In this document: positions 1 through 64,000 of the stretch, in pieces | Numbering within the stretch: the stretch's first letter is position 1 | Layout: the number at the start of each line of letters is the position of its first letter | NCBI RefSeq assembly: GCF_039851975.1 | Contig: NZ_CP156660.1 | Coordinates: forward strand, 2,919,035-2,983,034 | Length of the DNA stretch: 64,000 nucleotides | From: Desulfoscipio sp. XC116 | GTDB lineage: Bacteria > Bacillota > Desulfotomaculia > Desulfotomaculales > Desulfallaceae | Reading direction: 5' to 3' | Made by a program: the position numbers and the translations under genes | Notes under the pieces: model-generated | Database searches by the model: none | Told to the model about the DNA's origin: nothing | What the model saw: the letters and a program-made list of their open reading frames with translations, nothing else

Positions 1-734
1 ACTGCCAGGTCAGCGGTGATATGACCGCCCCCCACGGGAAATACGTTTAAACGATACAGTATACCGTGGTTGATAAAAGTCGCTTTGGTTATACCGGCAC
101 CAATATCCACGCACACTACACCCAATTGTCGCTCTACCCCCGCCAGCACCGTTTGAGCGATAGCCAACGGACCGGCCACGGTTTGAGCAATTTTCAGGTC
201 TGCGTTACGCAAACACAGCAAAGTTTGTTCCATCTGCCTCTCAGGAACGGCCAGGACCACGGCCTCCATACCAAGCTCTCGACCCCGACAACCCAAAGGC
301 CTGTCAACATGCTTGCCATCTATATAAAAGCTGTTATTAACCAGTTGTACAACTAGCCATTCCGCCGGTAAAACAGTTTCACACAAATGCCGGTACAATT
401 CTTGCAAGTGTCTCCGGGCAATTACCTGCCGCCTGGCAATTGCTCGCTTTACATTGCCGGGCCCGGCAGCCAGCTCCGGCCCGTCAATGTTTACATAAAC
501 AGAGGTAAAGGCTACCCCGGCGGCGGCCCTGGCATCAGCCACGGCTTTTTTTACAGCCGTCGCGGCTTCTTCGGGATTAACTATACGGCCCTTTTCCACG
601 CCCACCGAGGGGGAATAACCAAGGCCCAAAAGTTCCTGTTTGGCCCCGTAACCGTTTTTTAGTACAGCCACGTATATCCCGGATGTGCCAATATCAAGAC
701 CAACCGCCACATCTTTTTGAACTGTCCCGGCCAA
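1..734 (-). CDS. ftsA: Cell division protein FtsA, N-terminal part (cut by window edge)
   Basis: FtsA is the actin-like ATPase that tethers FtsZ to the membrane. About 244 of roughly 410-430 residues are present; the 3' end lies outside the window. The translation shows an actin-type phosphate-1 loop (DIGTSG) near residue 12, an SHS2/1C-like stretch around residues 85-165, and a second phosphate loop (VDIGAG) near residue 210. I chose the TTG start at 734 because GGGGAGGT lies 8 bases upstream of it; no ATG is better placed. It is the last visible gene of the minus-strand dcw cluster, where ftsZ would normally follow. A MreB or FtsA paralogue is possible, but position and residues favour FtsA. 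Confidence 0.9.
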   Translation of the reverse strand, partial: MAGTVQKDVAVGLDIGTSGIYVAVLKNGYGAKQELLGLGYSPSVGVEKGRIVNPEEAATAVKKAVADARAAAGVAFTSVYVNIDGPELAAGPGNVKRAIARRQVIARRHLQELYRHLCETVLPAEWLVVQLVNNSFYIDGKHVDRPLGCRGRELGMEAVVLAVPERQMEQTLLCLRNADLKIAQTVAGPLAIAQTVLAGVERQLGVVCVDIGAGITKATFINHGILYRLNVFPVGGGHITADLA

Positions 735-796
735 GCAGGCCTACCTCCCCACCTTTACTTATATTGTAAATTCAACATCCAGTAATAATTCCCTTT

Positions 797-1150
797 TTAT
801 TTATTAATTTTATTTTTTAAAATGTGACGGCGAATAATGGCCAAATTCTGAAACAGCCGCACACCAAAAGCTACAACTGCAGCAAGATAAAGATCAATAC
901 CCAACCGGTCACCGATAAAAGTAAGTCCGGCCGCCAAGAGTGCGTTACTAAAGAATCCAGTGACAAATATGCTCTGGTCAAATTTATCCTCAATAGCAGC
1001 CCTGATACCGCCGAAAACCGAATCCAGTGCCGCCAGTGCTGCAACAGACATATATTTGGCGTAGTCCTGCGGTAAAACCACCGGTATGTTAAATCCAATC
1101 ATTACGCCGACCCCCAGGCCCACCAAAGCTAAAATGATACCCATCCACAT
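797..1150 (-). CDS. sbp: Small basic membrane protein Sbp (DUF1290)
   Basis: This 117-residue protein has four hydrophobic segments (about 5-25, 32-50, 60-80 and 85-105) and a basic C-terminus ending in KNKINK. It matches the DUF1290 small-basic-protein family found beside ftsA and ftsZ in sporulating Firmicutes. The family has no established biochemical function; it is a membrane protein of the division locus. It lies between the DUF881 gene and ftsA, as in related genomes. An ATG start is used. A repeat element sits directly upstream at 1229-1316, so its translation or transcription may be partly uncoupled from the genes before it. Confidence 0.85.
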   Translation of the reverse strand: MWMGIILALVGLGVGVMIGFNIPVVLPQDYAKYMSVAALAALDSVFGGIRAAIEDKFDQSIFVTGFFSNALLAAGLTFIGDRLGIDLYLAAVVAFGVRLFQNLAIIRRHILKNKINK

Positions 1151-1228
1151 AAGACATTGTCACCCGCCGTTCCCTTAGATCTATTCTGAAAAAAGCTCAG
1201 GTTACTTTCTTCCGGTATGCTTGCAATT

Positions 1229-1316
1229 GTCATTGCGAACGCAAGCAAAGCAATCTTCAAACCGCGTAAACAGCCCAACATGAGATTGCCGCGCCGCTTC
1301 GCTCCCCGCAATGACG
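1229..1316. repeat. Imperfect palindromic intergenic repeat (MITE/REP-like)
   Basis: An 88-bp element whose ends are inverted copies: GTCATTGCG at 1229-1237 against CGCAATGAC at 1308-1316, and inner GCAATCT against AGATTGCC. The motif CATTGCGA...GCAATCTC is typical of a dispersed non-coding repeat found in many bacterial genomes. It lies inside the dcw cluster, between the first DUF881 gene and sbp. No transposase is near. A genome-wide copy count would settle whether it is mobile. Confidence 0.7.
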
Positions 1317-1364
1317 GACTTTAAGCGTTACAGATTTTATTCAAAAAGTTTCATCGCCTCGCAA

Positions 1365-2048
1365 TTATCTCTTCCCATAGGCAGGTAAAGTTAAATCATC
1401 GTATTTTTCCAAAGACACCTTAATACCAATATCCCGCCAGTGTTCCTTCAGCCCCTCGGGCATCTCCAGGGTACCCATGAGCTCCTGTGGATTGCCAATG
1501 GCCAGTATTTGGTAAGGAGGAAACACCCGATTTAAATTTATGTTGATAAAAGACCCCGCAAGTCTGATTTCAGTAGTAGCAACAATACGCTCCCCATTGA
1601 TGGATATTGCCTCCGCCCCGGCACCCCACAGTTCATTAACCGCGTTTAACAAATCCTCGTCCCCAATGATCATCATTAACTCAGGTGGCGCCTGGTCATC
1701 GTCCATGTCGGGTTTATCCAGCACCAATTCAACTCCGGGGCCGCTTACCCTAACCAACCCCGCGCTCATGCGCGTTTTGTTCAACTCGCTTTCCAGTGCA
1801 CTGACAGCCTCGGCCTGACCCTGATCTATCTGGTTTATTTTAAAAGTCAGGTCGCTGATTTCTTTGGATAGGTTTTCCTCTTCCTCTTTTATTTGCTTTA
1901 ATTCTGCGGTTAGCTCCCGGGCACGGTCAATGGATATGCCGTTTGAAGCTCGGTTAACCGTACGAAACTGCAGGGCCAGCATCAACCCCAATACTGCGGC
2001 AACCAGCATAATTGAAGCATATATACTAATTTTTTGGGGCACCGGCAA
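1365..2048 (-). CDS. DUF881 family membrane-anchored protein (copy 1)
   Basis: This 227-residue protein has one N-terminal membrane helix (about 8-27), a charged coiled coil (about 40-90) and a DUF881 domain to the C-terminus, predicted to lie outside the membrane. The family is found in pairs beside sbp and ftsA in Firmicutes and Actinobacteria; no biochemical activity is established and a role in division or cell-wall assembly is inferred from position. It is a diverged tandem paralogue of the next upstream gene, 13 bases away. The TTG start at 2048 lies only about 4 bases after GGAGG; a GTG two codons later (2042) has better spacing and could be the real start. Confidence 0.85.
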   Translation of the reverse strand: MPVPQKISIYASIMLVAAVLGLMLALQFRTVNRASNGISIDRARELTAELKQIKEEEENLSKEISDLTFKINQIDQGQAEAVSALESELNKTRMSAGLVRVSGPGVELVLDKPDMDDDQAPPELMMIIGDEDLLNAVNELWGAGAEAISINGERIVATTEIRLAGSFININLNRVFPPYQILAIGNPQELMGTLEMPEGLKEHWRDIGIKVSLEKYDDLTLPAYGKR

Positions 2049-2061
2049 ACCACCTCCCGTA

Positions 2062-2766
2062 TCACATCTTCAATTTCGCATAATTAAACACCAAACCGCC
2101 CGTATATGCGGGAACAGCTAACTTGTCCACCTTTTTAACATCTACCTCAATACCAAAAAATTGCAAGTAATCGACTACTCCGTTTTTCATTTTTAACGAA
2201 CCGGCCAGAGTTTCCGGATTGCCTATCGCAGAAATGACAAACGGGGGACTAAGCCGCTGATTCTTGTTTACTAATATGGTCGGCCCGATACAGCGGACCT
2301 CCGTAGTGGAGATAATTCGCTGCCCGTTAAGGGAAATGGCCCGGGCCCCGGCTGCCTTAAGCTCATTTAATGTGCGCAGTACATCTCCGTCGTGCAGCAC
2401 GTAAAAGTTGGGGTTATCCCCGGGCTGCAGGGCTTTACTGCTATCGTTGAGCGTCACCTCCACACCGGCGCCCCGCACTTCCTTCATGCCTGCTTCCTGG
2501 CGGGCCTTATCCAGCTCCTCCTTTAGCTTGGATAACTCCGGACCGGTTACCGCACTGTCCAGTTGATTCCGCAAATCATCCACTTTGACCTGTAATTGAT
2601 CCCTTGAATCGCGGGCTTTATCCAGTTCCTGAGCTAATGTAATAGTTCTGTCCAGATCCGGTGTATTCTCAGCGATATCCCTGGTAACCCGGAATTGTAC
2701 CGCCAGTATAAACCCCATGACCAACCCGACCAGAACCATTATCCAGTAATATGACTTTATTTTCAT
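2062..2766 (-). CDS. DUF881 family membrane-anchored protein (copy 2)
   Basis: This is a 234-residue paralogue of the neighbouring DUF881 gene, with the same layout: an N-terminal membrane helix (about 6-24), a coiled coil (about 40-85), and a C-terminal DUF881 domain containing the shared pattern ELKAAGARAISLNGQRI. The ATG start follows GGGGGAG at good spacing. It sits between ftsQ (26 bases upstream) and its paralogue, so the genes are probably co-transcribed. The two copies have diverged strongly in the coiled coil, which hints that they form a hetero-pair rather than being redundant; that is inference. Confidence 0.85.
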   Translation of the reverse strand: MKIKSYYWIMVLVGLVMGFILAVQFRVTRDIAENTPDLDRTITLAQELDKARDSRDQLQVKVDDLRNQLDSAVTGPELSKLKEELDKARQEAGMKEVRGAGVEVTLNDSSKALQPGDNPNFYVLHDGDVLRTLNELKAAGARAISLNGQRIISTTEVRCIGPTILVNKNQRLSPPFVISAIGNPETLAGSLKMKNGVVDYLQFFGIEVDVKKVDKLAVPAYTGGLVFNYAKLKM

Positions 2767-2792
2767 GCCAGCTCCCCCAAAATAACCTGCCT

Positions 2793-3536
2793 TTAATCTT
2801 TGTATTTCACAACCGGCGAATTAACAATCGAGAAATCAACATACTCAATATTCTTATCTCCTGCTTGTAATTCCTTTATTACCTGTAAAAAATAATTACC
2901 TTTGACAGCCACGTTTTCCGGCATGCCAAGCTGACATTCTATACCTTCCAATGTATACAGCGTTATCAAGCCCACGTTGCCAACGTGCACCTCGGACAGG
3001 CTGTTCCTTAATTGCACGCCCAATTCCTGCACCACCCGCAGGGCAACATCCAATTCCTTTCCTTTAACTTTTTTACCCGGCCCCGCAGCCTGCACATTTA
3101 TTCCGGTAACCACAGGCAGTCCTGTGGCGGCGGCACTGCCCGCACGCAGATAATAACCCTCCGCATCCAGCTCCACAAATTTTCCGTCCACCACCACCAA
3201 CGCCACAGGCACCCGCTCGACAACTTTAATAATTATGTTATCGGGAAAGTTTCTAATAATATTAACACCCTTAATCATGGGCAGCACATTTACCTTAGCG
3301 GAAGCAGTGTGCAAATCCGCTTTGAAAATATTCATTCCCGTTACAATACCCGATACCTGCACTATCTCTCCAGCGGTCACCTTATTATTTCCCTGGACAA
3401 TTATTTTAGATATTGTAAAGATAGGTGATTGCAATAAAATATAGGCTGCCAGCAGCACAATAAAAATTAAAAAAAAGCTCTGCCATAAAATAAATTTTTT
3501 CTTTTTATGTACGGCACGTACCGGGCCTGCCACCAT
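2793..3536 (-). CDS. ftsQ: Cell division protein FtsQ/DivIB
   Basis: FtsQ/DivIB is a single-pass membrane protein of the divisome that binds FtsL and the FtsB-type partner. The 247-residue product has a basic cytoplasmic N-terminus (HKKKK at 10-14), a membrane helix at about 16-36, a POTRA domain at about 41-110 (IIVQGNNKVTAGEIV...GMNIF), and the FtsQ beta domain after it. Length and order fit the family. The ATG start has only a weak upstream AAGGA. It is separated from murA by the island of small genes, so it probably has its own promoter in 3537-3719. Confidence 0.88.
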   Translation of the reverse strand: MVAGPVRAVHKKKKFILWQSFFLIFIVLLAAYILLQSPIFTISKIIVQGNNKVTAGEIVQVSGIVTGMNIFKADLHTASAKVNVLPMIKGVNIIRNFPDNIIIKVVERVPVALVVVDGKFVELDAEGYYLRAGSAAATGLPVVTGINVQAAGPGKKVKGKELDVALRVVQELGVQLRNSLSEVHVGNVGLITLYTLEGIECQLGMPENVAVKGNYFLQVIKELQAGDKNIEYVDFSIVNSPVVKYKD

Positions 3537-3719
3537 AACTTGTCCCGTTCCTTTCCATCAAACAATATCTTCCGCACCCCATGCCGCTATAAACTACAGA
3601 TCCGGCTATAAAAGGTGTATTGTTCATGAGCCCCCTAATCGTCTTCAATATCTAAATTATAAAACACCTCGCTAGTCTTGTCCAAGAAAAAGTATTACTC
3701 AACTGCCAGCAGATGAAAA

Positions 3720-3914
3720 TTAATCATTATTACATATAATACGCTTATCTTCTTTATCTTGAAAGCATAAACACTTTTTCCCCGTGGCTTTCAGAACTTC
3801 ACTGGACGGGCTATATCTGCTCTTAATTCCATAACTCCTGCAGCCATTGGGAAATCTGGCATCCCAAGTTATGTAATAATGTTTGCATTTTCTACAATTC
3901 ACAGTCCCCGGCAA
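3720..3914 (-). CDS. Small cysteine-motif protein, conserved hypothetical
   Basis: This 64-residue protein has a CxxC pair near the N-terminus (CRKCKHYY), a conserved WD-FPNGCRSYG centre and a C-terminal CLCF, which together look like a small zinc-binding fold. Short proteins with this pattern are widespread in anaerobic Firmicutes and deltaproteobacteria and have no known function; some are labelled uracil-DNA glycosylase, which I do not support because no glycosylase fold could fit. The TTG start at 3914 is used; a GTG four codons in would also keep all cysteines. It is the only minus-strand gene of the small-gene island between ftsQ and murA. Confidence 0.6.
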   Translation of the reverse strand: MPGTVNCRKCKHYYITWDARFPNGCRSYGIKSRYSPSSEVLKATGKKCLCFQDKEDKRIICNND

Positions 3915-4219
3915 ACGATCCCTTCACCCCCATTAGCTCCCGGCAGGCGCCGCCCCGAATTAACTTTCCTTATTCGACAAGTGTATGGATAATGGCGTTT
4001 ATCCAAGATTACCGTCACCTAAGCTCCGGTTATTTGCCATTGTTCTACAAAAACGCACTAACACCTTTAATAATCCGGACATTACCCCAACACATTTATA
4101 AATCATGGAAAAACACATTTTAATATACGTTTTAGCACTATACGTATGCCCATTTGCATATCAGCCATTATGTAATTTATGTGCCCACCTTGGACAAAAT
4201 CTTAGTGGAGGTGATAATT
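3915..4219. other. Intergenic stretch, divergent from 3720-3914 to 4220
   Basis: No convincing gene is visible in these 305 bases. Both flanking genes point away from it, so it should hold two promoters. The right half (4090-4180) is AT-rich, but I could not fix a clear -35/-10 pair. An upstream-extended reading frame for the next gene (from about 4154) lacks a ribosome site. Confidence 0.4.
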
Positions 4220-4408
4220 ATGAACAAATTTATAGTACGGGGACCGGGCATGAGATGCAACGAAATTACCGCCAACAATTTAGATGAAGCATTGAATATG
4301 GCCCAAAGTCAAAACCCCGGCAAACAAGTGGCCGCCGACGCAGCAGAAGTAATTTACGTATGCGAATCCGGTGAGGACCCTGATTCCTGTCAACTCAGGC
4401 TAAGCTAG
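4220..4408 (+). CDS. Small hypothetical protein (62 aa)
   Basis: The ATG at 4220 follows a strong ribosome site (GGAGGTGAT, 4207-4215), which decides the start against a longer in-frame reading from 4154. The 62-residue product (starting MNKFIVRGPGMRC) contains a short helix-like segment (NNLDEALNMAQ) and a C-terminal pair of cysteines (VCESGEDPDSC). I do not recognise a family. It is plus-strand, opposite to the dcw genes, and may be co-transcribed with the next small gene 125 bases downstream, ahead of a good terminator. Confidence 0.6.
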   Translation: MNKFIVRGPGMRCNEITANNLDEALNMAQSQNPGKQVAADAAEVIYVCESGEDPDSCQLRLS

Positions 4409-4533
4409 TCCGGCAAGTAATTGCGGCCAGAAAACGAATATTATCCAGGGTTTATCTTCACAGCATTAACAGGTATAAAGATTGATTATAACCACACAAT
4501 AATGTTGGACTCTCAATAATCCAACAGGGGGGG

Positions 4534-4713
4534 ATGACAGTGGTACGCGAAGGCTTGATACCCACTGTTTTAGGCGCGGCGGTTACCACCACGGGGCTGG
4601 CCCTGCGCAATGTAAACCCGATGATCGGATGGGGTATAACAGGCTTTGGATTGGCACATATTATTTTGGGTTCCATTGACCTTGTTCAACACAACCCCAA
4701 CCATATTAGGTAG
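4534..4713 (+). CDS. Small glycine-rich membrane protein (59 aa)
   Basis: The frame opens with ATG at 4534 inside a GGGGGGG run; the in-frame GTG at 4540, spaced about 7 bases from those Gs, is the more likely start and gives 57 residues (VVREGLIPTVLGAAV...). Two hydrophobic, glycine-rich segments (about 9-24 and 33-50) suggest a short hairpin membrane protein. The end is the TAG at 4711-4713, 10 bases before a strong terminator. No family is recognised and no catalytic motif is visible. Codon choice looks like that of the neighbours, so I judge it real although short. Confidence 0.6.
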   Translation: MTVVREGLIPTVLGAAVTTTGLALRNVNPMIGWGITGFGLAHIILGSIDLVQHNPNHIR

Positions 4714-4723
4714 ACGAGAGTTC

Positions 4724-4757
4724 AAGAAAGGAAGCCTAAAACGCTTCCTTTCTTTTT
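4724..4757 (+). terminator. Rho-independent terminator
   Basis: A perfect 12-bp stem (AAGAAAGGAAGC / GCTTCCTTTCTT) with a 7-base loop followed by a T run ends the two plus-strand small genes at 4220-4713. Confidence 0.85.
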
Positions 4758-4855
4758 GTATAAAAAAGCGGTGTATCCATTTTTATGCATCTGAATAAAA
4801 TAATTCCAAGCATTTCTAGCCCGGCAGTTCATACAATTGACAGAGGTGATATATA

Positions 4856-5038
4856 ATGGAATGGTTTACGTCTATAACCTGTGCTCTGTTGGGGTTGGTA
4901 CTCACATTGATATTTTTAACAGATCTGATTAATATTATTAGCACCGGAGTGGCAGCGCGCAAGAAACTTTTTATTTGTTTGATCAAGTTATTGACGGCTT
5001 TGCTATTATTACATATCCATTTCGAGATAGACATTTGA
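4856..5038 (+). CDS. Small membrane protein (60 aa), hypothetical
   Basis: A 60-residue protein with two hydrophobic helices (about 8-27 and 38-52) separated by a short basic loop (ARKK). The ATG at 4856 follows AGAGGTGAT at normal spacing. No family is recognised. It lies after the terminator of the preceding small genes, so it would need its own promoter. A 93-residue minus-strand frame overlaps it (4816-5097) and also has a purine-rich start region; the plus-strand reading is favoured by its clear membrane-protein composition. Confidence 0.5.
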   Translation: MEWFTSITCALLGLVLTLIFLTDLINIISTGVAARKKLFICLIKLLTALLLLHIHFEIDI

Positions 5039-5136
5039 GTTAATTGTTTCAGCAACTCTGCTTTATCATGCGTATTAATCAAGTAACCAGACTCCACCTC
5101 CGGTTGTAGCTGAAATAATTAAATTCCACCGGGAAC

Positions 5137-5192
5137 ACTCCGCAAATTTGCGGAACATCCCAAGTTTTGTTTTCCGATTTGAAATCGGAAAA
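5137..5192. repeat. Two short perfect palindromes downstream of murA
   Basis: TCCGCAAATTTGCGGA lies at 5139-5154 and a 25-base palindrome with arms GTTTTCCGATTT / AAATCGGAAAAC lies at 5168-5192. Neither is followed by a convincing T run on the minus strand. They lie where murA transcription leaves the cell-wall genes and meets the small plus-strand gene, so they may act as a two-way stop or mRNA end. Confidence 0.5.
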
Positions 5193-5254
5193 CCTGTAAA
5201 ATTGGATACCGCAGCTCCGCGCTTGTCCCCCATAAAACCAAAAAAGAGTCCACA

Positions 5255-6508
5255 TTAACTGTGTACTCGAATAATCCGCGCCCCCAGAGCGTTATATTTA
5301 TTTTCCAACCTTTCGTAGCCGCGGTCTATATGATCCACCTGGTCAAGCACCGTGCCGTTTTCCCCCGCCATAGCGGCCAGCACCAGCGCGGCCCCGGCCC
5401 GCAAATCACTGGCCTCCACACAGGCACCCGACAGACCGGGTATTCCCCTGACAACCGCCGTGTGACCCTCCAAACGAATATCCGCACCCATCCGGCGCAG
5501 TTCCATCACATGTTTGTAGCGGTTTTCAAAAATGGTTTCACTAATCACACTGGTTCCATCAGCGAGCGTTAAAAGGGCCATGAATTGCGGCTGCATGTCA
5601 GTGGGAAAACCCGGGTAGGGCATAGTTTTTATATCAACCGCCAGTGGTTTCTTATCCGCCGCCACCCGGACCAGGTCATCTTTCACCTCCACGTATACTC
5701 CGGCTTCCCGCAATTTATTAATTACGGGCTCCAGGTGTTCCGGGATGACATTGGCTACCAGTACATCCCCCCGGGTAATGGCGGCCGCTACCATGTGGGT
5801 GCCCGCCTCTATGCGATCGGGTATTACAGTGTATTCCGCCCCGTTTAATCCGTCAACACCGGTTATTTTTATGGTATCGGTACCCGCGCCTTTAACTTGC
5901 GCGCCCAAGCAGTTTAAAAAATTTTGCAAATCTACTATCTCCGGCTCACGGGCGGCATTGCGAATCACTGTCTTTCCTTCGGCAAGCACTGCGGCCATCA
6001 TCAGGTTTTCCGTAGCCCCAACGCTGGGCAAATCCAGATATATTTCACTGCCCTTAAGCTTCTCCGCCTGGGCGGTAATATAGCCGAACTTTTCCTTAAT
6101 CACCACCCCCATGGCCTGCATGCCCTTTAAATGCAGATTCATGGGCCGTGAACCAATGTTGCAGCCACCCGGGTAAGAAATTCTTGCATACTTATAACGA
6201 CTGATTAAAGGTCCCAGCACCAGGTTGGAAGCTCGCATACGCCGCATTAATTCCTCTGATACATCCTGGCAGCCAACCCCTTGCGTATCAATATGCATAA
6301 CATCCTTTTCCCAAACTACACCGGCGCCAAGATAGACCAGCAGCTCGCTCATCACTGCCACGTCACGCAGGCGGGGCACACCCCTGATAGTGCACTTTCC
6401 GTCCAGCAACAGGCTGGCCGCTATAATAGGCAGCGTGGCGTTTTTGGAACCGCTAACCTTTACGGTACCGACTAAACGATTGCCGCCCGTGATCATAAAT
6501 CTCTGCAA
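5255..6508 (-). CDS. murA: UDP-N-acetylglucosamine 1-carboxyvinyltransferase MurA
   Basis: MurA transfers enolpyruvate from PEP to UDP-GlcNAc, the first committed step of peptidoglycan synthesis in the cytoplasm. The 417-residue product shows the substrate motif [10 protein letters not shown] (19-28), [10 protein letters not shown] (92-101) and the catalytic loop [13 protein letters not shown] with Cys116, the fosfomycin-sensitive residue. Length is normal. The TTG start at 6508 is set by GGAGGTGATGAATAA directly upstream; the internal ATG (codon 5) lacks a site. It follows murB by 17 bases and is the last gene of the continuous mur run before the small-gene island. Confidence 0.96.
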
Positions 6509-6525
6509 TTATTCATCACCTCCGC

Positions 6526-7437
6526 TTAAAACTCGCCCAGCTTCTGCACCTCCAGTACAAGTTTGATACCACATTTTTCTTCCACCACATTCTGGACCCG
6601 CCTTATTATCTCCAATACATCACCGGCAGTACCGCCACCGAGATTAACAAAAAAGTTGGCATGGCGCTGTGAAACCTGTATATTTCCCACCCGCATCTCT
6701 TTACAGCCGGCCAGTTCAATCAACCGCCCCGCGGAATTACCGGGCGGGTTTTTAAAAACACTGCCGGCATTGGGATACTCCAATGGCTGAGTCTGTCTGC
6801 GCCGGGCTAGGTAGAGTTCCATCCTTTGCTTGACCTCCTCTGCCCGGTCGGGCCTTCCCTCCAGAACAACATTCGCCACAATAATATTCCTCCGGGCCAG
6901 ACAACTTCGACGGTAGGCAAAGATCAGATCATGCGCCTCAAATGTCAAACTGTTACCGGCATAGTCAAAAGCCGTTACCCGCCTGACCCGCTCCCCAATA
7001 GCACAACCATTAGCTCCCGCATTCATGACCAAAGCCCCGCCAACCGTACCCGGTATGCCGGCTAAAAATTCAAATCCGGCCAACCCGGCCAGCATGGCTT
7101 TCCTGGCCAATAAGGGCAGCGGTACACCGGCGCCGGCATGGATCATACAGCCATCCACATTAATATCCGCGAGACCCGGACCAATTTTAATCACCATACC
7201 ACGGATACCTTGATCAGCAACCAACAGATTGGTTCCATTACCGATAACAGTGACCGGCAAGTCATTTTCTCGCGCATATATTAAAGCCCGGCGCAAATCT
7301 TCTTCATTCCGAGGCTTAACCAACAGGTCGGCGGGTCCCCCAATGTGCCAGCTGGTATGTTTACTCATAGGCTCTTGCAAGCATACCGGGCAACTAATGC
7401 TTTGCCGCAATTCTGCGTGGAGTACCGTATTTGTCAA
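6526..7437 (-). CDS. murB: UDP-N-acetylmuramate dehydrogenase MurB
   Basis: MurB is the FAD enzyme that reduces enolpyruvyl-UDP-GlcNAc to UDP-MurNAc with NADPH. The 303-residue protein contains the FAD-binding segments IGNGTNLLV (65-73) and GIPGTVGGALVMNAGA (127-142), the catalytic serine in NAGSVFKNP (Ser226) and a C-terminal glutamate in LVLEVQ (Glu296). The TTG start abuts the murC stop codon exactly; its ribosome site AAGGAG lies within the end of murC, so translation is probably coupled. It leads directly into murA. Confidence 0.95.
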   Translation of the reverse strand: MTNTVLHAELRQSISCPVCLQEPMSKHTSWHIGGPADLLVKPRNEEDLRRALIYARENDLPVTVIGNGTNLLVADQGIRGMVIKIGPGLADINVDGCMIHAGAGVPLPLLARKAMLAGLAGFEFLAGIPGTVGGALVMNAGANGCAIGERVRRVTAFDYAGNSLTFEAHDLIFAYRRSCLARRNIIVANVVLEGRPDRAEEVKQRMELYLARRRQTQPLEYPNAGSVFKNPPGNSAGRLIELAGCKEMRVGNIQVSQRHANFFVNLGGGTAGDVLEIIRRVQNVVEEKCGIKLVLEVQKLGEF

Positions 7438-8817
7438 CTATATACGCTCCTTTAACCTATTTACCAGTGCTTTACCGGTTTTCCAAACATCACCCGCACC
7501 CATGGTAAGCACCAGATCGCCTTCCTGCAACATCCCAGCTAAATAATCAACAGTTTCCTCTCCGGCGGCTAGTTGGAGCGGACGCACTCCCTTGTTATCA
7601 TGGACGGCATCTACAATTAATTGAGCCGTTACCCCGGCAATGGGCTTTTCCCCGGCACTATATATGTCGTTTATGATCACTAAATCAGCGGCATTAAAAC
7701 AAACCCCGAAACGATCGAACAATAATTGTGTTCTGGTATACCGGTGTGGTTGAAATACAGCAATAATCCTTCCGGAATGCACCTGCCGGGCTGCTCGCAG
7801 CGTGGCGGCAATTTCAGTGGGATGGTGGGCGTAGTCATCAATCACGGTAATCCCCTTTTCCCGGCCAAGCAGTTGATACCGCCTGCCGGCCCCCCGAAAG
7901 CATTTTAAACACTCAGCCACATCGCTATAGGACAAGCCAATATCACGACATGCCGCCACCACCGCCAGCGCATTGGCTAAGTTATGACGGCCGGGCACCG
8001 TCAGTTCAAGCCGACCCAAATGCCGCCCCTTAAAAAATACCTCTCCCGCAGACCCGCTTGCATCCACCCGAATATCCCGCAAAGTATAATCGGCAGCCGG
8101 GTTATCCAGAGCATAAGTCACCGGCTTCCCTGTACAGTCCTCGGCTATCGCCCTGATCCGCTCGTCATCAAAACAAAGTACCGCCGTACCGTTAGCGGGT
8201 ATTTTGTGTATAAATTGCCGGAAAGCATCGACGATTTCTTCGACTGAACCATAATGGTCCAAATGATCGTCCTCTATATTGGTAACTATTGCCAAATAAG
8301 GCTGGAGTTTCAAAAAGGAACGGTCACTTTCATCCGCTTCCGCCACCAGGAATGGGCCCCGTCCAAACTTGGCGTTCCCGCCAATATCAGTCAATTCACC
8401 TCCGATTAATATTGTGGGATCCTGTTGGCATTTTTCCAAAACCAGCGCCAGCATGGCGGAAGTAGTGGTTTTACCGTGCGCGCCGGCCACTGCCAGACCC
8501 TTTTGCCGATTCATTAAAAGACCCAGCAAATCCGCCCGGTGGATTACCGGCACACCCTTTTCCCCGGCTGCCTGCATTTCGTCGTTTTCAGCATTTATAG
8601 CTGTTGAATATACCACCAATTCGGCATCACCGACATGGGCACCTTCGTGCCCCTTGTATATGGCGGCACCCCTGGCCTTAAGCCGCTCAGTCACCGGCGT
8701 GCTGTTAATGTCGGAACCCCGGACATCCAAGCCCAAATCCAATAAAACCCTGGCCAGCCCACTCATTCCGGCACCGCCGATTCCTATAAAGTGTATCTTA
8801 TCTGGAATATCCTGCAC
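7438..8817 (-). CDS. murC: UDP-N-acetylmuramate--L-alanine ligase MurC
   Basis: MurC adds L-alanine to UDP-MurNAc using ATP. The 459-residue protein has an N-terminal Rossmann domain (GIGGAGMSG, 12-20), the Mur-ligase P-loop AGAHGKTTTS (111-120), and the conserved EADESDRS and DDYAHHPTEI motifs. The GTG start at 8817 is preceded by AAGGAG. It sits between murG (after a 188-base gap with no gene) and murB, which begins on the next base. The alanine-specific ligase is identified by the AHGKTT form of the P-loop and by its position. Confidence 0.95.
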   Translation of the reverse strand: MQDIPDKIHFIGIGGAGMSGLARVLLDLGLDVRGSDINSTPVTERLKARGAAIYKGHEGAHVGDAELVVYSTAINAENDEMQAAGEKGVPVIHRADLLGLLMNRQKGLAVAGAHGKTTTSAMLALVLEKCQQDPTILIGGELTDIGGNAKFGRGPFLVAEADESDRSFLKLQPYLAIVTNIEDDHLDHYGSVEEIVDAFRQFIHKIPANGTAVLCFDDERIRAIAEDCTGKPVTYALDNPAADYTLRDIRVDASGSAGEVFFKGRHLGRLELTVPGRHNLANALAVVAACRDIGLSYSDVAECLKCFRGAGRRYQLLGREKGITVIDDYAHHPTEIAATLRAARQVHSGRIIAVFQPHRYTRTQLLFDRFGVCFNAADLVIINDIYSAGEKPIAGVTAQLIVDAVHDNKGVRPLQLAAGEETVDYLAGMLQEGDLVLTMGAGDVWKTGKALVNRLKERI

Positions 8818-9005
8818 CCGCTAATCAGCTCCTTCCTGCACCCTTTTGGCGCATATACGACAGTCGGGAGAGAAAGATACCTTATATTATGCTTAATATA
8901 AACAAGGTGTTACATACTATCCAAAGCATGCAAACTCCCGGGCCTGTCCATTTCTGTCAGAGTATTAACTACAGCTGCACAGCCATGAATAACCAGCTGT
9001 TTTAT

Positions 9006-10121
9006 CTAAATTATTTCCTGAACAAGGTTAATAATATCATCCAAAGCGTGGGGCCTGCCCAACCTGCCGCTGGCCTCGGCCATAATTTTCAGCCGATGGC
9101 GGTCAGCAAGCAGCTGTTTAATTTTCTCCACCAAACAAGGGCCGGAGAAATCGGCGTCTAAAACTACTTCAGCCGCACCCCGGGATACCAGTGCCCGGGC
9201 ATTATGCTCCTGGTGATTGCCTGTGGCATAGGGGAAAGGCACCAGCAAGGCAGGTACACCCCGAACAGTAATTTCAGCCAGAGTGGCGGCACCGGCCCTG
9301 CTGACCACCAGATCCGCCGCTGCCATAGCCTCGGGCATCTCGTACATATAAGGAACCACGGTAATATTATCGGGCATATCCCGCCCCAGACCTTCGTTCT
9401 GCAGCATGTCCATAAATTGCTCGTACTGACCGCTGCCGGTTACATGCAGCAAACGCAATTCCGGTATACCCGCCAAGTACTGGAGTGCCTGGGCCACCGC
9501 CCGGTTTAGGGTGCGCGCCCCCTGACTGCCACCGAAGGAAAGCACCAACAGCTCGCTTTGATGCGCTCCGAATTTTTCCCTGGCCCGCTCCCGCCCGGCG
9601 GAAATTATTTCATCGCGCACCGGCAGCCCGGTAAGATACACCGAGGCCCGGCGGGGAAAAAATGTTAAAGCATCCTCAAAAGTAACCGCCACCCGGTCAA
9701 CCGCGCGGGACAAAATCTTATTGGTAACGCCCGGCAAAGCGTTTTGTTCATGAATTAAGGTGGGTATTTTCATCCTGGCGGCAGCCAGCACCACCGGTCC
9801 GCACACATAACCGCCAGTGCCCAATACCGCCCGGGGAGCAAAATCGCGGATCAGCCGCCGGGCCTGCCGATAGCCGGCCCAGGCTTCCAAGGGCACTTTC
9901 AGGTTATGCCGGGAAAGGCTGCGTTTAATACCCACCGCCCGGACGGCATGGAACTCATAACCCGCCTTGGGTACGATATCGGCCTCCAGTCCCCGGTTGG
10001 TGCCGATATACATAATCGCACAATCCGGAAAACGCTTTTTAAGGCCGCCCGCGATGGCCAGCGCCGGGTATATATGGCCCCCGGTGCCGCCGCCGCTTAC
10101 AATAAATCGCAAATATTTCAC
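9006..10121 (-). CDS. murG: UDP-GlcNAc--lipid I transferase MurG
   Basis: MurG converts lipid I to lipid II at the inner face of the membrane. The 371-residue protein has the N-terminal glycine loop SGGGTGGH (9-16), a second donor-site region LLVLSFGGSQGA, and the C-terminal motif VSRAGAATLAEI that binds UDP-GlcNAc. The start is GTG at 10121, four bases after the spoVE stop, so the two genes are translationally linked. A 188-base stretch to murC (8818-9005) holds no gene that I can support. Confidence 0.95.
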   Translation of the reverse strand: MKYLRFIVSGGGTGGHIYPALAIAGGLKKRFPDCAIMYIGTNRGLEADIVPKAGYEFHAVRAVGIKRSLSRHNLKVPLEAWAGYRQARRLIRDFAPRAVLGTGGYVCGPVVLAAARMKIPTLIHEQNALPGVTNKILSRAVDRVAVTFEDALTFFPRRASVYLTGLPVRDEIISAGRERAREKFGAHQSELLVLSFGGSQGARTLNRAVAQALQYLAGIPELRLLHVTGSGQYEQFMDMLQNEGLGRDMPDNITVVPYMYEMPEAMAAADLVVSRAGAATLAEITVRGVPALLVPFPYATGNHQEHNARALVSRGAAEVVLDADFSGPCLVEKIKQLLADRHRLKIMAEASGRLGRPHALDDIINLVQEII

Positions 10122-10125
10122 CCCT

Positions 10126-11241
10126 TTACTTCCGGGAAGTATACCTGGAAATATTCAATATAATGCCCACGCCCATCAGCGAAAAAATCAGTGACGTGGA
10201 ACCAAAGCTGACAAAAGGCAGAGTGATGCCTGTAACAGGCAATGACCCCGTCACCACCCCTATATTGACAAAGGCCTGCAGCGCTATACCGGATACCAGA
10301 CCGGCGGCCAACAGGCTGCCAAAGGTATCAGAACAGGTAATAGCCACCCGAAAACCTCTCCATACCAGTAAAATAAACAGCAGTATTACCAGGCAACCCC
10401 CGATAAAACCCAACTCTTCGCCAATAGCGGCAAAAATGAAGTCGGTATGCCGCTCGGGCAGGAATAAGAACTTGGAATGCCGCCCCTGCCCCAGCCCCAT
10501 ACCAACGAGTCCTCCTGAAGCCAGAGACATTAAAGCATTTAAAATATTCCAGCCCGCCCCGGTAGGGTCGGCCTCGGGGTCCAGAAAAGCGGTAAATCTG
10601 CTCATCCGGTAAGGTTCAAAGTAAATAGCCGCCGCCACCGCGGCAACACCCAAGCCCGCCAGTCCCGTCAAGTGCCCACCCCGGGCACCGGCGGCAAACA
10701 GCATGATAAATATAGTGCCGCAGAGCGTGGCCGCCGTGCCCAAATCCGGTTGGAGCAATATCAATAACGAAGCCAGCCCGGTTATTATTAAAAAGGGCAT
10801 CAATCCCGCACTTAAATTTTGAATACGCTCTTTTTTCTGAGCCAGGCCATAGGCCGTAAAGGTAATAATAAATATTTTAACCAATTCCGAAGGTTGGAAA
10901 CTAATAAACCCTAAGTCTATCCAGCGTCTGGCACCCAGGACTGCCATACCGATACCCGGTATCAGCACCAGTAAAAGCATAATAAAGGCAGCTACCAGCA
11001 TCAGCCCCACCCAGCGTTTCAAACGATGATAGTCGTAGTTCATCATAAATAACATAACGCCAATGCCCAATGCCGCACCAAATAACTGACGCTTAAAAAA
11101 GTGAAAGGGGTCGCGAAAAGGACCTTCCGGGTCGCCGGCGAAGTACGCGCTGGCACTGAACACCATAACCAAACCAATACTTAAAAGCATCAGCACAGTC
11201 AAAAACATTATAAAGTCCGGTGCTCCCCTGCGCATACGCAT
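10126..11241 (-). CDS. spoVE: SEDS-family lipid II polymerase, SpoVE/FtsW
   Basis: SEDS proteins polymerise lipid II into glycan strands and work with a class B penicillin-binding protein, here probably SpoVD. The 371-residue product has about ten membrane segments and the family motifs FKRQLFGAALG, QPDLGTA, and a C-terminal loop GVVTGSLPVTGITLPFVSFGST. Its place between murD and murG is that of spoVE in sporulators; vegetative FtsW function is also possible because no second SEDS gene is visible here. The ATG start follows TAGGAGG at ideal spacing. It is directly coupled to murG. Confidence 0.9.
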   Translation of the reverse strand: MRMRRGAPDFIMFLTVLMLLSIGLVMVFSASAYFAGDPEGPFRDPFHFFKRQLFGAALGIGVMLFMMNYDYHRLKRWVGLMLVAAFIMLLLVLIPGIGMAVLGARRWIDLGFISFQPSELVKIFIITFTAYGLAQKKERIQNLSAGLMPFLIITGLASLLILLQPDLGTAATLCGTIFIMLFAAGARGGHLTGLAGLGVAAVAAAIYFEPYRMSRFTAFLDPEADPTGAGWNILNALMSLASGGLVGMGLGQGRHSKFLFLPERHTDFIFAAIGEELGFIGGCLVILLFILLVWRGFRVAITCSDTFGSLLAAGLVSGIALQAFVNIGVVTGSLPVTGITLPFVSFGSTSLIFSLMGVGIILNISRYTSRK

Positions 11242-11252
11242 ACTACAACCTC

Positions 11253-12605
11253 CTACAAATCAGTTACAATCTCCTTGAACAGGTCGCCCCGCTCTTCAAA
11301 GTTTTTAAACATATCCCAGCTCGCGCAGGCCGGCGACAACAACACCACCTCACCGGGCCGGGCCGAGGTGCACGCCATCAGTACCGCCTCGCGAAAGCCG
11401 GGTGCCCTTAATATATTGTTACAGCCCGCCGCCCGGGCGGCCCGTTCCACTTCATCCGCACACTCACCCAGCACCACCAGCACCCGCACCTTTTGTTTAA
11501 CCAGCCGGGCAAATTCGGTAAAATCACTGCCCTTATTACGCCCGCCAGCCAGCAGGACAATGGGCCGGTCAAAGGCCTCGAGCGCTTTGATACTGGCATC
11601 GGGGTTGGTTCCTTTGGAATCATTGACAAACAGTACCCCGTTCTTTTGCGCCACTGTTTCCAACCTGTGGGCCACCCCGGGGAAAGAACGCAGGGTACGG
11701 GCCAATACCAAAGGCCGCACCCCAAGCGCATGGGCGGCCGCTACCGCGGCCAGGGCGTTTTCCAGGTTATGCAATCCGGGAATAGCCACATCACCGACCG
11801 GTAAAATATCAGTATCCATATTTCTAAAGCGGACCGTAATCATATCCCCGCGGACAAGAACTCCCTCTTTTAAATTATGCCTGTGACTAAAAAATATGAC
11901 TTTGCCACAGGTAGAATCAGCCAGCGCCCTTGTTCCCGGGTCGTCATAATTAAGCACGGTAAAGTCATCCGGCCCCTGCCGGGCAAAGATGCGGGCTTTG
12001 GCTGCGGTGTAACCATCCATAGTGCCGTGGCGATCCAAATGATCGGGGGTAATGTTAAGCAGCACTGCCACCCGGGGACGGAAATGGTCCGCCGTTTCCA
12101 GCTGGAAACTGGAAACCTCGGCTACGATTATATCCCGGGGACCGTATTCCTCAACCACATCCACCAGGGGCAGTCCAATATTACCCCCTACCATGGTACG
12201 CAGCCCCGCGGCCCTAAATATTTCACCAACCAGCGTAGTGGTAGTGGTCTTACCGTTCGTTCCCGTAATGGCCACCATCGGAGCTTCGGCAAAACGGTAA
12301 GCCAGTTCCAGCTCACCCAGCACAGGGATATGGCATTGTCTGGCTGAAGCCACCGGCAGCACGCCCGGGGACACACCGGGGCTGACTACCACCAGATCAA
12401 ACACGCCTTCCCGCACAACAGGATAGCTTCCCAACTCGGCTTGCATACCGGCATTTAGCAGTTCATCAAGCACACCGCAAAATTTTTCTTTATCCCGATT
12501 ATCAGTGAGCACCACCGCAGCGCCTTTGCGCAATAGAAAGCGGGCTGCCGCGATGCCGCTTTTGCCGGCCCCCACCACCAGAACCTTTTTATCCTTAATG
12601 TCCAT
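11253..12605 (-). CDS. murD: UDP-N-acetylmuramoylalanine--D-glutamate ligase MurD
   Basis: MurD adds D-glutamate to UDP-MurNAc-L-Ala. Counting from the start chosen here the protein has 450 residues, with an N-terminal nucleotide fold (VLVVGAGKSG), the P-loop GTNGKTTTTTL near residue 115, and the ligase motifs NITPDHLDRHG and NDSKGTNPDA. I prefer the ATG at 12605 (MDIKDKK) because GAAGGT precedes it; an ATG six codons upstream (12623) has a weaker site. The stop lies 11 bases before spoVE, indicating one transcript. Confidence 0.94.
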   Translation of the reverse strand: MDIKDKKVLVVGAGKSGIAAARFLLRKGAAVVLTDNRDKEKFCGVLDELLNAGMQAELGSYPVVREGVFDLVVVSPGVSPGVLPVASARQCHIPVLGELELAYRFAEAPMVAITGTNGKTTTTTLVGEIFRAAGLRTMVGGNIGLPLVDVVEEYGPRDIIVAEVSSFQLETADHFRPRVAVLLNITPDHLDRHGTMDGYTAAKARIFARQGPDDFTVLNYDDPGTRALADSTCGKVIFFSHRHNLKEGVLVRGDMITVRFRNMDTDILPVGDVAIPGLHNLENALAAVAAAHALGVRPLVLARTLRSFPGVAHRLETVAQKNGVLFVNDSKGTNPDASIKALEAFDRPIVLLAGGRNKGSDFTEFARLVKQKVRVLVVLGECADEVERAARAAGCNNILRAPGFREAVLMACTSARPGEVVLLSPACASWDMFKNFEERGDLFKEIVTDL

Positions 12606-12706
12606 AGGATTACCTTCTTTCATTTGAGCCTCGTGACTTATTTAAATCACTACCACGCTGCTTTTGAGTATTAACACCCGGCACCGGCGGCTGTGATGCC
12701 AATTGC

Positions 12707-13693
12707 CTAAAATCCGTATAGTCCCAGGGCCGCAAAAAAAATTGATGCCAGCCAGAAAGTGCGTACTACCCGCCGTTCACTCCAGCCGCCCAGCTCAAAA
12801 TGATGGTGCAAAGGACTCATGCGGAATATGCGCCTGCCGAAGACTTGAAATGAAAACACCTGCAGTATCACCGAAACGGCTTCCAGTACATAAATACCGC
12901 CGATAATCAGCAAAAAAAGCTCGGCACCGGTAAGCACCGCCGCCGCACCCATTGCACCGCCCAGGGCCAGTGAACCCGTGTCGCCCATAAAAACCCGGGC
13001 CGGGTATCGATTATAGAATAAAAAACCCAGACACCCCCCGGCCAGTGCCGCCATAACCAGAGCCACGCCCGGTCTGCCGGACAGCGTCCCTACAAACACA
13101 AAAGCGGACGCAGCTACCACAGTTACACCGGCCGCCAGGCCATCCAGGCCATCAGTAAAATTTACAGCGTTGGTCGTACCCACCACCACCAGCACAACAA
13201 AAGCAACATAAAGCCAAGTGCCTAATTCCAGCACCACCTGGTGGCCGGTTAACAAGCTGCCAAACGGCACCGCAATGCCGGTATCACGGCCCAGCGCCGT
13301 AATGGCCAGCACTCCCAGTAATGTGGCCAGCAAAATTTGGCCCAGCAGTTTTTCCCGGGCCCGCAGCCCCAAAGACCGCTTTAGGGCCACTTTAATAAAG
13401 TCATCTATAAAACCAATTAATCCATAACCAAAGGTTATACCCAATACCACTAAAGCATCTTGATTATGACCGCCGACAATCAGCCCCGCAACCAGCACTC
13501 CGGTAATAAATATCACACCGCCCATAGTAGGCGTACCGGCCTTGGCAAGGTGACGGGAAGGACCGTCGCTGCGGATGTTCTGGCCAAATTTAAGCCGGCG
13601 CAGCAGCGGAATAAAGATCGGCCCCAGGGCCAGGGTCACTGCCAGAGCAATCACAAATGCCCGTATGATATATGGATTTGAAACTATGCTCAT
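12707..13693 (-). CDS. mraY: Phospho-N-acetylmuramoyl-pentapeptide transferase MraY
   Basis: MraY moves phospho-MurNAc-pentapeptide to undecaprenyl phosphate, making lipid I in the membrane. The 328-residue protein has about ten membrane helices, the aspartate pair in GFIDDFIK, the magnesium motif [13 protein letters not shown] and the C-terminal [13 protein letters not shown] histidine loop. All catalytic residues expected for the family are seen. The ATG start follows GGGGAG at about 11 bases. It is flanked by murF upstream and murD downstream with an 83- to 101-base gap that contains no convincing gene. Confidence 0.96.
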
Positions 13694-13738
13694 CTTCTAT
13701 ACTACTCCCCTGATTAATTCTTTCCCCCAAAATACCAA

Positions 13739-15127
13739 TTAGTCTTTCAACAAGCCTTTAATAATTTCCTCCATATGCATACCACGGGAACCTTTGACCA
13801 AAAGCACATCACCGGACTTCAATACTTCCCGCAGCACATCCAATGCTTCATCATTGTTTTGACAGCTTACTATGCCATTCGGCACGCCACCCGCCAGTCG
13901 AGCTCCCCGGGCCGTTTCACGGGATAGTTCACCGACAGCGATCAGCCGAGCCACCCGGTGCCGCACTGCCGCGGCGCCCACCCGCCGGTGTCCTTCCACG
14001 GCTCCGCCGCCCAGCTCCAGCATATCGCCCAGCACCGCCACCGCCCGCCGGGTGCCTGCGGCAACCTCCTCCAGAGATTGCAGTGCGGCACAAGCAGAAT
14101 CAGGGTTGGCATTATACGCGTCATTTACTATAGTCACCGTTCCCCCGTTTATTGAGATATCAGTGATATCCATGCGCATCCCGGAAAGAACCACCCGGGA
14201 AAGTCCAACGGCCGCCTGCTCGGGGCTCAATCCCAGCATAATACCCACACCAAAGGCGGCCAGAGCATTCCGCACATTATGCCTTCCCGGCAAAGGCAAG
14301 TATAGCTCATGGTGCATATCACCCATGACCACGGTAAAACGATTGCCGGACCCTTCCCGGCGCACCTCCCGGGCGTAGATATCCAGACCCGGTTCGAGGC
14401 CAAAGTATAAAACACGGCCATGACAGCGCCGCGCCTGCTCCCGGGCCAGGTGACCGTCCCCCGGCAGCAAAGCGAACCCATCAGCCGAGATATGCTCCAG
14501 TAATTCACCCTTGGCCCGGGCAATGCCTTCCGGTGAGCCCAGCCTTTCCAGGTGAGCCACTCCGATATTGGTTATGACAGCGCAAGTCGGTCTGGCTATC
14601 CGGCACAGAGCATGGATTTCTCCCGGACCCCGCATGGCCATTTCCACAACCGCAGCCCCATGTTCCGGGGAGAATTCAAATAAAGTAAGGGGCAGGCCGA
14701 TTTCATTATTAAAATTGCCCCTGGTCTTTAAAACCGTCCAGCGGCCCTCCAGTACAGCCGCTACCATATCCTTGGTGGTAGTCTTGCCGCTGCTGCCCGT
14801 AATGCCCACTACAGGCACGGCGAACTGCCGGCGGTGGTACGCCGCCAGGGCCTGCAGACCTGCCAGGGTGTCGCCCACTTTGATTAAAGGCACCCCGCTC
14901 CGCACCTCCACGTCCCGGCTTACAACCAGCGCACCGGCCCCGCCGGCCACGGCACGATCTACAAAATCATGTGCATCAAATTTTTCTCCCCGCAGGGCAA
15001 AGAATAAATCCCCGGGGGCAATTTGCCTGGTATCAGTGCAAACCCGAGATACCGTCACGTCCTCATTGCCCTGCAGCAATCTGCCGCCAACAGCCCGGTA
15101 TACCTCACCCACCGTCATAGTATTCAC
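13739..15127 (-). CDS. murF: UDP-MurNAc-tripeptide--D-alanyl-D-alanine ligase MurF
   Basis: MurF completes the pentapeptide by adding D-Ala-D-Ala. From the start used here it has 462 residues, with the N-terminal substrate domain (TVGEVYRAVGG...DTRQIAPGDLFFAL), the P-loop GSSGKTTTKDMV and the central NDAYNANPDS motif. The frame stays open back into murE (15190), but the GTG at 15127 is the first start behind a strong ribosome site (GGGGAGGT); an ATG three codons later (15118) is the alternative. The gap to murE is about 50 bases. Confidence 0.94.
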   Translation of the reverse strand: MNTMTVGEVYRAVGGRLLQGNEDVTVSRVCTDTRQIAPGDLFFALRGEKFDAHDFVDRAVAGGAGALVVSRDVEVRSGVPLIKVGDTLAGLQALAAYHRRQFAVPVVGITGSSGKTTTKDMVAAVLEGRWTVLKTRGNFNNEIGLPLTLFEFSPEHGAAVVEMAMRGPGEIHALCRIARPTCAVITNIGVAHLERLGSPEGIARAKGELLEHISADGFALLPGDGHLAREQARRCHGRVLYFGLEPGLDIYAREVRREGSGNRFTVVMGDMHHELYLPLPGRHNVRNALAAFGVGIMLGLSPEQAAVGLSRVVLSGMRMDITDISINGGTVTIVNDAYNANPDSACAALQSLEEVAAGTRRAVAVLGDMLELGGGAVEGHRRVGAAAVRHRVARLIAVGELSRETARGARLAGGVPNGIVSCQNNDEALDVLREVLKSGDVLLVKGSRGMHMEEIIKGLLKD

Positions 15128-15177
15128 TTTAAAGAAATACCTCCCCAAAAAGAACACTTGAAAATAATCATCGGCAA

Positions 15178-16656
15178 TTACTTTCGACACTCCAGAGCAC
15201 TCCAGGCCTCTTCGCGATCATCAAATCGCAAACGCCGGCTGCCGATTATTTGATAATCCTCATGGCCCTTGCCCGCGATAAGCACCACGTCGCCGGGAGA
15301 TGCACCGCAAATAGCTTGCCCAATGGCATCCCGGCGATCGGGAACAACTTTATAGCAAGCACCCTCCACCTGATGGACACCGGCCAATATATCCTCAATG
15401 ATGGTCAACGGCTCCTCGGAACGAGGGTTATCGGAAGTAACCACCGCCAGGTCACTCATCCGAGCGGCAATTTCACCCATCAAGGGACGTTTAGCCCGAT
15501 CCCGGTCCCCCCCGCAGCCGAACACTGTAATCAGCCTGCCGGTGGTAATTTCCCGGGCAGTAGCCAGCACGTTGGCCAACCCGTCCGGAGTATGCGCGTA
15601 ATCGACTACCACAGCAAAAGGCTGCCCCCGGTCCACCAGTTCAAAGCGGCCCGGCACTCCGGGCACCCGCTCCAACGCAGCCTTTATAGTGGACAACGGT
15701 ATATTGTCCGCCACTCCGACAGCCAACGCTGCCAAAGCATTATAAACATTAAATTTTCCGGTTAAGCGCAGTTGCAGATTTAATTTTTTACCGCCCGCCA
15801 CCGCCTGAAACGCCACTCCGCGTGCCGTCACCCGCACGTCCCGGGCTTTAATATCCGCGTCATTGCGCAACCCGTAAGTGATTACCGGTACGGTACAGGC
15901 TTCTGTTATCCCCCCTGCCGCCGGATCATCCGCATTGACTACGGCACACTTACAGCCCGGTTTACAGGTGTCCCCCCCCAGCCCGGCGAACAGCAAACTT
16001 TTAGCTTCCAGGTATTGCTGCATATCACCGTGAAAGTCCAAATGATCCTGGGTCAGGTTGGTAAATACCCCTGTATCATAGGCACATTCCTCTACCCGGT
16101 GCAGCACCAGCGCGTGTGAACTAACCTCCATAACCACCGCCTGCACCCCCTCACCGGCCATTTCCGCCAAGAGCCGCTGCAAGTCGGCCGATTCGGGCGT
16201 AGTATGTGCTACGGGCAGCACCCGGTCACCAATACAATTATGTATAGTGCCAATCAATCCTGTTTTCATACCATGCTCCCGGTATATGGCATTAATCAGA
16301 TTGGCAGTAGTAGTCTTACCATTGGTACCTGTCACTCCCACCATTTTCATTTTCCGGGCGGGATAATCATAATATTTAGCCGCTAGCTCAGCTAACGCTT
16401 TGCGGGTGTCTACCGCTAAAGCACGGGAAACGCCTTCGGGTACCGGTACCGCTTCCTGCATAACCACGGCGCAGGCACCCCGCTCTACGGCATTTGGTAC
16501 ATACAGATGGCCGTCTGTTTTAAAACCCTTGACGGCCACAAATAAATAATCCCGCTCAACCTGCCGTGAATCGTAAGCTATACCCCGTATCCGCCGGTCC
16601 GTAACCAGCGCTACCTCCGACAACGACAGTCCCGCCAACAGGTTTGATAATAGCAC
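15178..16656 (-). CDS. murE: UDP-MurNAc-L-Ala-D-Glu--2,6-diaminopimelate ligase MurE
   Basis: MurE adds the third residue of the stem peptide. The 492-residue protein has the P-loop GTNGKTTTANLI, the carbamylated-lysine region and the specificity motif DNPRSEEP; DNPR is the signature for meso-diaminopimelate as substrate rather than lysine, which fits a Clostridia-type wall. The start is GTG at 16656 behind a GGGGG run. A hairpin in the gap to spoVD (16732-16762) may reduce read-through, so murE and the following genes may have an extra promoter. Confidence 0.95.
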   Translation of the reverse strand: MLLSNLLAGLSLSEVALVTDRRIRGIAYDSRQVERDYLFVAVKGFKTDGHLYVPNAVERGACAVVMQEAVPVPEGVSRALAVDTRKALAELAAKYYDYPARKMKMVGVTGTNGKTTTANLINAIYREHGMKTGLIGTIHNCIGDRVLPVAHTTPESADLQRLLAEMAGEGVQAVVMEVSSHALVLHRVEECAYDTGVFTNLTQDHLDFHGDMQQYLEAKSLLFAGLGGDTCKPGCKCAVVNADDPAAGGITEACTVPVITYGLRNDADIKARDVRVTARGVAFQAVAGGKKLNLQLRLTGKFNVYNALAALAVGVADNIPLSTIKAALERVPGVPGRFELVDRGQPFAVVVDYAHTPDGLANVLATAREITTGRLITVFGCGGDRDRAKRPLMGEIAARMSDLAVVTSDNPRSEEPLTIIEDILAGVHQVEGACYKVVPDRRDAIGQAICGASPGDVVLIAGKGHEDYQIIGSRRLRFDDREEAWSALECRK

Positions 16657-16717
16657 CCCAAAGCCCCCTTAGTTTATTATTGATTATTTCCATTACTAGA
16701 ATAATTATCCTAAAAAT

Positions 16718-16762
16718 CCCTAAAAACACTTCCGCCGGGACGGTTAAATAACCGCCCGGCGG
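16718..16762 (-). terminator. Hairpin between spoVD and murE (weak terminator or attenuator)
   Basis: CCGCCGGG(AC)GGTT pairs with AACC(G)CCCGGCGG at 16732-16745 / 16750-16762. On the minus strand the stem is followed by AAGTG and then TTTTT, so the T run is displaced. It would give partial termination after spoVD. Confidence 0.5.
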
Positions 16763-16822
16763 CGACTTTACATCAACACCAGCTCATCAATACCATTGAT
16801 AAAACTCCGGATAAATTACCGG

Positions 16823-19021
16823 TTAGTTGGCGTATGGATTGGCAATATTGTTTGGCTTTCGAGCCGCGTCCCCCTCGGAGGATGATTGATCATCGTTCTC
16901 ATCTTGGCCGGGCGGCACAAATTTAACCTTGATCGCTGTTCCGCCGGTTACCTGCGCACCGGGCTTGGCGCTTTGCTCCACAGCCAAACCACTGCCTTCG
17001 GGCACCAGGCGCAAACCGATTTCCTCAAGTAAATTACCGGCCTCCTTAATGGTCAAACCTTGCAAGCTGGGCACAGTAATCAATTCACCGTCCTTACCGC
17101 TTTTTTTAGCGGGCCGCAGCTTCAATATCACACCGGTGCCTTGTTTAACCCGGGCCCCGGCACCCGGCGTCTGCTCATATACAATATCGCCTTCCCCGCT
17201 GGTCTGAGATTGCAGCCCGGCGGCCTTCAGTGCCTTAATCGCTTCATCAGCGGGGTAATTAAGTACATTAGGCACCGTGATTTCCGTAACGGGAACTTCA
17301 GTTTCCCAAGGTTGCTTGGGCTTTTTCTGACCGGGTACCTCGGGTAAGCCCATATAACGCAGAGTATCCCGGGCAATAGCCTGAAATACCGGGGCCGCCA
17401 CCACCCCGCCGTAATACGCGCCCTGGGGTTCGACAATAACTACCAGCATGACCATTTTAGGGTCGTCAACAGGTGCCATACCAGCAAAAGATGCCACATA
17501 CCGGCCGCTCACATAACCACCTTTTTCGCCCACCACCTGAGCCGTGCCGGTTTTGCCTCCCACCCGGTAGCCCTCTACGAAAGCATTACTGCCGGTACCT
17601 TCCGCCACTACACTTTCCAATAGATCCCTTAACTGGCGCGAAGTATCCACCGAAACAACCTGGCGTACCTCTTCCGGCTTGATCTTTTCGATAGTTTTAC
17701 CATTATACCGCAGTTCCTTGACTAATTGCGGCTTCATGAGCATGCCGTCATTGGCTACCGCGGCGGCGGCAGAAATTAATTGAATAGGCGTCACCGCAAT
17801 GGATTGCCCAATGGACATGGTAGCTATATTAAGATTGGTGACGATTTTTTGTGGAATAATAATACCGCTGGCCTCACCGGGTAGACTGATACCCAGGGGT
17901 GAACCGAAACCAAAGGCCTTGATATATTTATAAAAATTATCCTTGCCCAAATCAAGACCCACTTCAATGAAACCGGGGTTACAGGAATTCTGCACCACTT
18001 CGGCAAAAGTCTCACTGCCGTGGCCGCCGTCTTTCCAGCAGCGAATAATACGGTCGGCCACTTTAATATAGCCCGGGCAATAAAAACTATCGCCAACATG
18101 CACCGTTCCTTCCTCCAAAGCAGAGGCGGCCGTCACAATTTTAAAGGTGGAGCCGGGTTCATAGTTATACCAAATAGCGGGATTTTTATCCCAAACCTCA
18201 CGCGGTTCCTCGGCCCATTGATTGGGATTAAAGGTGGGCCGATTACCCATTGCTAAAATACCACCCGTTTCCGGATCCATAACAATGGCCAGAGCGAACT
18301 TGGGACTATACTGGTCTACCACTTTGTCCAGCTCTCTCTCCACAAAATACTGGATGGTTTCATCAATGGTCAGCACCAAGTCATAGCCCGGCTTGGGAGG
18401 TATATACTGGTGAATGGCCTCGGGCACCTGGCGGCCGGCGGCATCATATTCGGTAACAATCCGGCCCGGCTGGCCCCGCAATTGAGCATCATAGCTTTTT
18501 TCTATGCCAATAAGTCCTTGATTGTCCACACCCGTAAAACCCAGCACGTGAGGGGCCAAGGTGGGATGCAGATAATAACGCTTGCTCTCTTCCACAAAAC
18601 CAATGCCCGGGAGGTTTAATTCCCTTACTTTTTCGGATACCTCACTGTCCACCTTGCGCTTAATCCACTCAAAAGAGGACTTTTTGCTCAAGCTGGTGTG
18701 CAATTTCTCAACGTCCATCCCTAATATAGGGGCCAGCTTTTCCGCGGTTTCCCGCGGTTTTTTCACATGGCTGGGGGTGGCATAGATGGAATCAACGCTA
18801 ATACTCGTTACCAATTCATGGCCATTGCGATCCATAATCGCGCCCCGTTTAGCTTCCACGGGAACATCCCGCAAGCGTACTTCCAGCGCTTTTTTTTGCA
18901 GTTCACCACCATGCACAAACTGCACCCACGCCAACCTGCTCATTAATATTATAAATAGCCCGCTGGCTATAATAAAAACCCAGGTCAACCTTTTGCGCAT
19001 ACTCACATTGGTTGTGTACAT
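16823..19021 (-). CDS. spoVD: Class B penicillin-binding protein SpoVD-type with two PASTA domains
   Basis: A transpeptidase that cross-links peptidoglycan outside the membrane, partner of SEDS proteins. The 732-residue product has an N-terminal membrane anchor (about 12-34), a PBP dimerisation domain (55-205), and a transpeptidase domain with all three motifs: STFK (Ser291, Lys294), SCN (346-348) and KTGTAQ (490-495). Two PASTA domains follow at about 585-650 and 655-715, then an acidic tail. Domain order and length fit SpoVD or the vegetative PbpB. As no second class B gene is visible it may serve both septum and spore cortex. It uses an ATG start at 19021. Confidence 0.93.
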   Translation of the reverse strand: MYTTNVSMRKRLTWVFIIASGLFIILMSRLAWVQFVHGGELQKKALEVRLRDVPVEAKRGAIMDRNGHELVTSISVDSIYATPSHVKKPRETAEKLAPILGMDVEKLHTSLSKKSSFEWIKRKVDSEVSEKVRELNLPGIGFVEESKRYYLHPTLAPHVLGFTGVDNQGLIGIEKSYDAQLRGQPGRIVTEYDAAGRQVPEAIHQYIPPKPGYDLVLTIDETIQYFVERELDKVVDQYSPKFALAIVMDPETGGILAMGNRPTFNPNQWAEEPREVWDKNPAIWYNYEPGSTFKIVTAASALEEGTVHVGDSFYCPGYIKVADRIIRCWKDGGHGSETFAEVVQNSCNPGFIEVGLDLGKDNFYKYIKAFGFGSPLGISLPGEASGIIIPQKIVTNLNIATMSIGQSIAVTPIQLISAAAAVANDGMLMKPQLVKELRYNGKTIEKIKPEEVRQVVSVDTSRQLRDLLESVVAEGTGSNAFVEGYRVGGKTGTAQVVGEKGGYVSGRYVASFAGMAPVDDPKMVMLVVIVEPQGAYYGGVVAAPVFQAIARDTLRYMGLPEVPGQKKPKQPWETEVPVTEITVPNVLNYPADEAIKALKAAGLQSQTSGEGDIVYEQTPGAGARVKQGTGVILKLRPAKKSGKDGELITVPSLQGLTIKEAGNLLEEIGLRLVPEGSGLAVEQSAKPGAQVTGGTAIKVKFVPPGQDENDDQSSSEGDAARKPNNIANPYAN

Positions 19022-19048
19022 TCGCCAAGACCTCCAATTTAGCGCATC

Positions 19049-19579
19049 TTAGCCTGCTTGAATACTCGCCTCCAACCGGCCGACCATGTCGGCAAAAGCT
19101 CTGATCAGCCAATTTTGTTCCCGCTGTTTATCCGTAGAATGTCCCAGGGCGTTAGCTTGGTCTTTTACGGTATCGCCCTCTTTTTTTACAACCGTTTGCT
19201 GTTCCGCAGGATTAACTTCCCGCACAACTACAATACGATCGTTCTGCGGTTCAATCATTCCCAACTGGTGCACCGCTATAGCCTCGATATTTTCCAAGCT
19301 GGTCAATTGATTAACCTCGGCATATAGGTCATGGCTCTCCACGCGCAGCCGGGCCAGCTCCTTTTCAGCCGTGCCAATCCGATACCCGGTGATCAGCACC
19401 TGGGCGTAATAAAAAGCTATAATCAGGCAGCAGCAGAGACCGAGCAGCACCAAGCCCGTCAAGGCCAATCTCTCTTTTCTGAGCAGCCCGCGCACCGCCG
19501 GGCGCCTGCGAATACGCTTATCTTGCGCGGGCATTTCGGGCAGACCGTAATATTCCGTTTTTTCCCTGGCTACTATCAA
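19049..19579 (-). CDS. ftsL: FtsL-like septum formation initiator
   Basis: This is a bitopic protein with a basic cytoplasmic N-terminus (IRRRPAVRGLLRKER), one membrane helix (about 38-60) and a leucine-zipper-like coiled coil (about 65-95), the layout of FtsL/DivIC. FtsL joins FtsQ and the FtsB-type protein to recruit the septal synthase. At 176 residues it is longer than usual; the extra C-terminal part after residue 120 is polar and probably flexible. The TTG start at 19579 follows GGAGGG. It lies between rsmH and spoVD, the standard ftsL position, with only 3 bases to rsmH. Confidence 0.85.
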   Translation of the reverse strand: MIVAREKTEYYGLPEMPAQDKRIRRRPAVRGLLRKERLALTGLVLLGLCCCLIIAFYYAQVLITGYRIGTAEKELARLRVESHDLYAEVNQLTSLENIEAIAVHQLGMIEPQNDRIVVVREVNPAEQQTVVKKEGDTVKDQANALGHSTDKQREQNWLIRAFADMVGRLEASIQAG

Positions 19580-19582
19580 AAT

Positions 19583-20578
19583 TTATTCACCCTCCCGGCT
19601 GTTTAGAACAGAGCCTATTTTTTCCACCACCCGCAGCTTGGCACTGCGAGCACGAGGATTTTCATCCAACTCTTCACCAGACGGAGTTATTGGCCGCCTG
19701 GTAAGCAGTTTTATTTGAGGCTTTTGACCGCATATACATACGGGAAACTGCGGCGGGCATTTACACGGCCGGGCCAGTTCCGTAAATGTTTTCTTGGCAA
19801 TACGGTCCTCCAGTGAATGAAAGGTGATTACACAAAGACGACCGCCGGGTTTAAGCCGCTTTACAGCCGCTTGAAAAGCACCTGTTAAAATATCCAGCTC
19901 ATTGTTTACCGCTATGCGCAATGCCTGAAAAGTGCGTTTGGCGGGATGCGGACCTTCCCGGCGAGCCCGGGCCGGAATAGCGCTTTTAATTATCTCCACC
20001 AGTTCCCCGGTGGTGGAAATAACGCTGTTTTTTCTGTACTTAACAATGTAGGCGGCTATTCTCGACGCCCAGCGTTCTTCCCCGTAACGCCTTATGAGAA
20101 CAGCCAATTCCTGTTCGGACAGTTTATTTACCAAATCCCGTGCAGTAACCGGACCGGCAGTATCCATACGCATATCCAGCGGCGCGTCATGCATGTAACT
20201 AAAACCCCTGCCGGGGTTGTCCAATTGATAAGAACTCACCCCCAGATCAAACAAGAAACCGTCCACGGCATCAAGCCCAAGCTCCGCCAGCACCAGGGGA
20301 AGTTCTTTGAAATTAGATCGCACCAAAGTAAAACGGCCGGTATAAGGGGATAGTTTGGCTTCCGCAGCCTCCAGCGCCGCGGCATCCTGATCCAATCCCA
20401 CTAATTGCACACCGGGGCCGGTAGACTCCAAAAGGGCACGGGCATGCCCGCCCCCGCCAATAGTACAGTCAACAAAAACCCCTGCCACACCGGGGTTTAG
20501 TCCTTCCAACACCTGACCGATCATAACGGGCCTGTGGCTGAAAGGGAAATTATCATAATTACAGTCATTTGTTCGCAA
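19583..20578 (-). CDS. rsmH: 16S rRNA (cytosine(1402)-N(4))-methyltransferase RsmH
   Basis: RsmH methylates N4 of C1402 in the 16S rRNA decoding site with S-adenosylmethionine. The protein has about 331 residues, with the early [15 protein letters not shown] segment, the SAM loop [14 protein letters not shown], a [13 protein letters not shown] motif and the C-terminal [11 protein letters not shown]-like sequence ([14 protein letters not shown]). I use the TTG at 20578, preceded by AAGGTGAT; a GTG three codons upstream (20587) is in frame but overlaps that site. It is coupled to mraZ, whose stop lies 17 bases upstream. Confidence 0.94.
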
Positions 20579-20595
20579 ACCAATCACCTTGATTA

Positions 20596-21033
20596 TTATA
20601 TGCCCAAATCAAAATCCACAATCTTTTCAGCAATTTCTTCTACAGACGATGCGGATTCTGTATTATATTTTTCCCAGCGATCCTTAGCCCAGACCTCCAC
20701 CCGGCTGGAAACACCAATTACCATCACTTCTTTTTCCAACCCGGCATACTCTCTAAGATTGGCCGTTATTAAGACTCGTCCCTGTTTATCCAATTCACAC
20801 TCAGCGGCACCGGCAAAGAAAAATCTAACGAAAGCCCGGGCATCAGCTCGGGTAAAGGGCAAGGAGCGCATTTTCTGTTCAAGAGCAGACCACTCCTGCG
20901 GAGGATATGCAAACAGACAGCCGTCCAAACCCTTGGTAACGATAAATTTATCGCCCAGGCCTTCGCGGAAGCGGGCCGGTACAATCAGCCTTCCCTTAGC
21001 ATCTATAGTATGCTGGTATTCACCCAAAAACAT
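20596..21033 (-). CDS. mraZ: Transcriptional regulator MraZ
   Basis: MraZ is a ring-forming DNA-binding protein with two SpoVT/AbrB-like halves that represses its own dcw promoter. The 145-residue product begins [15 protein letters not shown], the family hallmark, and has the second-half repeat [13 protein letters not shown] near residues 76-88. I chose the ATG at 21033 because it matches the usual family start and has GGGGTG upstream; a GTG three codons earlier (21042) is in frame. The first gene of the dcw transcript, it sits 55 bases downstream of its own box array. Confidence 0.95.
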
Positions 21034-21043
21034 GCCGGGCACC

Positions 21044-21126
21044 CCACTGTATTACACTATAAAACCACTTTACCCCACTTTGTACCACTATTAACTCATT
21101 CTATATTTTTTTTAAATCTCCTTCAA
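21044..21126 (-). promoter_or_regulatory. mraZ promoter with MraZ-box ladder
   Basis: On the minus strand a -35 TTGAAG (21121-21126) and a -10 TAGAAT (21098-21103) are 17 bases apart. Just downstream are five AGTGG-type boxes, seen on the plus strand as CCACT at 21085-21089, 21075-21079, 21065-21069, a degenerate ACACT at 21054-21058, and CCACT at 21044-21048. The spacing is 10-11 bp, the pattern bound by MraZ rings, here across the transcription start and leader of mraZ. Confidence 0.85.
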
Positions 21127-21160
21127 TAGTTCTAAAGTCCCAGCCAAAAATTTTCCCGCA

Positions 21161-21196
21161 CAAATAAAATAAACCAGAGCTGTTAGCTTCTGGTTT
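21161..21196 (-). terminator. Rho-independent terminator upstream of the dcw promoter
   Basis: AAACCAGA (21171-21178) pairs with TCTGGTTT (21189-21196), with further partial pairing inside. On the minus strand the stem runs into ATTTTATTTG. It ends the small gene at 21236-21520 and insulates the dcw promoter. Confidence 0.65.
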
Positions 21197-21235
21197 ACGG
21201 TAAAATTTCGTGTGCCCCATATATGCCGGAACAAA

Positions 21236-21520
21236 TTATAATCCCGTGTCAGGAGGAAATTTATTTTTTATGATTTCTCCTCTCTTATTATATATATCAA
21301 ACCCGGTCGGCTGTTTTACACGGTAAACAATTATGCCTATCGGCCCGTTTTCTCTTAAATCATCTGTTATATTAATTAAGTGTACAGCCTGATTTTGAGC
21401 TTGCTTATCGGGGTTTTGTCCCGGCCGGTTCCCTTCATACGGCCATTTCGCAGCTGTGCTTACTACCATAATAATCGCACAGAACAAGACCAAAGCACAA
21501 GTAAATATTAAGAGCTCCAT
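21236..21520 (-). CDS. Single-pass membrane protein, hypothetical
   Basis: A 94-residue protein with an N-terminal membrane helix (MELLIFTCALVLFCAIIMVV) and a hydrophilic remainder with no known motif; the C-terminal 50 residues (LINITDD...GIIVYRVKQPTGFDIYNKRG) look like a small beta-rich domain. I use the ATG at 21520, placed after GAGGGGTG; an in-frame GTG three codons upstream is possible. It stands alone between the terminator before mraZ and a long gene-poor stretch. No family is recognised. Confidence 0.55.
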   Translation of the reverse strand: MELLIFTCALVLFCAIIMVVSTAAKWPYEGNRPGQNPDKQAQNQAVHLINITDDLRENGPIGIIVYRVKQPTGFDIYNKRGEIIKNKFPPDTGL

Positions 21521-21877
21521 CGCTAGCACCCCTCTTTTCCCCGGCCGGCATGTTTACAGATAATCACCAATTAACTTGACAACCGGCGCTTATGATAATT
21601 ACCACCCACACACAACCCTTATAAATTTAAAATTATTTTTCCCTGCACTGTTAATATTTATTTTCCCCATTTCTTTTGATACTTATATATTATGTTATGT
21701 TAACAAAATAATACCTTTTATACATCGCACCCGGGTATGAGTATAAAGGGCGCCCCACTTTGTCTCATTCAATAGAACCCGTTTGGCCTATCTGTTCTCT
21801 AGGCTATGGCTTTAAAATACTTGAACACTACTTACCAATAAGAGACGAAAAGCTTGCATATAATAACCTCCGTTACG
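21521..21877. other. Intergenic stretch with no supported gene
   Basis: This AT-rich region probably holds the promoter of the small gene at 21236-21520 (a minus-strand TTGTCA at about 21575-21580 is a possible -35). A 73-codon plus-strand frame runs through it from 21760 without a ribosome site and continues across the terminator at 21878-21909; I do not call it. Confidence 0.4.
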
Positions 21878-21909
21878 ACAAAAAAGGTGCTAACTTTCGT
21901 TGCACCTTT
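21878..21909 (-). terminator. Rho-independent terminator of the NarL-type gene
   Basis: AAAGGTGC (21883-21890) pairs with GCACCTTT (21902-21909), and on the minus strand a run of Ts follows the stem. It lies about 90 bases after the stop of the regulator at 22000-22698. Confidence 0.75.
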
Positions 21910-21999
21910 ATCCTAGCAAACATGTTTTTTTTAAACATCCACCGTTTGAATGACGTTAAGTATGATTATTACAATATCTAAAGCACCTAAAGTGTGGTA

Positions 22000-22698
22000 T
22001 CATTCATTCATTACATCATCCATATTCACCAAATACTTGTTATGCATTTCAAAAAGAATAACTTTCGTCCTATTTTTTAATCCCAGCTTGCGTAAAATAC
22101 TGCTTACGTGTGTCTTAACCGTAGGTTGACTTATGTAAAGCGCTTTTCCTATCTCCTTATTTGAATAATTCCGCACTATAAGCTTGTATATCTCCAGCTC
22201 CCTGACCGTAAGAGGCAGCCTTCCGCCTGCTTCATAATTTTCCATTTTATCTTCAACGCTCATCTCACAACCGGGCAAGTTCTCATTATTATTAAAAACA
22301 CACTTCAAAGACCATGGCAGACACATTACACCCGCCTTACAAGTTAACTCTATCGCACTAACCAGGTGACAAGGAAGCATAGTTTCAGAGATACAACCGT
22401 CAATTCCCATATTGACTGCGGCACGAACCTCCTCATATGTGCTGCCGGTGCTAAACACAAATACTTTTGTATAAGGACAAACCTTTTTTATCATTTGTAT
22501 TATTGCTGCAACATTTTCTCCCGGTTCTAATCCGTAAAGAATCACATCAGGTTGTATTTGTTGGAGGTTTTTAGCTGTATCCTCTCTGCAGTTGCTCACG
22601 CCAATGATTTCAAAACCCTTATTAGAAGTAAATATAGCAGACAAGCCTTGACGCATAGCCTGGTTGTCGCTTAAAACAAATAGTTGGATTTTATTCAT
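22000..22698 (-). CDS. NarL/LuxR-type regulator with a degenerate receiver
   Basis: The 232-residue protein has a receiver-like domain (1-120) and a C-terminal LuxR helix-turn-helix (about 167-228, LTVRELEIYKLIVRNYSNKEIGKALYIS split over two helices, then QPTVKTHV). The receiver lacks the usual phosphorylation site: where the family has an Asp after the third strand there is Gly56 (DVILYGLEP), and the conserved Lys is Glu105. Control by phosphorylation is therefore unlikely. The ATG at 22698 follows GGAGGCGGGG. Its long leader carries a candidate c-di-GMP-I riboswitch and terminator, so expression rather than phosphorylation may be the input. The target genes are unknown; no sensor kinase is adjacent. 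Confidence 0.85.
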   Translation of the reverse strand: MNKIQLFVLSDNQAMRQGLSAIFTSNKGFEIIGVSNCREDTAKNLQQIQPDVILYGLEPGENVAAIIQMIKKVCPYTKVFVFSTGSTYEEVRAAVNMGIDGCISETMLPCHLVSAIELTCKAGVMCLPWSLKCVFNNNENLPGCEMSVEDKMENYEAGGRLPLTVRELEIYKLIVRNYSNKEIGKALYISQPTVKTHVSSILRKLGLKNRTKVILFEMHNKYLVNMDDVMNE

Positions 22699-22759
22699 AT
22701 ACCCCGCCTCCAAGTAATTCTCCATGTAAATCTGTAAGATATTGCCATATATGCAGCAA

Positions 22760-22800
22760 TAATAAAAGCCGAAGAAAGGCGGAAATTGCCTATCTTCGGC
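22760..22800 (-). terminator. Leader terminator under riboswitch control
   Basis: On the minus strand GCCGAAGA pairs with TCTTCGGC (22793-22800 with 22768-22775), extended by AGGC/GCCT inside, followed by TTTTATTATT. Its 5' arm overlaps the 3' end of the aptamer's P1, so aptamer folding and this hairpin are mutually exclusive. It lies about 60 bases upstream of the regulator's ATG. Confidence 0.8.
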
Positions 22801-22875
22801 AGCCAGTTAGTTAATAAAGCCTTCAATGCAGTTCCTGGCTTTGCGCTCTCCCTTTAAGAAAGATTGCCCTTTCGG
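22797..22875 (-). ncRNA. Candidate c-di-GMP-I (GEMM) riboswitch aptamer
   Basis: The minus-strand leader reads AAGGGCAAT, then a hairpin TCTTTC-TTAAA-GGGAGA, then the conserved GCGCAAAGCCA, then GCCAG closing with CTGGC about 30 bases later, and finally TGCC, which pairs back to GGCA. This order (GGGCA, hairpin, CGCAAAGCC, second arm, TGCC) is that of GEMM class I RNAs sensing cyclic di-GMP. Some positions differ from consensus (AGCGC instead of GACGC; the first loop is not GNRA), so a relative sensing another dinucleotide is possible. Since P1 overlaps the terminator arm, ligand binding should switch the gene on. Confidence 0.6.
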
Positions 22876-23191
22876 TATAGGTATTAGTATTATATCTTCT
22901 TTCTACATTAGTATACCATACTTAGAAGCCGTTTCCAGGGGTAATAAACATTAGCACCATAATAAATTTATTACATAATTTTAAATTATATTACATCATT
23001 TGATCCAATATACTATATTTCTTAATAAAAGTATGTCTTTTCAAGAGAAGTATTAGTCTTTTAAATTATTAATAAGGCAGTACAACCAACATCGCAGCTA
23101 AACTTCCATCACTTTTTCATCAACCATATACAACTATCGGCTTCCACTATCTTAATCCTTTATTGCAGATTTTCAACCAATCTCGACTTTA

Positions 23192-23968
23192 CTATAAAAA
23201 TAATACCTTCGCATAACCCGCTTTTTGTAAAAAATATCGAACACTCTTGAATTGATACCCAACCTGCCCCGGCTCATGAGCGTCGGAGCCCGTGGTTACC
23301 GGTACCGCATAATTTCTACATGCTTGCAGCAGGCCTAATGCGGGGTATATCTCCCTCGCCGGTACTCTTAGCCCGGCAGTATTGACCTCTGCGCAAACGC
23401 CCGCTTCCGCAAATGTACGGGCAGTTTTATCATATACCTCCCGCAAGTCGCCTTGTGGCCGGTAACCGAATTTTTTAATTAGGTCCGGATGGGCCAGCAC
23501 ATTAAAAAGCCCGCTCCGAGCAGCCTGTCGCACCAAACTAAAGTATTGACGGAACAAGCCGTCTATATCAATATGCTTATATTTATCCAGATAAGCAGGG
23601 TTATCAAATCCCCAGCCGTCTATAAAATGCACCGAACCCAGTACATAATCAAACTGATACCGGCCCAATATTTTTTTTAGCTCCCCCTCAAAACCAGGTA
23701 TGTAATCAGCCTCTATACCCAGCTTGATAGGGATGTGGGGATAAGCTGCGCGCAGTATTTCCACTTCGTTTACATACTCCGCAAGAATATCCAGCGACAT
23801 GGCAATACCCGGGTCCCGATCCTTTTCACTCAGCCAGTACATAGGAATGTGGTCGGCAAAACCTATTTCCGGCAACCCCAATTCCAAAGCCCTTTCCACG
23901 TATTCCCACATTTCACCTCTGGCATGTCCGCAGCGGGCGGTGTGTATATGATAATCCGGCAAAAGCAT
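23192..23968 (-). CDS. PHP-family phosphatase, histidinol-phosphatase (HisK/HisJ) type
   Basis: The 258-residue protein carries the metal-binding motifs of the PHP superfamily in order: DYHIHTARCGHA (5-16), FADHIP, GIEADY, GSVHFIDGW, LAHPDLIKKFG and GSDAHEPGQVG. The pattern is that of the HisJ/HisK histidinol-phosphate phosphatases, which carry out the penultimate step of histidine synthesis. No other his gene is near, so a different phosphoester substrate is possible. The ATG is 2 bases after the stop of the MetE-like gene, indicating co-transcription. No terminator was found downstream in the AT-rich stretch. Confidence 0.8.
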   Translation of the reverse strand: MLLPDYHIHTARCGHARGEMWEYVERALELGLPEIGFADHIPMYWLSEKDRDPGIAMSLDILAEYVNEVEILRAAYPHIPIKLGIEADYIPGFEGELKKILGRYQFDYVLGSVHFIDGWGFDNPAYLDKYKHIDIDGLFRQYFSLVRQAARSGLFNVLAHPDLIKKFGYRPQGDLREVYDKTARTFAEAGVCAEVNTAGLRVPAREIYPALGLLQACRNYAVPVTTGSDAHEPGQVGYQFKSVRYFLQKAGYAKVLFL

Positions 23969-23970
23969 AT

Positions 23971-25062
23971 CTATATACCAGCCGCCATTGCCATAACTTT
24001 CTCTGATACCTCTCTGGTAAGCAGATAAATTCGCTCCGCCAGCGCGGGCTCCAACAAACCAGTGCCGCAGGCCGGGGTAATCAGGCTCTGTCGCAACAGC
24101 ATCACCCGCTCCACGCCACGCTTACCGAGCTCCGTCCAAAGTCGTTCCAACCGGGCCAGCAGCGTATCCGCGTCCTCGTCAAAAGCCTTATCCAACGTGG
24201 GTACAATACCCCAGGCTATTACACCACCACGTTCCAGATATTTTTTCATTTCCTTCACATAGGGAAGCAAAGATTCGCCAAACTGGTAGATATCCAGATT
24301 AACTATTTCCAAATTAGCTTCATACAACAATGACCAGTCGATAGCGTCACAGGAGTGCACCCCGGCCAGCCCGCCCGCGGTATGTATGCCGGCAAAAACT
24401 GCGTTTAAGTCGTTAAGTACCATTTCCCGGGTGACAGTGATATAACTGCTGCTGCCATATACCCGTACGCCAGGCTCGTCCACGAAAATTATCACCGGCA
24501 GACTCATTTTACTCAATTCCGATGCCTGCCAGCAGGCATGCATCGCCAGCGTTTTAACCAACACGTCCCGCAGCTGTTCCTCGTAATAAGCCAGTCTGCC
24601 CCGCTCATCTTTTAGCTGAAAGCCAATGGTCAGCGGCCCGGCCAGGTGTCCCTTTAAATAACGGGCCATACCGGTACCATTGGCCCGTATATCTTCCATA
24701 AAAGCATAAAAGCCCGAAGCGGATGCCGGAGGAAAAGCAAATGTCTTAAGAGCTTTCTCATCCCCCGCTTCAGCGGCCAAATAGACGGAATAAAACTCGG
24801 TAAGCCGATTGGGCCAATCCTGGCTATCCACCGGAAACACTACTTTATCCCCTCTTTTTTCCAGTAGGCCTATTCTTACCAAAGGGTCAAGGAACTGGTG
24901 TACAAAACCCTCGTCCCCACCACGCCGGGGCAATTGGGGCCAGTGGGGAATAACAGGCATATTCCGCCGGATTAATTGCAACGCGGGACCGGCTTCCACA
25001 AAAGGCATACTGCCGATACCGGCAGCCAATCCCCGGGGTGTAAATTCAAAAGTAGCTGCCAA
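23971..25062 (-). CDS. MetE/UROD-superfamily protein (methionine synthase-like)
   Basis: A 363-residue TIM-barrel protein related to cobalamin-independent methionine synthase C-terminal domains and uroporphyrinogen decarboxylases. The family signs are the N-terminal GIGSMPF, a central LAGPLTIGFQL, FVDEPGVRVYG, GLAGVHSCDAIDW with a zinc-type His-x-Cys, and LITPACGTGLL. The His-x-Cys plus later Cys suggests a zinc-bound thiol substrate. It is too short for full MetE, lacking the N-terminal half; such stand-alone proteins in anaerobes are likely corrinoid-linked or folate-linked methyltransferases, but the substrate is unknown. The TTG start at 25062 follows GGAGGG. It lies in a string of five minus-strand genes. 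Confidence 0.7.
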   Translation of the reverse strand: MAATFEFTPRGLAAGIGSMPFVEAGPALQLIRRNMPVIPHWPQLPRRGGDEGFVHQFLDPLVRIGLLEKRGDKVVFPVDSQDWPNRLTEFYSVYLAAEAGDEKALKTFAFPPASASGFYAFMEDIRANGTGMARYLKGHLAGPLTIGFQLKDERGRLAYYEEQLRDVLVKTLAMHACWQASELSKMSLPVIIFVDEPGVRVYGSSSYITVTREMVLNDLNAVFAGIHTAGGLAGVHSCDAIDWSLLYEANLEIVNLDIYQFGESLLPYVKEMKKYLERGGVIAWGIVPTLDKAFDEDADTLLARLERLWTELGKRGVERVMLLRQSLITPACGTGLLEPALAERIYLLTREVSEKVMAMAAGI

Positions 25063-25094
25063 AACAATCCCTCCAAAAAGAATGTAAACCAGTT

Positions 25095-26066
25095 TTAATT
25101 ATATAACTTTCGTTTAATTTCATCCAGCGCTTTAACAGCCGCTAATTCTCCCTGGTCAATGCAGTATCTCACGCGCTTAATATCCCAGGGATCAGCATTG
25201 ATTACGGGCCGTATCACTACATCGGCATAACGTTCCAGTTTTAGGTTAATCCCCTCGGAGATAACAATTTCAAAACTGTTGCCTAAAAGCTTAATTATAT
25301 TGCTTATTCCGTCCACCCGGCGACCGCTGTACCCTACATCAACGGCAATAACAAAATCAGCCCCCATGCAGCGCGTCGCATAGGCCGGCACATTTTCCCG
25401 GATGCCCCCGTCCACCAGTATGCGATCACCCAACCGCACAGGTTCAAAAATACCCGGCACGGCGGCACTGGCCCTGGCAGCCAGTGCCACCGACTGGCCC
25501 CTGATAAATACGTTCTTTGGCGGAATCATTGTGCGTAAATTTATGGGTGAGCCGCCCTCTGCACCGTCGGGGTATTTAGCCATTATAAATTGTTTTACAT
25601 TGGAATCAGAATTGCGGTCCAGGAATACAACCAGCGTGCCGTCTCGCGCATCCACGGCTGTTATACCCAATGGAATTTCGGTCTGACCAAACAAACGTTG
25701 ACAACCAACATATTTGTTAAGCAACGCTTTGATTTTATGGCCCCTCATTAGCCCCATCGGGCTGTTTATCGGGTAAGGTATATGCAATATGCGGGCTATA
25801 ACATCCCCGGCTATTAAAAACAAGTTGAAAAGCATGGTTCCATAATCAAAAATATCACGCGAACGCAATTGCATGGCTATTTGCTCCATGCGCTCCGGAC
25901 TGTAACCAGAGGCGTATAAAGCAGCCACAATGCCGCCTGAACTGGTTCCAACCACTATGTCAATGGGAATGCCGGCTTTTTTTAATACTTTCAGAACCCC
26001 TATATGAGCCATACCCCGTATGGCCCCGCCACCCAATGCCACTCCCACCAGCGGTCTGGCAGCCAT
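25095..26066 (-). CDS. Patatin-like phospholipase/esterase (RssA type)
   Basis: Patatin-like proteins are serine hydrolases acting on acyl lipids. The 323-residue protein has the oxyanion loop GGGAIRGMAHIG near residues 13-24, the nucleophile elbow GTSSG, and the dyad motif DGGIRENVP, with a conserved ASAAVPGIFEP before it. Length fits single-domain RssA/YlbK proteins. The frame opens upstream at 26102, but the ATG at 26066 has GAGGCGGTGG before it and gives the usual start next to GVALGGG. It is followed after 32 bases by the MetE-like gene. The substrate is unknown. Confidence 0.85.
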   Translation of the reverse strand: MAARPLVGVALGGGAIRGMAHIGVLKVLKKAGIPIDIVVGTSSGGIVAALYASGYSPERMEQIAMQLRSRDIFDYGTMLFNLFLIAGDVIARILHIPYPINSPMGLMRGHKIKALLNKYVGCQRLFGQTEIPLGITAVDARDGTLVVFLDRNSDSNVKQFIMAKYPDGAEGGSPINLRTMIPPKNVFIRGQSVALAARASAAVPGIFEPVRLGDRILVDGGIRENVPAYATRCMGADFVIAVDVGYSGRRVDGISNIIKLLGNSFEIVISEGINLKLERYADVVIRPVINADPWDIKRVRYCIDQGELAAVKALDEIKRKLYN

Positions 26067-26129
26067 AAAAAACCACCGCCTCATCTCAAGTACTACTACC
26101 ATTGTATGAAAAGGCGATGGTATTGTGTG

Positions 26130-26279
26130 CTATTTTTCTCGCTGCAGCCGGTCCAGCTCTTCTTCCAATTCCTCCAACTGGATTACCATAGACGGTTTTA
26201 AAGAATGAGCCGGAAACCTTTTTTTCAAGTCAGCGATTTGCTCTTTTAGCTCCTTGATCTTGATTTCCCGTTCAAACAA
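26130..26279 (-). CDS. 49-aa charged coiled-coil protein
   Basis: This short gene starts at a TTG (26279) behind GAGGGGTG and ends with TAG at 26130-26132. The product (FEREIKIKELKEQIADLKKRF..., then QLEELEEELDRLQREK) is two amphipathic helices separated by PAHSLKP, so it should form a helical hairpin or dimer. The heptad pattern and normal codon use argue that it is real. I recognise no function. It lies between fur and the patatin gene, in the same direction, and may be an accessory protein or regulator of one of them. Confidence 0.65.
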   Translation of the reverse strand: MFEREIKIKELKEQIADLKKRFPAHSLKPSMVIQLEELEEELDRLQREK

Positions 26280-26376
26280 AGTCTACACCCCTCAGCCTTG
26301 TGACAGATCTCTCAAACACCGGCGCTAATATTAAATTGTAAAGACAATTAATCGATAATCAACCTTAATTCCACTG

Positions 26377-26829
26377 TTACTTTTTATTCTTTCGCGTACA
26401 ATCCCCGCACTGGCCAAAAATCTTCAGCTCGTGATCACTGATGGTGAAGTCATAAGTGTTGGTAACCCGGTCCTCTAAGTCTTCCAATAAATCCTCGTTC
26501 ATTTCAATAATTCTACCGCATGTAATACAAATAAGATGATGATGCCTGTGCCCATCCTTGTTCTCCGTACCAAATTCATAACGTTTACGTCCATCGCCAA
26601 AATCCGTGCTTTGTATGATATCAAAATTTGAAAAAAGCTCAAGCGTGCGATAAACCGTAGCTAATCCCACATCAGGTACTCTTTGCTTCACCAGGTTATA
26701 CACTTCTTCGGCACTCAAATGCTTATCTTTGTTCTCCAACAACACGCAAAGCACATGCTCCCGTTTAGGGGTCATTTTGTATTCGTGAGCACGCAATTTT
26801 TCCTCTACTTCTCCGATTACTCCGCGCAT
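26377..26829 (-). CDS. fur: Fur-family metal-dependent regulator
   Basis: The 150-residue protein has an N-terminal winged helix (MTPKREHVLCVLLEN...SAEEVYNLVKQRVPDVGLATVYRTL) and a C-terminal dimer domain with the metal ligands HRHHH, CITCG and CGDC (the two CxxC pairs bind structural zinc). This is the Fur/PerR/Zur family; the sensed metal cannot be told from sequence alone, but the histidine cluster fits iron or peroxide sensing. The ATG is preceded by GGTGGTGG. A good promoter lies at 26861-26890. A possible target operator is at 28729-28743, in this window. Confidence 0.9.
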   Translation of the reverse strand: MRGVIGEVEEKLRAHEYKMTPKREHVLCVLLENKDKHLSAEEVYNLVKQRVPDVGLATVYRTLELFSNFDIIQSTDFGDGRKRYEFGTENKDGHRHHHLICITCGRIIEMNEDLLEDLEDRVTNTYDFTISDHELKIFGQCGDCTRKNKK

Positions 26830-26860
26830 TAAACCACCACCAAACGTTTCTTATGTGAAT

Positions 26861-26890
26861 AGTATATAAAACATTTCACAGTCCTGTCAA
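26861..26890 (-). promoter_or_regulatory. Promoter of fur
   Basis: On the minus strand TTGACA (26885-26890) and TATACT (26861-26866) are separated by 18 bases, giving a start about 25 bases upstream of the fur ATG. Confidence 0.7.
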
Positions 26891-26944
26891 TATGAACGTA
26901 TGTCAATAATATTTTTTTTCGATATTCCTATCAATATTTAGAAG

Positions 26945-26973
26945 CAAAAGCCCCGGAGATGACCGGGGGCTTG
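26945..26973 (-). terminator. Rho-independent terminator of the carboxypeptidase gene
   Basis: AGCCCCCGG / CCGGGGCT stem (26949-26971) followed on the minus strand by TTTTGCTT; 48 bases after the stop of the gene at 27021-28286. Confidence 0.8.
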
Positions 26974-27020
26974 CCAACAGTAATAATATACATCTTTTAT
27001 AGATAGCAGTGGTTAGTTGC

Positions 27021-28286
27021 TTACCAGCGTCTTATCCGCCTTCGGGAGCGTCTGTGCGAAAGCCATGTTTTCATTAATAACAGCAGCGACATGGCTGCCA
27101 GTCCTATCCCGGCCCAGAACCACCAGTAACTGTTGATTTTACGGGCAACAGGGTACACGGCCTGCAAAGGCACCCGGCCAAGTTCCCGGCCGCCGGCTGT
27201 CAGCACCAACTCACCCAGCTTATCTCCCTCCTTTAAAGGGGCATCTAGATCATCCGCCAGCTCAACGGAACGGGTAACTTGCGGTGTCTCACCCACCGGA
27301 AAGTTATAATATAAATAACCTGCGGTTTCCAGTACGGCATTCTTGGCCCCGTGCCTCACAATAGCGTCGGTGATCATTTCCCTTGGTTTAACCAGTTCCA
27401 CCAAACTAAAATTATCAAAACCATAATCCAGTAACATAGCAGCGTCAGCCCATAAGTTGGCACCCTGGCTCTTCAGTACCACGGCAATCATTTCCCGGTT
27501 CCCCCGTTTTGCTGACGCCACTATACACTGCCCCGCATCCACGGTATAGCCGGTTTTAATACCATTGGCGCCGTTATAGCCGTAATAGCCACTCCCCAGC
27601 AACTTATTATGATTATAGAAATCCTCTTGTACCGGCCCGTAAATGTTCTCTAATTTCTCCACCTGCTGTAATAATTCCTCAGACATATTCTTTTTACGCT
27701 CCGCTTTATAATTAAGCGTCCGGACTATCCGGCGAAAGGTAGTATTTTGCATAGCATGCCGGCCGATTAACGCTAAGTCGCGGGCAGTAGTATAATGATT
27801 ATCATCGGGCATACCATGCGGGTTAACAAAGTTGGTGTTTCGCGCCCCCAATTCCCTGGCTCGTTTATTCATCATATCAGCAAAATTCTCCACCGAGCCG
27901 CCCACATGCTCTGCAATAGCAATACCCGCATCGTTAGCTGAACTAAGCATAAGTATATATAGCAGGTGTTTCAGCGGCAACTGCTCTCCGGGCTGCAGCC
28001 CGACACGGGAACCGCCTATTTCGACCGCCCGCTTGCTCACTGTAACCATATCATCTAAAGAAGAGTTTTCCAGAGCCAACAAGGTAGTCATAATCTTGGT
28101 GGTACTGGCCGGGTACATTCTTTGATCAACGTTTTTTTTGTATAATATCTGTCCCGTATCGCTGTCCATTAACAGCGCGGCCTCACCCATTGGCTGCGGC
28201 ACAGTGTCCGGATCAGCAAAAGCAGGTACAGCGCAAACAAGTATCATCAATAAAATAACAGGCCAAGCTACAAATTTTTTTATCAA
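27021..28286 (-). CDS. dacF: D-alanyl-D-alanine carboxypeptidase, PBP5/DacF type
   Basis: A serine peptidase that trims the terminal D-Ala from stem peptides outside the membrane. The 421-residue protein has a signal peptide (1-24, ending AFA), the motifs STTK (about 62-65), SAN (about 115-117) and KTGY (about 250), a C-terminal beta domain and a C-terminal membrane helix (about 388-408) with a very basic tail (SHRRSRRRIRRW). Length and motifs fit DacB/DacF; sporulation-specific DacF is likely but unproven. The TTG start at 28286 follows GGAG and AGGA runs. It has its own terminator. Confidence 0.9.
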   Translation of the reverse strand: MIKKFVAWPVILLMILVCAVPAFADPDTVPQPMGEAALLMDSDTGQILYKKNVDQRMYPASTTKIMTTLLALENSSLDDMVTVSKRAVEIGGSRVGLQPGEQLPLKHLLYILMLSSANDAGIAIAEHVGGSVENFADMMNKRARELGARNTNFVNPHGMPDDNHYTTARDLALIGRHAMQNTTFRRIVRTLNYKAERKKNMSEELLQQVEKLENIYGPVQEDFYNHNKLLGSGYYGYNGANGIKTGYTVDAGQCIVASAKRGNREMIAVVLKSQGANLWADAAMLLDYGFDNFSLVELVKPREMITDAIVRHGAKNAVLETAGYLYYNFPVGETPQVTRSVELADDLDAPLKEGDKLGELVLTAGGRELGRVPLQAVYPVARKINSYWWFWAGIGLAAMSLLLLMKTWLSHRRSRRRIRRW

Positions 28287-28463
28287 ATCCTCTTCTTCTC
28301 CTGACTGATATTTTTTAACAGTGATTATACTTTACCGCAAAGACCGTTTTGAATAAAATTTTCATTGAATAGAATACAATTTTTCTCTGTCCCGGTCCAA
28401 TATCATTTTGGATTAAAGCACTCATAATTATTTTTCCATCCTTGGCGCCTAATGGTTAAAGCA

Positions 28464-28489
28464 ATAAAAAAGCCCGGTATACCCGGGGC
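28464..28489 (-). terminator. Rho-independent terminator of the 43-aa gene
   Basis: GCCC-CGG / CCG-GGC stem around 28470-28489, followed on the minus strand by TTTTTTATTG. Confidence 0.75.
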
Positions 28490-28524
28490 ACTACTTATTC
28501 ACTTATAACCCAGTACGGTTCACC

Positions 28525-28656
28525 TTATAGCTCGGGGGTAACTGTCCTTGTCTCCCCGGTCCGGGCCAGCAATTCAACATTAATATTTCTTGCCAGGCTT
28601 CGGCCAATGGATATTATTTTTATCAAATCGCCTCGTCTTACCTTATCCAGCGTCAT
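28525..28656 (-). CDS. 43-aa protein with FeoA-like N-terminus
   Basis: A very short gene with an ATG (28656) 6 bases after GGAGGA, its own promoter with TATAAT and a clear terminator, so it is very likely expressed. The product starts MTLDKVRRGDLIKIISIG, resembling the first strands of FeoA-type SH3 proteins, but stops at residue 43, too short for the full fold. It ends ARTGETRTVTPEL. Function is unknown. The operator-like palindrome next to its -35 suggests Fur-type control and so a link to iron; that is inference. Confidence 0.6.
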   Translation of the reverse strand: MTLDKVRRGDLIKIISIGRSLARNINVELLARTGETRTVTPEL

Positions 28657-28700
28657 AGAACATCCTCCAGTCATTGATAAGGAAAACCGTTCTCGTTAAT

Positions 28701-28743
28701 ATTATATTTTCAATGGACAGGCAGGTCAATAATGAATCATTAT
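28701..28743 (-). promoter_or_regulatory. Promoter with Fur-like palindrome
   Basis: On the minus strand TTGACC (28724-28729) and TATAAT (28701-28706) are exactly 17 bases apart. A perfect 7-1-7 palindrome, ATAATGA-A-TCATTAT (28729-28743), touches the upstream edge of the -35. It resembles the core of Fur boxes (GATAATGATAATCATTATC) with two bases missing from the centre. Confidence 0.6.
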
Positions 28744-28833
28744 AGTTCATAAAAAAACTCTAACCGGTAAAAATATTATTTAGCAGCCATGTAACGGTTG
28801 TTCTCATATTCGCATGATAAGGAGGTTTATAAT

Positions 28834-28983
28834 ATGGCCAATATTGATAGCAAAGGGATGGAAGCAGCTAATTTAAGTGAAAAGCAGCTGAGCCACCTAA
28901 TCAGTGCAGAAAAAGAACTGAATAGCAACAAGGACGGGCAGGAAATCTACCTGCTGGCGGTATCACGCCACCCGGAGCACTAG
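28834..28983 (+). CDS. 49-aa hydrophilic protein, hypothetical
   Basis: The ATG at 28834 follows GGAGGT at ideal spacing, which decides the start over a longer frame from 28798. The product (MANIDSKGMEAANLSEKQL...) is hydrophilic, mostly helical by composition, with no cysteines or membrane segment and a C-terminal RHPEH. It could be a small spore or stress protein, but no family is recognised. It is divergent from the 43-aa gene and is followed by a long perfect hairpin at 29042-29082. Confidence 0.6.
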   Translation: MANIDSKGMEAANLSEKQLSHLISAEKELNSNKDGQEIYLLAVSRHPEH

Positions 28984-29041
28984 AAAAGGAAGGAGAGTTA
29001 TAAGGAAAGAAAAGTCGTGCAAGTCAAATTAGACTTGGTTC

Positions 29042-29082
29042 ATAATTGAGGGGATCGCTAAACAGACGATCCCCTCAATTAT
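29042..29082. terminator. Long perfect hairpin between convergent genes
   Basis: Sixteen-base arms ATAATTGAGGGGATCG / CGATCCCCTCAATTAT (29042-29057 and 29067-29082) with a 9-base loop. It lies between the plus-strand 49-aa gene and the minus-strand larA-like gene and can stop both, although its T runs are short. Confidence 0.65.
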
Positions 29083-29143
29083 AGTACAGCACAGTGCAGT
29101 AAAGTATAGTACAGTAAAGCCCTAATATGCAAAATAAGCATGT

Positions 29144-30394
29144 TTATTCATTTTCAGGCATTAGTAATGCCGCATCAGGCATAACGACCGCGTTATATTT
29201 ATCTCCGTGCTTGCGGGCAACGATCTTCAATGCATCAATAAAATCCTGAGCCGGGGTCATAAAAAAATTGCCCACCGAGTGTTCAGGCATGGAGGAAATT
29301 AATATAATAGAAATTTGTTCAACCAGCTCGGCTAGTAAGTGCGCTTTGTGACCACCTAAAACAAATTCTTTGTTCAGCCTGGCGGTCATATCCTGAGGAG
29401 TTTTCGCCTCGGCAGCCCAGTTTTCCAACACGGTGTGGCCGGCTCCCTGAGAACATTCGGCGCAAATCACCAATGTGCCCCCATTGGAAATCAGTTTAGC
29501 CGCGTTGCGCATTGATTTTATGGCCTGATATAAATTAATATCTCTGGGGTGTCCCCCGGCACTTGCCAAGCCAACCTCGGCCTTTTTCCCGCTGCTTACT
29601 TTAACTGCCTCCCGGCACAATTCAACCCCGGCCAACCAGGCTTTTTCAGGATCGCCCGCTGCCACATGGACCGGTCTTTGCCCGCCATCCGCTACAACAT
29701 TAACAATAAAATCCGGCTGTACGGCTTTTAGTGATTCCATCATGATACGATGCACCGGGTTGCCATCCAGCTTTCCGGCACCAATTCCCCCGGCGGTAAG
29801 CAAGGCATGATTGCTTGTCACCGCTTCGATTCCCGCCACCCCGGGAAGAATGGATTTGCGCCCTCCTGAAAAACCGGCCAGTTCATGAGGTGCAATCAAC
29901 CCCGTTAATATAATCATATCCGCCCCGGCAACCAAGGGATTTATCGTCAGCATACTTCCGTTGCTTAACACACCTAAACGGGCCAGCTCTCCACGGCAGT
30001 CATGGTTAATAATTTTATATCCCCTTACTGCCGCGCCCAGCGAATCTATATGCTCATCCATTGTATTGCCCCGATGCGCTCCGGTGGCCACCAGAAAGGT
30101 TATGGCGTTTTTATCAACTCCGGCTTCCAGCAAATTATTCAGCAAGGGTGGCAATAAATAACGGTATGGGGTAGGGCGGGTATGGTCATTAACCACGATC
30201 ACCACCCGCTCCGGGCATTTATCTTTTATCAGCCCGGCCAACCCCGGAGAAGCAATAGGATTTCGCAAGGCTGCTTTTATTAAGGACTCGGGATCTCCAA
30301 TCGGGGGAAAGGATGGCTCAATAACCGCATGCACATGATCGTCAGGCAAGTCCAGATGCAGATGACCACGCCCGTATTTCATTTTAAATTTCAT
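29144..30394 (-). CDS. LarA-family protein (nickel-pincer lactate racemase type)
   Basis: LarA enzymes use a nickel-pincer nucleotide to racemise 2-hydroxyacids. From the ATG at 30394 (placed after AAGGTG) the protein has 416 residues and keeps the residues known for LarA: NDHTRPTP (70-77), His107 in TGAHR, His170 in APHELAGFSGG, Lys180 in GGRKSILPG (the cofactor-linking lysine) and His196 in SNHALL. The frame opens at 30487 but without a ribosome site. No larB, larC or larE is in the window, so the cofactor genes would have to be elsewhere. The substrate may be lactate or another 2-hydroxyacid. Confidence 0.85.
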   Translation of the reverse strand: MKFKMKYGRGHLHLDLPDDHVHAVIEPSFPPIGDPESLIKAALRNPIASPGLAGLIKDKCPERVVIVVNDHTRPTPYRYLLPPLLNNLLEAGVDKNAITFLVATGAHRGNTMDEHIDSLGAAVRGYKIINHDCRGELARLGVLSNGSMLTINPLVAGADMIILTGLIAPHELAGFSGGRKSILPGVAGIEAVTSNHALLTAGGIGAGKLDGNPVHRIMMESLKAVQPDFIVNVVADGGQRPVHVAAGDPEKAWLAGVELCREAVKVSSGKKAEVGLASAGGHPRDINLYQAIKSMRNAAKLISNGGTLVICAECSQGAGHTVLENWAAEAKTPQDMTARLNKEFVLGGHKAHLLAELVEQISIILISSMPEHSVGNFFMTPAQDFIDALKIVARKHGDKYNAVVMPDAALLMPENE

Positions 30395-30483
30395 AAACAC
30401 ACCTTGTTTCAACGGACCTAAAAAAAACCGCCGGCTTTTAGCGACCATAAAATATATAAATCCGTCCATAGCAGCTTTCCATA

Positions 30484-30533
30484 ACAATAAAAACCCTGTT
30501 TGGCGACAGAAATAGTGTAGCCAAACAAGGTTT
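30484..30533 (-). terminator. Terminator downstream of the 49-aa membrane protein
   Basis: AAACCCTGTTTGGC (30491-30504) pairs with GCCAAACAAGGTTT (30520-30533) with one mismatch; on the minus strand TTTTTATTG follows. It separates the membrane microprotein from the larA-like gene. Confidence 0.75.
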
Positions 30534-30598
30534 ATGATATGCGGTTCATCTTAACAGATGCCTTCATTCTTTAGAAATTCGACAGCAGATACCGGGGA

Positions 30599-30748
30599 TC
30601 AACCGGCAAGCCAAAGCACAAAAAACATGAGCAGTGAGCAAGCCGTAAAGAATAAAAAGATTAACAGAAATATAGGATCAACAACCAGCCTGCCAATAGC
30701 TATTTTTTCAGGCCCGCTTCTTTTATTTTGTCCTTTCTTGTTAGGCAT
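30599..30748 (-). CDS. 49-aa single-pass membrane protein
   Basis: The ATG at 30748 lies 6 bases after GGAGGA. The product begins with a basic stretch (MPNKKGQNKRSG), followed by VVDPIFLLIFLFFTACSLLMFFVLWLAG, one or two membrane helices running to the C-terminus. The strong ribosome site, sharp change from basic to hydrophobic, and a terminator just downstream make it credible. No family is recognised. It follows the radical SAM gene by 55 bases and may share its transcript. Confidence 0.65.
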   Translation of the reverse strand: MPNKKGQNKRSGPEKIAIGRLVVDPIFLLIFLFFTACSLLMFFVLWLAG

Positions 30749-30803
30749 AAGCCATCCTCCGTATCAACATTATCGTCTATTATTTGACCCCGGACCACCC
30801 GCT

Positions 30804-31931
30804 CTATACAAATTGGCGGCGCATTCTGGCTAGTTCCGCCTTTAGCTGCTCGGGATTATCTATATCTCGGAGTAATCTTTCCACGTATGGAAACCTGTTC
30901 GGGTCCTGCATATCATCCAAAAATGCATAGACCCCGGCCCGCCTGCCCAGCTGAAAATGAGCCTTTTCTTTCGGTGTCAAGCTCAGGTAGCGGTCAATAA
31001 TACTCAATAATTTGTCCCGATCGGCTGGTAAAGTGCCTTCCAGTTCTTGCAGTAAATTTAATATGTGGTCACTCACCACGGTTGTATTTACCCCTTCCAG
31101 TGACTCCAGCAATAACCGCTGTTCTCTGATTACTTCATCTTCATCCAATGGCGCAAACCCACCGTTTTGCATCATTTCATACAGCGGAGTGTTTTTCAGC
31201 ACCGACAAGGTTCTAAACCGGATATAATCCGGGTTCCCCCGGTTAATCACGGCAGCTGTTTCCAGAGCATGTTCCCGAGAATATTTTTTACCGCCCAACC
31301 CCGGCATGATATACCAGCAAAGAGAGATACCCGCAGCCCCGATTTTCCGACCCGCTTCGACTAATTGTTTGGCGGTAGTCCCCTTTTGTATCATTTTTAA
31401 TACTATGTCGGAGCCTGATTCCATACCCATGTGTATTCTGACCAAGCCGGCTTCCCGCAATTCCCGCAATTCCTCCCCGCTTTTTCTGGATGCCGTATCA
31501 GCTCTGGCATATGTGGTTAACCTTTCCACCGACGGCAAAACAGAACGCAGATATTTAATAATCTGCACTAAATCATTGGTTTTTAGAATTAATGAATTAG
31601 CATCTTGTAAAAATACATTTTTAGCACCGTAATACATCCACTGAGCTACATGATAGTGCAAATGGCCATAGCGCGAACCCGCCTCGCTAACCGCCTGACT
31701 ATTTACCCGCCCTCCCCGGCCTTCATGCCAAGCGATTTGAAGGACTTGCTCAACAACACGGGCCAGCGTATCTATGTCCCGCTTGATATCATCAACCGAA
31801 CGCCGGCTAAACTGCTTACCCTTGTACGTACTACAAAAGACGCATCTGTTCCACGGGCAATTTCTGGTTATCCTGATCAGCAAACTGGACGCTTCGCTGG
31901 GCGGCCTTATCGGGCCTTGCTCAATATGCAC
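30804..31931 (-). CDS. Radical SAM protein, HemN/YhcC-like
   Basis: A 375-residue radical S-adenosylmethionine enzyme. The cluster motif is C-x4-C-x2-C (NCPWNRCVFC, about residues 24-33), not the usual C-x3-C-x2-C; this spacing is known for a subgroup of HemN-like and Elp3-like proteins. Other radical SAM features follow: FLQDANSLIL, the MGMESGSD glycine-rich segment and a C-terminal helical domain (after 290). No partner domain is fused. The GTG start at 31931 has GGAGGGG upstream. The substrate is not predictable. Confidence 0.85.
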   Translation of the reverse strand: MHIEQGPIRPPSEASSLLIRITRNCPWNRCVFCSTYKGKQFSRRSVDDIKRDIDTLARVVEQVLQIAWHEGRGGRVNSQAVSEAGSRYGHLHYHVAQWMYYGAKNVFLQDANSLILKTNDLVQIIKYLRSVLPSVERLTTYARADTASRKSGEELRELREAGLVRIHMGMESGSDIVLKMIQKGTTAKQLVEAGRKIGAAGISLCWYIMPGLGGKKYSREHALETAAVINRGNPDYIRFRTLSVLKNTPLYEMMQNGGFAPLDEDEVIREQRLLLESLEGVNTTVVSDHILNLLQELEGTLPADRDKLLSIIDRYLSLTPKEKAHFQLGRRAGVYAFLDDMQDPNRFPYVERLLRDIDNPEQLKAELARMRRQFV

Positions 31932-32080
31932 AATATCCCCTCCGAAAATCCTGTTCCATTAATTAACAACCGAAATATAAAATTTTAATAAAATATTCTT
32001 TAAAAAGTATATATTACTATATCGGGCGCTGCAAGTTAGGCGTAAAAGCGCAAAATTACAGTCTCCAGAATCACTATAGA

Positions 32081-32133
32081 TTGTGAAATTATTTACATGG
32101 GGCTATTGACAAAAGTAGTGACATATATATACT
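32081..32133 (+). promoter_or_regulatory. Promoter of the TauE operon with Rex-like operator
   Basis: TTGACA (32106-32111) and TATACT (32128-32133) are 16 bases apart. Eight bases upstream of the -35 lies TTGTGAA-ATTA-TTTACAT (32081-32098), matching 12 of 14 positions of the Rex operator TTGTGAA-N4-TTCACAA. A leader of about 400 bases follows before the ATG at 32541. Confidence 0.6.
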
Positions 32134-32335
32134 TATTATTAAGCAGACACGTGATTTACAACCTTTTCAACAACTTCCGGCAAGTAAAAAGCTTGCTGTA
32201 TTATACCGGCTAAGATGTCGACTGGTTAGCTAATAAAAAAACGAGGAGGTATGTGCAGGGAATTATAAAACGTTAACCTGAAAGGGTGTGGTAATAACGA
32301 AAAGTGGAAAAATGGAGCATTTTTTTTCACTACAT

Positions 32336-32353
32336 TTGTGAAATAATTCACCA
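32336..32353. promoter_or_regulatory. Second Rex-like operator in the TauE leader
   Basis: TTGTGAA-ATAA-TTCACCA matches 13 of 14 positions of the Rex consensus. It lies about 200 bases downstream of the predicted start and 188 bases upstream of the tauE-like ATG, where it could act with the first site at 32081 or serve a second promoter. Confidence 0.6.
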
Positions 32354-32540
32354 TCCGAGACCAGTTAAAACACCGATAAACAAGATTAATTAATAAACAT
32401 TTTTGTCATTACCCCGGGGACCCCTTGACCCCGGAGTATCACAACAATACACAAGATTAATATAGAGAAGTCAGATTCAAGTTAATCAACAACAGTAGTT
32501 TTTAATTAATAAAATCGTTTAAAAAAAGGGGGTTAGAATC

Positions 32541-33824
32541 ATGAGGAGGTTTTATGAGGGCCTGACGCAGGCATCAAGGTCCTATGCCCAATGGGAAATT
32601 GCCAACTCCAACGCAATATTAAGAAATCGCAAAAAAGTAATCCTATTATTCGTAATGCTGCTGCCCATTCTTATACCGGCTATTGCCCATGCCGCAGGCG
32701 GCGCCGGGTTACCGGAAATAATCGGGGGCAAGTCGTCTTACGGCCCTTCATTTTACAATCCGACTATCTTTTATGGTTCTATTCTGGTTGGCATTTGCGC
32801 GGGTCTAATCACCGGCTGTATCGGTGCAGGCGGCGGTTTTATCATCACTCCCGCACTGATGAGCATGGGTGTTAAGGGGATTATGGCCGTAGGGACAGAC
32901 CAGTTCCACATTTTCGCCAAAGCCATTATGGGCACCGTAGTCCATAAAAAGCTGGGTAATGTACACGTTGGTCTAGCGATAGCTTTTTTAGCGGGCTCAA
33001 TGCTGGGAGTTACCGGCGGCGGCATGTTAAACAGGGCACTCTTTAACTTTAACCCTGTACTCAGTGGTTTTGTAATCAGCTTGGTATATGTAATCATGCT
33101 TGGTTTTTTGGGTATCTACGCTATGACCGACTTTTTTAGATCTCGAAAGTCTGCGGATTCCGGTGACGCCCACGGAGGACCCACCGGTTTGACCGGTACG
33201 GCAAGTAAAATGCAGTCCATTAACATCCCGCCTATGATTACTTTTGATGAAGATATCACACCCGGCGGCAGAAAGATCTCCGGTCTATTCGTAGCTATCT
33301 GCGGTGCCGTTGTTGGTTTCATGGCTGCTATCATGGGTGTAGGCGGAGGCTTTTTGACCTTTCCCATGTTCGTTTATGGTCTCGGCGTATCCTCCTTTAC
33401 CACTGTCGGTACTGATATTCTCCAAATTATTTTTACCGCGGGCTTTGGTGCTATTACCCAGTATGCCATTTACGGCTATGTGTTCTATACCCTGGCCATG
33501 GGTATGCTGGTGGGTTCCTTGCTGGGCATTCAAATCGGCGCCATCACCACCAAAGTTGTACCCGGCATCTATATTCGCGGCTTTTACGCCATTACCATAA
33601 TGGCGGGCTTTGTAAACAGATTGTTTGACCTGCCCAGCGGGCTGAGACAGATGGGTTATATTTCCATGACCAAGGAAACGGCCGATATCATTGCCCAAAT
33701 CGGTGCAGTTATTTTCTTTGGTATTGTTGGAGTATTTGCCGTATGGGTCATTGGCGTATTTATTAAGAACGTACCCAAACTGCGGGAAGAGTCCGTACTT
33801 GCCTCCGGCGGAAAGGGGGAATAA
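32541..33824 (+). CDS. TauE/SafE-family permease (sulfur-oxyanion transport candidate)
   Basis: TauE/SafE proteins are eight- to ten-helix carriers linked to sulfite, sulfoacetate or sulfate movement. The 427-residue protein has an extended N-terminus with a first hydrophobic segment ending AHAAGG (about 32-52), then two homologous halves each with the glycine motif: GCIGAGGGFIITPAL (about 92-106) and GVGGGFLTFPMF (about 257-268). A cytoplasmic loop joins them. The ATG follows GGGGG at good spacing. Co-location with a second membrane gene 4 bases downstream and Rex-like sites upstream suggests sulfate or sulfite transport tied to sulfate respiration; direction is not known. Confidence 0.85.
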   Translation: MRRFYEGLTQASRSYAQWEIANSNAILRNRKKVILLFVMLLPILIPAIAHAAGGAGLPEIIGGKSSYGPSFYNPTIFYGSILVGICAGLITGCIGAGGGFIITPALMSMGVKGIMAVGTDQFHIFAKAIMGTVVHKKLGNVHVGLAIAFLAGSMLGVTGGGMLNRALFNFNPVLSGFVISLVYVIMLGFLGIYAMTDFFRSRKSADSGDAHGGPTGLTGTASKMQSINIPPMITFDEDITPGGRKISGLFVAICGAVVGFMAAIMGVGGGFLTFPMFVYGLGVSSFTTVGTDILQIIFTAGFGAITQYAIYGYVFYTLAMGMLVGSLLGIQIGAITTKVVPGIYIRGFYAITIMAGFVNRLFDLPSGLRQMGYISMTKETADIIAQIGAVIFFGIVGVFAVWVIGVFIKNVPKLREESVLASGGKGE

Positions 33825-33828
33825 ATTT

Positions 33829-34539
33829 ATGATAACCAATAAGAAAACCTTTACTTTGGGAATGCTGCTGTTGATTTCATTTGCGGCCATATTTGCCTGG
33901 ATAATGTCCCCATCCTTTGGTAATGGCCGAAACGGACTGGAATATTCGGATGATATGTTCAACTCGCTTTCCAAAGGTTCGGCTTACTTTATCCAAGACG
34001 AAATGGAAAAGGCGAAAAATATGAGCGGTCATGAAATAAACGTGAATATCATGGCAGCCGACAGTATGGAAGCTGAAACCTGGAGTAAACTTTACACCGC
34101 CGCCGGAGCTGATATCAGCGTAAATAGCAATGAGATAGCTATTAGAGGCGATCTTGGCGCTATCTTCACTGCATCCATCAGAGACTGTGACGCCATGTAC
34201 AACAACCAGGGCGATCAGGTTGCCAATAATTACGGCATAGACGCCCGAACCGCAGCCTATGGCTGGTACAGCTCATTCAAGGCGATAAGCGGCGCACTGG
34301 ATAAACAGGAGATGTTCAAGGAATCAACTGCCATACAAAGCGTAATGAAAAAAGCAATGGAGCCTGCATACAATTATTATGGTATTGAACCGAAAAAGGT
34401 CGCGGACTATAAAGGAGTCGTTTTCTTACTGCTGGCTTTCTATCTGGTATATACCATGTGGTACGGATTTTCCATCTACTTCCTGGCTGACGGATTCGGC
34501 ATTACCATGTCCAAGTCGGCTAAGAAGGTCGAAGCATAA
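33829..34539 (+). CDS. Unrecognised two-helix membrane partner of the TauE permease
   Basis: The ATG at 33829 has AAAGGGGG upstream and lies 4 bases after the permease stop, so the two are translated together. The 236-residue protein has an N-terminal helix (about 8-26), an extracytoplasmic domain of about 160 residues (including AWIMSPSFGNGRNGLEYSDD near its start and NNYGIDARTAAYGWYSSF later), and a second helix near the C-terminus (about 198-218). I recognise no family domain. The layout resembles an accessory or substrate-guiding subunit; this is inference from operon structure only. A strong terminator follows. Confidence 0.75.
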   Translation: MITNKKTFTLGMLLLISFAAIFAWIMSPSFGNGRNGLEYSDDMFNSLSKGSAYFIQDEMEKAKNMSGHEINVNIMAADSMEAETWSKLYTAAGADISVNSNEIAIRGDLGAIFTASIRDCDAMYNNQGDQVANNYGIDARTAAYGWYSSFKAISGALDKQEMFKESTAIQSVMKKAMEPAYNYYGIEPKKVADYKGVVFLLLAFYLVYTMWYGFSIYFLADGFGITMSKSAKKVEA

Positions 34540-34578
34540 CGAAACCGGGCAAAGCCCGGTCCCCTCTCGCTACTTATC

Positions 34579-34607
34579 CTGCCGGCATAAATGCCGGCAG
34601 TTTTTTT
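34579..34607 (+). terminator. Rho-independent terminator of the TauE operon
   Basis: Perfect 10-bp stem CTGCCGGCAT / ATGCCGGCAG (34579-34588, 34591-34600) followed by seven Ts. A shorter CCGGGC/GCCCGG hairpin precedes it at 34545-34558. Confidence 0.9.
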
Positions 34608-34630
34608 ATATCTATTTTATATATAACATT

Positions 34631-35071
34631 TTACGCATAACGATATCCGGAGGAAAAGTGCGCCAGATAAGTTGGGCCATCCATCTCCCAGTACCCCGCG
34701 GGAGGCTTGGAGTTATAACGAACCGCGGTCACGGAGATTTTTTGGTTGCTGACTACCAGAGAATTGCAGCACGTAATCTGCGCTTTCTCTCCGGGACCAA
34801 TGATTTGATAATCTCCCTGGTATCCAACCTCATCAAATTTACATATATAGCAATCACCGGCATCAATTGTTGTTACGGAAGTCATGTTATAAAAATTTCT
34901 AATGGACGTGTTGGGTATCAAGGGGTAAGAAAAGTTGCCATGCCAAATGCGGGCCTGTCGTGAAGTGCATGGCGTTCTAAAAAAGCCATCCAATGATCTC
35001 AGTAATCGCTGGACTACGCCTGGTGTTCCCAACTCAATACCATGGTTACCTGTGTGAGATATACTTGACAT
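34631..35071 (-). CDS. Hypothetical protein with a crystallin-like segment
   Basis: The 146-residue product starts at an ATG (35071) behind GGTGGTGAG. There is no signal peptide or membrane helix. Residues about 74-105 (CYICKFDEVGYQGDYQIIGPGEK, read as two pieces CYICKFDEVGYQG and DYQIIGPGE) resemble a single beta/gamma-crystallin Greek-key motif (Y-x-F-x(4)-Y-x-G...GPG), but the similarity is weak and only one motif is visible. The N-terminus is polar with an SxSHTGNHG stretch. It stands alone, convergent with the TauE operon. Function is unknown. Confidence 0.6.
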   Translation of the reverse strand: MSSISHTGNHGIELGTPGVVQRLLRSLDGFFRTPCTSRQARIWHGNFSYPLIPNTSIRNFYNMTSVTTIDAGDCYICKFDEVGYQGDYQIIGPGEKAQITCCNSLVVSNQKISVTAVRYNSKPPAGYWEMDGPTYLAHFSSGYRYA

Positions 35072-35446
35072 TTTAACTCACCACCCTTACATATATGATA
35101 GCGTATTTTGAGATTTGCGAACTGTTTTAATGCCGAAAAGCAAATTTTGCGAACTAAAATCGCTATAATTATAGTCTAACGTTTCACAATGTACACCTGT
35201 TAAACATGAGCTTATTTAAAGCGATACGCATAGGATTAAGTTAATTGTGCAAATTTTTAAAATGCTTATTGTCTAATGTATATATTTTACCTTGTCACCA
35301 CATTTTTTAGCAAGCTTTTTTTAAATAATACAAGCAGCCTAAAGGATTTTTATTTATTCAGTTATTACTTGTCATTATATTTTACCGTCTGCATATCATA
35401 ACCTTTTTGGTCCTGACAATATCTCAACAAAGAAGGATTTCCACAC

Positions 35447-35507
35447 TTTTATAGAGAATCATTTTATAGAGGATCATATTGTATGACATGAAAGACTAGA
35501 ATAGAAT
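35447..35507 (+). promoter_or_regulatory. Tandem 15-bp repeat and possible promoter of the acyl-CoA synthetase gene
   Basis: TTTTATAGAGAATCA (35447-35461) is followed at once by TTTTATAGAGGATCA (35462-35476), one mismatch in 15. Three bases later lies a weak -35 TTGTAT (35479-35484) with TAGAAT (35502-35507) 17 bases on. The rest of the 507-base gap (35072-35578) is AT-rich without a gene. Confidence 0.45.
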
Positions 35508-35578
35508 ATAATAGTTCATATATAATAGGACAAGTCATTGTCAAACCCCTACTCCGGCACAACAAGGAGGGTATCCAT

Positions 35579-37111
35579 ATGAACCTGCCTATGAGGCTTG
35601 CAGAAATTGCCCGGCTTTCACCGGGACAGGAGGCAATAGTTTTTAATAACCGCAGGATGACCTACGCTCAATTAGATACCCGGGTCAGCCAATTGGCCAG
35701 CGGCATGAAACAGCTTGGCATTAAAACGGGTGACCGGGTGCTGTTGGCTATGAAAAACTGTCCTGAATTTATCATTGCCTATTATGCTATTATGCGCATG
35801 AAAGGCATAGTAGTGCCAGTCAATCCCCAGTATACTATTAATGAAATGGGCGTAATCATCAAGGATTCTATGCCGACCGCTGTTATAACTTGTCCGGAAA
35901 GGAAAGAAGTATTCGATAAAATTAATCAATCCATAAATATTCCCGCCGGCATAATTGTTAACAGCTGTAACCCGGAAGACGACATTAAAACATACGGGCA
36001 AGTATGCGATCAGGGCACCAATGCCATTCAAGACGTAAAATACAGCCGTGAAGATGTAGCCGAAATTATGTATGTTGCCGGTCTAACCGGCAAACCCAAA
36101 GGGGTAATGCTTACCAACTATAATCTATACAGCAATGCATTGACATTTTCCCAAGTTTGCTCATTAGGTCCGTCAGATCGGGCTCTCCTAACAGCACCCG
36201 CCTACCATGCGGGGTCACAAACTTGTGTGATGAACAGTACCATTGTTTCGGGGGGCACCCTTGTAATACAAGAGGGGTGGAAAGGTGCGGAAGAAGTCTT
36301 AAGAAATATTGATGAAGAAAATATTACCTTCTTTTTCGGACCCCCTACAATGTACAGCCTACTGCTCAAGTACCCCGAGTTGGAAAAGTATAAAACGAGT
36401 TCACTTCGCATAGCGCTTTGTGGATCCGCCAGTATGCCAAAAGATCTTTATGAGTCACTGGTTTCAAGATTTAATATCTACCTTACCGAAGGTTATGGCT
36501 TAACCGAAACATCCCCGGTGGTAACGGTCAACTTTATAGATAAATCCGGTAAGAAGGGATCTATAGGCGAACCTATTCCCGGGGTGGAAGTAAAAATATT
36601 TGATTACGAAGACCGGGAGGTTCCACAAGGCCAGGTGGGCGAAATTGTTGTACGTGGTCCCAACGTAATGAAAGGTTATTTAAACAAGGAAGAGGAAACC
36701 CGCTGGGCACTGCGTAACGGTTGGTTTCACACCGGGGATCTGGCATATGCGGATCAGGACGGCTACCTGTACATTGTAGACCGCAAAAAAGATCTTATCA
36801 TACGCGGAGGTATAAATATCAATCCCCGAGAGGTTGAAGAAGTGCTTTACGATCACCCGGGTATATTTGAAGTTGCCGTGGTGGGCGTACCGGACGCGGT
36901 AATGGGCGAAGAAGTACTGGCTTATGTAATGCCAAGAAGCAATCATGAATTGAGTGAAACGGAGATAAAAACATTTTGCAAAGATAAAATGGCGAATTAT
37001 AAAATACCTCGCTATTTCCGCTTTGTAGATAATCTGCCCAAAACATCATCAGGCAAGCTAATGCGCAAAGAACTGCAAAGTTGGATTGCCAAGCAAAAAC
37101 CTCCGGTATAA
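35579..37111 (+). CDS. Acyl-CoA synthetase (AMP-forming), FadD-like
   Basis: The enzyme activates a carboxylic acid to its acyl-AMP and then acyl-CoA in the cytoplasm. The 510-residue protein has the adenylation-family motifs YGLTETSP (A5), GWFHTGDLAYADQDGYL and DRKKDLIIRGG (A7-A8), and the C-terminal lysine in PKTSSGKLMRKEL (A10). The phosphate-binding A3 motif is unusual: MYVAGLTGKPKGVML instead of YTSGTTGKPKG, losing the Ser/Thr residues but keeping the GKPKG end. Length is typical of long- or medium-chain enzymes. The ATG follows AAGGAGGG. The substrate is unknown. Confidence 0.85.
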   Translation: MNLPMRLAEIARLSPGQEAIVFNNRRMTYAQLDTRVSQLASGMKQLGIKTGDRVLLAMKNCPEFIIAYYAIMRMKGIVVPVNPQYTINEMGVIIKDSMPTAVITCPERKEVFDKINQSINIPAGIIVNSCNPEDDIKTYGQVCDQGTNAIQDVKYSREDVAEIMYVAGLTGKPKGVMLTNYNLYSNALTFSQVCSLGPSDRALLTAPAYHAGSQTCVMNSTIVSGGTLVIQEGWKGAEEVLRNIDEENITFFFGPPTMYSLLLKYPELEKYKTSSLRIALCGSASMPKDLYESLVSRFNIYLTEGYGLTETSPVVTVNFIDKSGKKGSIGEPIPGVEVKIFDYEDREVPQGQVGEIVVRGPNVMKGYLNKEEETRWALRNGWFHTGDLAYADQDGYLYIVDRKKDLIIRGGININPREVEEVLYDHPGIFEVAVVGVPDAVMGEEVLAYVMPRSNHELSETEIKTFCKDKMANYKIPRYFRFVDNLPKTSSGKLMRKELQSWIAKQKPPV

Positions 37112-37122
37112 ACCGGAGGTTT
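37097..37122. terminator. Two-way terminator overlapping the synthetase stop codon
   Basis: Perfect 10-bp stem AAACCTCCGG / CCGGAGGTTT with the TAA stop (37109-37111) in the loop. On the minus strand it is followed by TTTTTG-type sequence, so it also suits the end of the HtrA gene. Confidence 0.75.
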
Positions 37123-37296
37123 CATACTTAACGGGAAAGAGCCATTACCGGCTTAACCAGTTTACAGCGGGATCAAGCCATTTACACGGCATTATTTATA
37201 CTCCCGCTTGGGGGCAGGTTTGTTTTTACCGTTTTCCCCCCATCCGCGCTTTTTCCCTACGCACTACCGCTAACACTATCCAATAATCTTTTTTAG

Positions 37297-38457
37297 CTAT
37301 TGCATTTGAGCAGGTTTTTCCCCCACCTGCACGGTGATATACATCGCATTGCGTTCCCTAAACACCCGCAGCAGTAGCTTTTGTCCAATTTCAGCCTTTT
37401 TAATCTCCTCCGCCAGTTGCTCGGAGCTTGTAACAGACTTTTTATCTATCTCCAATATAACGTCACCCTGACGCAAACCGGACCCGGCGGCAGGACTGCC
37501 GGACACTACACCGACCACAACCACCCCTTCGGCATTTGCCAAACCCAAATAGTCTACCAAATCCGGTGTTAAGTCGTGCATTTGAATACCCAGCCACGGC
37601 CTGATTACCTTTCCTTTCTTCATTAGCTCATCAAGTACCTCATCCACCGTACTGGTTGGTATGGCAAAACCAATTCCCTGAGCCTGAGCCACCGCTGTAT
37701 TAATACCGATTACTTCACCACGCAGGTCCAGCAGGGGACCACCGCTGTTGCCAGGGTTAATGGCGGCATCCGTTTGCAACAGATTTTTATAATACCGCCC
37801 CTCCACAGGTACCGGCCTGCCCTTTGCGCTAATTACGCCCACAGTAACCGTATGGTCAAAACCAAATGGGTTGCCAATAGCAATAACCCAATTACCAACT
37901 TTAATACCACTGGAGTTACCCATCTTTAAATAAGGCAAACTATTCCCGGCCTTTATTTTTAAAACCGCCAAATCAAGATCATAATCCGCACCGACCAAAC
38001 TTGCAGTATACTCCTTATCACTATCTTGCATTAACACGGTTATTTTATCGGCGCCCGATATGACATGCTCATTAGTCAAGATGTAGCCGTCGGAAGAAAT
38101 AATAAACCCCGATCCCATGCCACTCTCCCTATGCGGCTGCTGTCCGGGAGAACCAAAGAAATAACGGAAAAAAGGATCATTCCATAAAGGGTCATTACGC
38201 GTACCCTGACTTATTATTTCCACATTTATTTTAACAACAGCAGGCCCGGTATTTTTAACAATATCCGCTATAGTACCGGCGCTTACCCCCGGTGCAACCT
38301 GCTCGGCAGATGCATTATTGCCGGGCAAAATATTGGTGTTTTGGCCGCTGTCCCCTTTTATATCATTGACAAGCAGGCAGCCCCCGGCAAACATAATACC
38401 GGCAATAAACGCAGCCAGACCGATAAATAATAAGGACCGTCTGAATCCACCCAACAC
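37297..38457 (-). CDS. htrA: HtrA/DegP-type serine protease with PDZ domain
   Basis: A membrane-anchored quality-control protease of the cell surface. The 386-residue protein has an N-terminal membrane helix (about 8-30), a trypsin-like domain with the triad His131 (LTNEHV), Asp162 (YDLDLAVLK) and Ser238 (GNSGGP), and one C-terminal PDZ domain (about 280-375, including SGLRQGDVILEID). This is the normal layout of Firmicute HtrA/DegP. The GTG start at 38457 follows GAGGGGG. It is monocistronic; the IS-like element begins about 190 bases upstream of its start codon. Confidence 0.92.
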   Translation of the reverse strand: MLGGFRRSLLFIGLAAFIAGIMFAGGCLLVNDIKGDSGQNTNILPGNNASAEQVAPGVSAGTIADIVKNTGPAVVKINVEIISQGTRNDPLWNDPFFRYFFGSPGQQPHRESGMGSGFIISSDGYILTNEHVISGADKITVLMQDSDKEYTASLVGADYDLDLAVLKIKAGNSLPYLKMGNSSGIKVGNWVIAIGNPFGFDHTVTVGVISAKGRPVPVEGRYYKNLLQTDAAINPGNSGGPLLDLRGEVIGINTAVAQAQGIGFAIPTSTVDEVLDELMKKGKVIRPWLGIQMHDLTPDLVDYLGLANAEGVVVVGVVSGSPAAGSGLRQGDVILEIDKKSVTSSEQLAEEIKKAEIGQKLLLRVFRERNAMYITVQVGEKPAQMQ

Positions 38458-38705
38458 CCTGATACCCCCTCATATCTCGTTAGCTATTATAATACCAGAT
38501 AAAAGACCTCTTTTCTATCTATCACTAACAAACCCGCCTATAACAACACACTCTTGTTCTCCATGACAGGGTAAGTAATGACAAATAATAGTGACAATTT
38601 TTCAAAAAACTATTGAACTAACTGACCGTAATGTGTTATTATGTTATACAAAAGTAAGTGCAAAGTGTATGGGTGTTGCAACATTGTATGAGAATTATTA
38701 CACAA

Positions 38706-38739
38706 TGAAAATAGTTGTCTCAGGAGAGAGACAACTATT
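38706..38739 (-). terminator. Transposase terminator
   Basis: Perfect 12-bp stem AATAGTTGTCTC / GAGACAACTATT (38710-38721, 38728-38739); on the minus strand TTTTC follows. It lies 36 bases after the transposase stop. Confidence 0.7.
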
Positions 38740-38775
38740 ACAAAGCACATTCTGAAAAGCTGGAAAATTGCTATA

Positions 38776-40437
38776 TTAAATTACCGTACGTTGTTCCTTA
38801 AACAAGCCGATAGCGTTTAAAATTGCCTCTTGGGGTTGGGATATATTGGTCATTGATTTAAATTCTTGATCACCCAATTGATTGATAACAACTTTAATGT
38901 CTTCAAGCAACAGCAACGCTTGGCGTGTATCCAAGGATAATCCGGACTGGCGAATTAATATTTCCATAGTTTTTTCCAACATGGCAGCCAAAACACAAAT
39001 AAATATATTGGCCGACACCTTGAGTTCAGCATAAAGCAAATTGGGCCAAGGTTCAAAGTTTTCTATTTCACGCAATGATTCACCTAAAAGAGTAAGACTT
39101 GTGTAAGCTTTTAGTATTTCCTGTCCCCTGAGAAAGTCGTTATTTGTTTCCAGGAGAAAGGCTCCAACCAGGTCAGTATCATAGTCAAGCAAGTCATCTC
39201 TTCGCCGGTAATTAAATTCCATGGTTGATTCATTGTAATGCCATTCAAAATATTTACGGCAGTAACTATCTTTAAAAACAGGCAGGTTTCTATTAAATAC
39301 AGACTTGTTTTTTGTACCACGCCTATCACATACTGTTTTTTTAATAGACTTTAATTCATTCTCTATATCATGAAGTCGCTCACTGAGCAATGCTTTCATC
39401 TGCTCTGATACCATAGGGTTACTACACAACAAATAACGAGTGTCGCCATCTCTTAATTCTTTAAACCATAAGTCTTCAGCAAGTTCCTGAAATTCATGCC
39501 TGTTAGCACACCACTCATGGGTAAACAATTCGCGATATTGCTTAGTAATAAACTTACTGCCTATAATATAATCGTAATTATGTGCAACTAAAATCTCCAG
39601 AGCAGGATTATTTATAACGTTGCGTTCACCAATAAAAATACATTTATCTATACCAAAGCTTCCCTTTAGATAATTTACCACCTCTTTAAGTTCCCGGTCT
39701 TCAGACGTTTCCCGCAGAATGCGATGCCCTAAAGGCATACCGTCCCGGCTAACAAGTAATCCAAAGTCAACCTTCTGATACTCCCCAGGCTCTCCAAGCA
39801 TATACATCCCATAGGATGTTAGGTTTAATTCCTCTCGCGGCGCCGGTTCAATCATCCCTGTGGTAAGCCGACAAAAAGCAAGATCGGTATTAATATGCAT
39901 TAGAGAAGTTAACCTTTTAAATATAGCCCTTTCCAACTCCTCCTTACAATCAGCAACCACGTCCAGGGCCCGGTAAAAATGATGAGCAGACAATTCCACA
40001 TCTGACAGCAATGGCATATACAAACATTTATACCAATCACTAATAGCCTGTTTGTGCTGCGGTTTAATAATCTGGTTAATGGCCATTAATTCAACCAACA
40101 AAGGCAGCAACGGAGCAACATCTTTGCCCACAGCGGCAATATCTTCTATAACTTTTTCCATCCCCAGCAACTTCCATATTTTATGTATTGCCAGGACTTC
40201 TCCATAACGTAAAATTTTTTTAGTCTCCAAGTTATTGGATTGACGTTCATCAATACCACAAATTTTAGACAGGCCGGCAATCAACCCACTGACTTTGTCC
40301 GGCGTTAATTTATCCATACTGCCAAGATTGGCTACCACCCGCTGTTTTACTTTATCGCCTTCCCTGTAATTTTCTATTAATTTCAGGTAGGTATATTCTC
40401 TACCGTTACTCCGGCTTGTTATTTTCCGGAAAAACAT
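38776..40437 (-). CDS. IS1634-family transposase, possibly inactive
   Basis: The 553-residue protein begins MFFRKITSRSNGREYTYLKL and continues to VVANLGSMDKL, the N-terminal signature of IS1634/IS1549 transposases of the DDE (IS4-like) fold. The first Asp is probably in NTDLAFCRLTTG and the Glu in GESLREI. The second position, normally Asp in a sequence like VADRGM, reads FIGERN here, so the acid is Glu or displaced; activity is doubtful. I use the ATG at 40437 after GGTGGTGAT; another ATG four codons upstream is in frame. The frame is otherwise intact and full length. Confidence 0.85.
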   Translation of the reverse strand: MFFRKITSRSNGREYTYLKLIENYREGDKVKQRVVANLGSMDKLTPDKVSGLIAGLSKICGIDERQSNNLETKKILRYGEVLAIHKIWKLLGMEKVIEDIAAVGKDVAPLLPLLVELMAINQIIKPQHKQAISDWYKCLYMPLLSDVELSAHHFYRALDVVADCKEELERAIFKRLTSLMHINTDLAFCRLTTGMIEPAPREELNLTSYGMYMLGEPGEYQKVDFGLLVSRDGMPLGHRILRETSEDRELKEVVNYLKGSFGIDKCIFIGERNVINNPALEILVAHNYDYIIGSKFITKQYRELFTHEWCANRHEFQELAEDLWFKELRDGDTRYLLCSNPMVSEQMKALLSERLHDIENELKSIKKTVCDRRGTKNKSVFNRNLPVFKDSYCRKYFEWHYNESTMEFNYRRRDDLLDYDTDLVGAFLLETNNDFLRGQEILKAYTSLTLLGESLREIENFEPWPNLLYAELKVSANIFICVLAAMLEKTMEILIRQSGLSLDTRQALLLLEDIKVVINQLGDQEFKSMTNISQPQEAILNAIGLFKEQRTVI

Positions 40438-40651
40438 TAGAATCACCACCTTTATAAATAAAATATAACCGGTACTAATGCCTAATCAGACAATTCCTTC
40501 AGTAATTATTCGACAACCCAATAGTTGTTGAGCAATTAACTTAGCAATGTGGTTTTCACCACTTTTGCACACTACCTTTCGTACCTCTCGCTACGTTCTC
40601 CATGGGAAAACATTATATCTATTTAAAACTACTATAGCACATCAACAGCGT

Positions 40652-40669
40652 TTGTGCAATATTTCACCA
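40652..40669. promoter_or_regulatory. Rex-like palindrome next to the IS element
   Basis: TTGTGCA-ATAT-TTCACCA matches 12 of 14 Rex positions. It lies in the 305-base gap between the transposase and the SLC13 gene, outside the likely IS end, so it may be a leftover of the promoter region that was split by the insertion. Nothing else is seen in the gap. Confidence 0.35.
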
Positions 40670-40742
40670 TCTATATTTAAATAGTCATAAAAGTCAGAAA
40701 CGTTTGGCCAAATGTGTTTAACCTAAATATTGTCACTCATTT

Positions 40743-42227
40743 TCACCAAATGCCTAGTATATGCCACCATATACCCGCCAGGACAGCTACTGAGAGAATA
40801 ACTGATAATATAAACAAAAGACTGCCGGCTTTTAAAAAATCTGCGGCCTTCAAAAAACCCGGCCCATAGACAATAGCATTAGCGGGAGTTGCAATAACCA
40901 ACAGAAAAGAAAAAGCCGACCCCAGTGACGTAGCTACGCCGATGGCAGCAGGAGAAGTGCCGGTCAATTCCGCCGCTTTTATAAACACAGGTCCCAAGAA
41001 GGCCACCGTAGGACCATCAGCCATGGTATTAGTTGCCAATGCCGTTATCGTAGTCGTAGCGGCTAAAAGCGGCAACCCTTTGGTCACCCCAAAGGCAGCC
41101 GCAGCGGCCAATAGTTGTTTAGCCAGCCAGGCTGCCGCACCGGTGGCTACCAACATTTTGCCCATGGATATAGCACCTGCATAAAGAAGCACTACACCCC
41201 ACTGAGTTCTCTGCTGCAAGTAACTCCAATCCACCAAACCTAAAATTGCCGCGGCAATAATGCCTATCATGGCTATATTGCCTACTCCGAACTGGCGGCT
41301 AAATAATACCCAGCCAACTACCACCGCTAAAAATATAGACAGGGCAAGTTTAGCTTTAACCGTCATTGGACCGTCAGCATCCATTTCCTGTTGAATCCTT
41401 TCCAATACTTCCTTTAAATCATTCACTTCAGGCTTAAACAATTTCAATAACCAATAACTAACTACAGGAATCATGAGCAAAGTAAAAGGAAAGGCCATCA
41501 ACATCCACTGACCGTAACCCAGGTTAACCCCCAAACTATTCAAATAGCTAAGCATAAGAGCATTACGGGCTCCGCCGGATGGAGTAGCCACTCCGCCAAT
41601 AATCACCCCGTAAGCAATGGCCAGCATCATAAGCTTACCAAGCTTAGGTACCTTTTTGATACCCCCGCTAAGAGATACAACACCAACACCGATGGGCAAC
41701 ATTATTGTTACCGTGGCATGCTCGGTAATAAACCCTGCGCTTAAAGCGCAGAAGGCAACCATGCCTAATACCACCCGGTCAATACGCGTACCGGATATCT
41801 TAAGCATATACATGGCTATCTTACTGTGTATATTATATTTAACCAGCATAGCCCCCATCATCAGTACACCCATGATGAAGACAATGGCGTCATCCATAAA
41901 AGTACGCGGAACATCTTGATATCCACCGATACCCGAGATAATCTGAAAGGATCCGATGATCATCGCCGTCATAGGAAGGGGAATAGCCTCAGTCAAGAAA
42001 CAAACCACTACAAAGACCCACAGGCCAATAGCATATTTCCCATTATCGGAAAGGCCATCCGGGGTGGGCATGAAGCAAATAAAGCCAAGCATCATTACCG
42101 CCAGTATAAGCCACTTACGATCATCAAAATGACGCCTTGGACTACCGTATGTGGACACCTTATCAACACCGGGTGGCTTGTCTTTATGTTTTAAATCCTG
42201 CAAATCAATGACTTTGCGTGTAGTCAT
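40743..42227 (-). CDS. SLC13/DASS-family anion:sodium symporter
   Basis: DASS carriers import dicarboxylates or sulfate with sodium. The 494-residue protein has about twelve hydrophobic helices and the family's two hairpin regions, ITEHATVTIMLPIGVG (about 163-178) and TNTMADGPTVAFLGPV (about 398-413), with the conserved proline-rich VATPSGGARNA loop. I use the ATG at 42227, 3-4 bases after GGGGGG; an ATG four codons earlier (42239) lies upstream of that site. In a sulfate reducer, and next to other sulfur genes, sulfate is a plausible substrate, but a C4-dicarboxylate is equally consistent. Confidence 0.85.
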   Translation of the reverse strand: MTTRKVIDLQDLKHKDKPPGVDKVSTYGSPRRHFDDRKWLILAVMMLGFICFMPTPDGLSDNGKYAIGLWVFVVVCFLTEAIPLPMTAMIIGSFQIISGIGGYQDVPRTFMDDAIVFIMGVLMMGAMLVKYNIHSKIAMYMLKISGTRIDRVVLGMVAFCALSAGFITEHATVTIMLPIGVGVVSLSGGIKKVPKLGKLMMLAIAYGVIIGGVATPSGGARNALMLSYLNSLGVNLGYGQWMLMAFPFTLLMIPVVSYWLLKLFKPEVNDLKEVLERIQQEMDADGPMTVKAKLALSIFLAVVVGWVLFSRQFGVGNIAMIGIIAAAILGLVDWSYLQQRTQWGVVLLYAGAISMGKMLVATGAAAWLAKQLLAAAAAFGVTKGLPLLAATTTITALATNTMADGPTVAFLGPVFIKAAELTGTSPAAIGVATSLGSAFSFLLVIATPANAIVYGPGFLKAADFLKAGSLLFILSVILSVAVLAGIWWHILGIW

Positions 42228-42409
42228 ATGTCCCCCCATTTGTTAATATAGAACGGACATGATGTGAATTAATTATCTTTTTATTATACTTCAACCGGGG
42301 CGAAAAAAACAGCACCCTTTATTTCGTAAAAGGTGCACGCGACAGCTTATATATGTAAAAGAACCTATTTTATTTGCAATAACAGTTCCGCAAAAATATC
42401 ATTTTTTAC

Positions 42410-42448
42410 ATGTGAAATATTGCACTAAATTAGCTCTTAGTATATAAT
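42410..42448 (+). promoter_or_regulatory. Promoter of the CBS gene with overlapping Rex-like site
   Basis: TTGCAC (42420-42425) and TATAAT (42443-42448) are 17 bases apart. ATGTGAA-ATAT-TGCACTA (42410-42427) overlaps the -35 and matches 11 of 14 Rex positions. The transcript would have a leader of about 360 bases before 42815. Confidence 0.6.
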
Positions 42449-42534
42449 AGCTATTAAATATATACACTTAAAATGCAGGTATCAAAATATCATTATTATA
42501 CCATTAAGGGGGTGTTAAATAATAAAATTGCTTC

Positions 42535-42581
42535 GGGAAGCGGCTTTAACCTGGCCCCCACCCGGTCAAAGCCCGCTTCCC
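42535..42581 (+). promoter_or_regulatory. Long GC-rich hairpin in the CBS-gene leader
   Basis: GGGAAGCGG-CTTT...ACC.GG (42535-42554) pairs with CC.GGT.AAAG-CCCGCTTCCC (42561-42581) with one bulge and two mismatches. No T run follows, so it is more likely an mRNA structure or attenuator part than a simple terminator. The remainder of 42228-42814 has no gene that I can support. Confidence 0.5.
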
Positions 42582-42814
42582 TAAAATTAGAAACCTTCAA
42601 CTGCTATGTCTCAACCGAATTAACCCCCGCACCCCACCATAACAAAGCGGGTATAAGAGAAATTGTCACCAAATTTACTTTTAAATTAGTACCAATGCCT
42701 TTGTTAATGATATCACAATTAAAGCCCTTTGACAATAATCTTATGAATTTTTTTGTCACTACTTTTAAAGTCGCAATATATCCATCAGGTATAAATTAAA
42801 GGGAGGGATTTAAC

Positions 42815-43396
42815 ATGGTAAATCCTTGTGAAAGAAAAATACACAACATTATGATTCCAATATATGATTACCCTACAGTATCAGCCCGGGCAACTCTCAA
42901 GGATGCCGTCCAGGTACTGATGAATGCGTATACCTTACAAAAAAATAAGCCCCGAACAGGTCGCCAATGCGTTTTCGTTGTGAAAAACAATGAACTGGTC
43001 GGCACATTTGGCATTGCGGAATTACTTTCGGCAATCGAACCCTCTCACTTAAAGGGAACTATATTTGGCGGCACAAAGCCTTACAACGTCTGGGCTAAAG
43101 CTCTCTTTTGGGAGGGCCTGCTCACCGAGCGTTGTGTGGAAGCTACCAACAAGAAGGTTATCGACTATATGCGAGCCATGGACAATTTTGTTGACGTTAA
43201 AGATACTCTGCTTAAGGCAGCTTATCTTATGATCCAAAACAATATCGATGAGGTAGCGGTGAAGAATAAAGAGCGTATTGTAGGTATGGTGCGAAGAGCG
43301 GATTTGTTTTATGAAATATCCCGGCTGATTACCACAGCGGAAGTCTCTGGTGCGCCATATGTGGGCAACCTGGCCCTTGATGCGAAGCAAATGTAA
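42815..43396 (+). CDS. CBS-domain protein
   Basis: A 193-residue soluble protein with a CBS pair: the first CBS covers about residues 10-70 (IMIPIYDYPTVSARATLKDAV...VFVVKNNELVGTF) and the second about 115-175 (DNFVDVKDTLLKAAYLMI...DEVAVKNKERIVGMVRRADL). CBS pairs bind adenine nucleotides and regulate enzymes or transporters. The linker contains a WAKALFWEGLLTER helix. The ATG follows GGGAGGG. It lies between two transporter genes on the opposite strand, so it could be a regulator of anion or ion transport; that is inference. Confidence 0.88.
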   Translation: MVNPCERKIHNIMIPIYDYPTVSARATLKDAVQVLMNAYTLQKNKPRTGRQCVFVVKNNELVGTFGIAELLSAIEPSHLKGTIFGGTKPYNVWAKALFWEGLLTERCVEATNKKVIDYMRAMDNFVDVKDTLLKAAYLMIQNNIDEVAVKNKERIVGMVRRADLFYEISRLITTAEVSGAPYVGNLALDAKQM

Positions 43397-43415
43397 TGAG
43401 GTATGCTATTGAACT

Positions 43416-43445
43416 ATTAAGGCACCTCCATTGAGGTGCCTTAAT
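43416..43445. terminator. Two-way terminator
   Basis: Palindrome with 13-base arms ATTAAGGCACCTC / GAGGTGCCTTAAT between the convergent CBS and ArsB/NhaD-type genes, suitable for both. Confidence 0.8.
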
Positions 43446-43450
43446 AAACT

Positions 43451-44875
43451 TTAAACTGATTTTAAATCCGATCCCTTTTGTTCCTTCTTGACCGCTTGTT
43501 TTTCAAGCGCCTTGTTAATAGGCATAGCGGCAAGTGCAACCAGTAAGCCGAAACCCAATGTTGCAATAATGGTTATCGCTTCGGGGTAAATATGCCATAA
43601 CAACATGTAAGCGCTGCACAGCACCAACGACACCAACATCAGGGGAAAAGCCACCACTAAATATTTCATAAAGGTTATAGCGACACCCCGTTTTTCCGCC
43701 ATGCCGATCACCACAACGTTGGCGGAAGCGCCTATGATTGTGCCGTTCCCACCCAGGCAGGCACCCAGAGACAGTGACCACCAGAACAAATTCAGAGCGG
43801 TGGGATCGGTTACACCCATTAAATTCCCCATATCATGAATCATGGGAATCATGGTAGCAACAAAGGGGATATTATCCACAAAGGCAGATGCTATACCCGA
43901 GAGCCATAGTATCAGCATAGAAGTGGGAATCCAGGCACCGCCGGTTATATCCATAGCGGCAGCGGCCACTGCCGCAATAACTCCTGTTTTAACAAGACCG
44001 CCCACCAGCACGAATAGACCAATGAAGAAGAATATTACGGGCCACTCCACAGCATGCAGCGCATGTTCCGGATCCTCACGGCTGATCAGAAGCAGCAAGC
44101 TGGCGCCGGTCAGGGCTATTACCGAAGACTCCAAATGTACGTATTGGTGCAGAACAAAACCGGTTATGGTAAGCGCCAGCACAATCAGACATTTACGCAG
44201 TAATTGCATATCTTTAAGTTCATCGTACTCGTTTAATTCCATTATCTTAGCCTGCCGTTCCGGGTCGGCCACCAGTTGAGACCGGTATATTAAACGCATC
44301 AGGGTCAGGGTAACCACATACACAACTACGATAACAGGGGTAAGATTAATGATAAAGTCCATGAAACCCAGATGGGTTGCACTGCCAATCATAATGTTGG
44401 GCGGGTCACCGATTAAAGTGGCGGTGCCACCTATATTGGAGGCAAATATTTCAGCAATTAGTATCGGCATGGGATTTATTTTAAGTTTCTGGGCAATGGC
44501 AAACGTAACCGGTACTATAAGCAGTACGGTGGTGACATTATCAAGGAAAGCAGATAAAACCGCGGTAACCAGTGAAAGTGCCGCCATGATTTTCAGCGGC
44601 TCGCCCTTAGAGTTTTTGGCCGCTTTAATAGCCAAAAACTCGAAAACACCTGTCTGGCGCGTAATGCCTACGATGATCATCATACCCACCAACAAACCAA
44701 TGGTGTTAAAATCAATATGTTGTACCGCTTCTTCAGGGCTCAAAATTTTAGTTACAGCAATTAGGGCCGCACCCACCAGGGCGATAACAGCCCGGTGTAT
44801 TTTCTCTGACACTATTATGGCATAGGTAATTAAAAATATCGCAGTAGCGAAATAAATTTGCAAATGCTCCGGCAA
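43451..44875 (-). CDS. ArsB/NhaD-superfamily ion transporter
   Basis: The 474-residue protein has about twelve membrane helices and the ion-transporter superfamily motifs FLDNVTTVLLIVPVTFAI, NIGGTATLIGDPPNIMIG and, in the second half, SAFVDNIPFVATMIP and GGNGTIIGASANVV. These fit the ArsB/NhaD/SLC13-like group; NhaD-type Na+/H+ exchange and arsenite or anion export are both possible, and no ars gene is near. The TTG at 44875 follows GGGGGAA; the frame stays open to 44944 with no ribosome site. It may balance ions for the sodium-driven transporters close by. Confidence 0.85.
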   Translation of the reverse strand: MPEHLQIYFATAIFLITYAIIVSEKIHRAVIALVGAALIAVTKILSPEEAVQHIDFNTIGLLVGMMIIVGITRQTGVFEFLAIKAAKNSKGEPLKIMAALSLVTAVLSAFLDNVTTVLLIVPVTFAIAQKLKINPMPILIAEIFASNIGGTATLIGDPPNIMIGSATHLGFMDFIINLTPVIVVVYVVTLTLMRLIYRSQLVADPERQAKIMELNEYDELKDMQLLRKCLIVLALTITGFVLHQYVHLESSVIALTGASLLLLISREDPEHALHAVEWPVIFFFIGLFVLVGGLVKTGVIAAVAAAAMDITGGAWIPTSMLILWLSGIASAFVDNIPFVATMIPMIHDMGNLMGVTDPTALNLFWWSLSLGACLGGNGTIIGASANVVVIGMAEKRGVAITFMKYLVVAFPLMLVSLVLCSAYMLLWHIYPEAITIIATLGFGLLVALAAMPINKALEKQAVKKEQKGSDLKSV

Positions 44876-45247
44876 GTCTCTTCCCCCTTTGTCAGCAGTG
44901 TAATGTAATATAATTATGCTAGCCTCATATATTTCAATAGCCAAATTATAATACTTTCATTTTACCCCACCTCCGGCGAACTAACTTGTCGGTAATTGCG
45001 TTTATGTATCGAAAAAACCACTCACAAAACATGACCGCTAGCAGATCACTATACAGATCGTTGTGAAATATATTACTATTACCCGCAAAAAAAAATCTTA
45101 AACAACTAGATTAGTATTTAGTTTTGTCACTACCATATTAAATACATAACTAATTTTAACATAACCCTGCCGCCGGTTCAATTCTGTTTTTTCAAAAATA
45201 CAAAATACTTTAAATTTATTTTTGTTTTTGTCACCTTCTGCCTGTGC

Positions 45248-45303
45248 TTGACAATAAGTTAAGCTCCCTTCTTATTTGAAGGGAGCTTAACAGCTATTGT
45301 CAA
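45248..45303 (-). terminator. Long hairpin ending the qmo-hdr genes
   Basis: GTTAAGCTCCCTTC (45258-45271) pairs with GAAGGGAGCTTAAC (45278-45291), and outer TTGACAATA / TATTGTCAA arms (45248-45256, 45295-45303) extend it. It lies 14 bases after the hdrB stop. The rest of the gap to 44876 holds no gene. Confidence 0.75.
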
Positions 45304-45317
45304 TGCATAAATCATTA

Positions 45318-46196
45318 TTATCTCACTCCATAAGGAGCCAGAGCAGCATATGGCGATACAATGTTATATTTAAGCGCCCAGGCATCGGTCGGTAAATCAA
45401 AGGCTATGGCCATTAATTGAGTAAAAAATAAAATCGGCATATTAAAATTGGTTCCACGCAGCTGGTTGACTCGTTGCTGATACGCATCCAGATTCATCTG
45501 GCACATCGGGCAGGGAGTAACGATAACCTGCGCCCCACCCTGGGCCGCCGAATCGAAAAGCCTGTGGATACTGTCAACAACTATATCAGTTCCGGCTAAA
45601 GCGTGAGAACTGCCACAGCAACGAGTTCTCATGGGAAAAGCGGTGGCTTCCGCCCCCATGGACTCTATTAATCGATCAAACATCACGGGGTATTCCGGAT
45701 CGTCAAACTCGTACGGAATAGCCCGTACTGTTTGACAACCTACATATCCGGCCACTTTAAGCCCTTTAAGCGAGCGCTTGATTCTTTTAGTAATTCTTTC
45801 AAAACCCACATCACTGATAACCACTTCCAGGAACTGGCGCACCCGCAGCGTACCGTTATACTGGTAACCGCCCGCGGCCAGCGCCTCATTGGCCATAGCC
45901 TTAAAGTGCTCATCTTCCTTAAAACGTTTATTTGTACGGGCCAGGCTCAGATAACATGAACTGCAACCGGTCACCACATCCTGCCCCTTAGGCTCAGCTA
46001 TGGCTAAATTACGCCCGGTCATCACCTGCTGGGTAAAGTCCCCCACTACACCGGAGGCCACTGTCGCACCACAGCAGTTCCAATCGGGTATTTCCTCCAA
46101 TTGCAGATCAAGAGCATGCGCTACAGCCTCAGTTGATTTTAAATTGGCTTGAGCCGTTGCCTCCATGGAACAACCGGGATAAAAGCTGTATTTCAT
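45318..46196 (-). CDS. hdrB: Heterodisulfide reductase subunit B-like protein (replaces QmoC)
   Basis: HdrB proteins carry noncubane [4Fe-4S] clusters in CCG domains and transfer electrons to or from a disulfide-type site. The 292-residue protein has two complete CCG motifs: Cys9, Cys41-Cys42, Cys78 and Cys81; then Cys154, Cys193-Cys194, Cys229 and Cys232. No membrane helix is present. The ATG overlaps the hdrC stop (TAATG). After qmoA and qmoB, hdrCB stands where QmoC is found in Gram-negative sulfate reducers. The partner might be a soluble or membrane donor; this is inferred. Confidence 0.92.
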   Translation of the reverse strand: MKYSFYPGCSMEATAQANLKSTEAVAHALDLQLEEIPDWNCCGATVASGVVGDFTQQVMTGRNLAIAEPKGQDVVTGCSSCYLSLARTNKRFKEDEHFKAMANEALAAGGYQYNGTLRVRQFLEVVISDVGFERITKRIKRSLKGLKVAGYVGCQTVRAIPYEFDDPEYPVMFDRLIESMGAEATAFPMRTRCCGSSHALAGTDIVVDSIHRLFDSAAQGGAQVIVTPCPMCQMNLDAYQQRVNQLRGTNFNMPILFFTQLMAIAFDLPTDAWALKYNIVSPYAALAPYGVR

Positions 46197-46792
46197 TATC
46201 TGGCCTCCTTCCCGCTAAGTTCCCGAGCTTTACGAATAATTTTTTTCAAGTTGCCCAAATCCTTAACTTTTTTAGGCGGCAGTAAAGGTAACCGGCGATG
46301 TTTGAGCATATTGATACCCACGTCTCTCAATGCCATATACTTTAGCACTTCGTCTAAGCCACGGAACAAGAAATAGCGGGCTGTTATACCACCCTCAAAG
46401 GACTTGCCGCGACCAGCCACTTCCGCCCAAAAAGCTTTATAGAAAGCAGCCTGGGGGTAATCGCCATACCCGTTATCCAAGGCATACTTTTTAAGATCGT
46501 GCATTACATCAACCAGGGGAACCCCCCTGGGACAGCGCACCAGGCAGGTGCAGCATGAAGTACAATACCAAAATGTATTGGCTTGCATAACCTCGTCTTT
46601 TTTGCCAAGCTTAATTAAATTAAACAACCTTCTTGGTGAATAATCCATAATATCTCGAGTTGCGCACGATATGGCACACATACCGCACTGCATGCATTGC
46701 TTAATATAACTACCATTTTCTAAACTATATATCTCCCGGGCAAATTTCAAATCATATTTTACCTTTTCAGGTAATTTATTTGTTTGCTCCAT
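46196..46792 (-). CDS. hdrC: Heterodisulfide reductase subunit C-like ferredoxin protein
   Basis: HdrC passes electrons between flavin/FeS subunits and HdrB. The 198-residue protein has two [4Fe-4S] motifs: Cys33-x2-Cys36-x2-Cys39-x3-Cys43 and Cys77-x2-Cys80-x2-Cys83-x3-Cys87 with an extra Cys81. A helical C-terminus follows, with no membrane helix (unlike QmoC or DsrM). It is directly coupled to hdrB by a one-base overlap and separated from qmoB by 105 bases with a hairpin. Confidence 0.92.
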   Translation of the reverse strand: MEQTNKLPEKVKYDLKFAREIYSLENGSYIKQCMQCGMCAISCATRDIMDYSPRRLFNLIKLGKKDEVMQANTFWYCTSCCTCLVRCPRGVPLVDVMHDLKKYALDNGYGDYPQAAFYKAFWAEVAGRGKSFEGGITARYFLFRGLDEVLKYMALRDVGINMLKHRRLPLLPPKKVKDLGNLKKIIRKARELSGKEAR

Positions 46793-46831
46793 AAAAGAAC
46801 ATGCTCCTTTTCTATTTTTTAAAGGAGTGCA

Positions 46832-46853
46832 GGACGGCCTTTAATGGCCGCCC
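46832..46853 (-). promoter_or_regulatory. Hairpin between qmoB and hdrC
   Basis: GGACGGCC (46832-46839) pairs with GGCCGCCC (46846-46853) with one mismatch. There is no adjacent T run, so it may mark mRNA processing or set the ratio of qmoAB to hdrCB. Confidence 0.45.
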
Positions 46854-46897
46854 TTTCTATCTATTTCAGTGCTAATAAACCAGAGGTGCATTATTGC

Positions 46898-49102
46898 CTA
46901 CTGAAAATCCTTCATTGGGTTGGGCCCTAATTCTTCAAGCTCAGCGGCAAAATCATCCAACATTGCGGGAATCTTGTCGTAATCCATAATATTCACCGTG
47001 GTAGCCCGTACCCGCTCGGATTCCAAACCAAGCCTGTTTAATGTCTCAGATATCTTGGAAAGACGAATTTCAGCAAGTTCACTACCCTTCATAAAGTGAC
47101 ACTGATAATCATCGCCGTGTTTGCAGCCTAATAACATAACGCCGTCAAAGCCCTTGGCCATGGCATCGTTAACCCATACCAGGTTCAGTGAACCCAGGCA
47201 GCGCACAGGTATAATCCGCACCCAGGGGTTGTACTGGATGTGATTGATACCGGCCATATCCAGAGCGGGAATAGCATCGTTTTCACAGGCAAATATAAGA
47301 ATCCTCGGTTTTTCATCGGCTTCCTCGGGAACTTCAACAGCTTTGACCATATTGCCGATCATCGGCACCGAGTAGTTTTTAAAGGATATAATCCGCTCAG
47401 GGCAGGCGCCCATGCATGTCCCGCACCTTCTGCAGCGGGTGGGATTAGGCAGTGGATTACCCTTGGCGTCTTCATTAATGGCTCCAAAGGGACATTCTTC
47501 CGTGCAGCGTTTGCACTGGGTACAGCGGTTCATATTAAATTCAGGGAAAGACATATCGCCGGAACGTGGGTGCACCGCTTCCCCTTTAATGGTGGATTCA
47601 ATACACTGGATAGCTTTGAGAGCGGCACCGGTGGCATCTTCCACAGCCGAAAGCATATCCATGGGAGCCCTTACCACACCGGCAGCGTAAATACCGGTAC
47701 GTCTGGTTTCATATGGGAAGCAAATATAGTGTGAATCTGGAAAACCATATTTAAGCGCCGGCAGTTCCGGACCTTGCCGGTATTCAAGGTTCAACAAATT
47801 GGACTTGACAACAGGAGGCACTGTCGCCTTGGGCTCATCAGATGCCGCAGCGGCTTCCTCCTCGGCTTCCTGTTCAACCAGATCGCCAAGCGCGGCGGTG
47901 GGAACCATACCGTTGGCCAGCACCACCAGGTCAAACTCATCAGCTTCAGATTTTGTGCCCATAGTATGGTCATCCGCTTCAATAGTCAACTGACCGTCGC
48001 TTTCACTAATGTCAGTAACATCGCCCTTAATAAAAATAACGCCTTCCTGCTGAGCTCTTTTATAAAAGTGCTCGTACTGGCCATTGGAACGGATATCCTT
48101 ATAGTAAACGTATACATTAGCTTCTTCGTTCTTTTCTTTTACGTATAAGGCTTGTTTAATTGATTCAATACAGCAGGCGGCTGAACAATACGGCAGATGC
48201 TCCTGGTCCCTGGAGCCGGCGCACTGGATAAAAGCCACTTTATTGGCTTCCATCTTGCCCGCGGCAACCATCTCTTCAAACATAGACTGAGTGATCACAT
48301 TTCCATACTTGCCAAAGCCCAGGTGGCCCAATTTCTCGGGTTCATACGGCTTAGCACCGGTGGCTAGAACAATAGCACCCACTCTTTCTTCAATGTCAGT
48401 GCCATTTTGGGCAATGGTGACATCAAACATACCGGGCCCCCCGGCTGTTTTGGCTATAACAGCCGATGTATAAACCTTGACACCGGCGTCTTCTGCCGCC
48501 TTAATCAAAGCGGGAATGCTATTTTCTTCTAATTCGGTAAAGGGAGGCTTCATGGGTACTTGCTTATACATTTTGCCTACATAGCCACCCAACACAGCTT
48601 CCTTTTCCACCAACACTGTTTTATATCCGGCTCTGGCCGACTCCAACGCGGCTGTCAGTCCGGTAAATCCGCCACCGATTACCAAAACAGTACTGGATAA
48701 ATTCTCGCCGATAAACGGTTCCGGGATATTCAAGTTTTTAAGCTTGGCCAGAGACATGCGCACATAATCTTCGGCCAACATTTGGGTATCTTCGTCATCG
48801 CCGGTATGAGACCAGGCAACCTGTTCCCGCAGATTCACTCTTTCCACTATTTTGTCAGATCCAAAATTAAATACATCTGTGTTAACCCTGGAAGAGCAGC
48901 CTGCTACAACAACTGTATTGACACCCTCCTCGGCAATGTCCTTCTTAATTAATTCAAGGCCGTTTTTTCCGCAAAGGAAAGCATCACTTTTGCATATATC
49001 GGCTTTATATTCCTTAGATGCCACCTTTGACAGCGCATCTATATCCAGGGCATCACCAATTCCGCATCCTGAACAAATATATACGGCTATCTTTTTTTCC
49101 AT
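46898..49102 (-). CDS. qmoB: QmoB, HdrA-like flavoprotein of the APS-reductase electron chain
   Basis: QmoB is a soluble subunit of the complex that feeds electrons to AprBA. The 734-residue protein has an N-terminal cysteine region (CSGCGIGD, 10-17), an FAD fold starting VLVIGGGFTGL near residue 140, an acidic insertion around 410-430 (EQEAEEEAAAASDE), two ferredoxin motifs (CTQCKRCTEECPFG and CRRCGTCMGACPE, about 525-575), and a C-terminal MvhD/FlpD-like domain with CKHGDDYQCHF. This order is that of QmoB. It overlaps qmoA by one base (TAATG). Translation coupling is expected. Confidence 0.94.
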   Translation of the reverse strand: MEKKIAVYICSGCGIGDALDIDALSKVASKEYKADICKSDAFLCGKNGLELIKKDIAEEGVNTVVVAGCSSRVNTDVFNFGSDKIVERVNLREQVAWSHTGDDEDTQMLAEDYVRMSLAKLKNLNIPEPFIGENLSSTVLVIGGGFTGLTAALESARAGYKTVLVEKEAVLGGYVGKMYKQVPMKPPFTELEENSIPALIKAAEDAGVKVYTSAVIAKTAGGPGMFDVTIAQNGTDIEERVGAIVLATGAKPYEPEKLGHLGFGKYGNVITQSMFEEMVAAGKMEANKVAFIQCAGSRDQEHLPYCSAACCIESIKQALYVKEKNEEANVYVYYKDIRSNGQYEHFYKRAQQEGVIFIKGDVTDISESDGQLTIEADDHTMGTKSEADEFDLVVLANGMVPTAALGDLVEQEAEEEAAAASDEPKATVPPVVKSNLLNLEYRQGPELPALKYGFPDSHYICFPYETRRTGIYAAGVVRAPMDMLSAVEDATGAALKAIQCIESTIKGEAVHPRSGDMSFPEFNMNRCTQCKRCTEECPFGAINEDAKGNPLPNPTRCRRCGTCMGACPERIISFKNYSVPMIGNMVKAVEVPEEADEKPRILIFACENDAIPALDMAGINHIQYNPWVRIIPVRCLGSLNLVWVNDAMAKGFDGVMLLGCKHGDDYQCHFMKGSELAEIRLSKISETLNRLGLESERVRATTVNIMDYDKIPAMLDDFAAELEELGPNPMKDFQ

Positions 49103-50358
49103 TACTGTTGCCCCCTCACCGTAGATTGGATCGCCTTAAGTGCTGTAGCTGTGGCATCTCTTACAGCTGAGGCAACGTCCAACGGATTTTTGACGCATCC
49201 GGCGGCATAGATACCAGGCTGCGAACCGGATATCACAAAGCCGTCCTCGTCATAAGCCATATCGGCGGGCACCATGGACTTAGCAGTGGCAGGCGCCATG
49301 CCGGTGGCCAGCACTACCATGTCATAAGCTCTTTCTTCAATTTTTTGTTCAATCTGGTTTTCGGCCACAACAATCAATTGTTTGGTTGACGAATCCTCTT
49401 TGATCTCACCGGCCTTACCCTTGATAAATTGAACGTTGGCCTCCCGCTCCACCTTGGTATAGAAGTCTTCATACTTGCCCCGCGCTCTGATATCAATGTA
49501 ATAGATATAGATTTCCGCCTCGGGGTATTGTTCCCGCACATAAGTTGCTTGTTTTAAAGAAGCCAGGCAACACACGGAAGAGCATGCTTTTAAATGATTT
49601 TCATCCCGGGAACCGGCACATTGAATAAAAGCAATGCTCTTAATTTCCTTACCGTCGGAAGGACGTACAATCTTGCCGCCGGTCGGCCCGTTAACAGCAG
49701 CCAATCTTTCCATCATTACATTAGTAATAACATTGTCATAACAGCCAAAACCATAATAGCTGAGTTTGGTCGCGTCATAGGCATCCCAACCGGTTGCCCA
49801 CACAATAGCGCCCACATTTAAGTTAATTGTCTTGGGCTGCATGCTTAAATCAATGGCATCATATACGCAGGCATTGACACATTTACCGCACTCCGCCCCC
49901 TGACATGCATCCATATCAATAACATATTTCATGGGGAAAGCAAATTGATGCGGCAGGTAAACAGCCTTAGTCTTATCCATACCATAGTTAAAGTCATTAG
50001 GCCTTTGAGCGGGACAGACATCAGCACACTGATTGCAACCGGTACAATTTTCGTTAACATAACGCGGGTTTATTTTTACGGTAACATCAAAGTTGCCTTC
50101 CTGTCCGGAAATACTTTCAACTTCCGCCATGGTAAAGAAGTTAACCCGCGGGTTCTTTTTAATCCGCTGAAAGTTGATTTCCAAACCACAGTTAGGCGGA
50201 CACAGTTTGGGGAAATACTGGTTTACCTGAGCTACCTTACCGCCAAGATACGGCTTTTTCTCCACAATGTATACTTGCTGGCCTGTTTCAGCGGCTTCCA
50301 GGGCCGCGGTTATACCGCTTATGCCCCCCCCTACCACTAATATACTTTTATTTGCCAT
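49102..50358 (-). CDS. qmoA: QmoA, HdrA-like flavoprotein
   Basis: QmoA is the first flavoprotein subunit of the Qmo complex. The 418-residue protein begins with a dinucleotide-binding loop (ILVVGGGISGITAALEA, residues 5-21), then CPPNCGLEINFQRI, and has iron-sulfur motifs NCTGCNQCADVCPAQ (about 107-121) and ACQGAECGKCVNACVYDA (about 150-167), followed by a second FAD-related half (AFIQCAGSRDE, and GIYAAGCVKNPLDV near the C-terminus). The ATG is used. It lies about 460 bases downstream of aprA across terminators and repeats, so it may have its own promoter. Confidence 0.94.
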   Translation of the reverse strand: MANKSILVVGGGISGITAALEAAETGQQVYIVEKKPYLGGKVAQVNQYFPKLCPPNCGLEINFQRIKKNPRVNFFTMAEVESISGQEGNFDVTVKINPRYVNENCTGCNQCADVCPAQRPNDFNYGMDKTKAVYLPHQFAFPMKYVIDMDACQGAECGKCVNACVYDAIDLSMQPKTINLNVGAIVWATGWDAYDATKLSYYGFGCYDNVITNVMMERLAAVNGPTGGKIVRPSDGKEIKSIAFIQCAGSRDENHLKACSSVCCLASLKQATYVREQYPEAEIYIYYIDIRARGKYEDFYTKVEREANVQFIKGKAGEIKEDSSTKQLIVVAENQIEQKIEERAYDMVVLATGMAPATAKSMVPADMAYDEDGFVISGSQPGIYAAGCVKNPLDVASAVRDATATALKAIQSTVRGQQ

Positions 50359-50447
50359 ATTTTATCACCACGCCATTTCTCCCCTGTTTGTATTTATCCA
50401 TAATCATTTAAAACTATTGTGATTTTTTTCTTACAGCCACCGGGAAT

Positions 50448-50483
50448 GAAAAAAAACTCCAGGCGGCCTGTAAGGACGCCTGG
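50448..50483 (-). terminator. Rho-independent terminator before qmoA
   Basis: CCAGGCG (50459-50465) pairs with CGCCTGG (50477-50483); on the minus strand AG and eight Ts follow. It would stop aprBA transcripts ahead of qmoA. Confidence 0.75.
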
Positions 50484-50587
50484 CAAAATAATAAATCCGT
50501 TAAAAATTCGCCCAGTCCCTACAGCATTACACAGCCAGGGCTGCAACCATAACTGTTCATTGTGCATCCTTTTTCATTGTTACAGCG

Positions 50588-50617
50588 CAAAAAGCCCGCG
50601 GCCATCGGCTACGGGCC
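50588..50617 (-). terminator. Hairpin with T run downstream of aprA
   Basis: GCCCG-TAGCC / GGCC-GCGGGC stem around 50594-50617, followed on the minus strand by TTTTTGCGC. With the previous hairpin this makes a double stop between aprA and qmoA. Confidence 0.6.
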
Positions 50618-50663
50618 CTCTTTGCGCCGTGGATGGCACATGCGAAGAGTACATGATCTCCCC

Positions 50664-50807
50664 GGGACATGGGTAAGATCAGTTATTTTCAATAGGGACA
50701 TGCATTCATCTCCGGGACATTACTATATCTTGGGATATACCTCTAAAGAGGTATATCCCTTTACTTACTGGAATTGTGTCCCTTTGATTTTCTTGAAGGT
50801 GTGTCCC
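50664..50807. repeat. Cluster of GGGACA repeats with a 12-bp palindrome
   Basis: GGGACAT occurs at 50664, 50695 and 50714, and its inverse GTGTCCC at 50776 and 50801. Between them is a perfect hairpin GGGATATACCTC / GAGGTATATCCC (50732-50743, 50748-50759). It begins 12 bases after the aprA stop. The look is that of a decayed REP or insertion remnant. Confidence 0.5.
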
Positions 50808-50818
50808 TTTTACGCTAA

Positions 50819-52699
50819 TTAGTCAAACAAACGGATAACGGGCTTCTTAAACACATCCCACTGTGCAGTGGCGGGATCCCACTTGAGGTTTACAAAACAC
50901 AGCCAGTTTTCTTCATCCATCTTCGGAGCATCAGCACGGAAGTAGTAACCGGGCCAACGAGTCTCTTCACGGAACAGCACTGTGCGCACGTGAGATTCGG
51001 CTTGCCACATACGGTGGATATTTTCCCAGCATCTCATAAGTTCATGCAGGTCGGCAGCAGCCAGTTTATCGGAGTCTTCCTTCATGAATTCAAGCAGTTC
51101 CATAGCCCTGTCGAGACTAGGCTTGTTGGTACTGAAATTCGCGGTCACACCACCGACATACTCATCCATCAATTTCTGCAGGCGGAACATGAACATCTTG
51201 GGCTTAATATAAGCCGGGTTGACTTCGGGGTCAGTGGTGAAGTTTTTATTGGCTTCAAAAACTTCCAGCGGCTTGTAAGTAGCGGCTTTCAGTTCTTCCA
51301 CCTTGGCGGCGTCAACATTGGGCTGAGCGTTGTTTTCCGTAATGAACTTAACGGCGGCCTTGGCAGCAATTCTGCCCTCAGCGTGGGAACCGGAGGAAAA
51401 CTTGTGGCTGGAAGCGCCGGAAGCATCACCGGCAGCGAACAGACCCTTGACCGTGGTCATGTTGGCATAACCCCAGAAATACTCAGCCGGAGCAATGTCT
51501 TCGGGACCGGATACCCATGCGCCGGATGCGCCGGAGTGGGAACCAATGAAGTAAGGCTCGGCGGCTGCAATCTCGGAGGATTTTTCTTCCGGAGCAGTGT
51601 TGGTGGCAGCCCACAACAGAGCCTGTGCAATGGTCATATCAAGGAAATCTTCCCAAGCTTCGGATTCCAGTTCCTTCATTTTCTTCTTGAAGGCCTTGGG
51701 ATCGTCTTTATAAGCATCAGCCAGCTTGCCAATAGCTTCGTTGGTCATCATAAGCAGAGGGCCTTTGCCTTCGCTTACATCCAGCATGCCGAGATAGTTG
51801 CGCAGGTTGGCCGGAATCGGCTTCACCAAGCCATAAGGAGCCCAGTTTTGCAGTTCTTCGCGGCGCTCTACCATATATTCGCCACCGATAGCACTGATAG
51901 CTCTGGATTTGAAGAGCAGGAACCAAGCACCAACCGGGCCGTAAGCATCTTTAAAGCGGACCGGGATGAAACGTACTTCCTGACAGGTCATTTCAGCACC
52001 GGCACGAATGGTAAAGTATGCGCTGGAACCAGTGGAGAACGGGGGATACCAGGAACGGCCAAGACCTTCACCGGTGGAACGGGGCTTAAACACGCCTACG
52101 GCACCGCCCATGGCTGCCAAAACGGCTTTAGCCTTAAATACATAAAATTTATTTTCGCGAACGCTGAAGCCCACGGCGCCGGCAATTCTATCGCCGTCCA
52201 GCAAAGGCTCGATTACGAATACGCGCTCGTAAATATTATCCATGCCCAGAGCATTCTTAGCAGCTTCAGCAACGATAACCTTGTAAGATTCACCGTTGAT
52301 CATGATCTGCCAGCGGCCTTCATTTACATAGTCGCCATCGTCATTTTTCCAAATGGGCAGACCCCATTTTTCAAACAGGTGCACAGTACCGTCAACGTGG
52401 CGGGCAATGTTATAAACGAGGTCGTCACGGGCAATGCCCATAAGGTCGTTTTTAACGTATTCCACATACTGCTCAACAGTATTTTTACCTTTGCCTACAC
52501 CAAGGTACTGGTTAATAGCGGACAAACCCATAGCCACGGCACCGGAGCGATCCAACGCCGCCTTGTCAACCAGGGTAACTTTCAAGCCGCTTTTTTTGGC
52601 CCAGTAAGCTGCTTCCACAGCTGCCCCGCAGGCTGCCATACCGCCGCCCACAATCAGAAGGTCAGTGGTAACTTCAACAGTTTCAAAATTCATCGGCAT
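50819..52699 (-). CDS. aprA: Adenylylsulfate reductase alpha subunit AprA
   Basis: AprA is the FAD subunit that reduces adenosine 5'-phosphosulfate to sulfite and AMP in the cytoplasm. The 626-residue protein starts with an FAD loop (DLLIVGGGMAACGAAVEAA, about 12-30) and shows family segments such as KSRAISAIGGEYM, and SSHKFSSGSHAEGRIAAKAA before the C-terminal helical domain (about 475-600). Length is slightly short of proteobacterial AprA (about 660), as in Gram-positive forms. It is transcribed after aprB across 56 bases. A long antisense frame over it is a codon artefact. Confidence 0.96.
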   Translation of the reverse strand: MPMNFETVEVTTDLLIVGGGMAACGAAVEAAYWAKKSGLKVTLVDKAALDRSGAVAMGLSAINQYLGVGKGKNTVEQYVEYVKNDLMGIARDDLVYNIARHVDGTVHLFEKWGLPIWKNDDGDYVNEGRWQIMINGESYKVIVAEAAKNALGMDNIYERVFVIEPLLDGDRIAGAVGFSVRENKFYVFKAKAVLAAMGGAVGVFKPRSTGEGLGRSWYPPFSTGSSAYFTIRAGAEMTCQEVRFIPVRFKDAYGPVGAWFLLFKSRAISAIGGEYMVERREELQNWAPYGLVKPIPANLRNYLGMLDVSEGKGPLLMMTNEAIGKLADAYKDDPKAFKKKMKELESEAWEDFLDMTIAQALLWAATNTAPEEKSSEIAAAEPYFIGSHSGASGAWVSGPEDIAPAEYFWGYANMTTVKGLFAAGDASGASSHKFSSGSHAEGRIAAKAAVKFITENNAQPNVDAAKVEELKAATYKPLEVFEANKNFTTDPEVNPAYIKPKMFMFRLQKLMDEYVGGVTANFSTNKPSLDRAMELLEFMKEDSDKLAAADLHELMRCWENIHRMWQAESHVRTVLFREETRWPGYYFRADAPKMDEENWLCFVNLKWDPATAQWDVFKKPVIRLFD

Positions 52700-52755
52700 T
52701 TATATTTAACCTCCTCCGTAAAGTTCTCTTAGATAAAATTAACTTAAATGATTGA

Positions 52756-53199
52756 TTACTTCTTAATGGTCGGCACTTCATCCATCAAAAGGGATGCCGG
52801 CTCGGTGAACAGAGCAGCACTATTCAGGTCACCGGCGCCTTCGGCAAAATCGCCGCCGGGTACTGCGGTACCTTCTTCAGTGGTCCTGATGGGGAATTTA
52901 AAACGCTTAACCATGCCGTTTCTAAACTTAACGGTCCACATAATATTATCCGAACCTCTCAAAGGAGTCACACTGGCGCCCATGGGGACGAAGTCGGCAT
53001 AACCACGCAGGTCTATAGCTTGCTGCGGGCAAGCCTTGGCACAGCACAGGCATTCCCAGCAATGCCAGGGGTCACGGTTATAAGCTTTCATTTTCTCTTT
53101 ATCGAGAACCATAATATCGTTGGGGCATGCATACATGCAAGCGGTTTTATCCTGACCCTTGCAACCATCACATTTCTCAGCTATTACAAAAGTTGGCAT
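52756..53199 (-). CDS. aprB: Adenylylsulfate reductase beta subunit AprB
   Basis: AprB is the two-cluster ferredoxin-like subunit that passes electrons from the Qmo-type complex to the AprA flavin. The 147-residue protein has Cys10, Cys13, Cys21 and Cys25 for one [4Fe-4S] cluster and Cys47, Cys50, Cys53 and Cys57 for the other, with Trp48 between as in structurally known AprB. The C-terminal tail that wraps around AprA is present (to VPTIKK). The ATG follows GGGAGG. The aprBA pair is preceded by a 630-base region with a possible promoter and a large hairpin. Confidence 0.96.
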   Translation of the reverse strand: MPTFVIAEKCDGCKGQDKTACMYACPNDIMVLDKEKMKAYNRDPWHCWECLCCAKACPQQAIDLRGYADFVPMGASVTPLRGSDNIMWTVKFRNGMVKRFKFPIRTTEEGTAVPGGDFAEGAGDLNSAALFTEPASLLMDEVPTIKK

Positions 53200-53358
53200 T
53201 TATTCAACCTCCCGTTCCCAATTTGTTTAAAAAATCACTTTGGTTTTGCGATAACAGATAGTTTTTTCACCTTCCCGAGGAGCATGGCGCATACAGTTAA
53301 TTAATTTAAAATACTAAAACCCTTCTCCTCCCTGAGAAAACCTTACTGTATATTTACT

Positions 53359-53397
53359 GATTTTGCGCCGGTGTCTGCGACACCGTGCTGTAAAATC
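53359..53397 (-). promoter_or_regulatory. Stem-loop in the aprBA leader
   Basis: GATTTTGCGCCGGTGTC (53359-53375) pairs with GACACCGTGCTGTAAAATC (53379-53397) around a 3-base loop, with small bulges. It lies about 160 bases before the aprB ATG and could protect or regulate the mRNA. Confidence 0.5.
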
Positions 53398-53456
53398 ACC
53401 CCCTTTGAAAATTATTTAGTCAATGCCTTTTGGGCAACCTGTGATGTAAAAGCTTA

Positions 53457-53486
53457 AATATAGGGCCCCAACATCAGGTACTGCAA
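53457..53486 (-). promoter_or_regulatory. Possible promoter of aprBA
   Basis: On the minus strand TTGCAG (53481-53486) and TATATT (53457-53462) are 18 bases apart. Leader length would be about 250 bases. Weak match, but the only reasonable pair found in the sat-aprB gap. Confidence 0.35.
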
Positions 53487-53760
53487 TTTTGTTGTCAGAT
53501 ATCTGCATCTAAATTGTCGGGTAAATGCTAAAAATAATTCATAGCCCGTGTTAAATTTACAATGTAAAGGTGTGGATAACAGTTGTAGATATAGTCGTAC
53601 TGTTATTAATCATAATTATACTTTCGACACAATTGCCCAAGCTCCTTCTTTTTTTAAGCAATAACCGTTACTTTTTTTTGGCAATCTTCGCCGAAGGCTG
53701 TTTAATTATTATTTTTAAGCAGTCAACCAATCTAACGATCAGACGCCGGATATATTGGGA

Positions 53761-53793
53761 CGCTTCTGCTTAAATAATATTTAAGCAGAAGCG
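53761..53793. terminator. Perfect 15-bp hairpin downstream of sat
   Basis: CGCTTCTGCTTAAAT (53761-53775) and ATTTAAGCAGAAGCG (53779-53793) are perfect inverted copies with a 3-base loop, 41 bases after the sat stop. T runs are lacking on both sides, so it may be a processing or stabilising end. Confidence 0.55.
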
Positions 53794-53833
53794 GTCATCT
53801 CCTATACAATCAAAACAAACTCTACAAATAAAT

Positions 53834-55072
53834 TTATTTCTTAGTCCCCGGCATGTCTTCATAGGCACCTTTTTTAATCTCCACTTTTTCCGCAGTTTTA
53901 TAATATTCGCGCAGAATTTCCATAACCTCGGGGCGGCCAAATTCTTTGGGAATCTCTTCGCCGTCCTGCATCATGCGGCGGAACTTGGTGCCACTAACCA
54001 CACAACGATCTTCCGGGCCGTGCGGGCAAGTACGCTGACTGGCCATACTCTGACACTTATAGCAATAGAATGTCCAAGCAATCAGCATAGGCTTGAGTTC
54101 CAGAGCGCCCGGCCAGAGCTTATCAAAAATTGTCTGAGCATCGAACGGGCCATAGTAATCGCCCACGCCGGCATGGTCACGACCCACGATGAGGTATTTG
54201 CAACCCCAGTTTTGCCGGAAAACGGCGTGCAATAAAGCTTCGCGAGGTCCGCCGTAACGCATTTCCATGGGGTAGACACCCAAGGCAATGTTCTCTTTCG
54301 GGAAATACTTGTCAACCAGCACCTCATAACACTTGGTGCGCACTTCACCCGGAATATCGCCAGGCTTCAATGCACCCACAATAGCATGTATAAAGCAACC
54401 ATCCACTAATCCGCTTTCCATGGCGAACTTACAAAGATATTCATGAGAACGGTGCATGGGGTTCCTGGTTTGGAAAGCAACCACGTCCGACCAGCCTTTT
54501 TCTTCAAAAAGCTTGCGGGCTTCGGCGGGATATAGATAATACTTGGGATATTTCTGAGGATAAACACCCTCGTTAAGCACTTTAATGGGTCCGCCTAAGT
54601 TAAATTCACCCTGCTTCATAACGCTGGCTACGCCAGGGTGACCTTCCGCATCCAAAGTCGTAAATACTTCACGGCACTCGGCTTCTTTGTCATAAGTATA
54701 GATTTCTTCCACAAGCATGGTAGCATATAGTTCTTCGGAAGCTCTGTCATAAAGGGCCACTTCCATGTCTTCCTTAAGACCAATGGCATCTTTTTCTTCA
54801 CCGGTAATAGACAAGGTTACCGGCATGGGCCACATGGTACCGTCAGCCATTTTAAAATCAAATACGCAACCGGTGTAATCGTCCTTCTTCATAAAGCCTT
54901 TTAACGGGGTAAATGCACCAATACCAAGCATCAAGACATCGGAAGTCTCCCTTGAACTCATGTACACCTTGGGCAAACCTTCCGCTCTCTTGATTTCAGC
55001 TGCTCTTTCATCGCCATACAGCAACAAAGGCATTAATTTTCCTTCAGGGCCATGCGGTTTAGGTAGCGCCAT
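53834..55072 (-). CDS. sat: Sulfate adenylyltransferase (ATP sulfurylase) Sat
   Basis: Sat activates sulfate with ATP to adenosine 5'-phosphosulfate, the entry step of sulfate respiration. The 412-residue protein has the N-terminal PUA-like domain, the active-site motif QTRNPMHRSHEY near residue 200 and GRDHAGVGDYYG near 295. A cysteine set (FYCYKCQSMASQRTCPHG..., then RCVV) near 330-355 is the zinc site of prokaryotic homo-oligomeric Sat. The ATG follows GGAGGGGGA. It lies upstream of aprBA in the same direction, with a Rex-like operator about 330 bases before it. Confidence 0.96.
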   Translation of the reverse strand: MALPKPHGPEGKLMPLLLYGDERAAEIKRAEGLPKVYMSSRETSDVLMLGIGAFTPLKGFMKKDDYTGCVFDFKMADGTMWPMPVTLSITGEEKDAIGLKEDMEVALYDRASEELYATMLVEEIYTYDKEAECREVFTTLDAEGHPGVASVMKQGEFNLGGPIKVLNEGVYPQKYPKYYLYPAEARKLFEEKGWSDVVAFQTRNPMHRSHEYLCKFAMESGLVDGCFIHAIVGALKPGDIPGEVRTKCYEVLVDKYFPKENIALGVYPMEMRYGGPREALLHAVFRQNWGCKYLIVGRDHAGVGDYYGPFDAQTIFDKLWPGALELKPMLIAWTFYCYKCQSMASQRTCPHGPEDRCVVSGTKFRRMMQDGEEIPKEFGRPEVMEILREYYKTAEKVEIKKGAYEDMPGTKK

Positions 55073-55172
55073 AAATAATCCCCCTCCTATTTTTTAATTA
55101 TTACAACCAAGGAACAAAATGTCCCCAATTGAAAACCCAATCTCCCAATCACTCCATATTATGTCTCTGCCA

Positions 55173-55202
55173 ATTATATATACAGCTATCCGTTAGGCCC
55201 AA
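55173..55202 (-). promoter_or_regulatory. Possible proximal promoter of sat
   Basis: On the minus strand TTGGGC (55197-55202) and TATAAT (55173-55178) are 18 bases apart, about 100 bases upstream of the sat ATG. Confidence 0.4.
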
Positions 55203-55397
55203 CGCGGGCAATTGTCAGCTAATTGCCATAGCAATGTCGCTCATTTGCTAGTTGGATACACTGTATATTGATTAAAATATATAATGGGTTATATTTATGA
55301 AATTAGACACAAAGTAGAAATACCCTTCTTTTGTTACCGAGAAAAAATAAATTATTTATGGCGAAAATAATACTATTTCGATACAACGACACTGGCA

Positions 55398-55426
55398 TTG
55401 TGAAGATATGCACAAAAACGTGTCAA
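55398..55426 (-). promoter_or_regulatory. Rex-like operator and -35 upstream of sat
   Basis: TTGTGAA-GATA-TGCACAA (55398-55415) matches 13 of 14 positions of the Rex operator. On the minus strand a consensus TTGACA (55421-55426) lies five bases before it, so the operator would cover the spacer and -10 of a distal sat promoter, although no good -10 hexamer is visible. Nothing else is seen in the 55073-55577 gap. Confidence 0.6.
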
Positions 55427-55577
55427 ATAATGTGCTTAAAAAAAATAAACTTACCTACCTACACATAAAATATATCACGAATCACAGAACTTGACAAGCT
55501 CATTTCAACACACAGGCAATCTTCACAATTAATAAATTACAGTTATTTCAATTCACCGCCCTATCACTCCAATATTA

Positions 55578-55614
55578 AATATAAGAGCACATCGTTAAAA
55601 TGATGTGCTCTTAT
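55578..55614 (-). terminator. Terminator overlapping the end of the YkgJ-type gene
   Basis: ATAAGAGCACATC / GATGTGCTCTTAT arms (55581-55593, 55602-55614) with the TAA stop (55595-55597) in the loop. T-rich sequence follows on both strands. Confidence 0.7.
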
Positions 55615-56335
55615 ATTTTTCCATATAGTCTTCAAGCAGCTCGCTGCGTCCTTTAGCCAAAAACTCCTGCATTACTTTTGGACGCCGGAACCTGGCCCCT
55701 TCGCTCACAATACTCATTACCAGATGATTAACATACGGAATAAATGTAAACTGATTTTCCACTACAGGCATGGGTACGAAAAAAGATTCCAACTGCCCAA
55801 TATCAGCAGTTAAGAGCTGAATCAATTCCAGCGGCGTTTTATTACCTCCATTTGGCACCCTTACTTTTTCACAATAAGGCAATTCATATTCCACTATTTC
55901 GCGAGGCAATTCAATATTATGTTCCGTCCTATACTTTTCCACCAGCTTTTCCATATTGCGCCTTGCCATGCCCTGCGCATCACGTTTCCCCATCAAGCCA
56001 TAAGTACGGCACGCAAAAGGACGGACTTCATAAACCTGACAGTTATTGTGGCTATCCAGGAAAGGGCAGCGCTGATTAATATCCACCAGTTCCAGAAAAT
56101 AATAGCGCACGGCACCGGCAATAAACCGGGGCCATCTTTCAGGCATATTTTTATTAACATAACGAAACATATTTAAGTATTCAACAATAAATGCCGGATT
56201 TGGCACGGTACAGCAAGTACCACAGCGGTCACATTCCATATCGGGCAATTTATTATATATTTCATTTAATTTATCAAACAAATTATTTTCCTCGGCCTGA
56301 CTTATAGCCGGATGCAACTTAACCAGCGGCAGCAT
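55595..56335 (-). CDS. YkgJ-family cysteine-cluster protein
   Basis: The 246-residue protein has the CxxCGxCC-type N-terminal motif (CDRCGTCCTVPN, about 35-46), then RCPFLDSHNNCQVYEVRPFACRTYG split by the fold, and further cysteines near 155. This is the YkgJ/UPF0153 pattern, thought to bind zinc or an iron-sulfur cluster; no reaction is established. I use the ATG at 56335, after GGGAGGAG; the longer frame from 56455 gives an unlikely N-terminus. It stands alone between sat and a small membrane gene. Confidence 0.8.
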   Translation of the reverse strand: MLPLVKLHPAISQAEENNLFDKLNEIYNKLPDMECDRCGTCCTVPNPAFIVEYLNMFRYVNKNMPERWPRFIAGAVRYYFLELVDINQRCPFLDSHNNCQVYEVRPFACRTYGLMGKRDAQGMARRNMEKLVEKYRTEHNIELPREIVEYELPYCEKVRVPNGGNKTPLELIQLLTADIGQLESFFVPMPVVENQFTFIPYVNHLVMSIVSEGARFRRPKVMQEFLAKGRSELLEDYMEKYKSTSF

Positions 56336-56650
56336 TAAAGCACCAACTCCTCCCAATTTTATACTACAAACGCTACCCCAACCAACCTTATAATAAATTA
56401 AAACAGAACTAAATACAAAATTATTTTTTCCCACAGCAACCAATTCAGCAGCCATATCCCGGCGTCACATAGTCTCCGACGTCGCAGCTGCAATAATTTA
56501 GAACAAACGCATGTGACAAAAAAATAGACACCACTTGGGTGTTTTTACTTGCTTTATTTTTAAACCCTCAATAATATAAAACATAATCAAAGATATAAGA
56601 CAAACTGATTCAGGTTTTATAAAATGATTTAATAAAGGTGTGTAATATAA
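56336..56650. other. Divergent intergenic stretch
   Basis: No gene is supported here. The two flanking genes point away from each other, so both promoters should be inside. The stretch 56515-56640 is AT-rich with several TATAAT-like hexamers, but none with a clear -35. Confidence 0.4.
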
Positions 56651-56860
56651 TTGATTTTATTAAGTTTTCTTTTTATCTTAACGGGCATCTGCCTGATCGT
56701 TGCAGGTGTGCTTTTATTAACGCTGCATATCGCCAAAACGGGGGCGTGGCCCGGATTTCACCCGTTGCACTGGGACACCCGGGCAAAAAAGCTTATCATA
56801 GCAACCGGAGCCGGCATCCTATTGACATTTTCCGGCGTACTAGCCGGTTACGGTATCTAA
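56651..56860 (+). CDS. Small two-helix membrane protein (69 aa)
   Basis: The TTG start at 56651 is preceded by AAAGGTGTG. The product has a helix at about 3-25 and another at about 47-66, with a loop containing WPGFHPLHWDTRAKK. The conserved look of the loop (two His, two Trp) and the purine-rich leader support a real gene, but no family is recognised. Its stop is 1 base from the stop of the convergent NifX-like gene, with no terminator between. Confidence 0.55.
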   Translation: MILLSFLFILTGICLIVAGVLLLTLHIAKTGAWPGFHPLHWDTRAKKLIIATGAGILLTFSGVLAGYGI

Positions 56861-56861
56861 A

Positions 56862-57233
56862 TTAATGGTTGCAGCCATGGCCATGATGATCGCCGTGATG
56901 GTTACAGCAAGCAGCGGAACCTGAAGACAATTGCCCCTGCACATATTTGGTTACCGCTTCTTCAATTTTACCACTGATTCCGGTAATCACCTGCAAGCCG
57001 ATTTCTTTTAACGGCTCCAGCGCCCGGGCACCAATTCCACCCACTATTACCACATCCACTTGTTCGCCTTTTAACAACCCGGCCAATCCTTCGTGATTGT
57101 GCTGCAGTTGTTCGGCTGAAACAATTTTTTTAGATGTTATTTCTTGGCCTGCTAATTCCACAATTATAAATTCCTGACTCCTGCCAAAGTGCTGGTTAAT
57201 ATAACCGGACTCATGGGGTAAAGCAATTCTCAT
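56862..57233 (-). CDS. NifX/NifB-type dinitrogenase cofactor-binding family protein
   Basis: This 123-residue protein has the family fold signature (MRIALP, INQHFGRS, VDVVIVGGIGARALEPL) of the NifX/NafY group, small proteins that bind iron-sulfur or iron-molybdenum cofactor precursors. A C-terminal tail rich in Cys and His (ACCNHHGDHHGHGCNH) adds a metal-binding site not in the core fold. The ATG at 57233 follows GGAGGT; an upstream in-frame ATG has no site. No nif gene is near, so a general Fe-S or metal carrier role is more likely. Confidence 0.85.
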   Translation of the reverse strand: MRIALPHESGYINQHFGRSQEFIIVELAGQEITSKKIVSAEQLQHNHEGLAGLLKGEQVDVVIVGGIGARALEPLKEIGLQVITGISGKIEEAVTKYVQGQLSSGSAACCNHHGDHHGHGCNH

Positions 57234-57452
57234 TTGTAATACCTCCAGTGCAAAATTGTTATTATTAAGCATAGTTTCCCCGGCACGTTCATTCGACCAC
57301 TAAATAGGCATTTCCTGGCATGTTGGCTTTTCCTTTTTCAATGTTTTTTGCGGAAAAGATGAAGAGTAAGTTTTTTGAACAATTACCCATAATAAATTTT
57401 ATTGTCTACTTAGCATTATGTCAATATAATTTTATTTTATGGGTCTGCGGAC

Positions 57453-57480
57453 AAAAAAAATCCCGCCTTTAATTGGCGGG
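57453..57480 (-). terminator. Rho-independent terminator of dsrC
   Basis: CCCGCC (57462-57467) pairs with GGCGGG (57475-57480); on the minus strand eight Ts follow. It starts 11 bases after the dsrC stop. Confidence 0.85.
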
Positions 57481-57490
57481 TCGGTTTTTA

Positions 57491-57808
57491 TTATACACAA
57501 CCGGTAGGCTTGGGCAAGCCGGCTAATTTGCAGGCGCCTTTTGCCGGACCGGACGGGAAAAGTTCATAAATTTGTTTCAGGCTATAACCGGTTTGTTTAC
57601 ACATTTTCCTTACCATTGGAGCAACTTGGAACTGTTTGTAGTAATCACGCAGATAGTGGATTACTTTCCAGTGATCGTCAGTGAGTTCCTTAATACCTTC
57701 GCCTTCGGCAAAAGATGTTGCTACGCTATCAGTCCACTCGTCGGGGTTAAGAACAAAACCGTCCTCATCAAGCTCAATTTGCTTTCCATCTACTTCAAGA
57801 AAAGCCAT
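57491..57808 (-). CDS. dsrC: DsrC, sulfur-carrier of dissimilatory sulfite reduction
   Basis: DsrC accepts the sulfur of sulfite from DsrAB as a trisulfide on two C-terminal cysteines and hands it to membrane DsrMK-type reductases. The 105-residue protein has the family core (DEWTDSVATSFAEGEGI, ELTDDHW, IHYLRDYY, FQVAP) and both redox cysteines, Cys93 and Cys104, 10 residues apart with Cys104 next to last. It is therefore true DsrC and not TusE, which lacks the first Cys. The ATG at 57808 follows GGAGGTG. It stands alone, away from dsrAB, which is common. Confidence 0.95.
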   Translation of the reverse strand: MAFLEVDGKQIELDEDGFVLNPDEWTDSVATSFAEGEGIKELTDDHWKVIHYLRDYYKQFQVAPMVRKMCKQTGYSLKQIYELFPSGPAKGACKLAGLPKPTGCV

Positions 57809-58172
57809 TAATCTCACACCTCCAAAAATAATTATTAAATAATTTTTCCTATTTTTCCCCTAAAAAGTCTTTAAATATCTATATCTATTTTTAGGGCGAA
57901 AAGCTTTTTTGTACTAGCATTATATTATCATTCCAGGTCAGGGAGTGCAACAGGTTCATTAATCAAAACCCATCCAATTTCACCGTGTTTATTTTACTCA
58001 TATTTACCGGCAGCCACAAGTAAACAAGAGACAGGTCTGATCTATTGGTGCTTGGTACTCTGCTTAATATCTCTTTAGTATTTCCTGCTGTGAACCGGTA
58101 AACACCATTAATTGTGCTTAGATCATATTCGACAGGGCAACTTAGAATTCCTTCTATTTGACAAGCTTAATT
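57809..58172. other. Intergenic stretch, no supported gene
   Basis: This region should contain the dsrC promoter on the minus strand; the right half lies behind the stop of the Na/Pi gene. I see no gene, no clear hairpin and no good hexamer pair. Confidence 0.4.
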
Positions 58173-59921
58173 TTAATTTCTTGACTTACTTTCATCCGCG
58201 GCTATTTTTTTACTGGCCTTTTTAACTTTTAACCGTTCTATAGCGCCCATTTGTCCAAGCACATATTCAGCTATATTTACGGAATGATCTCCAACCCGTT
58301 CCATATTGCCCAGTAAATCCAGAAATACCGAGCCTTCAGTTCCAGTACAGATACCTTCGTTCAAGCGCATTATATGGCCTTCCCGGAATTCTTTCTCCAA
58401 GTTATCAATAACAACCTCGTTTTTAATTACCTGCTTGGCTAGAAAGTGATCACCAGTTTCCAAAGCTTTTAAGGCAACTCCAAGCGTTTCCCCGGTAAGC
58501 TCGGCCATGGACTGCATACTGGCCGACGCCTCATCTGAAAATTTAATTTTTCTTTCAACACTATAAATAGCCAATTCTACGATATTGTCCGCATGGTCTC
58601 CAATCCTTTCCAGATCACTAACTGCCTGTAATAAAGTTTGGGTATAATTAGATTGATCCTCACTCATTTTTTTACTGGAAGATAATTTTACAAGATAATC
58701 GGTAATATTTGTATCAAGACTGTTAATTAATTCCTCCTTCTGTTCAAGATACATGGGATTAAGCTCTTTACTACTTGGATTATTAAAGAACCGCAAGGAT
58801 TCATTAAAAAATTCGCTGGCATGACGACCCATGCGCAGCACTTCTCTGGTAGCCTGTCCCAGGGCTACGGCCGGGTTGGCCAGCAGACGGGGCTCCAAAT
58901 AGCGCGGTTTTATATCAAATTGAGCGTCCGCGCCGGGCACTAATTTAGTCACAGCCCAGGCCAGGCAGGATACAAACGGCAGTTGGATAATTGTGTTGGT
59001 TATATTAAACATACCGTGCGTCTGGGCAATTTGCATACGAATATTAAGCGTTTCCCAGCTACCTTCAAAACCCGGCAATAATACAAAAAAGTAGTTTGTA
59101 GCCAATCGAATGAACTCAGGAAATATGCCCAGCAGAAATAGCGGCAAGAACAAAGCTGTACCGCTTAAATTAAATAATGTATGGGTAAGCGCCGCCCGCC
59201 GGGCCGCAACCGTGGTACCTATGGAAGCCAATAAAGCGGTTACCGTCGTGCCAATATTATCGCCAAATAAAATAGGTACGGCCTGCTGATAAGTTACCGC
59301 ACCCTGGTCCGCCAATTCCTGCAGCACACCAATGGTAGCGCTGCTGCTTTGCACAATCAATGTAAAAGCCGTGCCTATAGCCACCCCCAACACAGGGTTA
59401 CTTTCCACACCGGTCATTAAATCAAGAAAAACATGCCAATCCTTTAACGGTTTAAGACCACTACCCATTATACTCATACCGTAAAACAGCATTCCAAAAC
59501 CAAACAGCACCTGTCCTACATTGGCAACCTTTTTATTTTTAATAAAAAACAGCATTATTGCTCCAACAGCTATAATGGGTAAAGCATAGTGCTCAATCTT
59601 AAAGCCAATCAAATAAGCAGTCATAGTAGTACCGATGTTGGCGCCCATAATTACGCCAATGGCCTGCCGTAAAGTTAACAGCCCGGCATTAACCAGGCCA
59701 ACCGTTAAAACCGTGGTTCCGCTGCTGCTTTGAATAAGGGCGGTAACCAAAGTTCCGGTGACAGCACCGCGCAGCGGAGTTTTGGTCCCCTTTTCAAGAA
59801 ATTCCCGCATGCGTTCACCGGCAACGTTCTGTAGACCTTCAGACATATATTTAATGCCGAACAAAAAAATACCCAGGCCCCCCAGCGCATAAAACAGTAC
59901 GTCTTGAACCGAAAAAGGCAT
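58173..59921 (-). CDS. Na+/phosphate cotransporter (NptA/PNaS family) with PhoU-like tail
   Basis: The 582-residue protein has two repeats with the phosphate-cotransporter motif QSSSG (about 64-68) and QSSSA (about 190-194), eight or more membrane helices up to about residue 330, and a soluble C-terminal part (about 350-560) with two PhoU-like three-helix bundles (DLERIGDHADNIVELA, MERVGDHSVNIAEYV). These proteins move phosphate with sodium, in or out. The ATG follows GGAGGG. A ladder of TTTACA/TTAACA boxes upstream suggests control by a PhoP/PhoB-type regulator. Confidence 0.9.
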   Translation of the reverse strand: MPFSVQDVLFYALGGLGIFLFGIKYMSEGLQNVAGERMREFLEKGTKTPLRGAVTGTLVTALIQSSSGTTVLTVGLVNAGLLTLRQAIGVIMGANIGTTMTAYLIGFKIEHYALPIIAVGAIMLFFIKNKKVANVGQVLFGFGMLFYGMSIMGSGLKPLKDWHVFLDLMTGVESNPVLGVAIGTAFTLIVQSSSATIGVLQELADQGAVTYQQAVPILFGDNIGTTVTALLASIGTTVAARRAALTHTLFNLSGTALFLPLFLLGIFPEFIRLATNYFFVLLPGFEGSWETLNIRMQIAQTHGMFNITNTIIQLPFVSCLAWAVTKLVPGADAQFDIKPRYLEPRLLANPAVALGQATREVLRMGRHASEFFNESLRFFNNPSSKELNPMYLEQKEELINSLDTNITDYLVKLSSSKKMSEDQSNYTQTLLQAVSDLERIGDHADNIVELAIYSVERKIKFSDEASASMQSMAELTGETLGVALKALETGDHFLAKQVIKNEVVIDNLEKEFREGHIMRLNEGICTGTEGSVFLDLLGNMERVGDHSVNIAEYVLGQMGAIERLKVKKASKKIAADESKSRN

Positions 59922-59992
59922 GACACGTCCCTCCGCAGGTTATTAAAATATCATGTTAATTTTATCAAAATTAAGCGTTATTTGAGCATGCC

Positions 59993-60050
59993 TTTACATT
60001 TTCTTTACATACAATTAAACTTTGCATCCATGCTTAACAATTATTTAACG
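59993..60050 (-). promoter_or_regulatory. Pho-box-like array upstream of the Na/Pi gene
   Basis: On the plus strand TTTACA occurs at 59993 and 60004, then TTAAAC at 60015, TTAACA at 60034 and TTAACG at 60045. The 11-bp spacing within each group is that of PhoP/PhoB direct repeats. The array lies 72-129 bases upstream of the ATG at 59921, next to a possible -10 (TAAAAT, about 59958-59963) that lacks a good -35. Confidence 0.55.
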
Positions 60051-60071
60051 CATTTTTAATAAAAATAAAAA

Positions 60072-60767
60072 TTACCGGGCAAAAACATGACGGCCTATTT
60101 GCACTACCTGCCGGCGCTGCCAAACCCATGGATTAACAGGCTTGGCCGGATTCCAAAAATATAAGGCATCGTTGGTCGGATCTTGTCCCGACCAGGCATC
60201 CCGGGCCGCCCGGTGTGAATCAGTGCTGATTTCCCGCCCAAATTGTCCGTTCCCAACCGACTCAAAGGCTCCCGGCTGGAATATCACCCCCCCCAGAGTA
60301 TTTGGAAATTCAGCACTGGCCACCCGGTTTACAATCACCGCCCCAACGGCAACTTTGCCCAGATACGGCTCATCGGCGGCTTCGCTCTCTATAATTGCCG
60401 ACAGTAGGAAAACATCTTCCTTGGGAATATCCTTCTCCGTCGCTTTAAACAGCAAAGCATAAGTTCTTTTATCCAAAACACCCCGCGCGGCAATTTTATT
60501 TTGCCTTTGAAAGCTGCGCACCGCCCGAACGGTATCAAAACTATAAAAACCCGTCACCTGCTTATTATACAAATTGAAATATTTTAATTTTTTTTGTACT
60601 TGCACCACATCTTCGCCCCGATCACCCCAAAACAATGATCGTCGTTCACCCGCCCCTAGATCCCGGGCAGCCAGAAGCAATACCACAACAAAAACTATTC
60701 CTGCCAGAATTCCCGCCAACCCGGAATTTAACGACAGAGACATTGTCTTTCTATTGCCGTCACGCAT
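60072..60767 (-). CDS. sleB: SleB-type spore cortex-lytic enzyme
   Basis: SleB hydrolyses cortex peptidoglycan during germination. The 231-residue protein has an N-terminal membrane or signal helix (about 15-36), a peptidoglycan-binding domain (about 46-105: GDRGEDVVQVQKKLKYF...SFQRQNKI) and a hydrolase-2 domain (about 120-231) with the catalytic Glu in AIIESEA and the final FWNPAKPVNPWVWQ. I use the ATG at 60767, preceded by GGAGGA; an ATG 16 codons upstream (60815) is also in frame. Related cell-wall hydrolases outside sporulation share this layout. Confidence 0.88.
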   Translation of the reverse strand: MRDGNRKTMSLSLNSGLAGILAGIVFVVVLLLAARDLGAGERRSLFWGDRGEDVVQVQKKLKYFNLYNKQVTGFYSFDTVRAVRSFQRQNKIAARGVLDKRTYALLFKATEKDIPKEDVFLLSAIIESEAADEPYLGKVAVGAVIVNRVASAEFPNTLGGVIFQPGAFESVGNGQFGREISTDSHRAARDAWSGQDPTNDALYFWNPAKPVNPWVWQRRQVVQIGRHVFAR

Positions 60768-60901
60768 TTTATTCATTCCTCCAGCCACATAATCATTCAA
60801 GGCTATCCTTTTCATTTTCTCTTCGGCTGATACAAAAACAATTTTCCCTTGTTTATACCCATAATGGTAGGGTAAACTTTATAAGTATGGGAGTGATAAT
60901 A

Positions 60902-62809
60902 GTGATAGTATTACAGGCGTCGCACATCTATAAATCCTTTGGCGATACCCGGTTGTTCAGTGACATTACCCTGGCCGTCCGGGAAGGAGAAAAAATCGGG
61001 CTGGTGGGAAGAAACGGGGCGGGGAAAACCACCTTACTTAAAATCCTTACCGGGCAGCTTCCCCCCGACGCCGGGGAAATTATTCGTCCCAAAGCACTCA
61101 CCCTGGGTTACCTGGCCCAACAAGGCGGTCTACAGTCAAACCGTACGATTTGGGAGGAAATGCTTTCAGTATTTAATCACCACATAGCCTCGGAAGAAAA
61201 ATTACGCAGTCTGGAAATGGCTATGGGAAAGACAGAAATTACAGCCAATCCGGCCATGCTGGCAAAAATCAGCCAAGAATATACCGATTTGCGGGAAACA
61301 TTTGCCCGAAACGGCGGTTATGAGTATCAGGCTGCCATACGCGGCGTACTGCACGGGCTAAAATTCAGCGAAGAATACTTCAACATATCCGCAGGTCGTC
61401 TCAGCGGAGGTGAAAAAACCCGCCTGGCCCTGGCTAAGCTGCTGTTAACCAAGCCCGCAGTATTAATACTGGATGAACCCACCAACTACCTGGATATGGA
61501 TACCCTGACCTGGCTGGAAAAATACCTGCAATCATACCCGGGCGCTATTTTAGTTGTTTCCCACGACCGTTATTTTTTAGACACTGTTGCAAGTACAGTT
61601 TATGAATTGGAGTTTACCCGCCTTAAACGTTACAAAGGCAATTATTCCCGTTATCTTGTTTTAAAAGCCGAGGAATTGGAACAGCAAGCTAAACAATACC
61701 GCAAACAACAAGAGGAAATAGCCCGACTTCAGGAATTCGTCAAGCGCAATATCGCCCGCGCCTCCACCACCGGAAGGGCTAAAAGCAAACAAAAATTGCT
61801 GGAGAAAATTAAACCGTTGGAAAAACCGCAAACAAACGACAAAAAAATTAATGTATCTATGGCCGCCACTCAATCCAGCGGCAAAGAGGTAATGACAGTT
61901 AAAGAATTAAAGGTAGGTTATCAAGGCCATGCGGTAGCCAGCAGTATAACCTTTTCCATTTTAAGGGGTGAGCGGGTGGCGCTACTGGGCCCGAACGGTA
62001 CCGGTAAGACCACGCTGCTTAAAACACTGGGAGGGATATTACCATCTATATCGGGCTCAATAATCGAAGGTTATCATGTTAATATTGGTTATTATGAGCA
62101 GGAGCAGAAACATCTGACGGGCGATAAACAGGTTATTAACGAACTGTGGGATGAATTTCCCCAATTTGATGAACAGACCGTGCGTTCTATTTTAGGAAGT
62201 TTTTTATTTAGCGGAGAAGATGTCTTAAAATACGTAATTGACTTAAGCGGCGGTGAAAAAGCCAGGCTTGCCCTGGCTAAGCTTATGTGCCAAAAGGCTA
62301 ATTTTTTAATGCTGGACGAGCCCACCAGTCATTTGGACATATTGGGCAACGAAGCCATGGAAGAGGCGTTACTGCAATACCCGGGCACATTACTATTTGT
62401 TTCTCATGACCGCTACTTTATAAACAAAATAGCCACCCGGATCATTGAGCTGTCCCCGGAGGGCGTAAACAATTATTTGGGTAATTTCGATGATTATCAA
62501 AACAAAAAAGCCGTCGAATTTAAAAACGAGCGGCACGATAATGAGAACGACCAAATCAGTGATACTAAAAAGGATTATTTTGAGCGCAAGGAAATACAGC
62601 GCAAACAGCGCAAAAAACAACGCCGTACGGAGGAACTGGAAAAACTAATCAACGACACGGAATCGAACATTGGCCATTTGGAACAGCAGCTATTTTTGCC
62701 GGAAGTATATAACGATCATGAATCCTACCGGCAGAAAAGCTCCGCGCTGGAAAAACTTCGCACAAAACTGGAGAACTACATGGACGAGTGGTTGGAGCTA
62801 TCCGGATAA
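60902..62809 (+). CDS. ABC-F family ATPase (ribosome-associated, Uup/YdiF type)
   Basis: ABC-F proteins have two fused ATPase domains without membrane parts and act on the ribosome in translation or antibiotic resistance. The 635-residue protein has Walker A GRNGAGKTT and GPNGTGKTT, signature motifs LSGGEKTRLALAKLL and LSGGEKARLALAKLM, and Walker B LILDEPTNYLD and LMLDEPTSHLD. The linker (about 255-330) is a charged coiled coil, and a C-terminal coiled coil (about 545-635) resembles that of Uup. The GTG at 60902 follows GGGAG; an ATG five codons earlier is possible. It is monocistronic. Confidence 0.9.
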   Translation: MIVLQASHIYKSFGDTRLFSDITLAVREGEKIGLVGRNGAGKTTLLKILTGQLPPDAGEIIRPKALTLGYLAQQGGLQSNRTIWEEMLSVFNHHIASEEKLRSLEMAMGKTEITANPAMLAKISQEYTDLRETFARNGGYEYQAAIRGVLHGLKFSEEYFNISAGRLSGGEKTRLALAKLLLTKPAVLILDEPTNYLDMDTLTWLEKYLQSYPGAILVVSHDRYFLDTVASTVYELEFTRLKRYKGNYSRYLVLKAEELEQQAKQYRKQQEEIARLQEFVKRNIARASTTGRAKSKQKLLEKIKPLEKPQTNDKKINVSMAATQSSGKEVMTVKELKVGYQGHAVASSITFSILRGERVALLGPNGTGKTTLLKTLGGILPSISGSIIEGYHVNIGYYEQEQKHLTGDKQVINELWDEFPQFDEQTVRSILGSFLFSGEDVLKYVIDLSGGEKARLALAKLMCQKANFLMLDEPTSHLDILGNEAMEEALLQYPGTLLFVSHDRYFINKIATRIIELSPEGVNNYLGNFDDYQNKKAVEFKNERHDNENDQISDTKKDYFERKEIQRKQRKKQRRTEELEKLINDTESNIGHLEQQLFLPEVYNDHESYRQKSSALEKLRTKLENYMDEWLELSG

Positions 62810-62823
62810 TGCTTATTATGTGT

Positions 62824-62882
62824 GTTCGAAAAGGCAAACTCCGGTGCCGGTCAGGAGAGGATCTCGTGCGGACTTTTCGAAC
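62824..62882. repeat. Inverted repeat between the ABC-F and HAD genes
   Basis: GTTCGAAAAG (62824-62833) and CTTTTCGAAC (62873-62882) are perfect inverted copies around a 39-base loop with an inner CCGG..CCGG. It could help end both convergent genes, but no T run is adjacent. Confidence 0.45.
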
Positions 62883-62941
62883 AGGCTTTTATTGGGAGAC
62901 TCGGCTCAAAACGCACTAAAAATTAAAAGGATAAACTTAGC

Positions 62942-63577
62942 TTAGCCTTTTAAGATCGCAAGCAGCTCGGACCATGTATCAACAATGAAATCCGGGCTGC
63001 AAGCCTGTAATTCTCCACGAGAGGCCATCCCCCAGCATACTCCTATGGTAGTCACCCCGGCGTTTATGCCGGACTCTATATCATAATAACTGTCACCTAT
63101 AAATACCGACTGCTCCGGATTCGCCCCGAATTTATCCAAACCCCGCAACACGGGCTCAGCGTGGGGTTTGGGTTTCTCCACATCCTCCAAAGTAACCAGC
63201 TGATCCAGGTAGTGACCCAAGCCGGCGACGGCAATACCGCGCTCCGCCATCATCCGTCGCTTGGAGGTCACCACACCCATACCTCTGACCAGCGGTCTTA
63301 TTTCAGCCAACGCTTCCAACGCCCCGGGGAAAATTTTTATATAATGGTCATGTATCGTCAGCTGGTGATTTATATAACTATCAAATAGTTCCTGCCATCT
63401 TTCCCTGCCAAATTGCCGACAGGCATCGCGCAGGGGCAAACCCACTGTTTTCATCACCGCACCATCTTCCCAGGGGATGCTCATTTGATTAAATACATGA
63501 TAAAACGTGGCCTCAATAAGCGGCAGCGAATCCAGCAAAGTACCGTCAAGATCAAACAGCACGTAATCCTTAAGCAT
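62942..63577 (-). CDS. HAD-superfamily phosphatase, PGP/PpaX type
   Basis: The 211-residue protein has the HAD motifs FDLDGTLLDS (8-17), VVTSK (motif II Ser/Thr), the lysine region EKPKPHAEPV and GDSYYDIESGINAG (motif IV), with a helical cap between. This is the pattern of phosphoglycolate phosphatase and the pyrophosphatase PpaX. The exact substrate cannot be fixed by sequence. It has an ATG start with AAGGAGAA upstream and is convergent with the ABC-F gene. Confidence 0.88.
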   Translation of the reverse strand: MLKDYVLFDLDGTLLDSLPLIEATFYHVFNQMSIPWEDGAVMKTVGLPLRDACRQFGRERWQELFDSYINHQLTIHDHYIKIFPGALEALAEIRPLVRGMGVVTSKRRMMAERGIAVAGLGHYLDQLVTLEDVEKPKPHAEPVLRGLDKFGANPEQSVFIGDSYYDIESGINAGVTTIGVCWGMASRGELQACSPDFIVDTWSELLAILKG

Positions 63578-63728
63578 GCAGCATTCTCCTTACTGTGTCA
63601 AAAAGTTTTACTCTAACCAGAGTTTATATTATATCAAAACACACCTTGTAATCGCTACTACCTGAGAGTAGAAGACTAAATTTCACCACAAAAAATCATC
63701 ATAACCTTTGGTTCCTTGTCCCTTAGCT

Positions 63729-63914
63729 TTAAGCGGCATAATTGTTTGGCTTCAATAATCGCATTGCTGAGTTCAGGGAAAGTTCGTCCAGCACATTTTT
63801 CATATCCCGCACTCCCTGACGTACTCTGCTCAGGTCCATTCCATTAACAGTGGCGCCTGCTAAAACCGTAATGAATGGTCCAAAGGGAATGTTGGATATT
63901 TTTCTCTTGGTCAT
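63729..63914 (-). CDS. Small hypothetical protein (61 aa)
   Basis: Two in-frame ATGs lie at 63920 and 63914; the second is better spaced from AAAGGAAAA. The product (MTKRKISNIPFGPFITVLAG...) has a moderately hydrophobic stretch (NIPFGPFITVLAGATVNG) then a helical part (MDLSRVRQGVRDMKNVLDELSL). No family is recognised. The gene stands alone just before the REP-like repeat at the right end of the window. Confidence 0.5.
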   Translation of the reverse strand: MTKRKISNIPFGPFITVLAGATVNGMDLSRVRQGVRDMKNVLDELSLNSAMRLLKPNNYAA

Positions 63915-63962
63915 ATTCATTTTCCTTTCTAAATCTAATTTAATTCCTTTTCATTGATTCAC

Positions 63963-64000
63963 AAGTCAGGGGACGGTTCCCTGACTCCAAGTCAGGGGAC
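63963..64000. repeat. REP-like repeat running off the window edge
   Basis: AGTCAGGGgA...TtCCCTGACT (63964-63986) is a small palindrome; a second copy begins AAGTCAGGGGAC at 63989-64000 and is cut by the window end. The GTCAGGGGAC unit recalls repeats spread by REP-associated transposases. Confidence 0.55.

Follow-up and report, generated by a model that had tools for sequence, protein, structure and literature searches.

A c-di-GMP-I-type leader predicted to act as an ON switch, and its conserved pairing with a pseudo-receiver regulator family in Desulfoscipio sp. XC116 and related bacteria

Judging from their sequences, a subtype of the c-di-GMP-I aptamer and a family of pseudo-receiver regulators have mostly stayed together across related bacteria, and the class of the riboswitch has been exchanged within this association. 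Riboswitches of the c-di-GMP-I class and pseudo-receivers are each already known; the new element is their conserved pairing, in this subtype and this family. The copy described here lies in a stretch of 64,000 nt of contig NZ_CP156660.1 from Desulfoscipio sp. XC116 (the window). All coordinates are window positions, and the aptamer, the leader and the regulator gene are all on the minus strand (Table 1). The aptamer, the terminator, the loss of receiver residues, the conservation of the pairing and, in part of the family, a linkage to SipW-like genes were observed directly in sequence. In the preferred reading, which is considered likely as a whole, an ON riboswitch would set the amount of a phosphate-independent pseudo-receiver factor that probably controls matrix genes. 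When c-di-GMP, a messenger of biofilm formation, is absent, the leader would terminate ahead of the regulator gene. When c-di-GMP is bound, P1 would retain CCGAAGAUAGG, the terminator would be blocked and the LuxR/NarL-type regulator would be made. Once made, the regulator would probably be active, or be tuned by an input other than phosphate, and would probably control genes for a secreted or surface matrix of the SipW/TasA-like type.

Table 1. Features of the riboswitch and regulator locus in window coordinates.
Feature	Position	Strand	Details
LuxR/NarL-type regulator gene	22000-22698	minus	232 aa: pseudo-receiver and HTH 162-215
c-di-GMP-I-type aptamer	22789-22881	minus	RF01051 31.5 bits; R1 81.8; R2 72.7; covariation on 18 aptamers
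Aptamer G14, equivalent of Vc2 ligand-contact G20	22868	minus	G, not A; mapped via the C22-G45 pair (PMC3764141)
Aptamer A40, equivalent of Vc2 A47	22842	minus	mapped via the C22-G45 pair (PMC3764141)
Aptamer C83, equivalent of Vc2 C92	22799	minus	mapped via the G14-C93 pair and bulged A95 (PMC3764141)
Intrinsic terminator hairpin	22768-22800	minus	U-rich tail 22759-22767
Candidate promoter	22910-22937	minus	TGGAAA-16-TATACT, TG before the second hexamer
Hairpin AAAGGUGC..GCACCUUU, then Us	21884-21913	minus	likely 3' terminator of the regulator transcript, read by eye

The stop codon of the regulator gene is at 22000-22002. The reading frame is open already from 22725, and the ATG at 22698 is favoured as the start by a GGAGG just ahead of it (-13 to -9). 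The HTH is of the NarL/FixJ type (Pfam GerE, PF00196, 57.3 bits), and the receiver scored 29.9 bits with Pfam Response_reg, just short of the 30.2 cut-off. An AlphaFold model (mean pLDDT 75, from a four-sequence alignment) predicts a receiver fold and an HTH. The PDB structures closest to this model were VraR and LiaR, with NarL at rank 12, and a profile of 18 relatives also ranked chains of the VraR/LiaR type first and NarL after them. Translations read by eye place the gene singly between two blocks, one PHP-type/methionine-synthase-like/patatin-like/Fur-like and the other mraZ/rsmH. The upstream block is common to the closest relative, G003, and partly to G007, G008, G013 and G015 according to sequence clusters; thus the regulators of these five genomes are positional orthologues of the window gene. 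A 97-aa ORF with a hydrophobic N terminus (21236-21529, minus strand) lies between the regulator and mraZ, and no relative of it was found among the loci compared.

No family reached its Rfam gathering score across the whole window. At a relaxed threshold, RF01051 matched 22795-22878 with 31.5 bits against a cut-off of 35 (E = 2.2e-4 in 501 bases); the same match had E = 4.3e-4 in a search of the whole genome. The curated score of 35 bits, missed by the window copy, is reached by six loci of the same subtype (35.7-41.8 bits). By its sequence, the window aptamer is a divergent copy of a subtype whose other copies pass the Rfam cut-off. Membership in the c-di-GMP-I-GGC family (RF03167) was rejected, with 27.3 and 26.9 bits in L008 and L039 against a curated 59. 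Model R1 had the window aptamer in its training set. Against circularity, model R2 was built from 10 relatives, with neither the window nor its nearest relative in the training set, and on the whole genome it ranked the window aptamer first (72.7 bits, E = 1.8e-20), a second site at 931 kb next (70.8 bits) and a third at only 18.6 bits. Leaders outside the training of R2 scored 75.3 (L106), 71.0 (L016), 70.3 (L008), 62.7 (L121) and 46.3 bits (L113). The initial annotation had placed a GEMM-like aptamer in the leader and named a GEMM-I covariance search as its check. That search placed the window copy below the cut-off, at the E values given above; the c-di-GMP-I type is supported by the R2 score, the contact residues and the covariation. 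The annotated feature, 22000-22875, rightly put an aptamer ahead of the gene, but its end omits the 5' strand of P1.

Rfam alone does not suffice to call the subtype absent, because five loci were blank at E <= 1 and R1 finds it in two of them, L106 and L113. At 46-51 bits, R1 does not separate the subtype from ordinary c-di-GMP-I aptamers; this range holds the copies of G030 (51.0 and 46.9) and G021 (48.0), and comparable scores were obtained for L113 (48.1), L026 and L120, of which L113 was placed in the subtype by position and core. The G021 copy precedes a pilin-like gene, by reading. In L016 (2210-2411, minus strand), about 110 extra bases are inserted into P2 of the subtype aptamer, which R1 still scores at 69.7 bits. 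The source genome has five more RF01051 copies that exceed the cut-off, and the genes behind them resemble, by reading, HD-domain, PilB-like, transporter, GGDEF and HD-GYP genes; the GGDEF assignment agrees with the domain search, which found 11 GGDEF matches in this genome.

Helices P1, P2 and P3 have covariation support in 18 aptamers aligned to R1, an alignment that was fitted to the model and is therefore biased in its favour. In this alignment, 91.6% of the cells are paired and 15 of the 26 pairs changed on both sides. None of 500 shuffles reached any of five measures, and only 31-45% of the cells were paired when partners were slid by 1-3 columns. P1 is 100% paired, with both sides changed in two distant copies. 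The subtype is characterized by a P1 of CCUAU/AUAGG, a P2 without a GNRA loop and a short P3, and a near-identical core, CCUAUACCGAA..GGCAAUCU..GAGCGCAAAGCC..GGCUGCCGAAGAUAGG, is found in 12 distinct leaders including that of the window. The GNRA tetraloop is common, not universal, in c-di-GMP-I riboswitches; P2 of the window folds with a UAA loop instead, and P3 is short with its loop unpaired. Because of these two features, affinity may be lower. In Vc1 of V. cholerae, the contact residues are kept and tight binding is not ensured thereby (PMC4744006).

The conserved set of the c-di-GMP-I class consists of G20, the pair G45-C22, A47-A49, C92, the pair G14-C93 and a bulged A95, with A and G at positions 25 and 42 (PMC3764141). 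Like Vc2 and Bc1 of RF01051, the window copy is a three-helix aptamer with equivalents of G20, A47 and C92, the C22-G45 pair and an A at the bulge position. It differs from them in its score below the cut-off, in lacking the GNRA loop and in replacing A25-G42 with a Watson-Crick pair, which in the subtype is U-A in 15 of the 18 aptamers and C-G in the other 3. P1 of the subtype is also nearly invariant, unlike that of RF01051, perhaps because it doubles as a terminator arm. We infer that the window aptamer binds c-di-GMP; the equivalents of the three contact residues are invariant in all 12 leaders. In c-AMP-GMP variants of GEMM-I, position 20 is an A; its equivalent is G in 12 of 12 leaders, which speaks against assignment to these variants. 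That the ligand is some other cyclic dinucleotide, such as 3',3'-c-AMP-GMP, is very improbable: variants of the fold with a changed ligand exist (PMC7266159) and the 25-42 pair departs from the standard motif, but the G at position 20 and the exchange with c-di-GMP-II riboswitches in relatives point to c-di-GMP. Decay of the window aptamer, with c-di-GMP binding lost and the terminator alone attenuating a dispensable gene, is also quite improbable. Such decay would agree with a score below the Rfam cut-off, a degenerate P3 and the relative G014, where no aptamer is seen; however, the window and G003 both have intact contact residues, P1, P2 and terminator, and the left-out model R2 still recognizes the window copy.

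The aptamer ends in 12 bases (22789-22800) that double as the 5' arm of an intrinsic terminator, with UUUUAUUAU after the hairpin. The hairpin has -19.7 kcal/mol, and none of 60 shuffles was as good. In the full leader, the fold with P1 enforced is 14.4 kcal/mol less favourable; P1 and the terminator would thus be mutually exclusive, termination would be the default, and the ligand would have to act during RNA synthesis. Because 12 aptamer bases lie within a strong terminator, ligand should turn transcription ON in cells, and the leader is very likely a c-di-GMP ON switch. The overlap between P1 and the terminator arm, as first annotated, is thereby confirmed, and the ON direction predicted from it is supported as a prediction. 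Among the 12 leaders scanned, an overlapping terminator equalled by at most 2 of 60 shuffles occurs in 7; it is weak in L010, L015, L018 and L022, where 15-25 of 60 shuffles were equally good, and none was found in L014.

The candidate promoter ahead of the aptamer is weak, with 9 of 12 matches and 11 such sites in the scanned region against 6.2 expected. Similar stretches are GTATGATATACT in L008 and L009 and GTATGATATAC in L010. Matches to a sigma-H-like promoter consensus, with one mismatch allowed, occur in 7 leaders out of 20, where 0.87 were expected (L012, L015, L016, L017, L018, L022 and L106, 51-100 bases upstream of the aptamer); the same search gave none in the window leader. A palindrome, GTAT(N2-3)ATAC, is located near the promoter in the window (22910-22922) and upstream of the aptamer in L016, L017, L018, L061 and others. 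It has 26 matches in 317 kb, a count in which overlaps are counted double and the window region is present twice, and about half of the matches precede family or partner genes. The palindrome includes TATACT, a -10-like hexamer, in the window clade, and it is possibly an operator of the regulator or merely a -10 element. At the other end of the transcript, the loop of the hairpin at 21884-21913 exceeds the length allowed by the terminator scanner.

A receiver without one or more of DD, D, T and K is called a pseudo-receiver (PMC12548384). The window regulator falls within this definition: it retains two of the five phosphotransfer residues (Asp11 and Ser83) and departs at Ser10, Gly56 and Glu105. 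The last two had been noted in the initial annotation of the NarL-type protein and are real in the translation (QPDVILYG56LEPG and DGCISE105T, numbered from the Met at 22698). The annotation had held that the usual input is lost through them, with an alignment of the receiver across orthologues as the test. Among 23 family proteins, the phosphoacceptor position is Asp in 17, Gly in 3, Asn in 2 and Glu in 1, and Gly56 is confined to the window protein and the two relatives nearest to it. The argument from Gly56 is weakened by this, and Gly56 as the key event was rejected. The other positions favour a lost input nonetheless. The first acidic residue is kept in 0 of 23 proteins, the active-site Thr/Ser in 2 and the Lys in 7 (with Arg in 13); the second acidic residue, as Asp or Glu, is kept in 19, and no protein has more than three of the five active-site residues. 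The losses common to the family suggest that the receiver was degenerate before the Asp was lost, Gly56 being a late step of the window branch. By these residues, the whole family is a pseudo-receiver family.

Independence of the regulator from phosphorylation is, on this evidence, quite likely. With normal Asp phosphotransfer missing, the regulator would probably be active once made, and c-di-GMP would act via its synthesis. It is plausible that a phosphorylation signal has been replaced by c-di-GMP control of synthesis, as first proposed. An alternative is that relatives keeping the Asp are still weakly phosphorylated, so that the riboswitch is a second layer and the window copy a degenerate exception. 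The Asp in 17 and the Lys in 7 of the 23 proteins speak for it, as does the report that phosphorylation can survive losses at DD, T or K (PMC12632262). It is nevertheless unlikely, given that every family member has at most three of the five residues and that no kinase was recognized beside the regulators, by reading and with most neighbours lacking search-based annotation, except for a hybrid in G012. This hybrid is a 951-aa protein (L052:7623-10478), apparently a fusion of ferredoxin-type, histidine kinase and receiver parts, near a family member upstream of which no riboswitch was found.

Four cysteines of the window regulator, Cys74, Cys102, Cys120 and Cys126, are conserved in 23, 19, 22 and 21 of the 23 proteins, respectively, and thus better than Asp56. 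They raise the alternative of a gate with two inputs, where c-di-GMP sets the amount and C74, C120, C126 and often C102 form a redox, metal or Fe-S input that replaces phosphate. In the structure model, C74 is placed ahead of beta4 and C120 at the end of alpha5. An HTH-less pseudo-receiver of about 140-168 aa stands beside many regulators (L045:5527-5991, L048:5252-5713, L061:13349-13777 and others). In the 14 such partner ORFs, taken as those shorter than 175 aa in the loci examined (L041, L056 and L058 being at loci outside the main clade), Cys74 and Cys120 are present in all, and Asp56 and Lys105 are missing throughout. Redox control of pseudo-receivers through Cys has precedents in RitR and Hp1021 (PMC12632262). 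Even so, the conserved cysteines may be structural, and the partner ORFs have Tyr/Phe or another residue at positions 102 and 126, and a two-input gate is regarded as rather unlikely. Its most extended form is similarly doubtful and somewhat more speculative: both inputs would have been exchanged, a c-di-GMP riboswitch of class I or II setting the amount and a C74/C120 redox or metal site with the HTH-less partner setting the activity, as an AND gate for matrix secretion in anaerobes.

The preferred reading, control through synthesis, draws on the pairing of regulator and riboswitch across the family. A profile of 18 relatives was searched against 113 genomes of the class. Matches at E <= 1e-25 occurred in 94 of them, ordinary NarL-type regulators included; the core family was delimited by the gap between 254 and 186 bits and contains 22 genes in 19 genomes. 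The 23 proteins analyzed above are these 22 plus L039, from a MAG contig named Syntrophomonadaceae. The G102 gene (L121), an open frame of 178 aa without HTH, was excluded from the 23, and duplicate loci (L006, the window; L037 and L040, equal to L008; L038 and L041, equal to L009; L117 and L026, together one locus) were each counted once in the family tables. In 16 of the 19 genomes, a c-di-GMP riboswitch is directly upstream of the core-family gene or its tandem set. Fourteen are of the window subtype, three of these found with R1, and two are of c-di-GMP-II (RF01786, 56.1 and 54.9 bits). No riboswitch was found upstream in G012, G014 or G039 by Rfam (E <= 1) or R1. G014, a Gly56 relative, has kept the promoter-like stretch, and in G039 the stretch right upstream of the regulator resembles a transposase gene by eye.

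Twenty lower-scoring NarL-type loci served as controls. A riboswitch was directly upstream of the listed gene in two, class II in G084 (63.8 bits) and the subtype in G102 (62 bits with R1, missed by Rfam at gathering). These two sit within the window clade of the tree and are thus relatives rather than true outsiders. In G090 and G029, a riboswitch precedes the second tandem gene (49.8 and 48.4 bits), and the other 16 loci had no c-di-GMP riboswitch by Rfam or R1. On the tree, of which only 9 of 31 inner branches are well supported, class II requires at least two separate changes. Two unrelated RNA classes with one ligand in the same place are the best evidence, at the level of sequence, that c-di-GMP matters for the regulator.

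Possible targets were sought among SipW-like genes with NF046067 at E <= 1e-8 in 22 genomes, no match exceeding the curated cut-off. Such genes occur in 10 of the 22, and in seven (G004, G007, G008, G029, G032, G084 and G102) one is located 0.2-9.1 kb from the regulator. Of the 8 genomes in which the distance can be assessed, 7 have a match no more than 10 kb from the regulator, the exception being the genome of the window; in G014 and G015 the match is on a different contig from the regulator, whose own contig is just 5.7 kb long. The other 12 genomes, including the closest relative G003, gave no match at this threshold, which implies that matrix secretion is not the sole possible target. Genes for exported proteins lie near the regulator in many relatives. 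In L045, two proteins with SipW-dependent-type signals above the cut-off are neighbours of a SipW-like peptidase (149.7 bits against a cut-off of 190), and one such protein above the cut-off occurs in L057, from a distant relative without the riboswitch; two more candidates tested for this signal (L043 and L047) gave no match. SipW/matrix genes are moderately likely targets in the family.

For the window copy itself, the same targets are proposed more tentatively and with some doubt. A SipW-like or related exported-protein cluster beside the window gene was considered and rejected, as clusters c1, c3 and c4 are absent from L059 and PF12389 had no match in this genome at E <= 0.01. Its sole SipW-like match is 2 Mb from the window gene and 4.9 kb from the second subtype aptamer (L061:14009-14126, minus strand, within L061:8008-14126, which is C1 of the source genome at 925-931 kb). 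The same subtype thus precedes both the regulator and a matrix-like locus in one genome. Behind the second aptamer come a Shine-Dalgarno-like stretch and a frame of 7 codons, at the place that the regulator has in relatives; beyond these are an ORF for an HTH-less pseudo-receiver and three proteins, apparently exported, that resemble, by reading, those of G004. No overlapping terminator better than shuffles was found for this aptamer.

Several known systems resemble parts of this arrangement. VpsT (PDB entries 3kln and 3klo) is a LuxR-type pseudo-receiver regulator that binds c-di-GMP itself through a W[FLM][TS]R motif. The present regulator is like VpsT in type and in its link to c-di-GMP and matrix. 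Direct binding of the VpsT kind was rejected, because the window protein reads W129-S-L-K, most family members have Gly at column 129, and the family profile matches VpsT best over the HTH alone. Of the precedents found, CmrRST of Clostridioides difficile comes closest; in it a c-di-GMP riboswitch is upstream of an operon that includes CmrT, an Asp-less response regulator (Glu53) thought to be active without phosphate (PMC12548384). CmrR and CmrT are of the OmpR family, their operon contains a kinase gene and the system has an invertible DNA switch (PMC12548384), whereas the window regulator is NarL-type with no adjacent kinase recognized. SipW-matrix operons are represented by sipW-bsaABCRSD of C. 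perfringens and SipW/TapA/TasA of B. subtilis (PMC7395162). The family loci likewise have a response regulator alongside a SipW-type peptidase and exported proteins, but C. perfringens has the kinase/regulator pair BsaSR (PMC7395162) and here a pseudo-receiver stands behind a riboswitch. Among the matches listed from the open-licence literature, none linked a c-di-GMP riboswitch with SipW/TasA, and nothing was on point for c-di-GMP riboswitches with Desulfotomaculum response regulators or for SipW in Desulfotomaculum-type genera.

How pseudo-receivers are switched on and off is described as a mystery in a 2025 review, in which evidence for the neutralization of active pseudo-receivers is sparse and control of their availability, for example by synthesis, is named for a few cases (PMC12632262). 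The present family shares with the bacterial pseudo-receivers treated there the missing phosphotransfer residues; it differs in the riboswitch, a word absent from the main text of that review. Since the window copy and others fall below the Rfam cut-off, more copies may be missed elsewhere. The regulator family would represent a repeated and testable natural answer to the control of pseudo-receivers, in which a second-messenger riboswitch sets synthesis and is kept when the riboswitch class changes. Moreover, a c-di-GMP route to SipW-type secretion is suggested for Desulfotomaculia-like bacteria.
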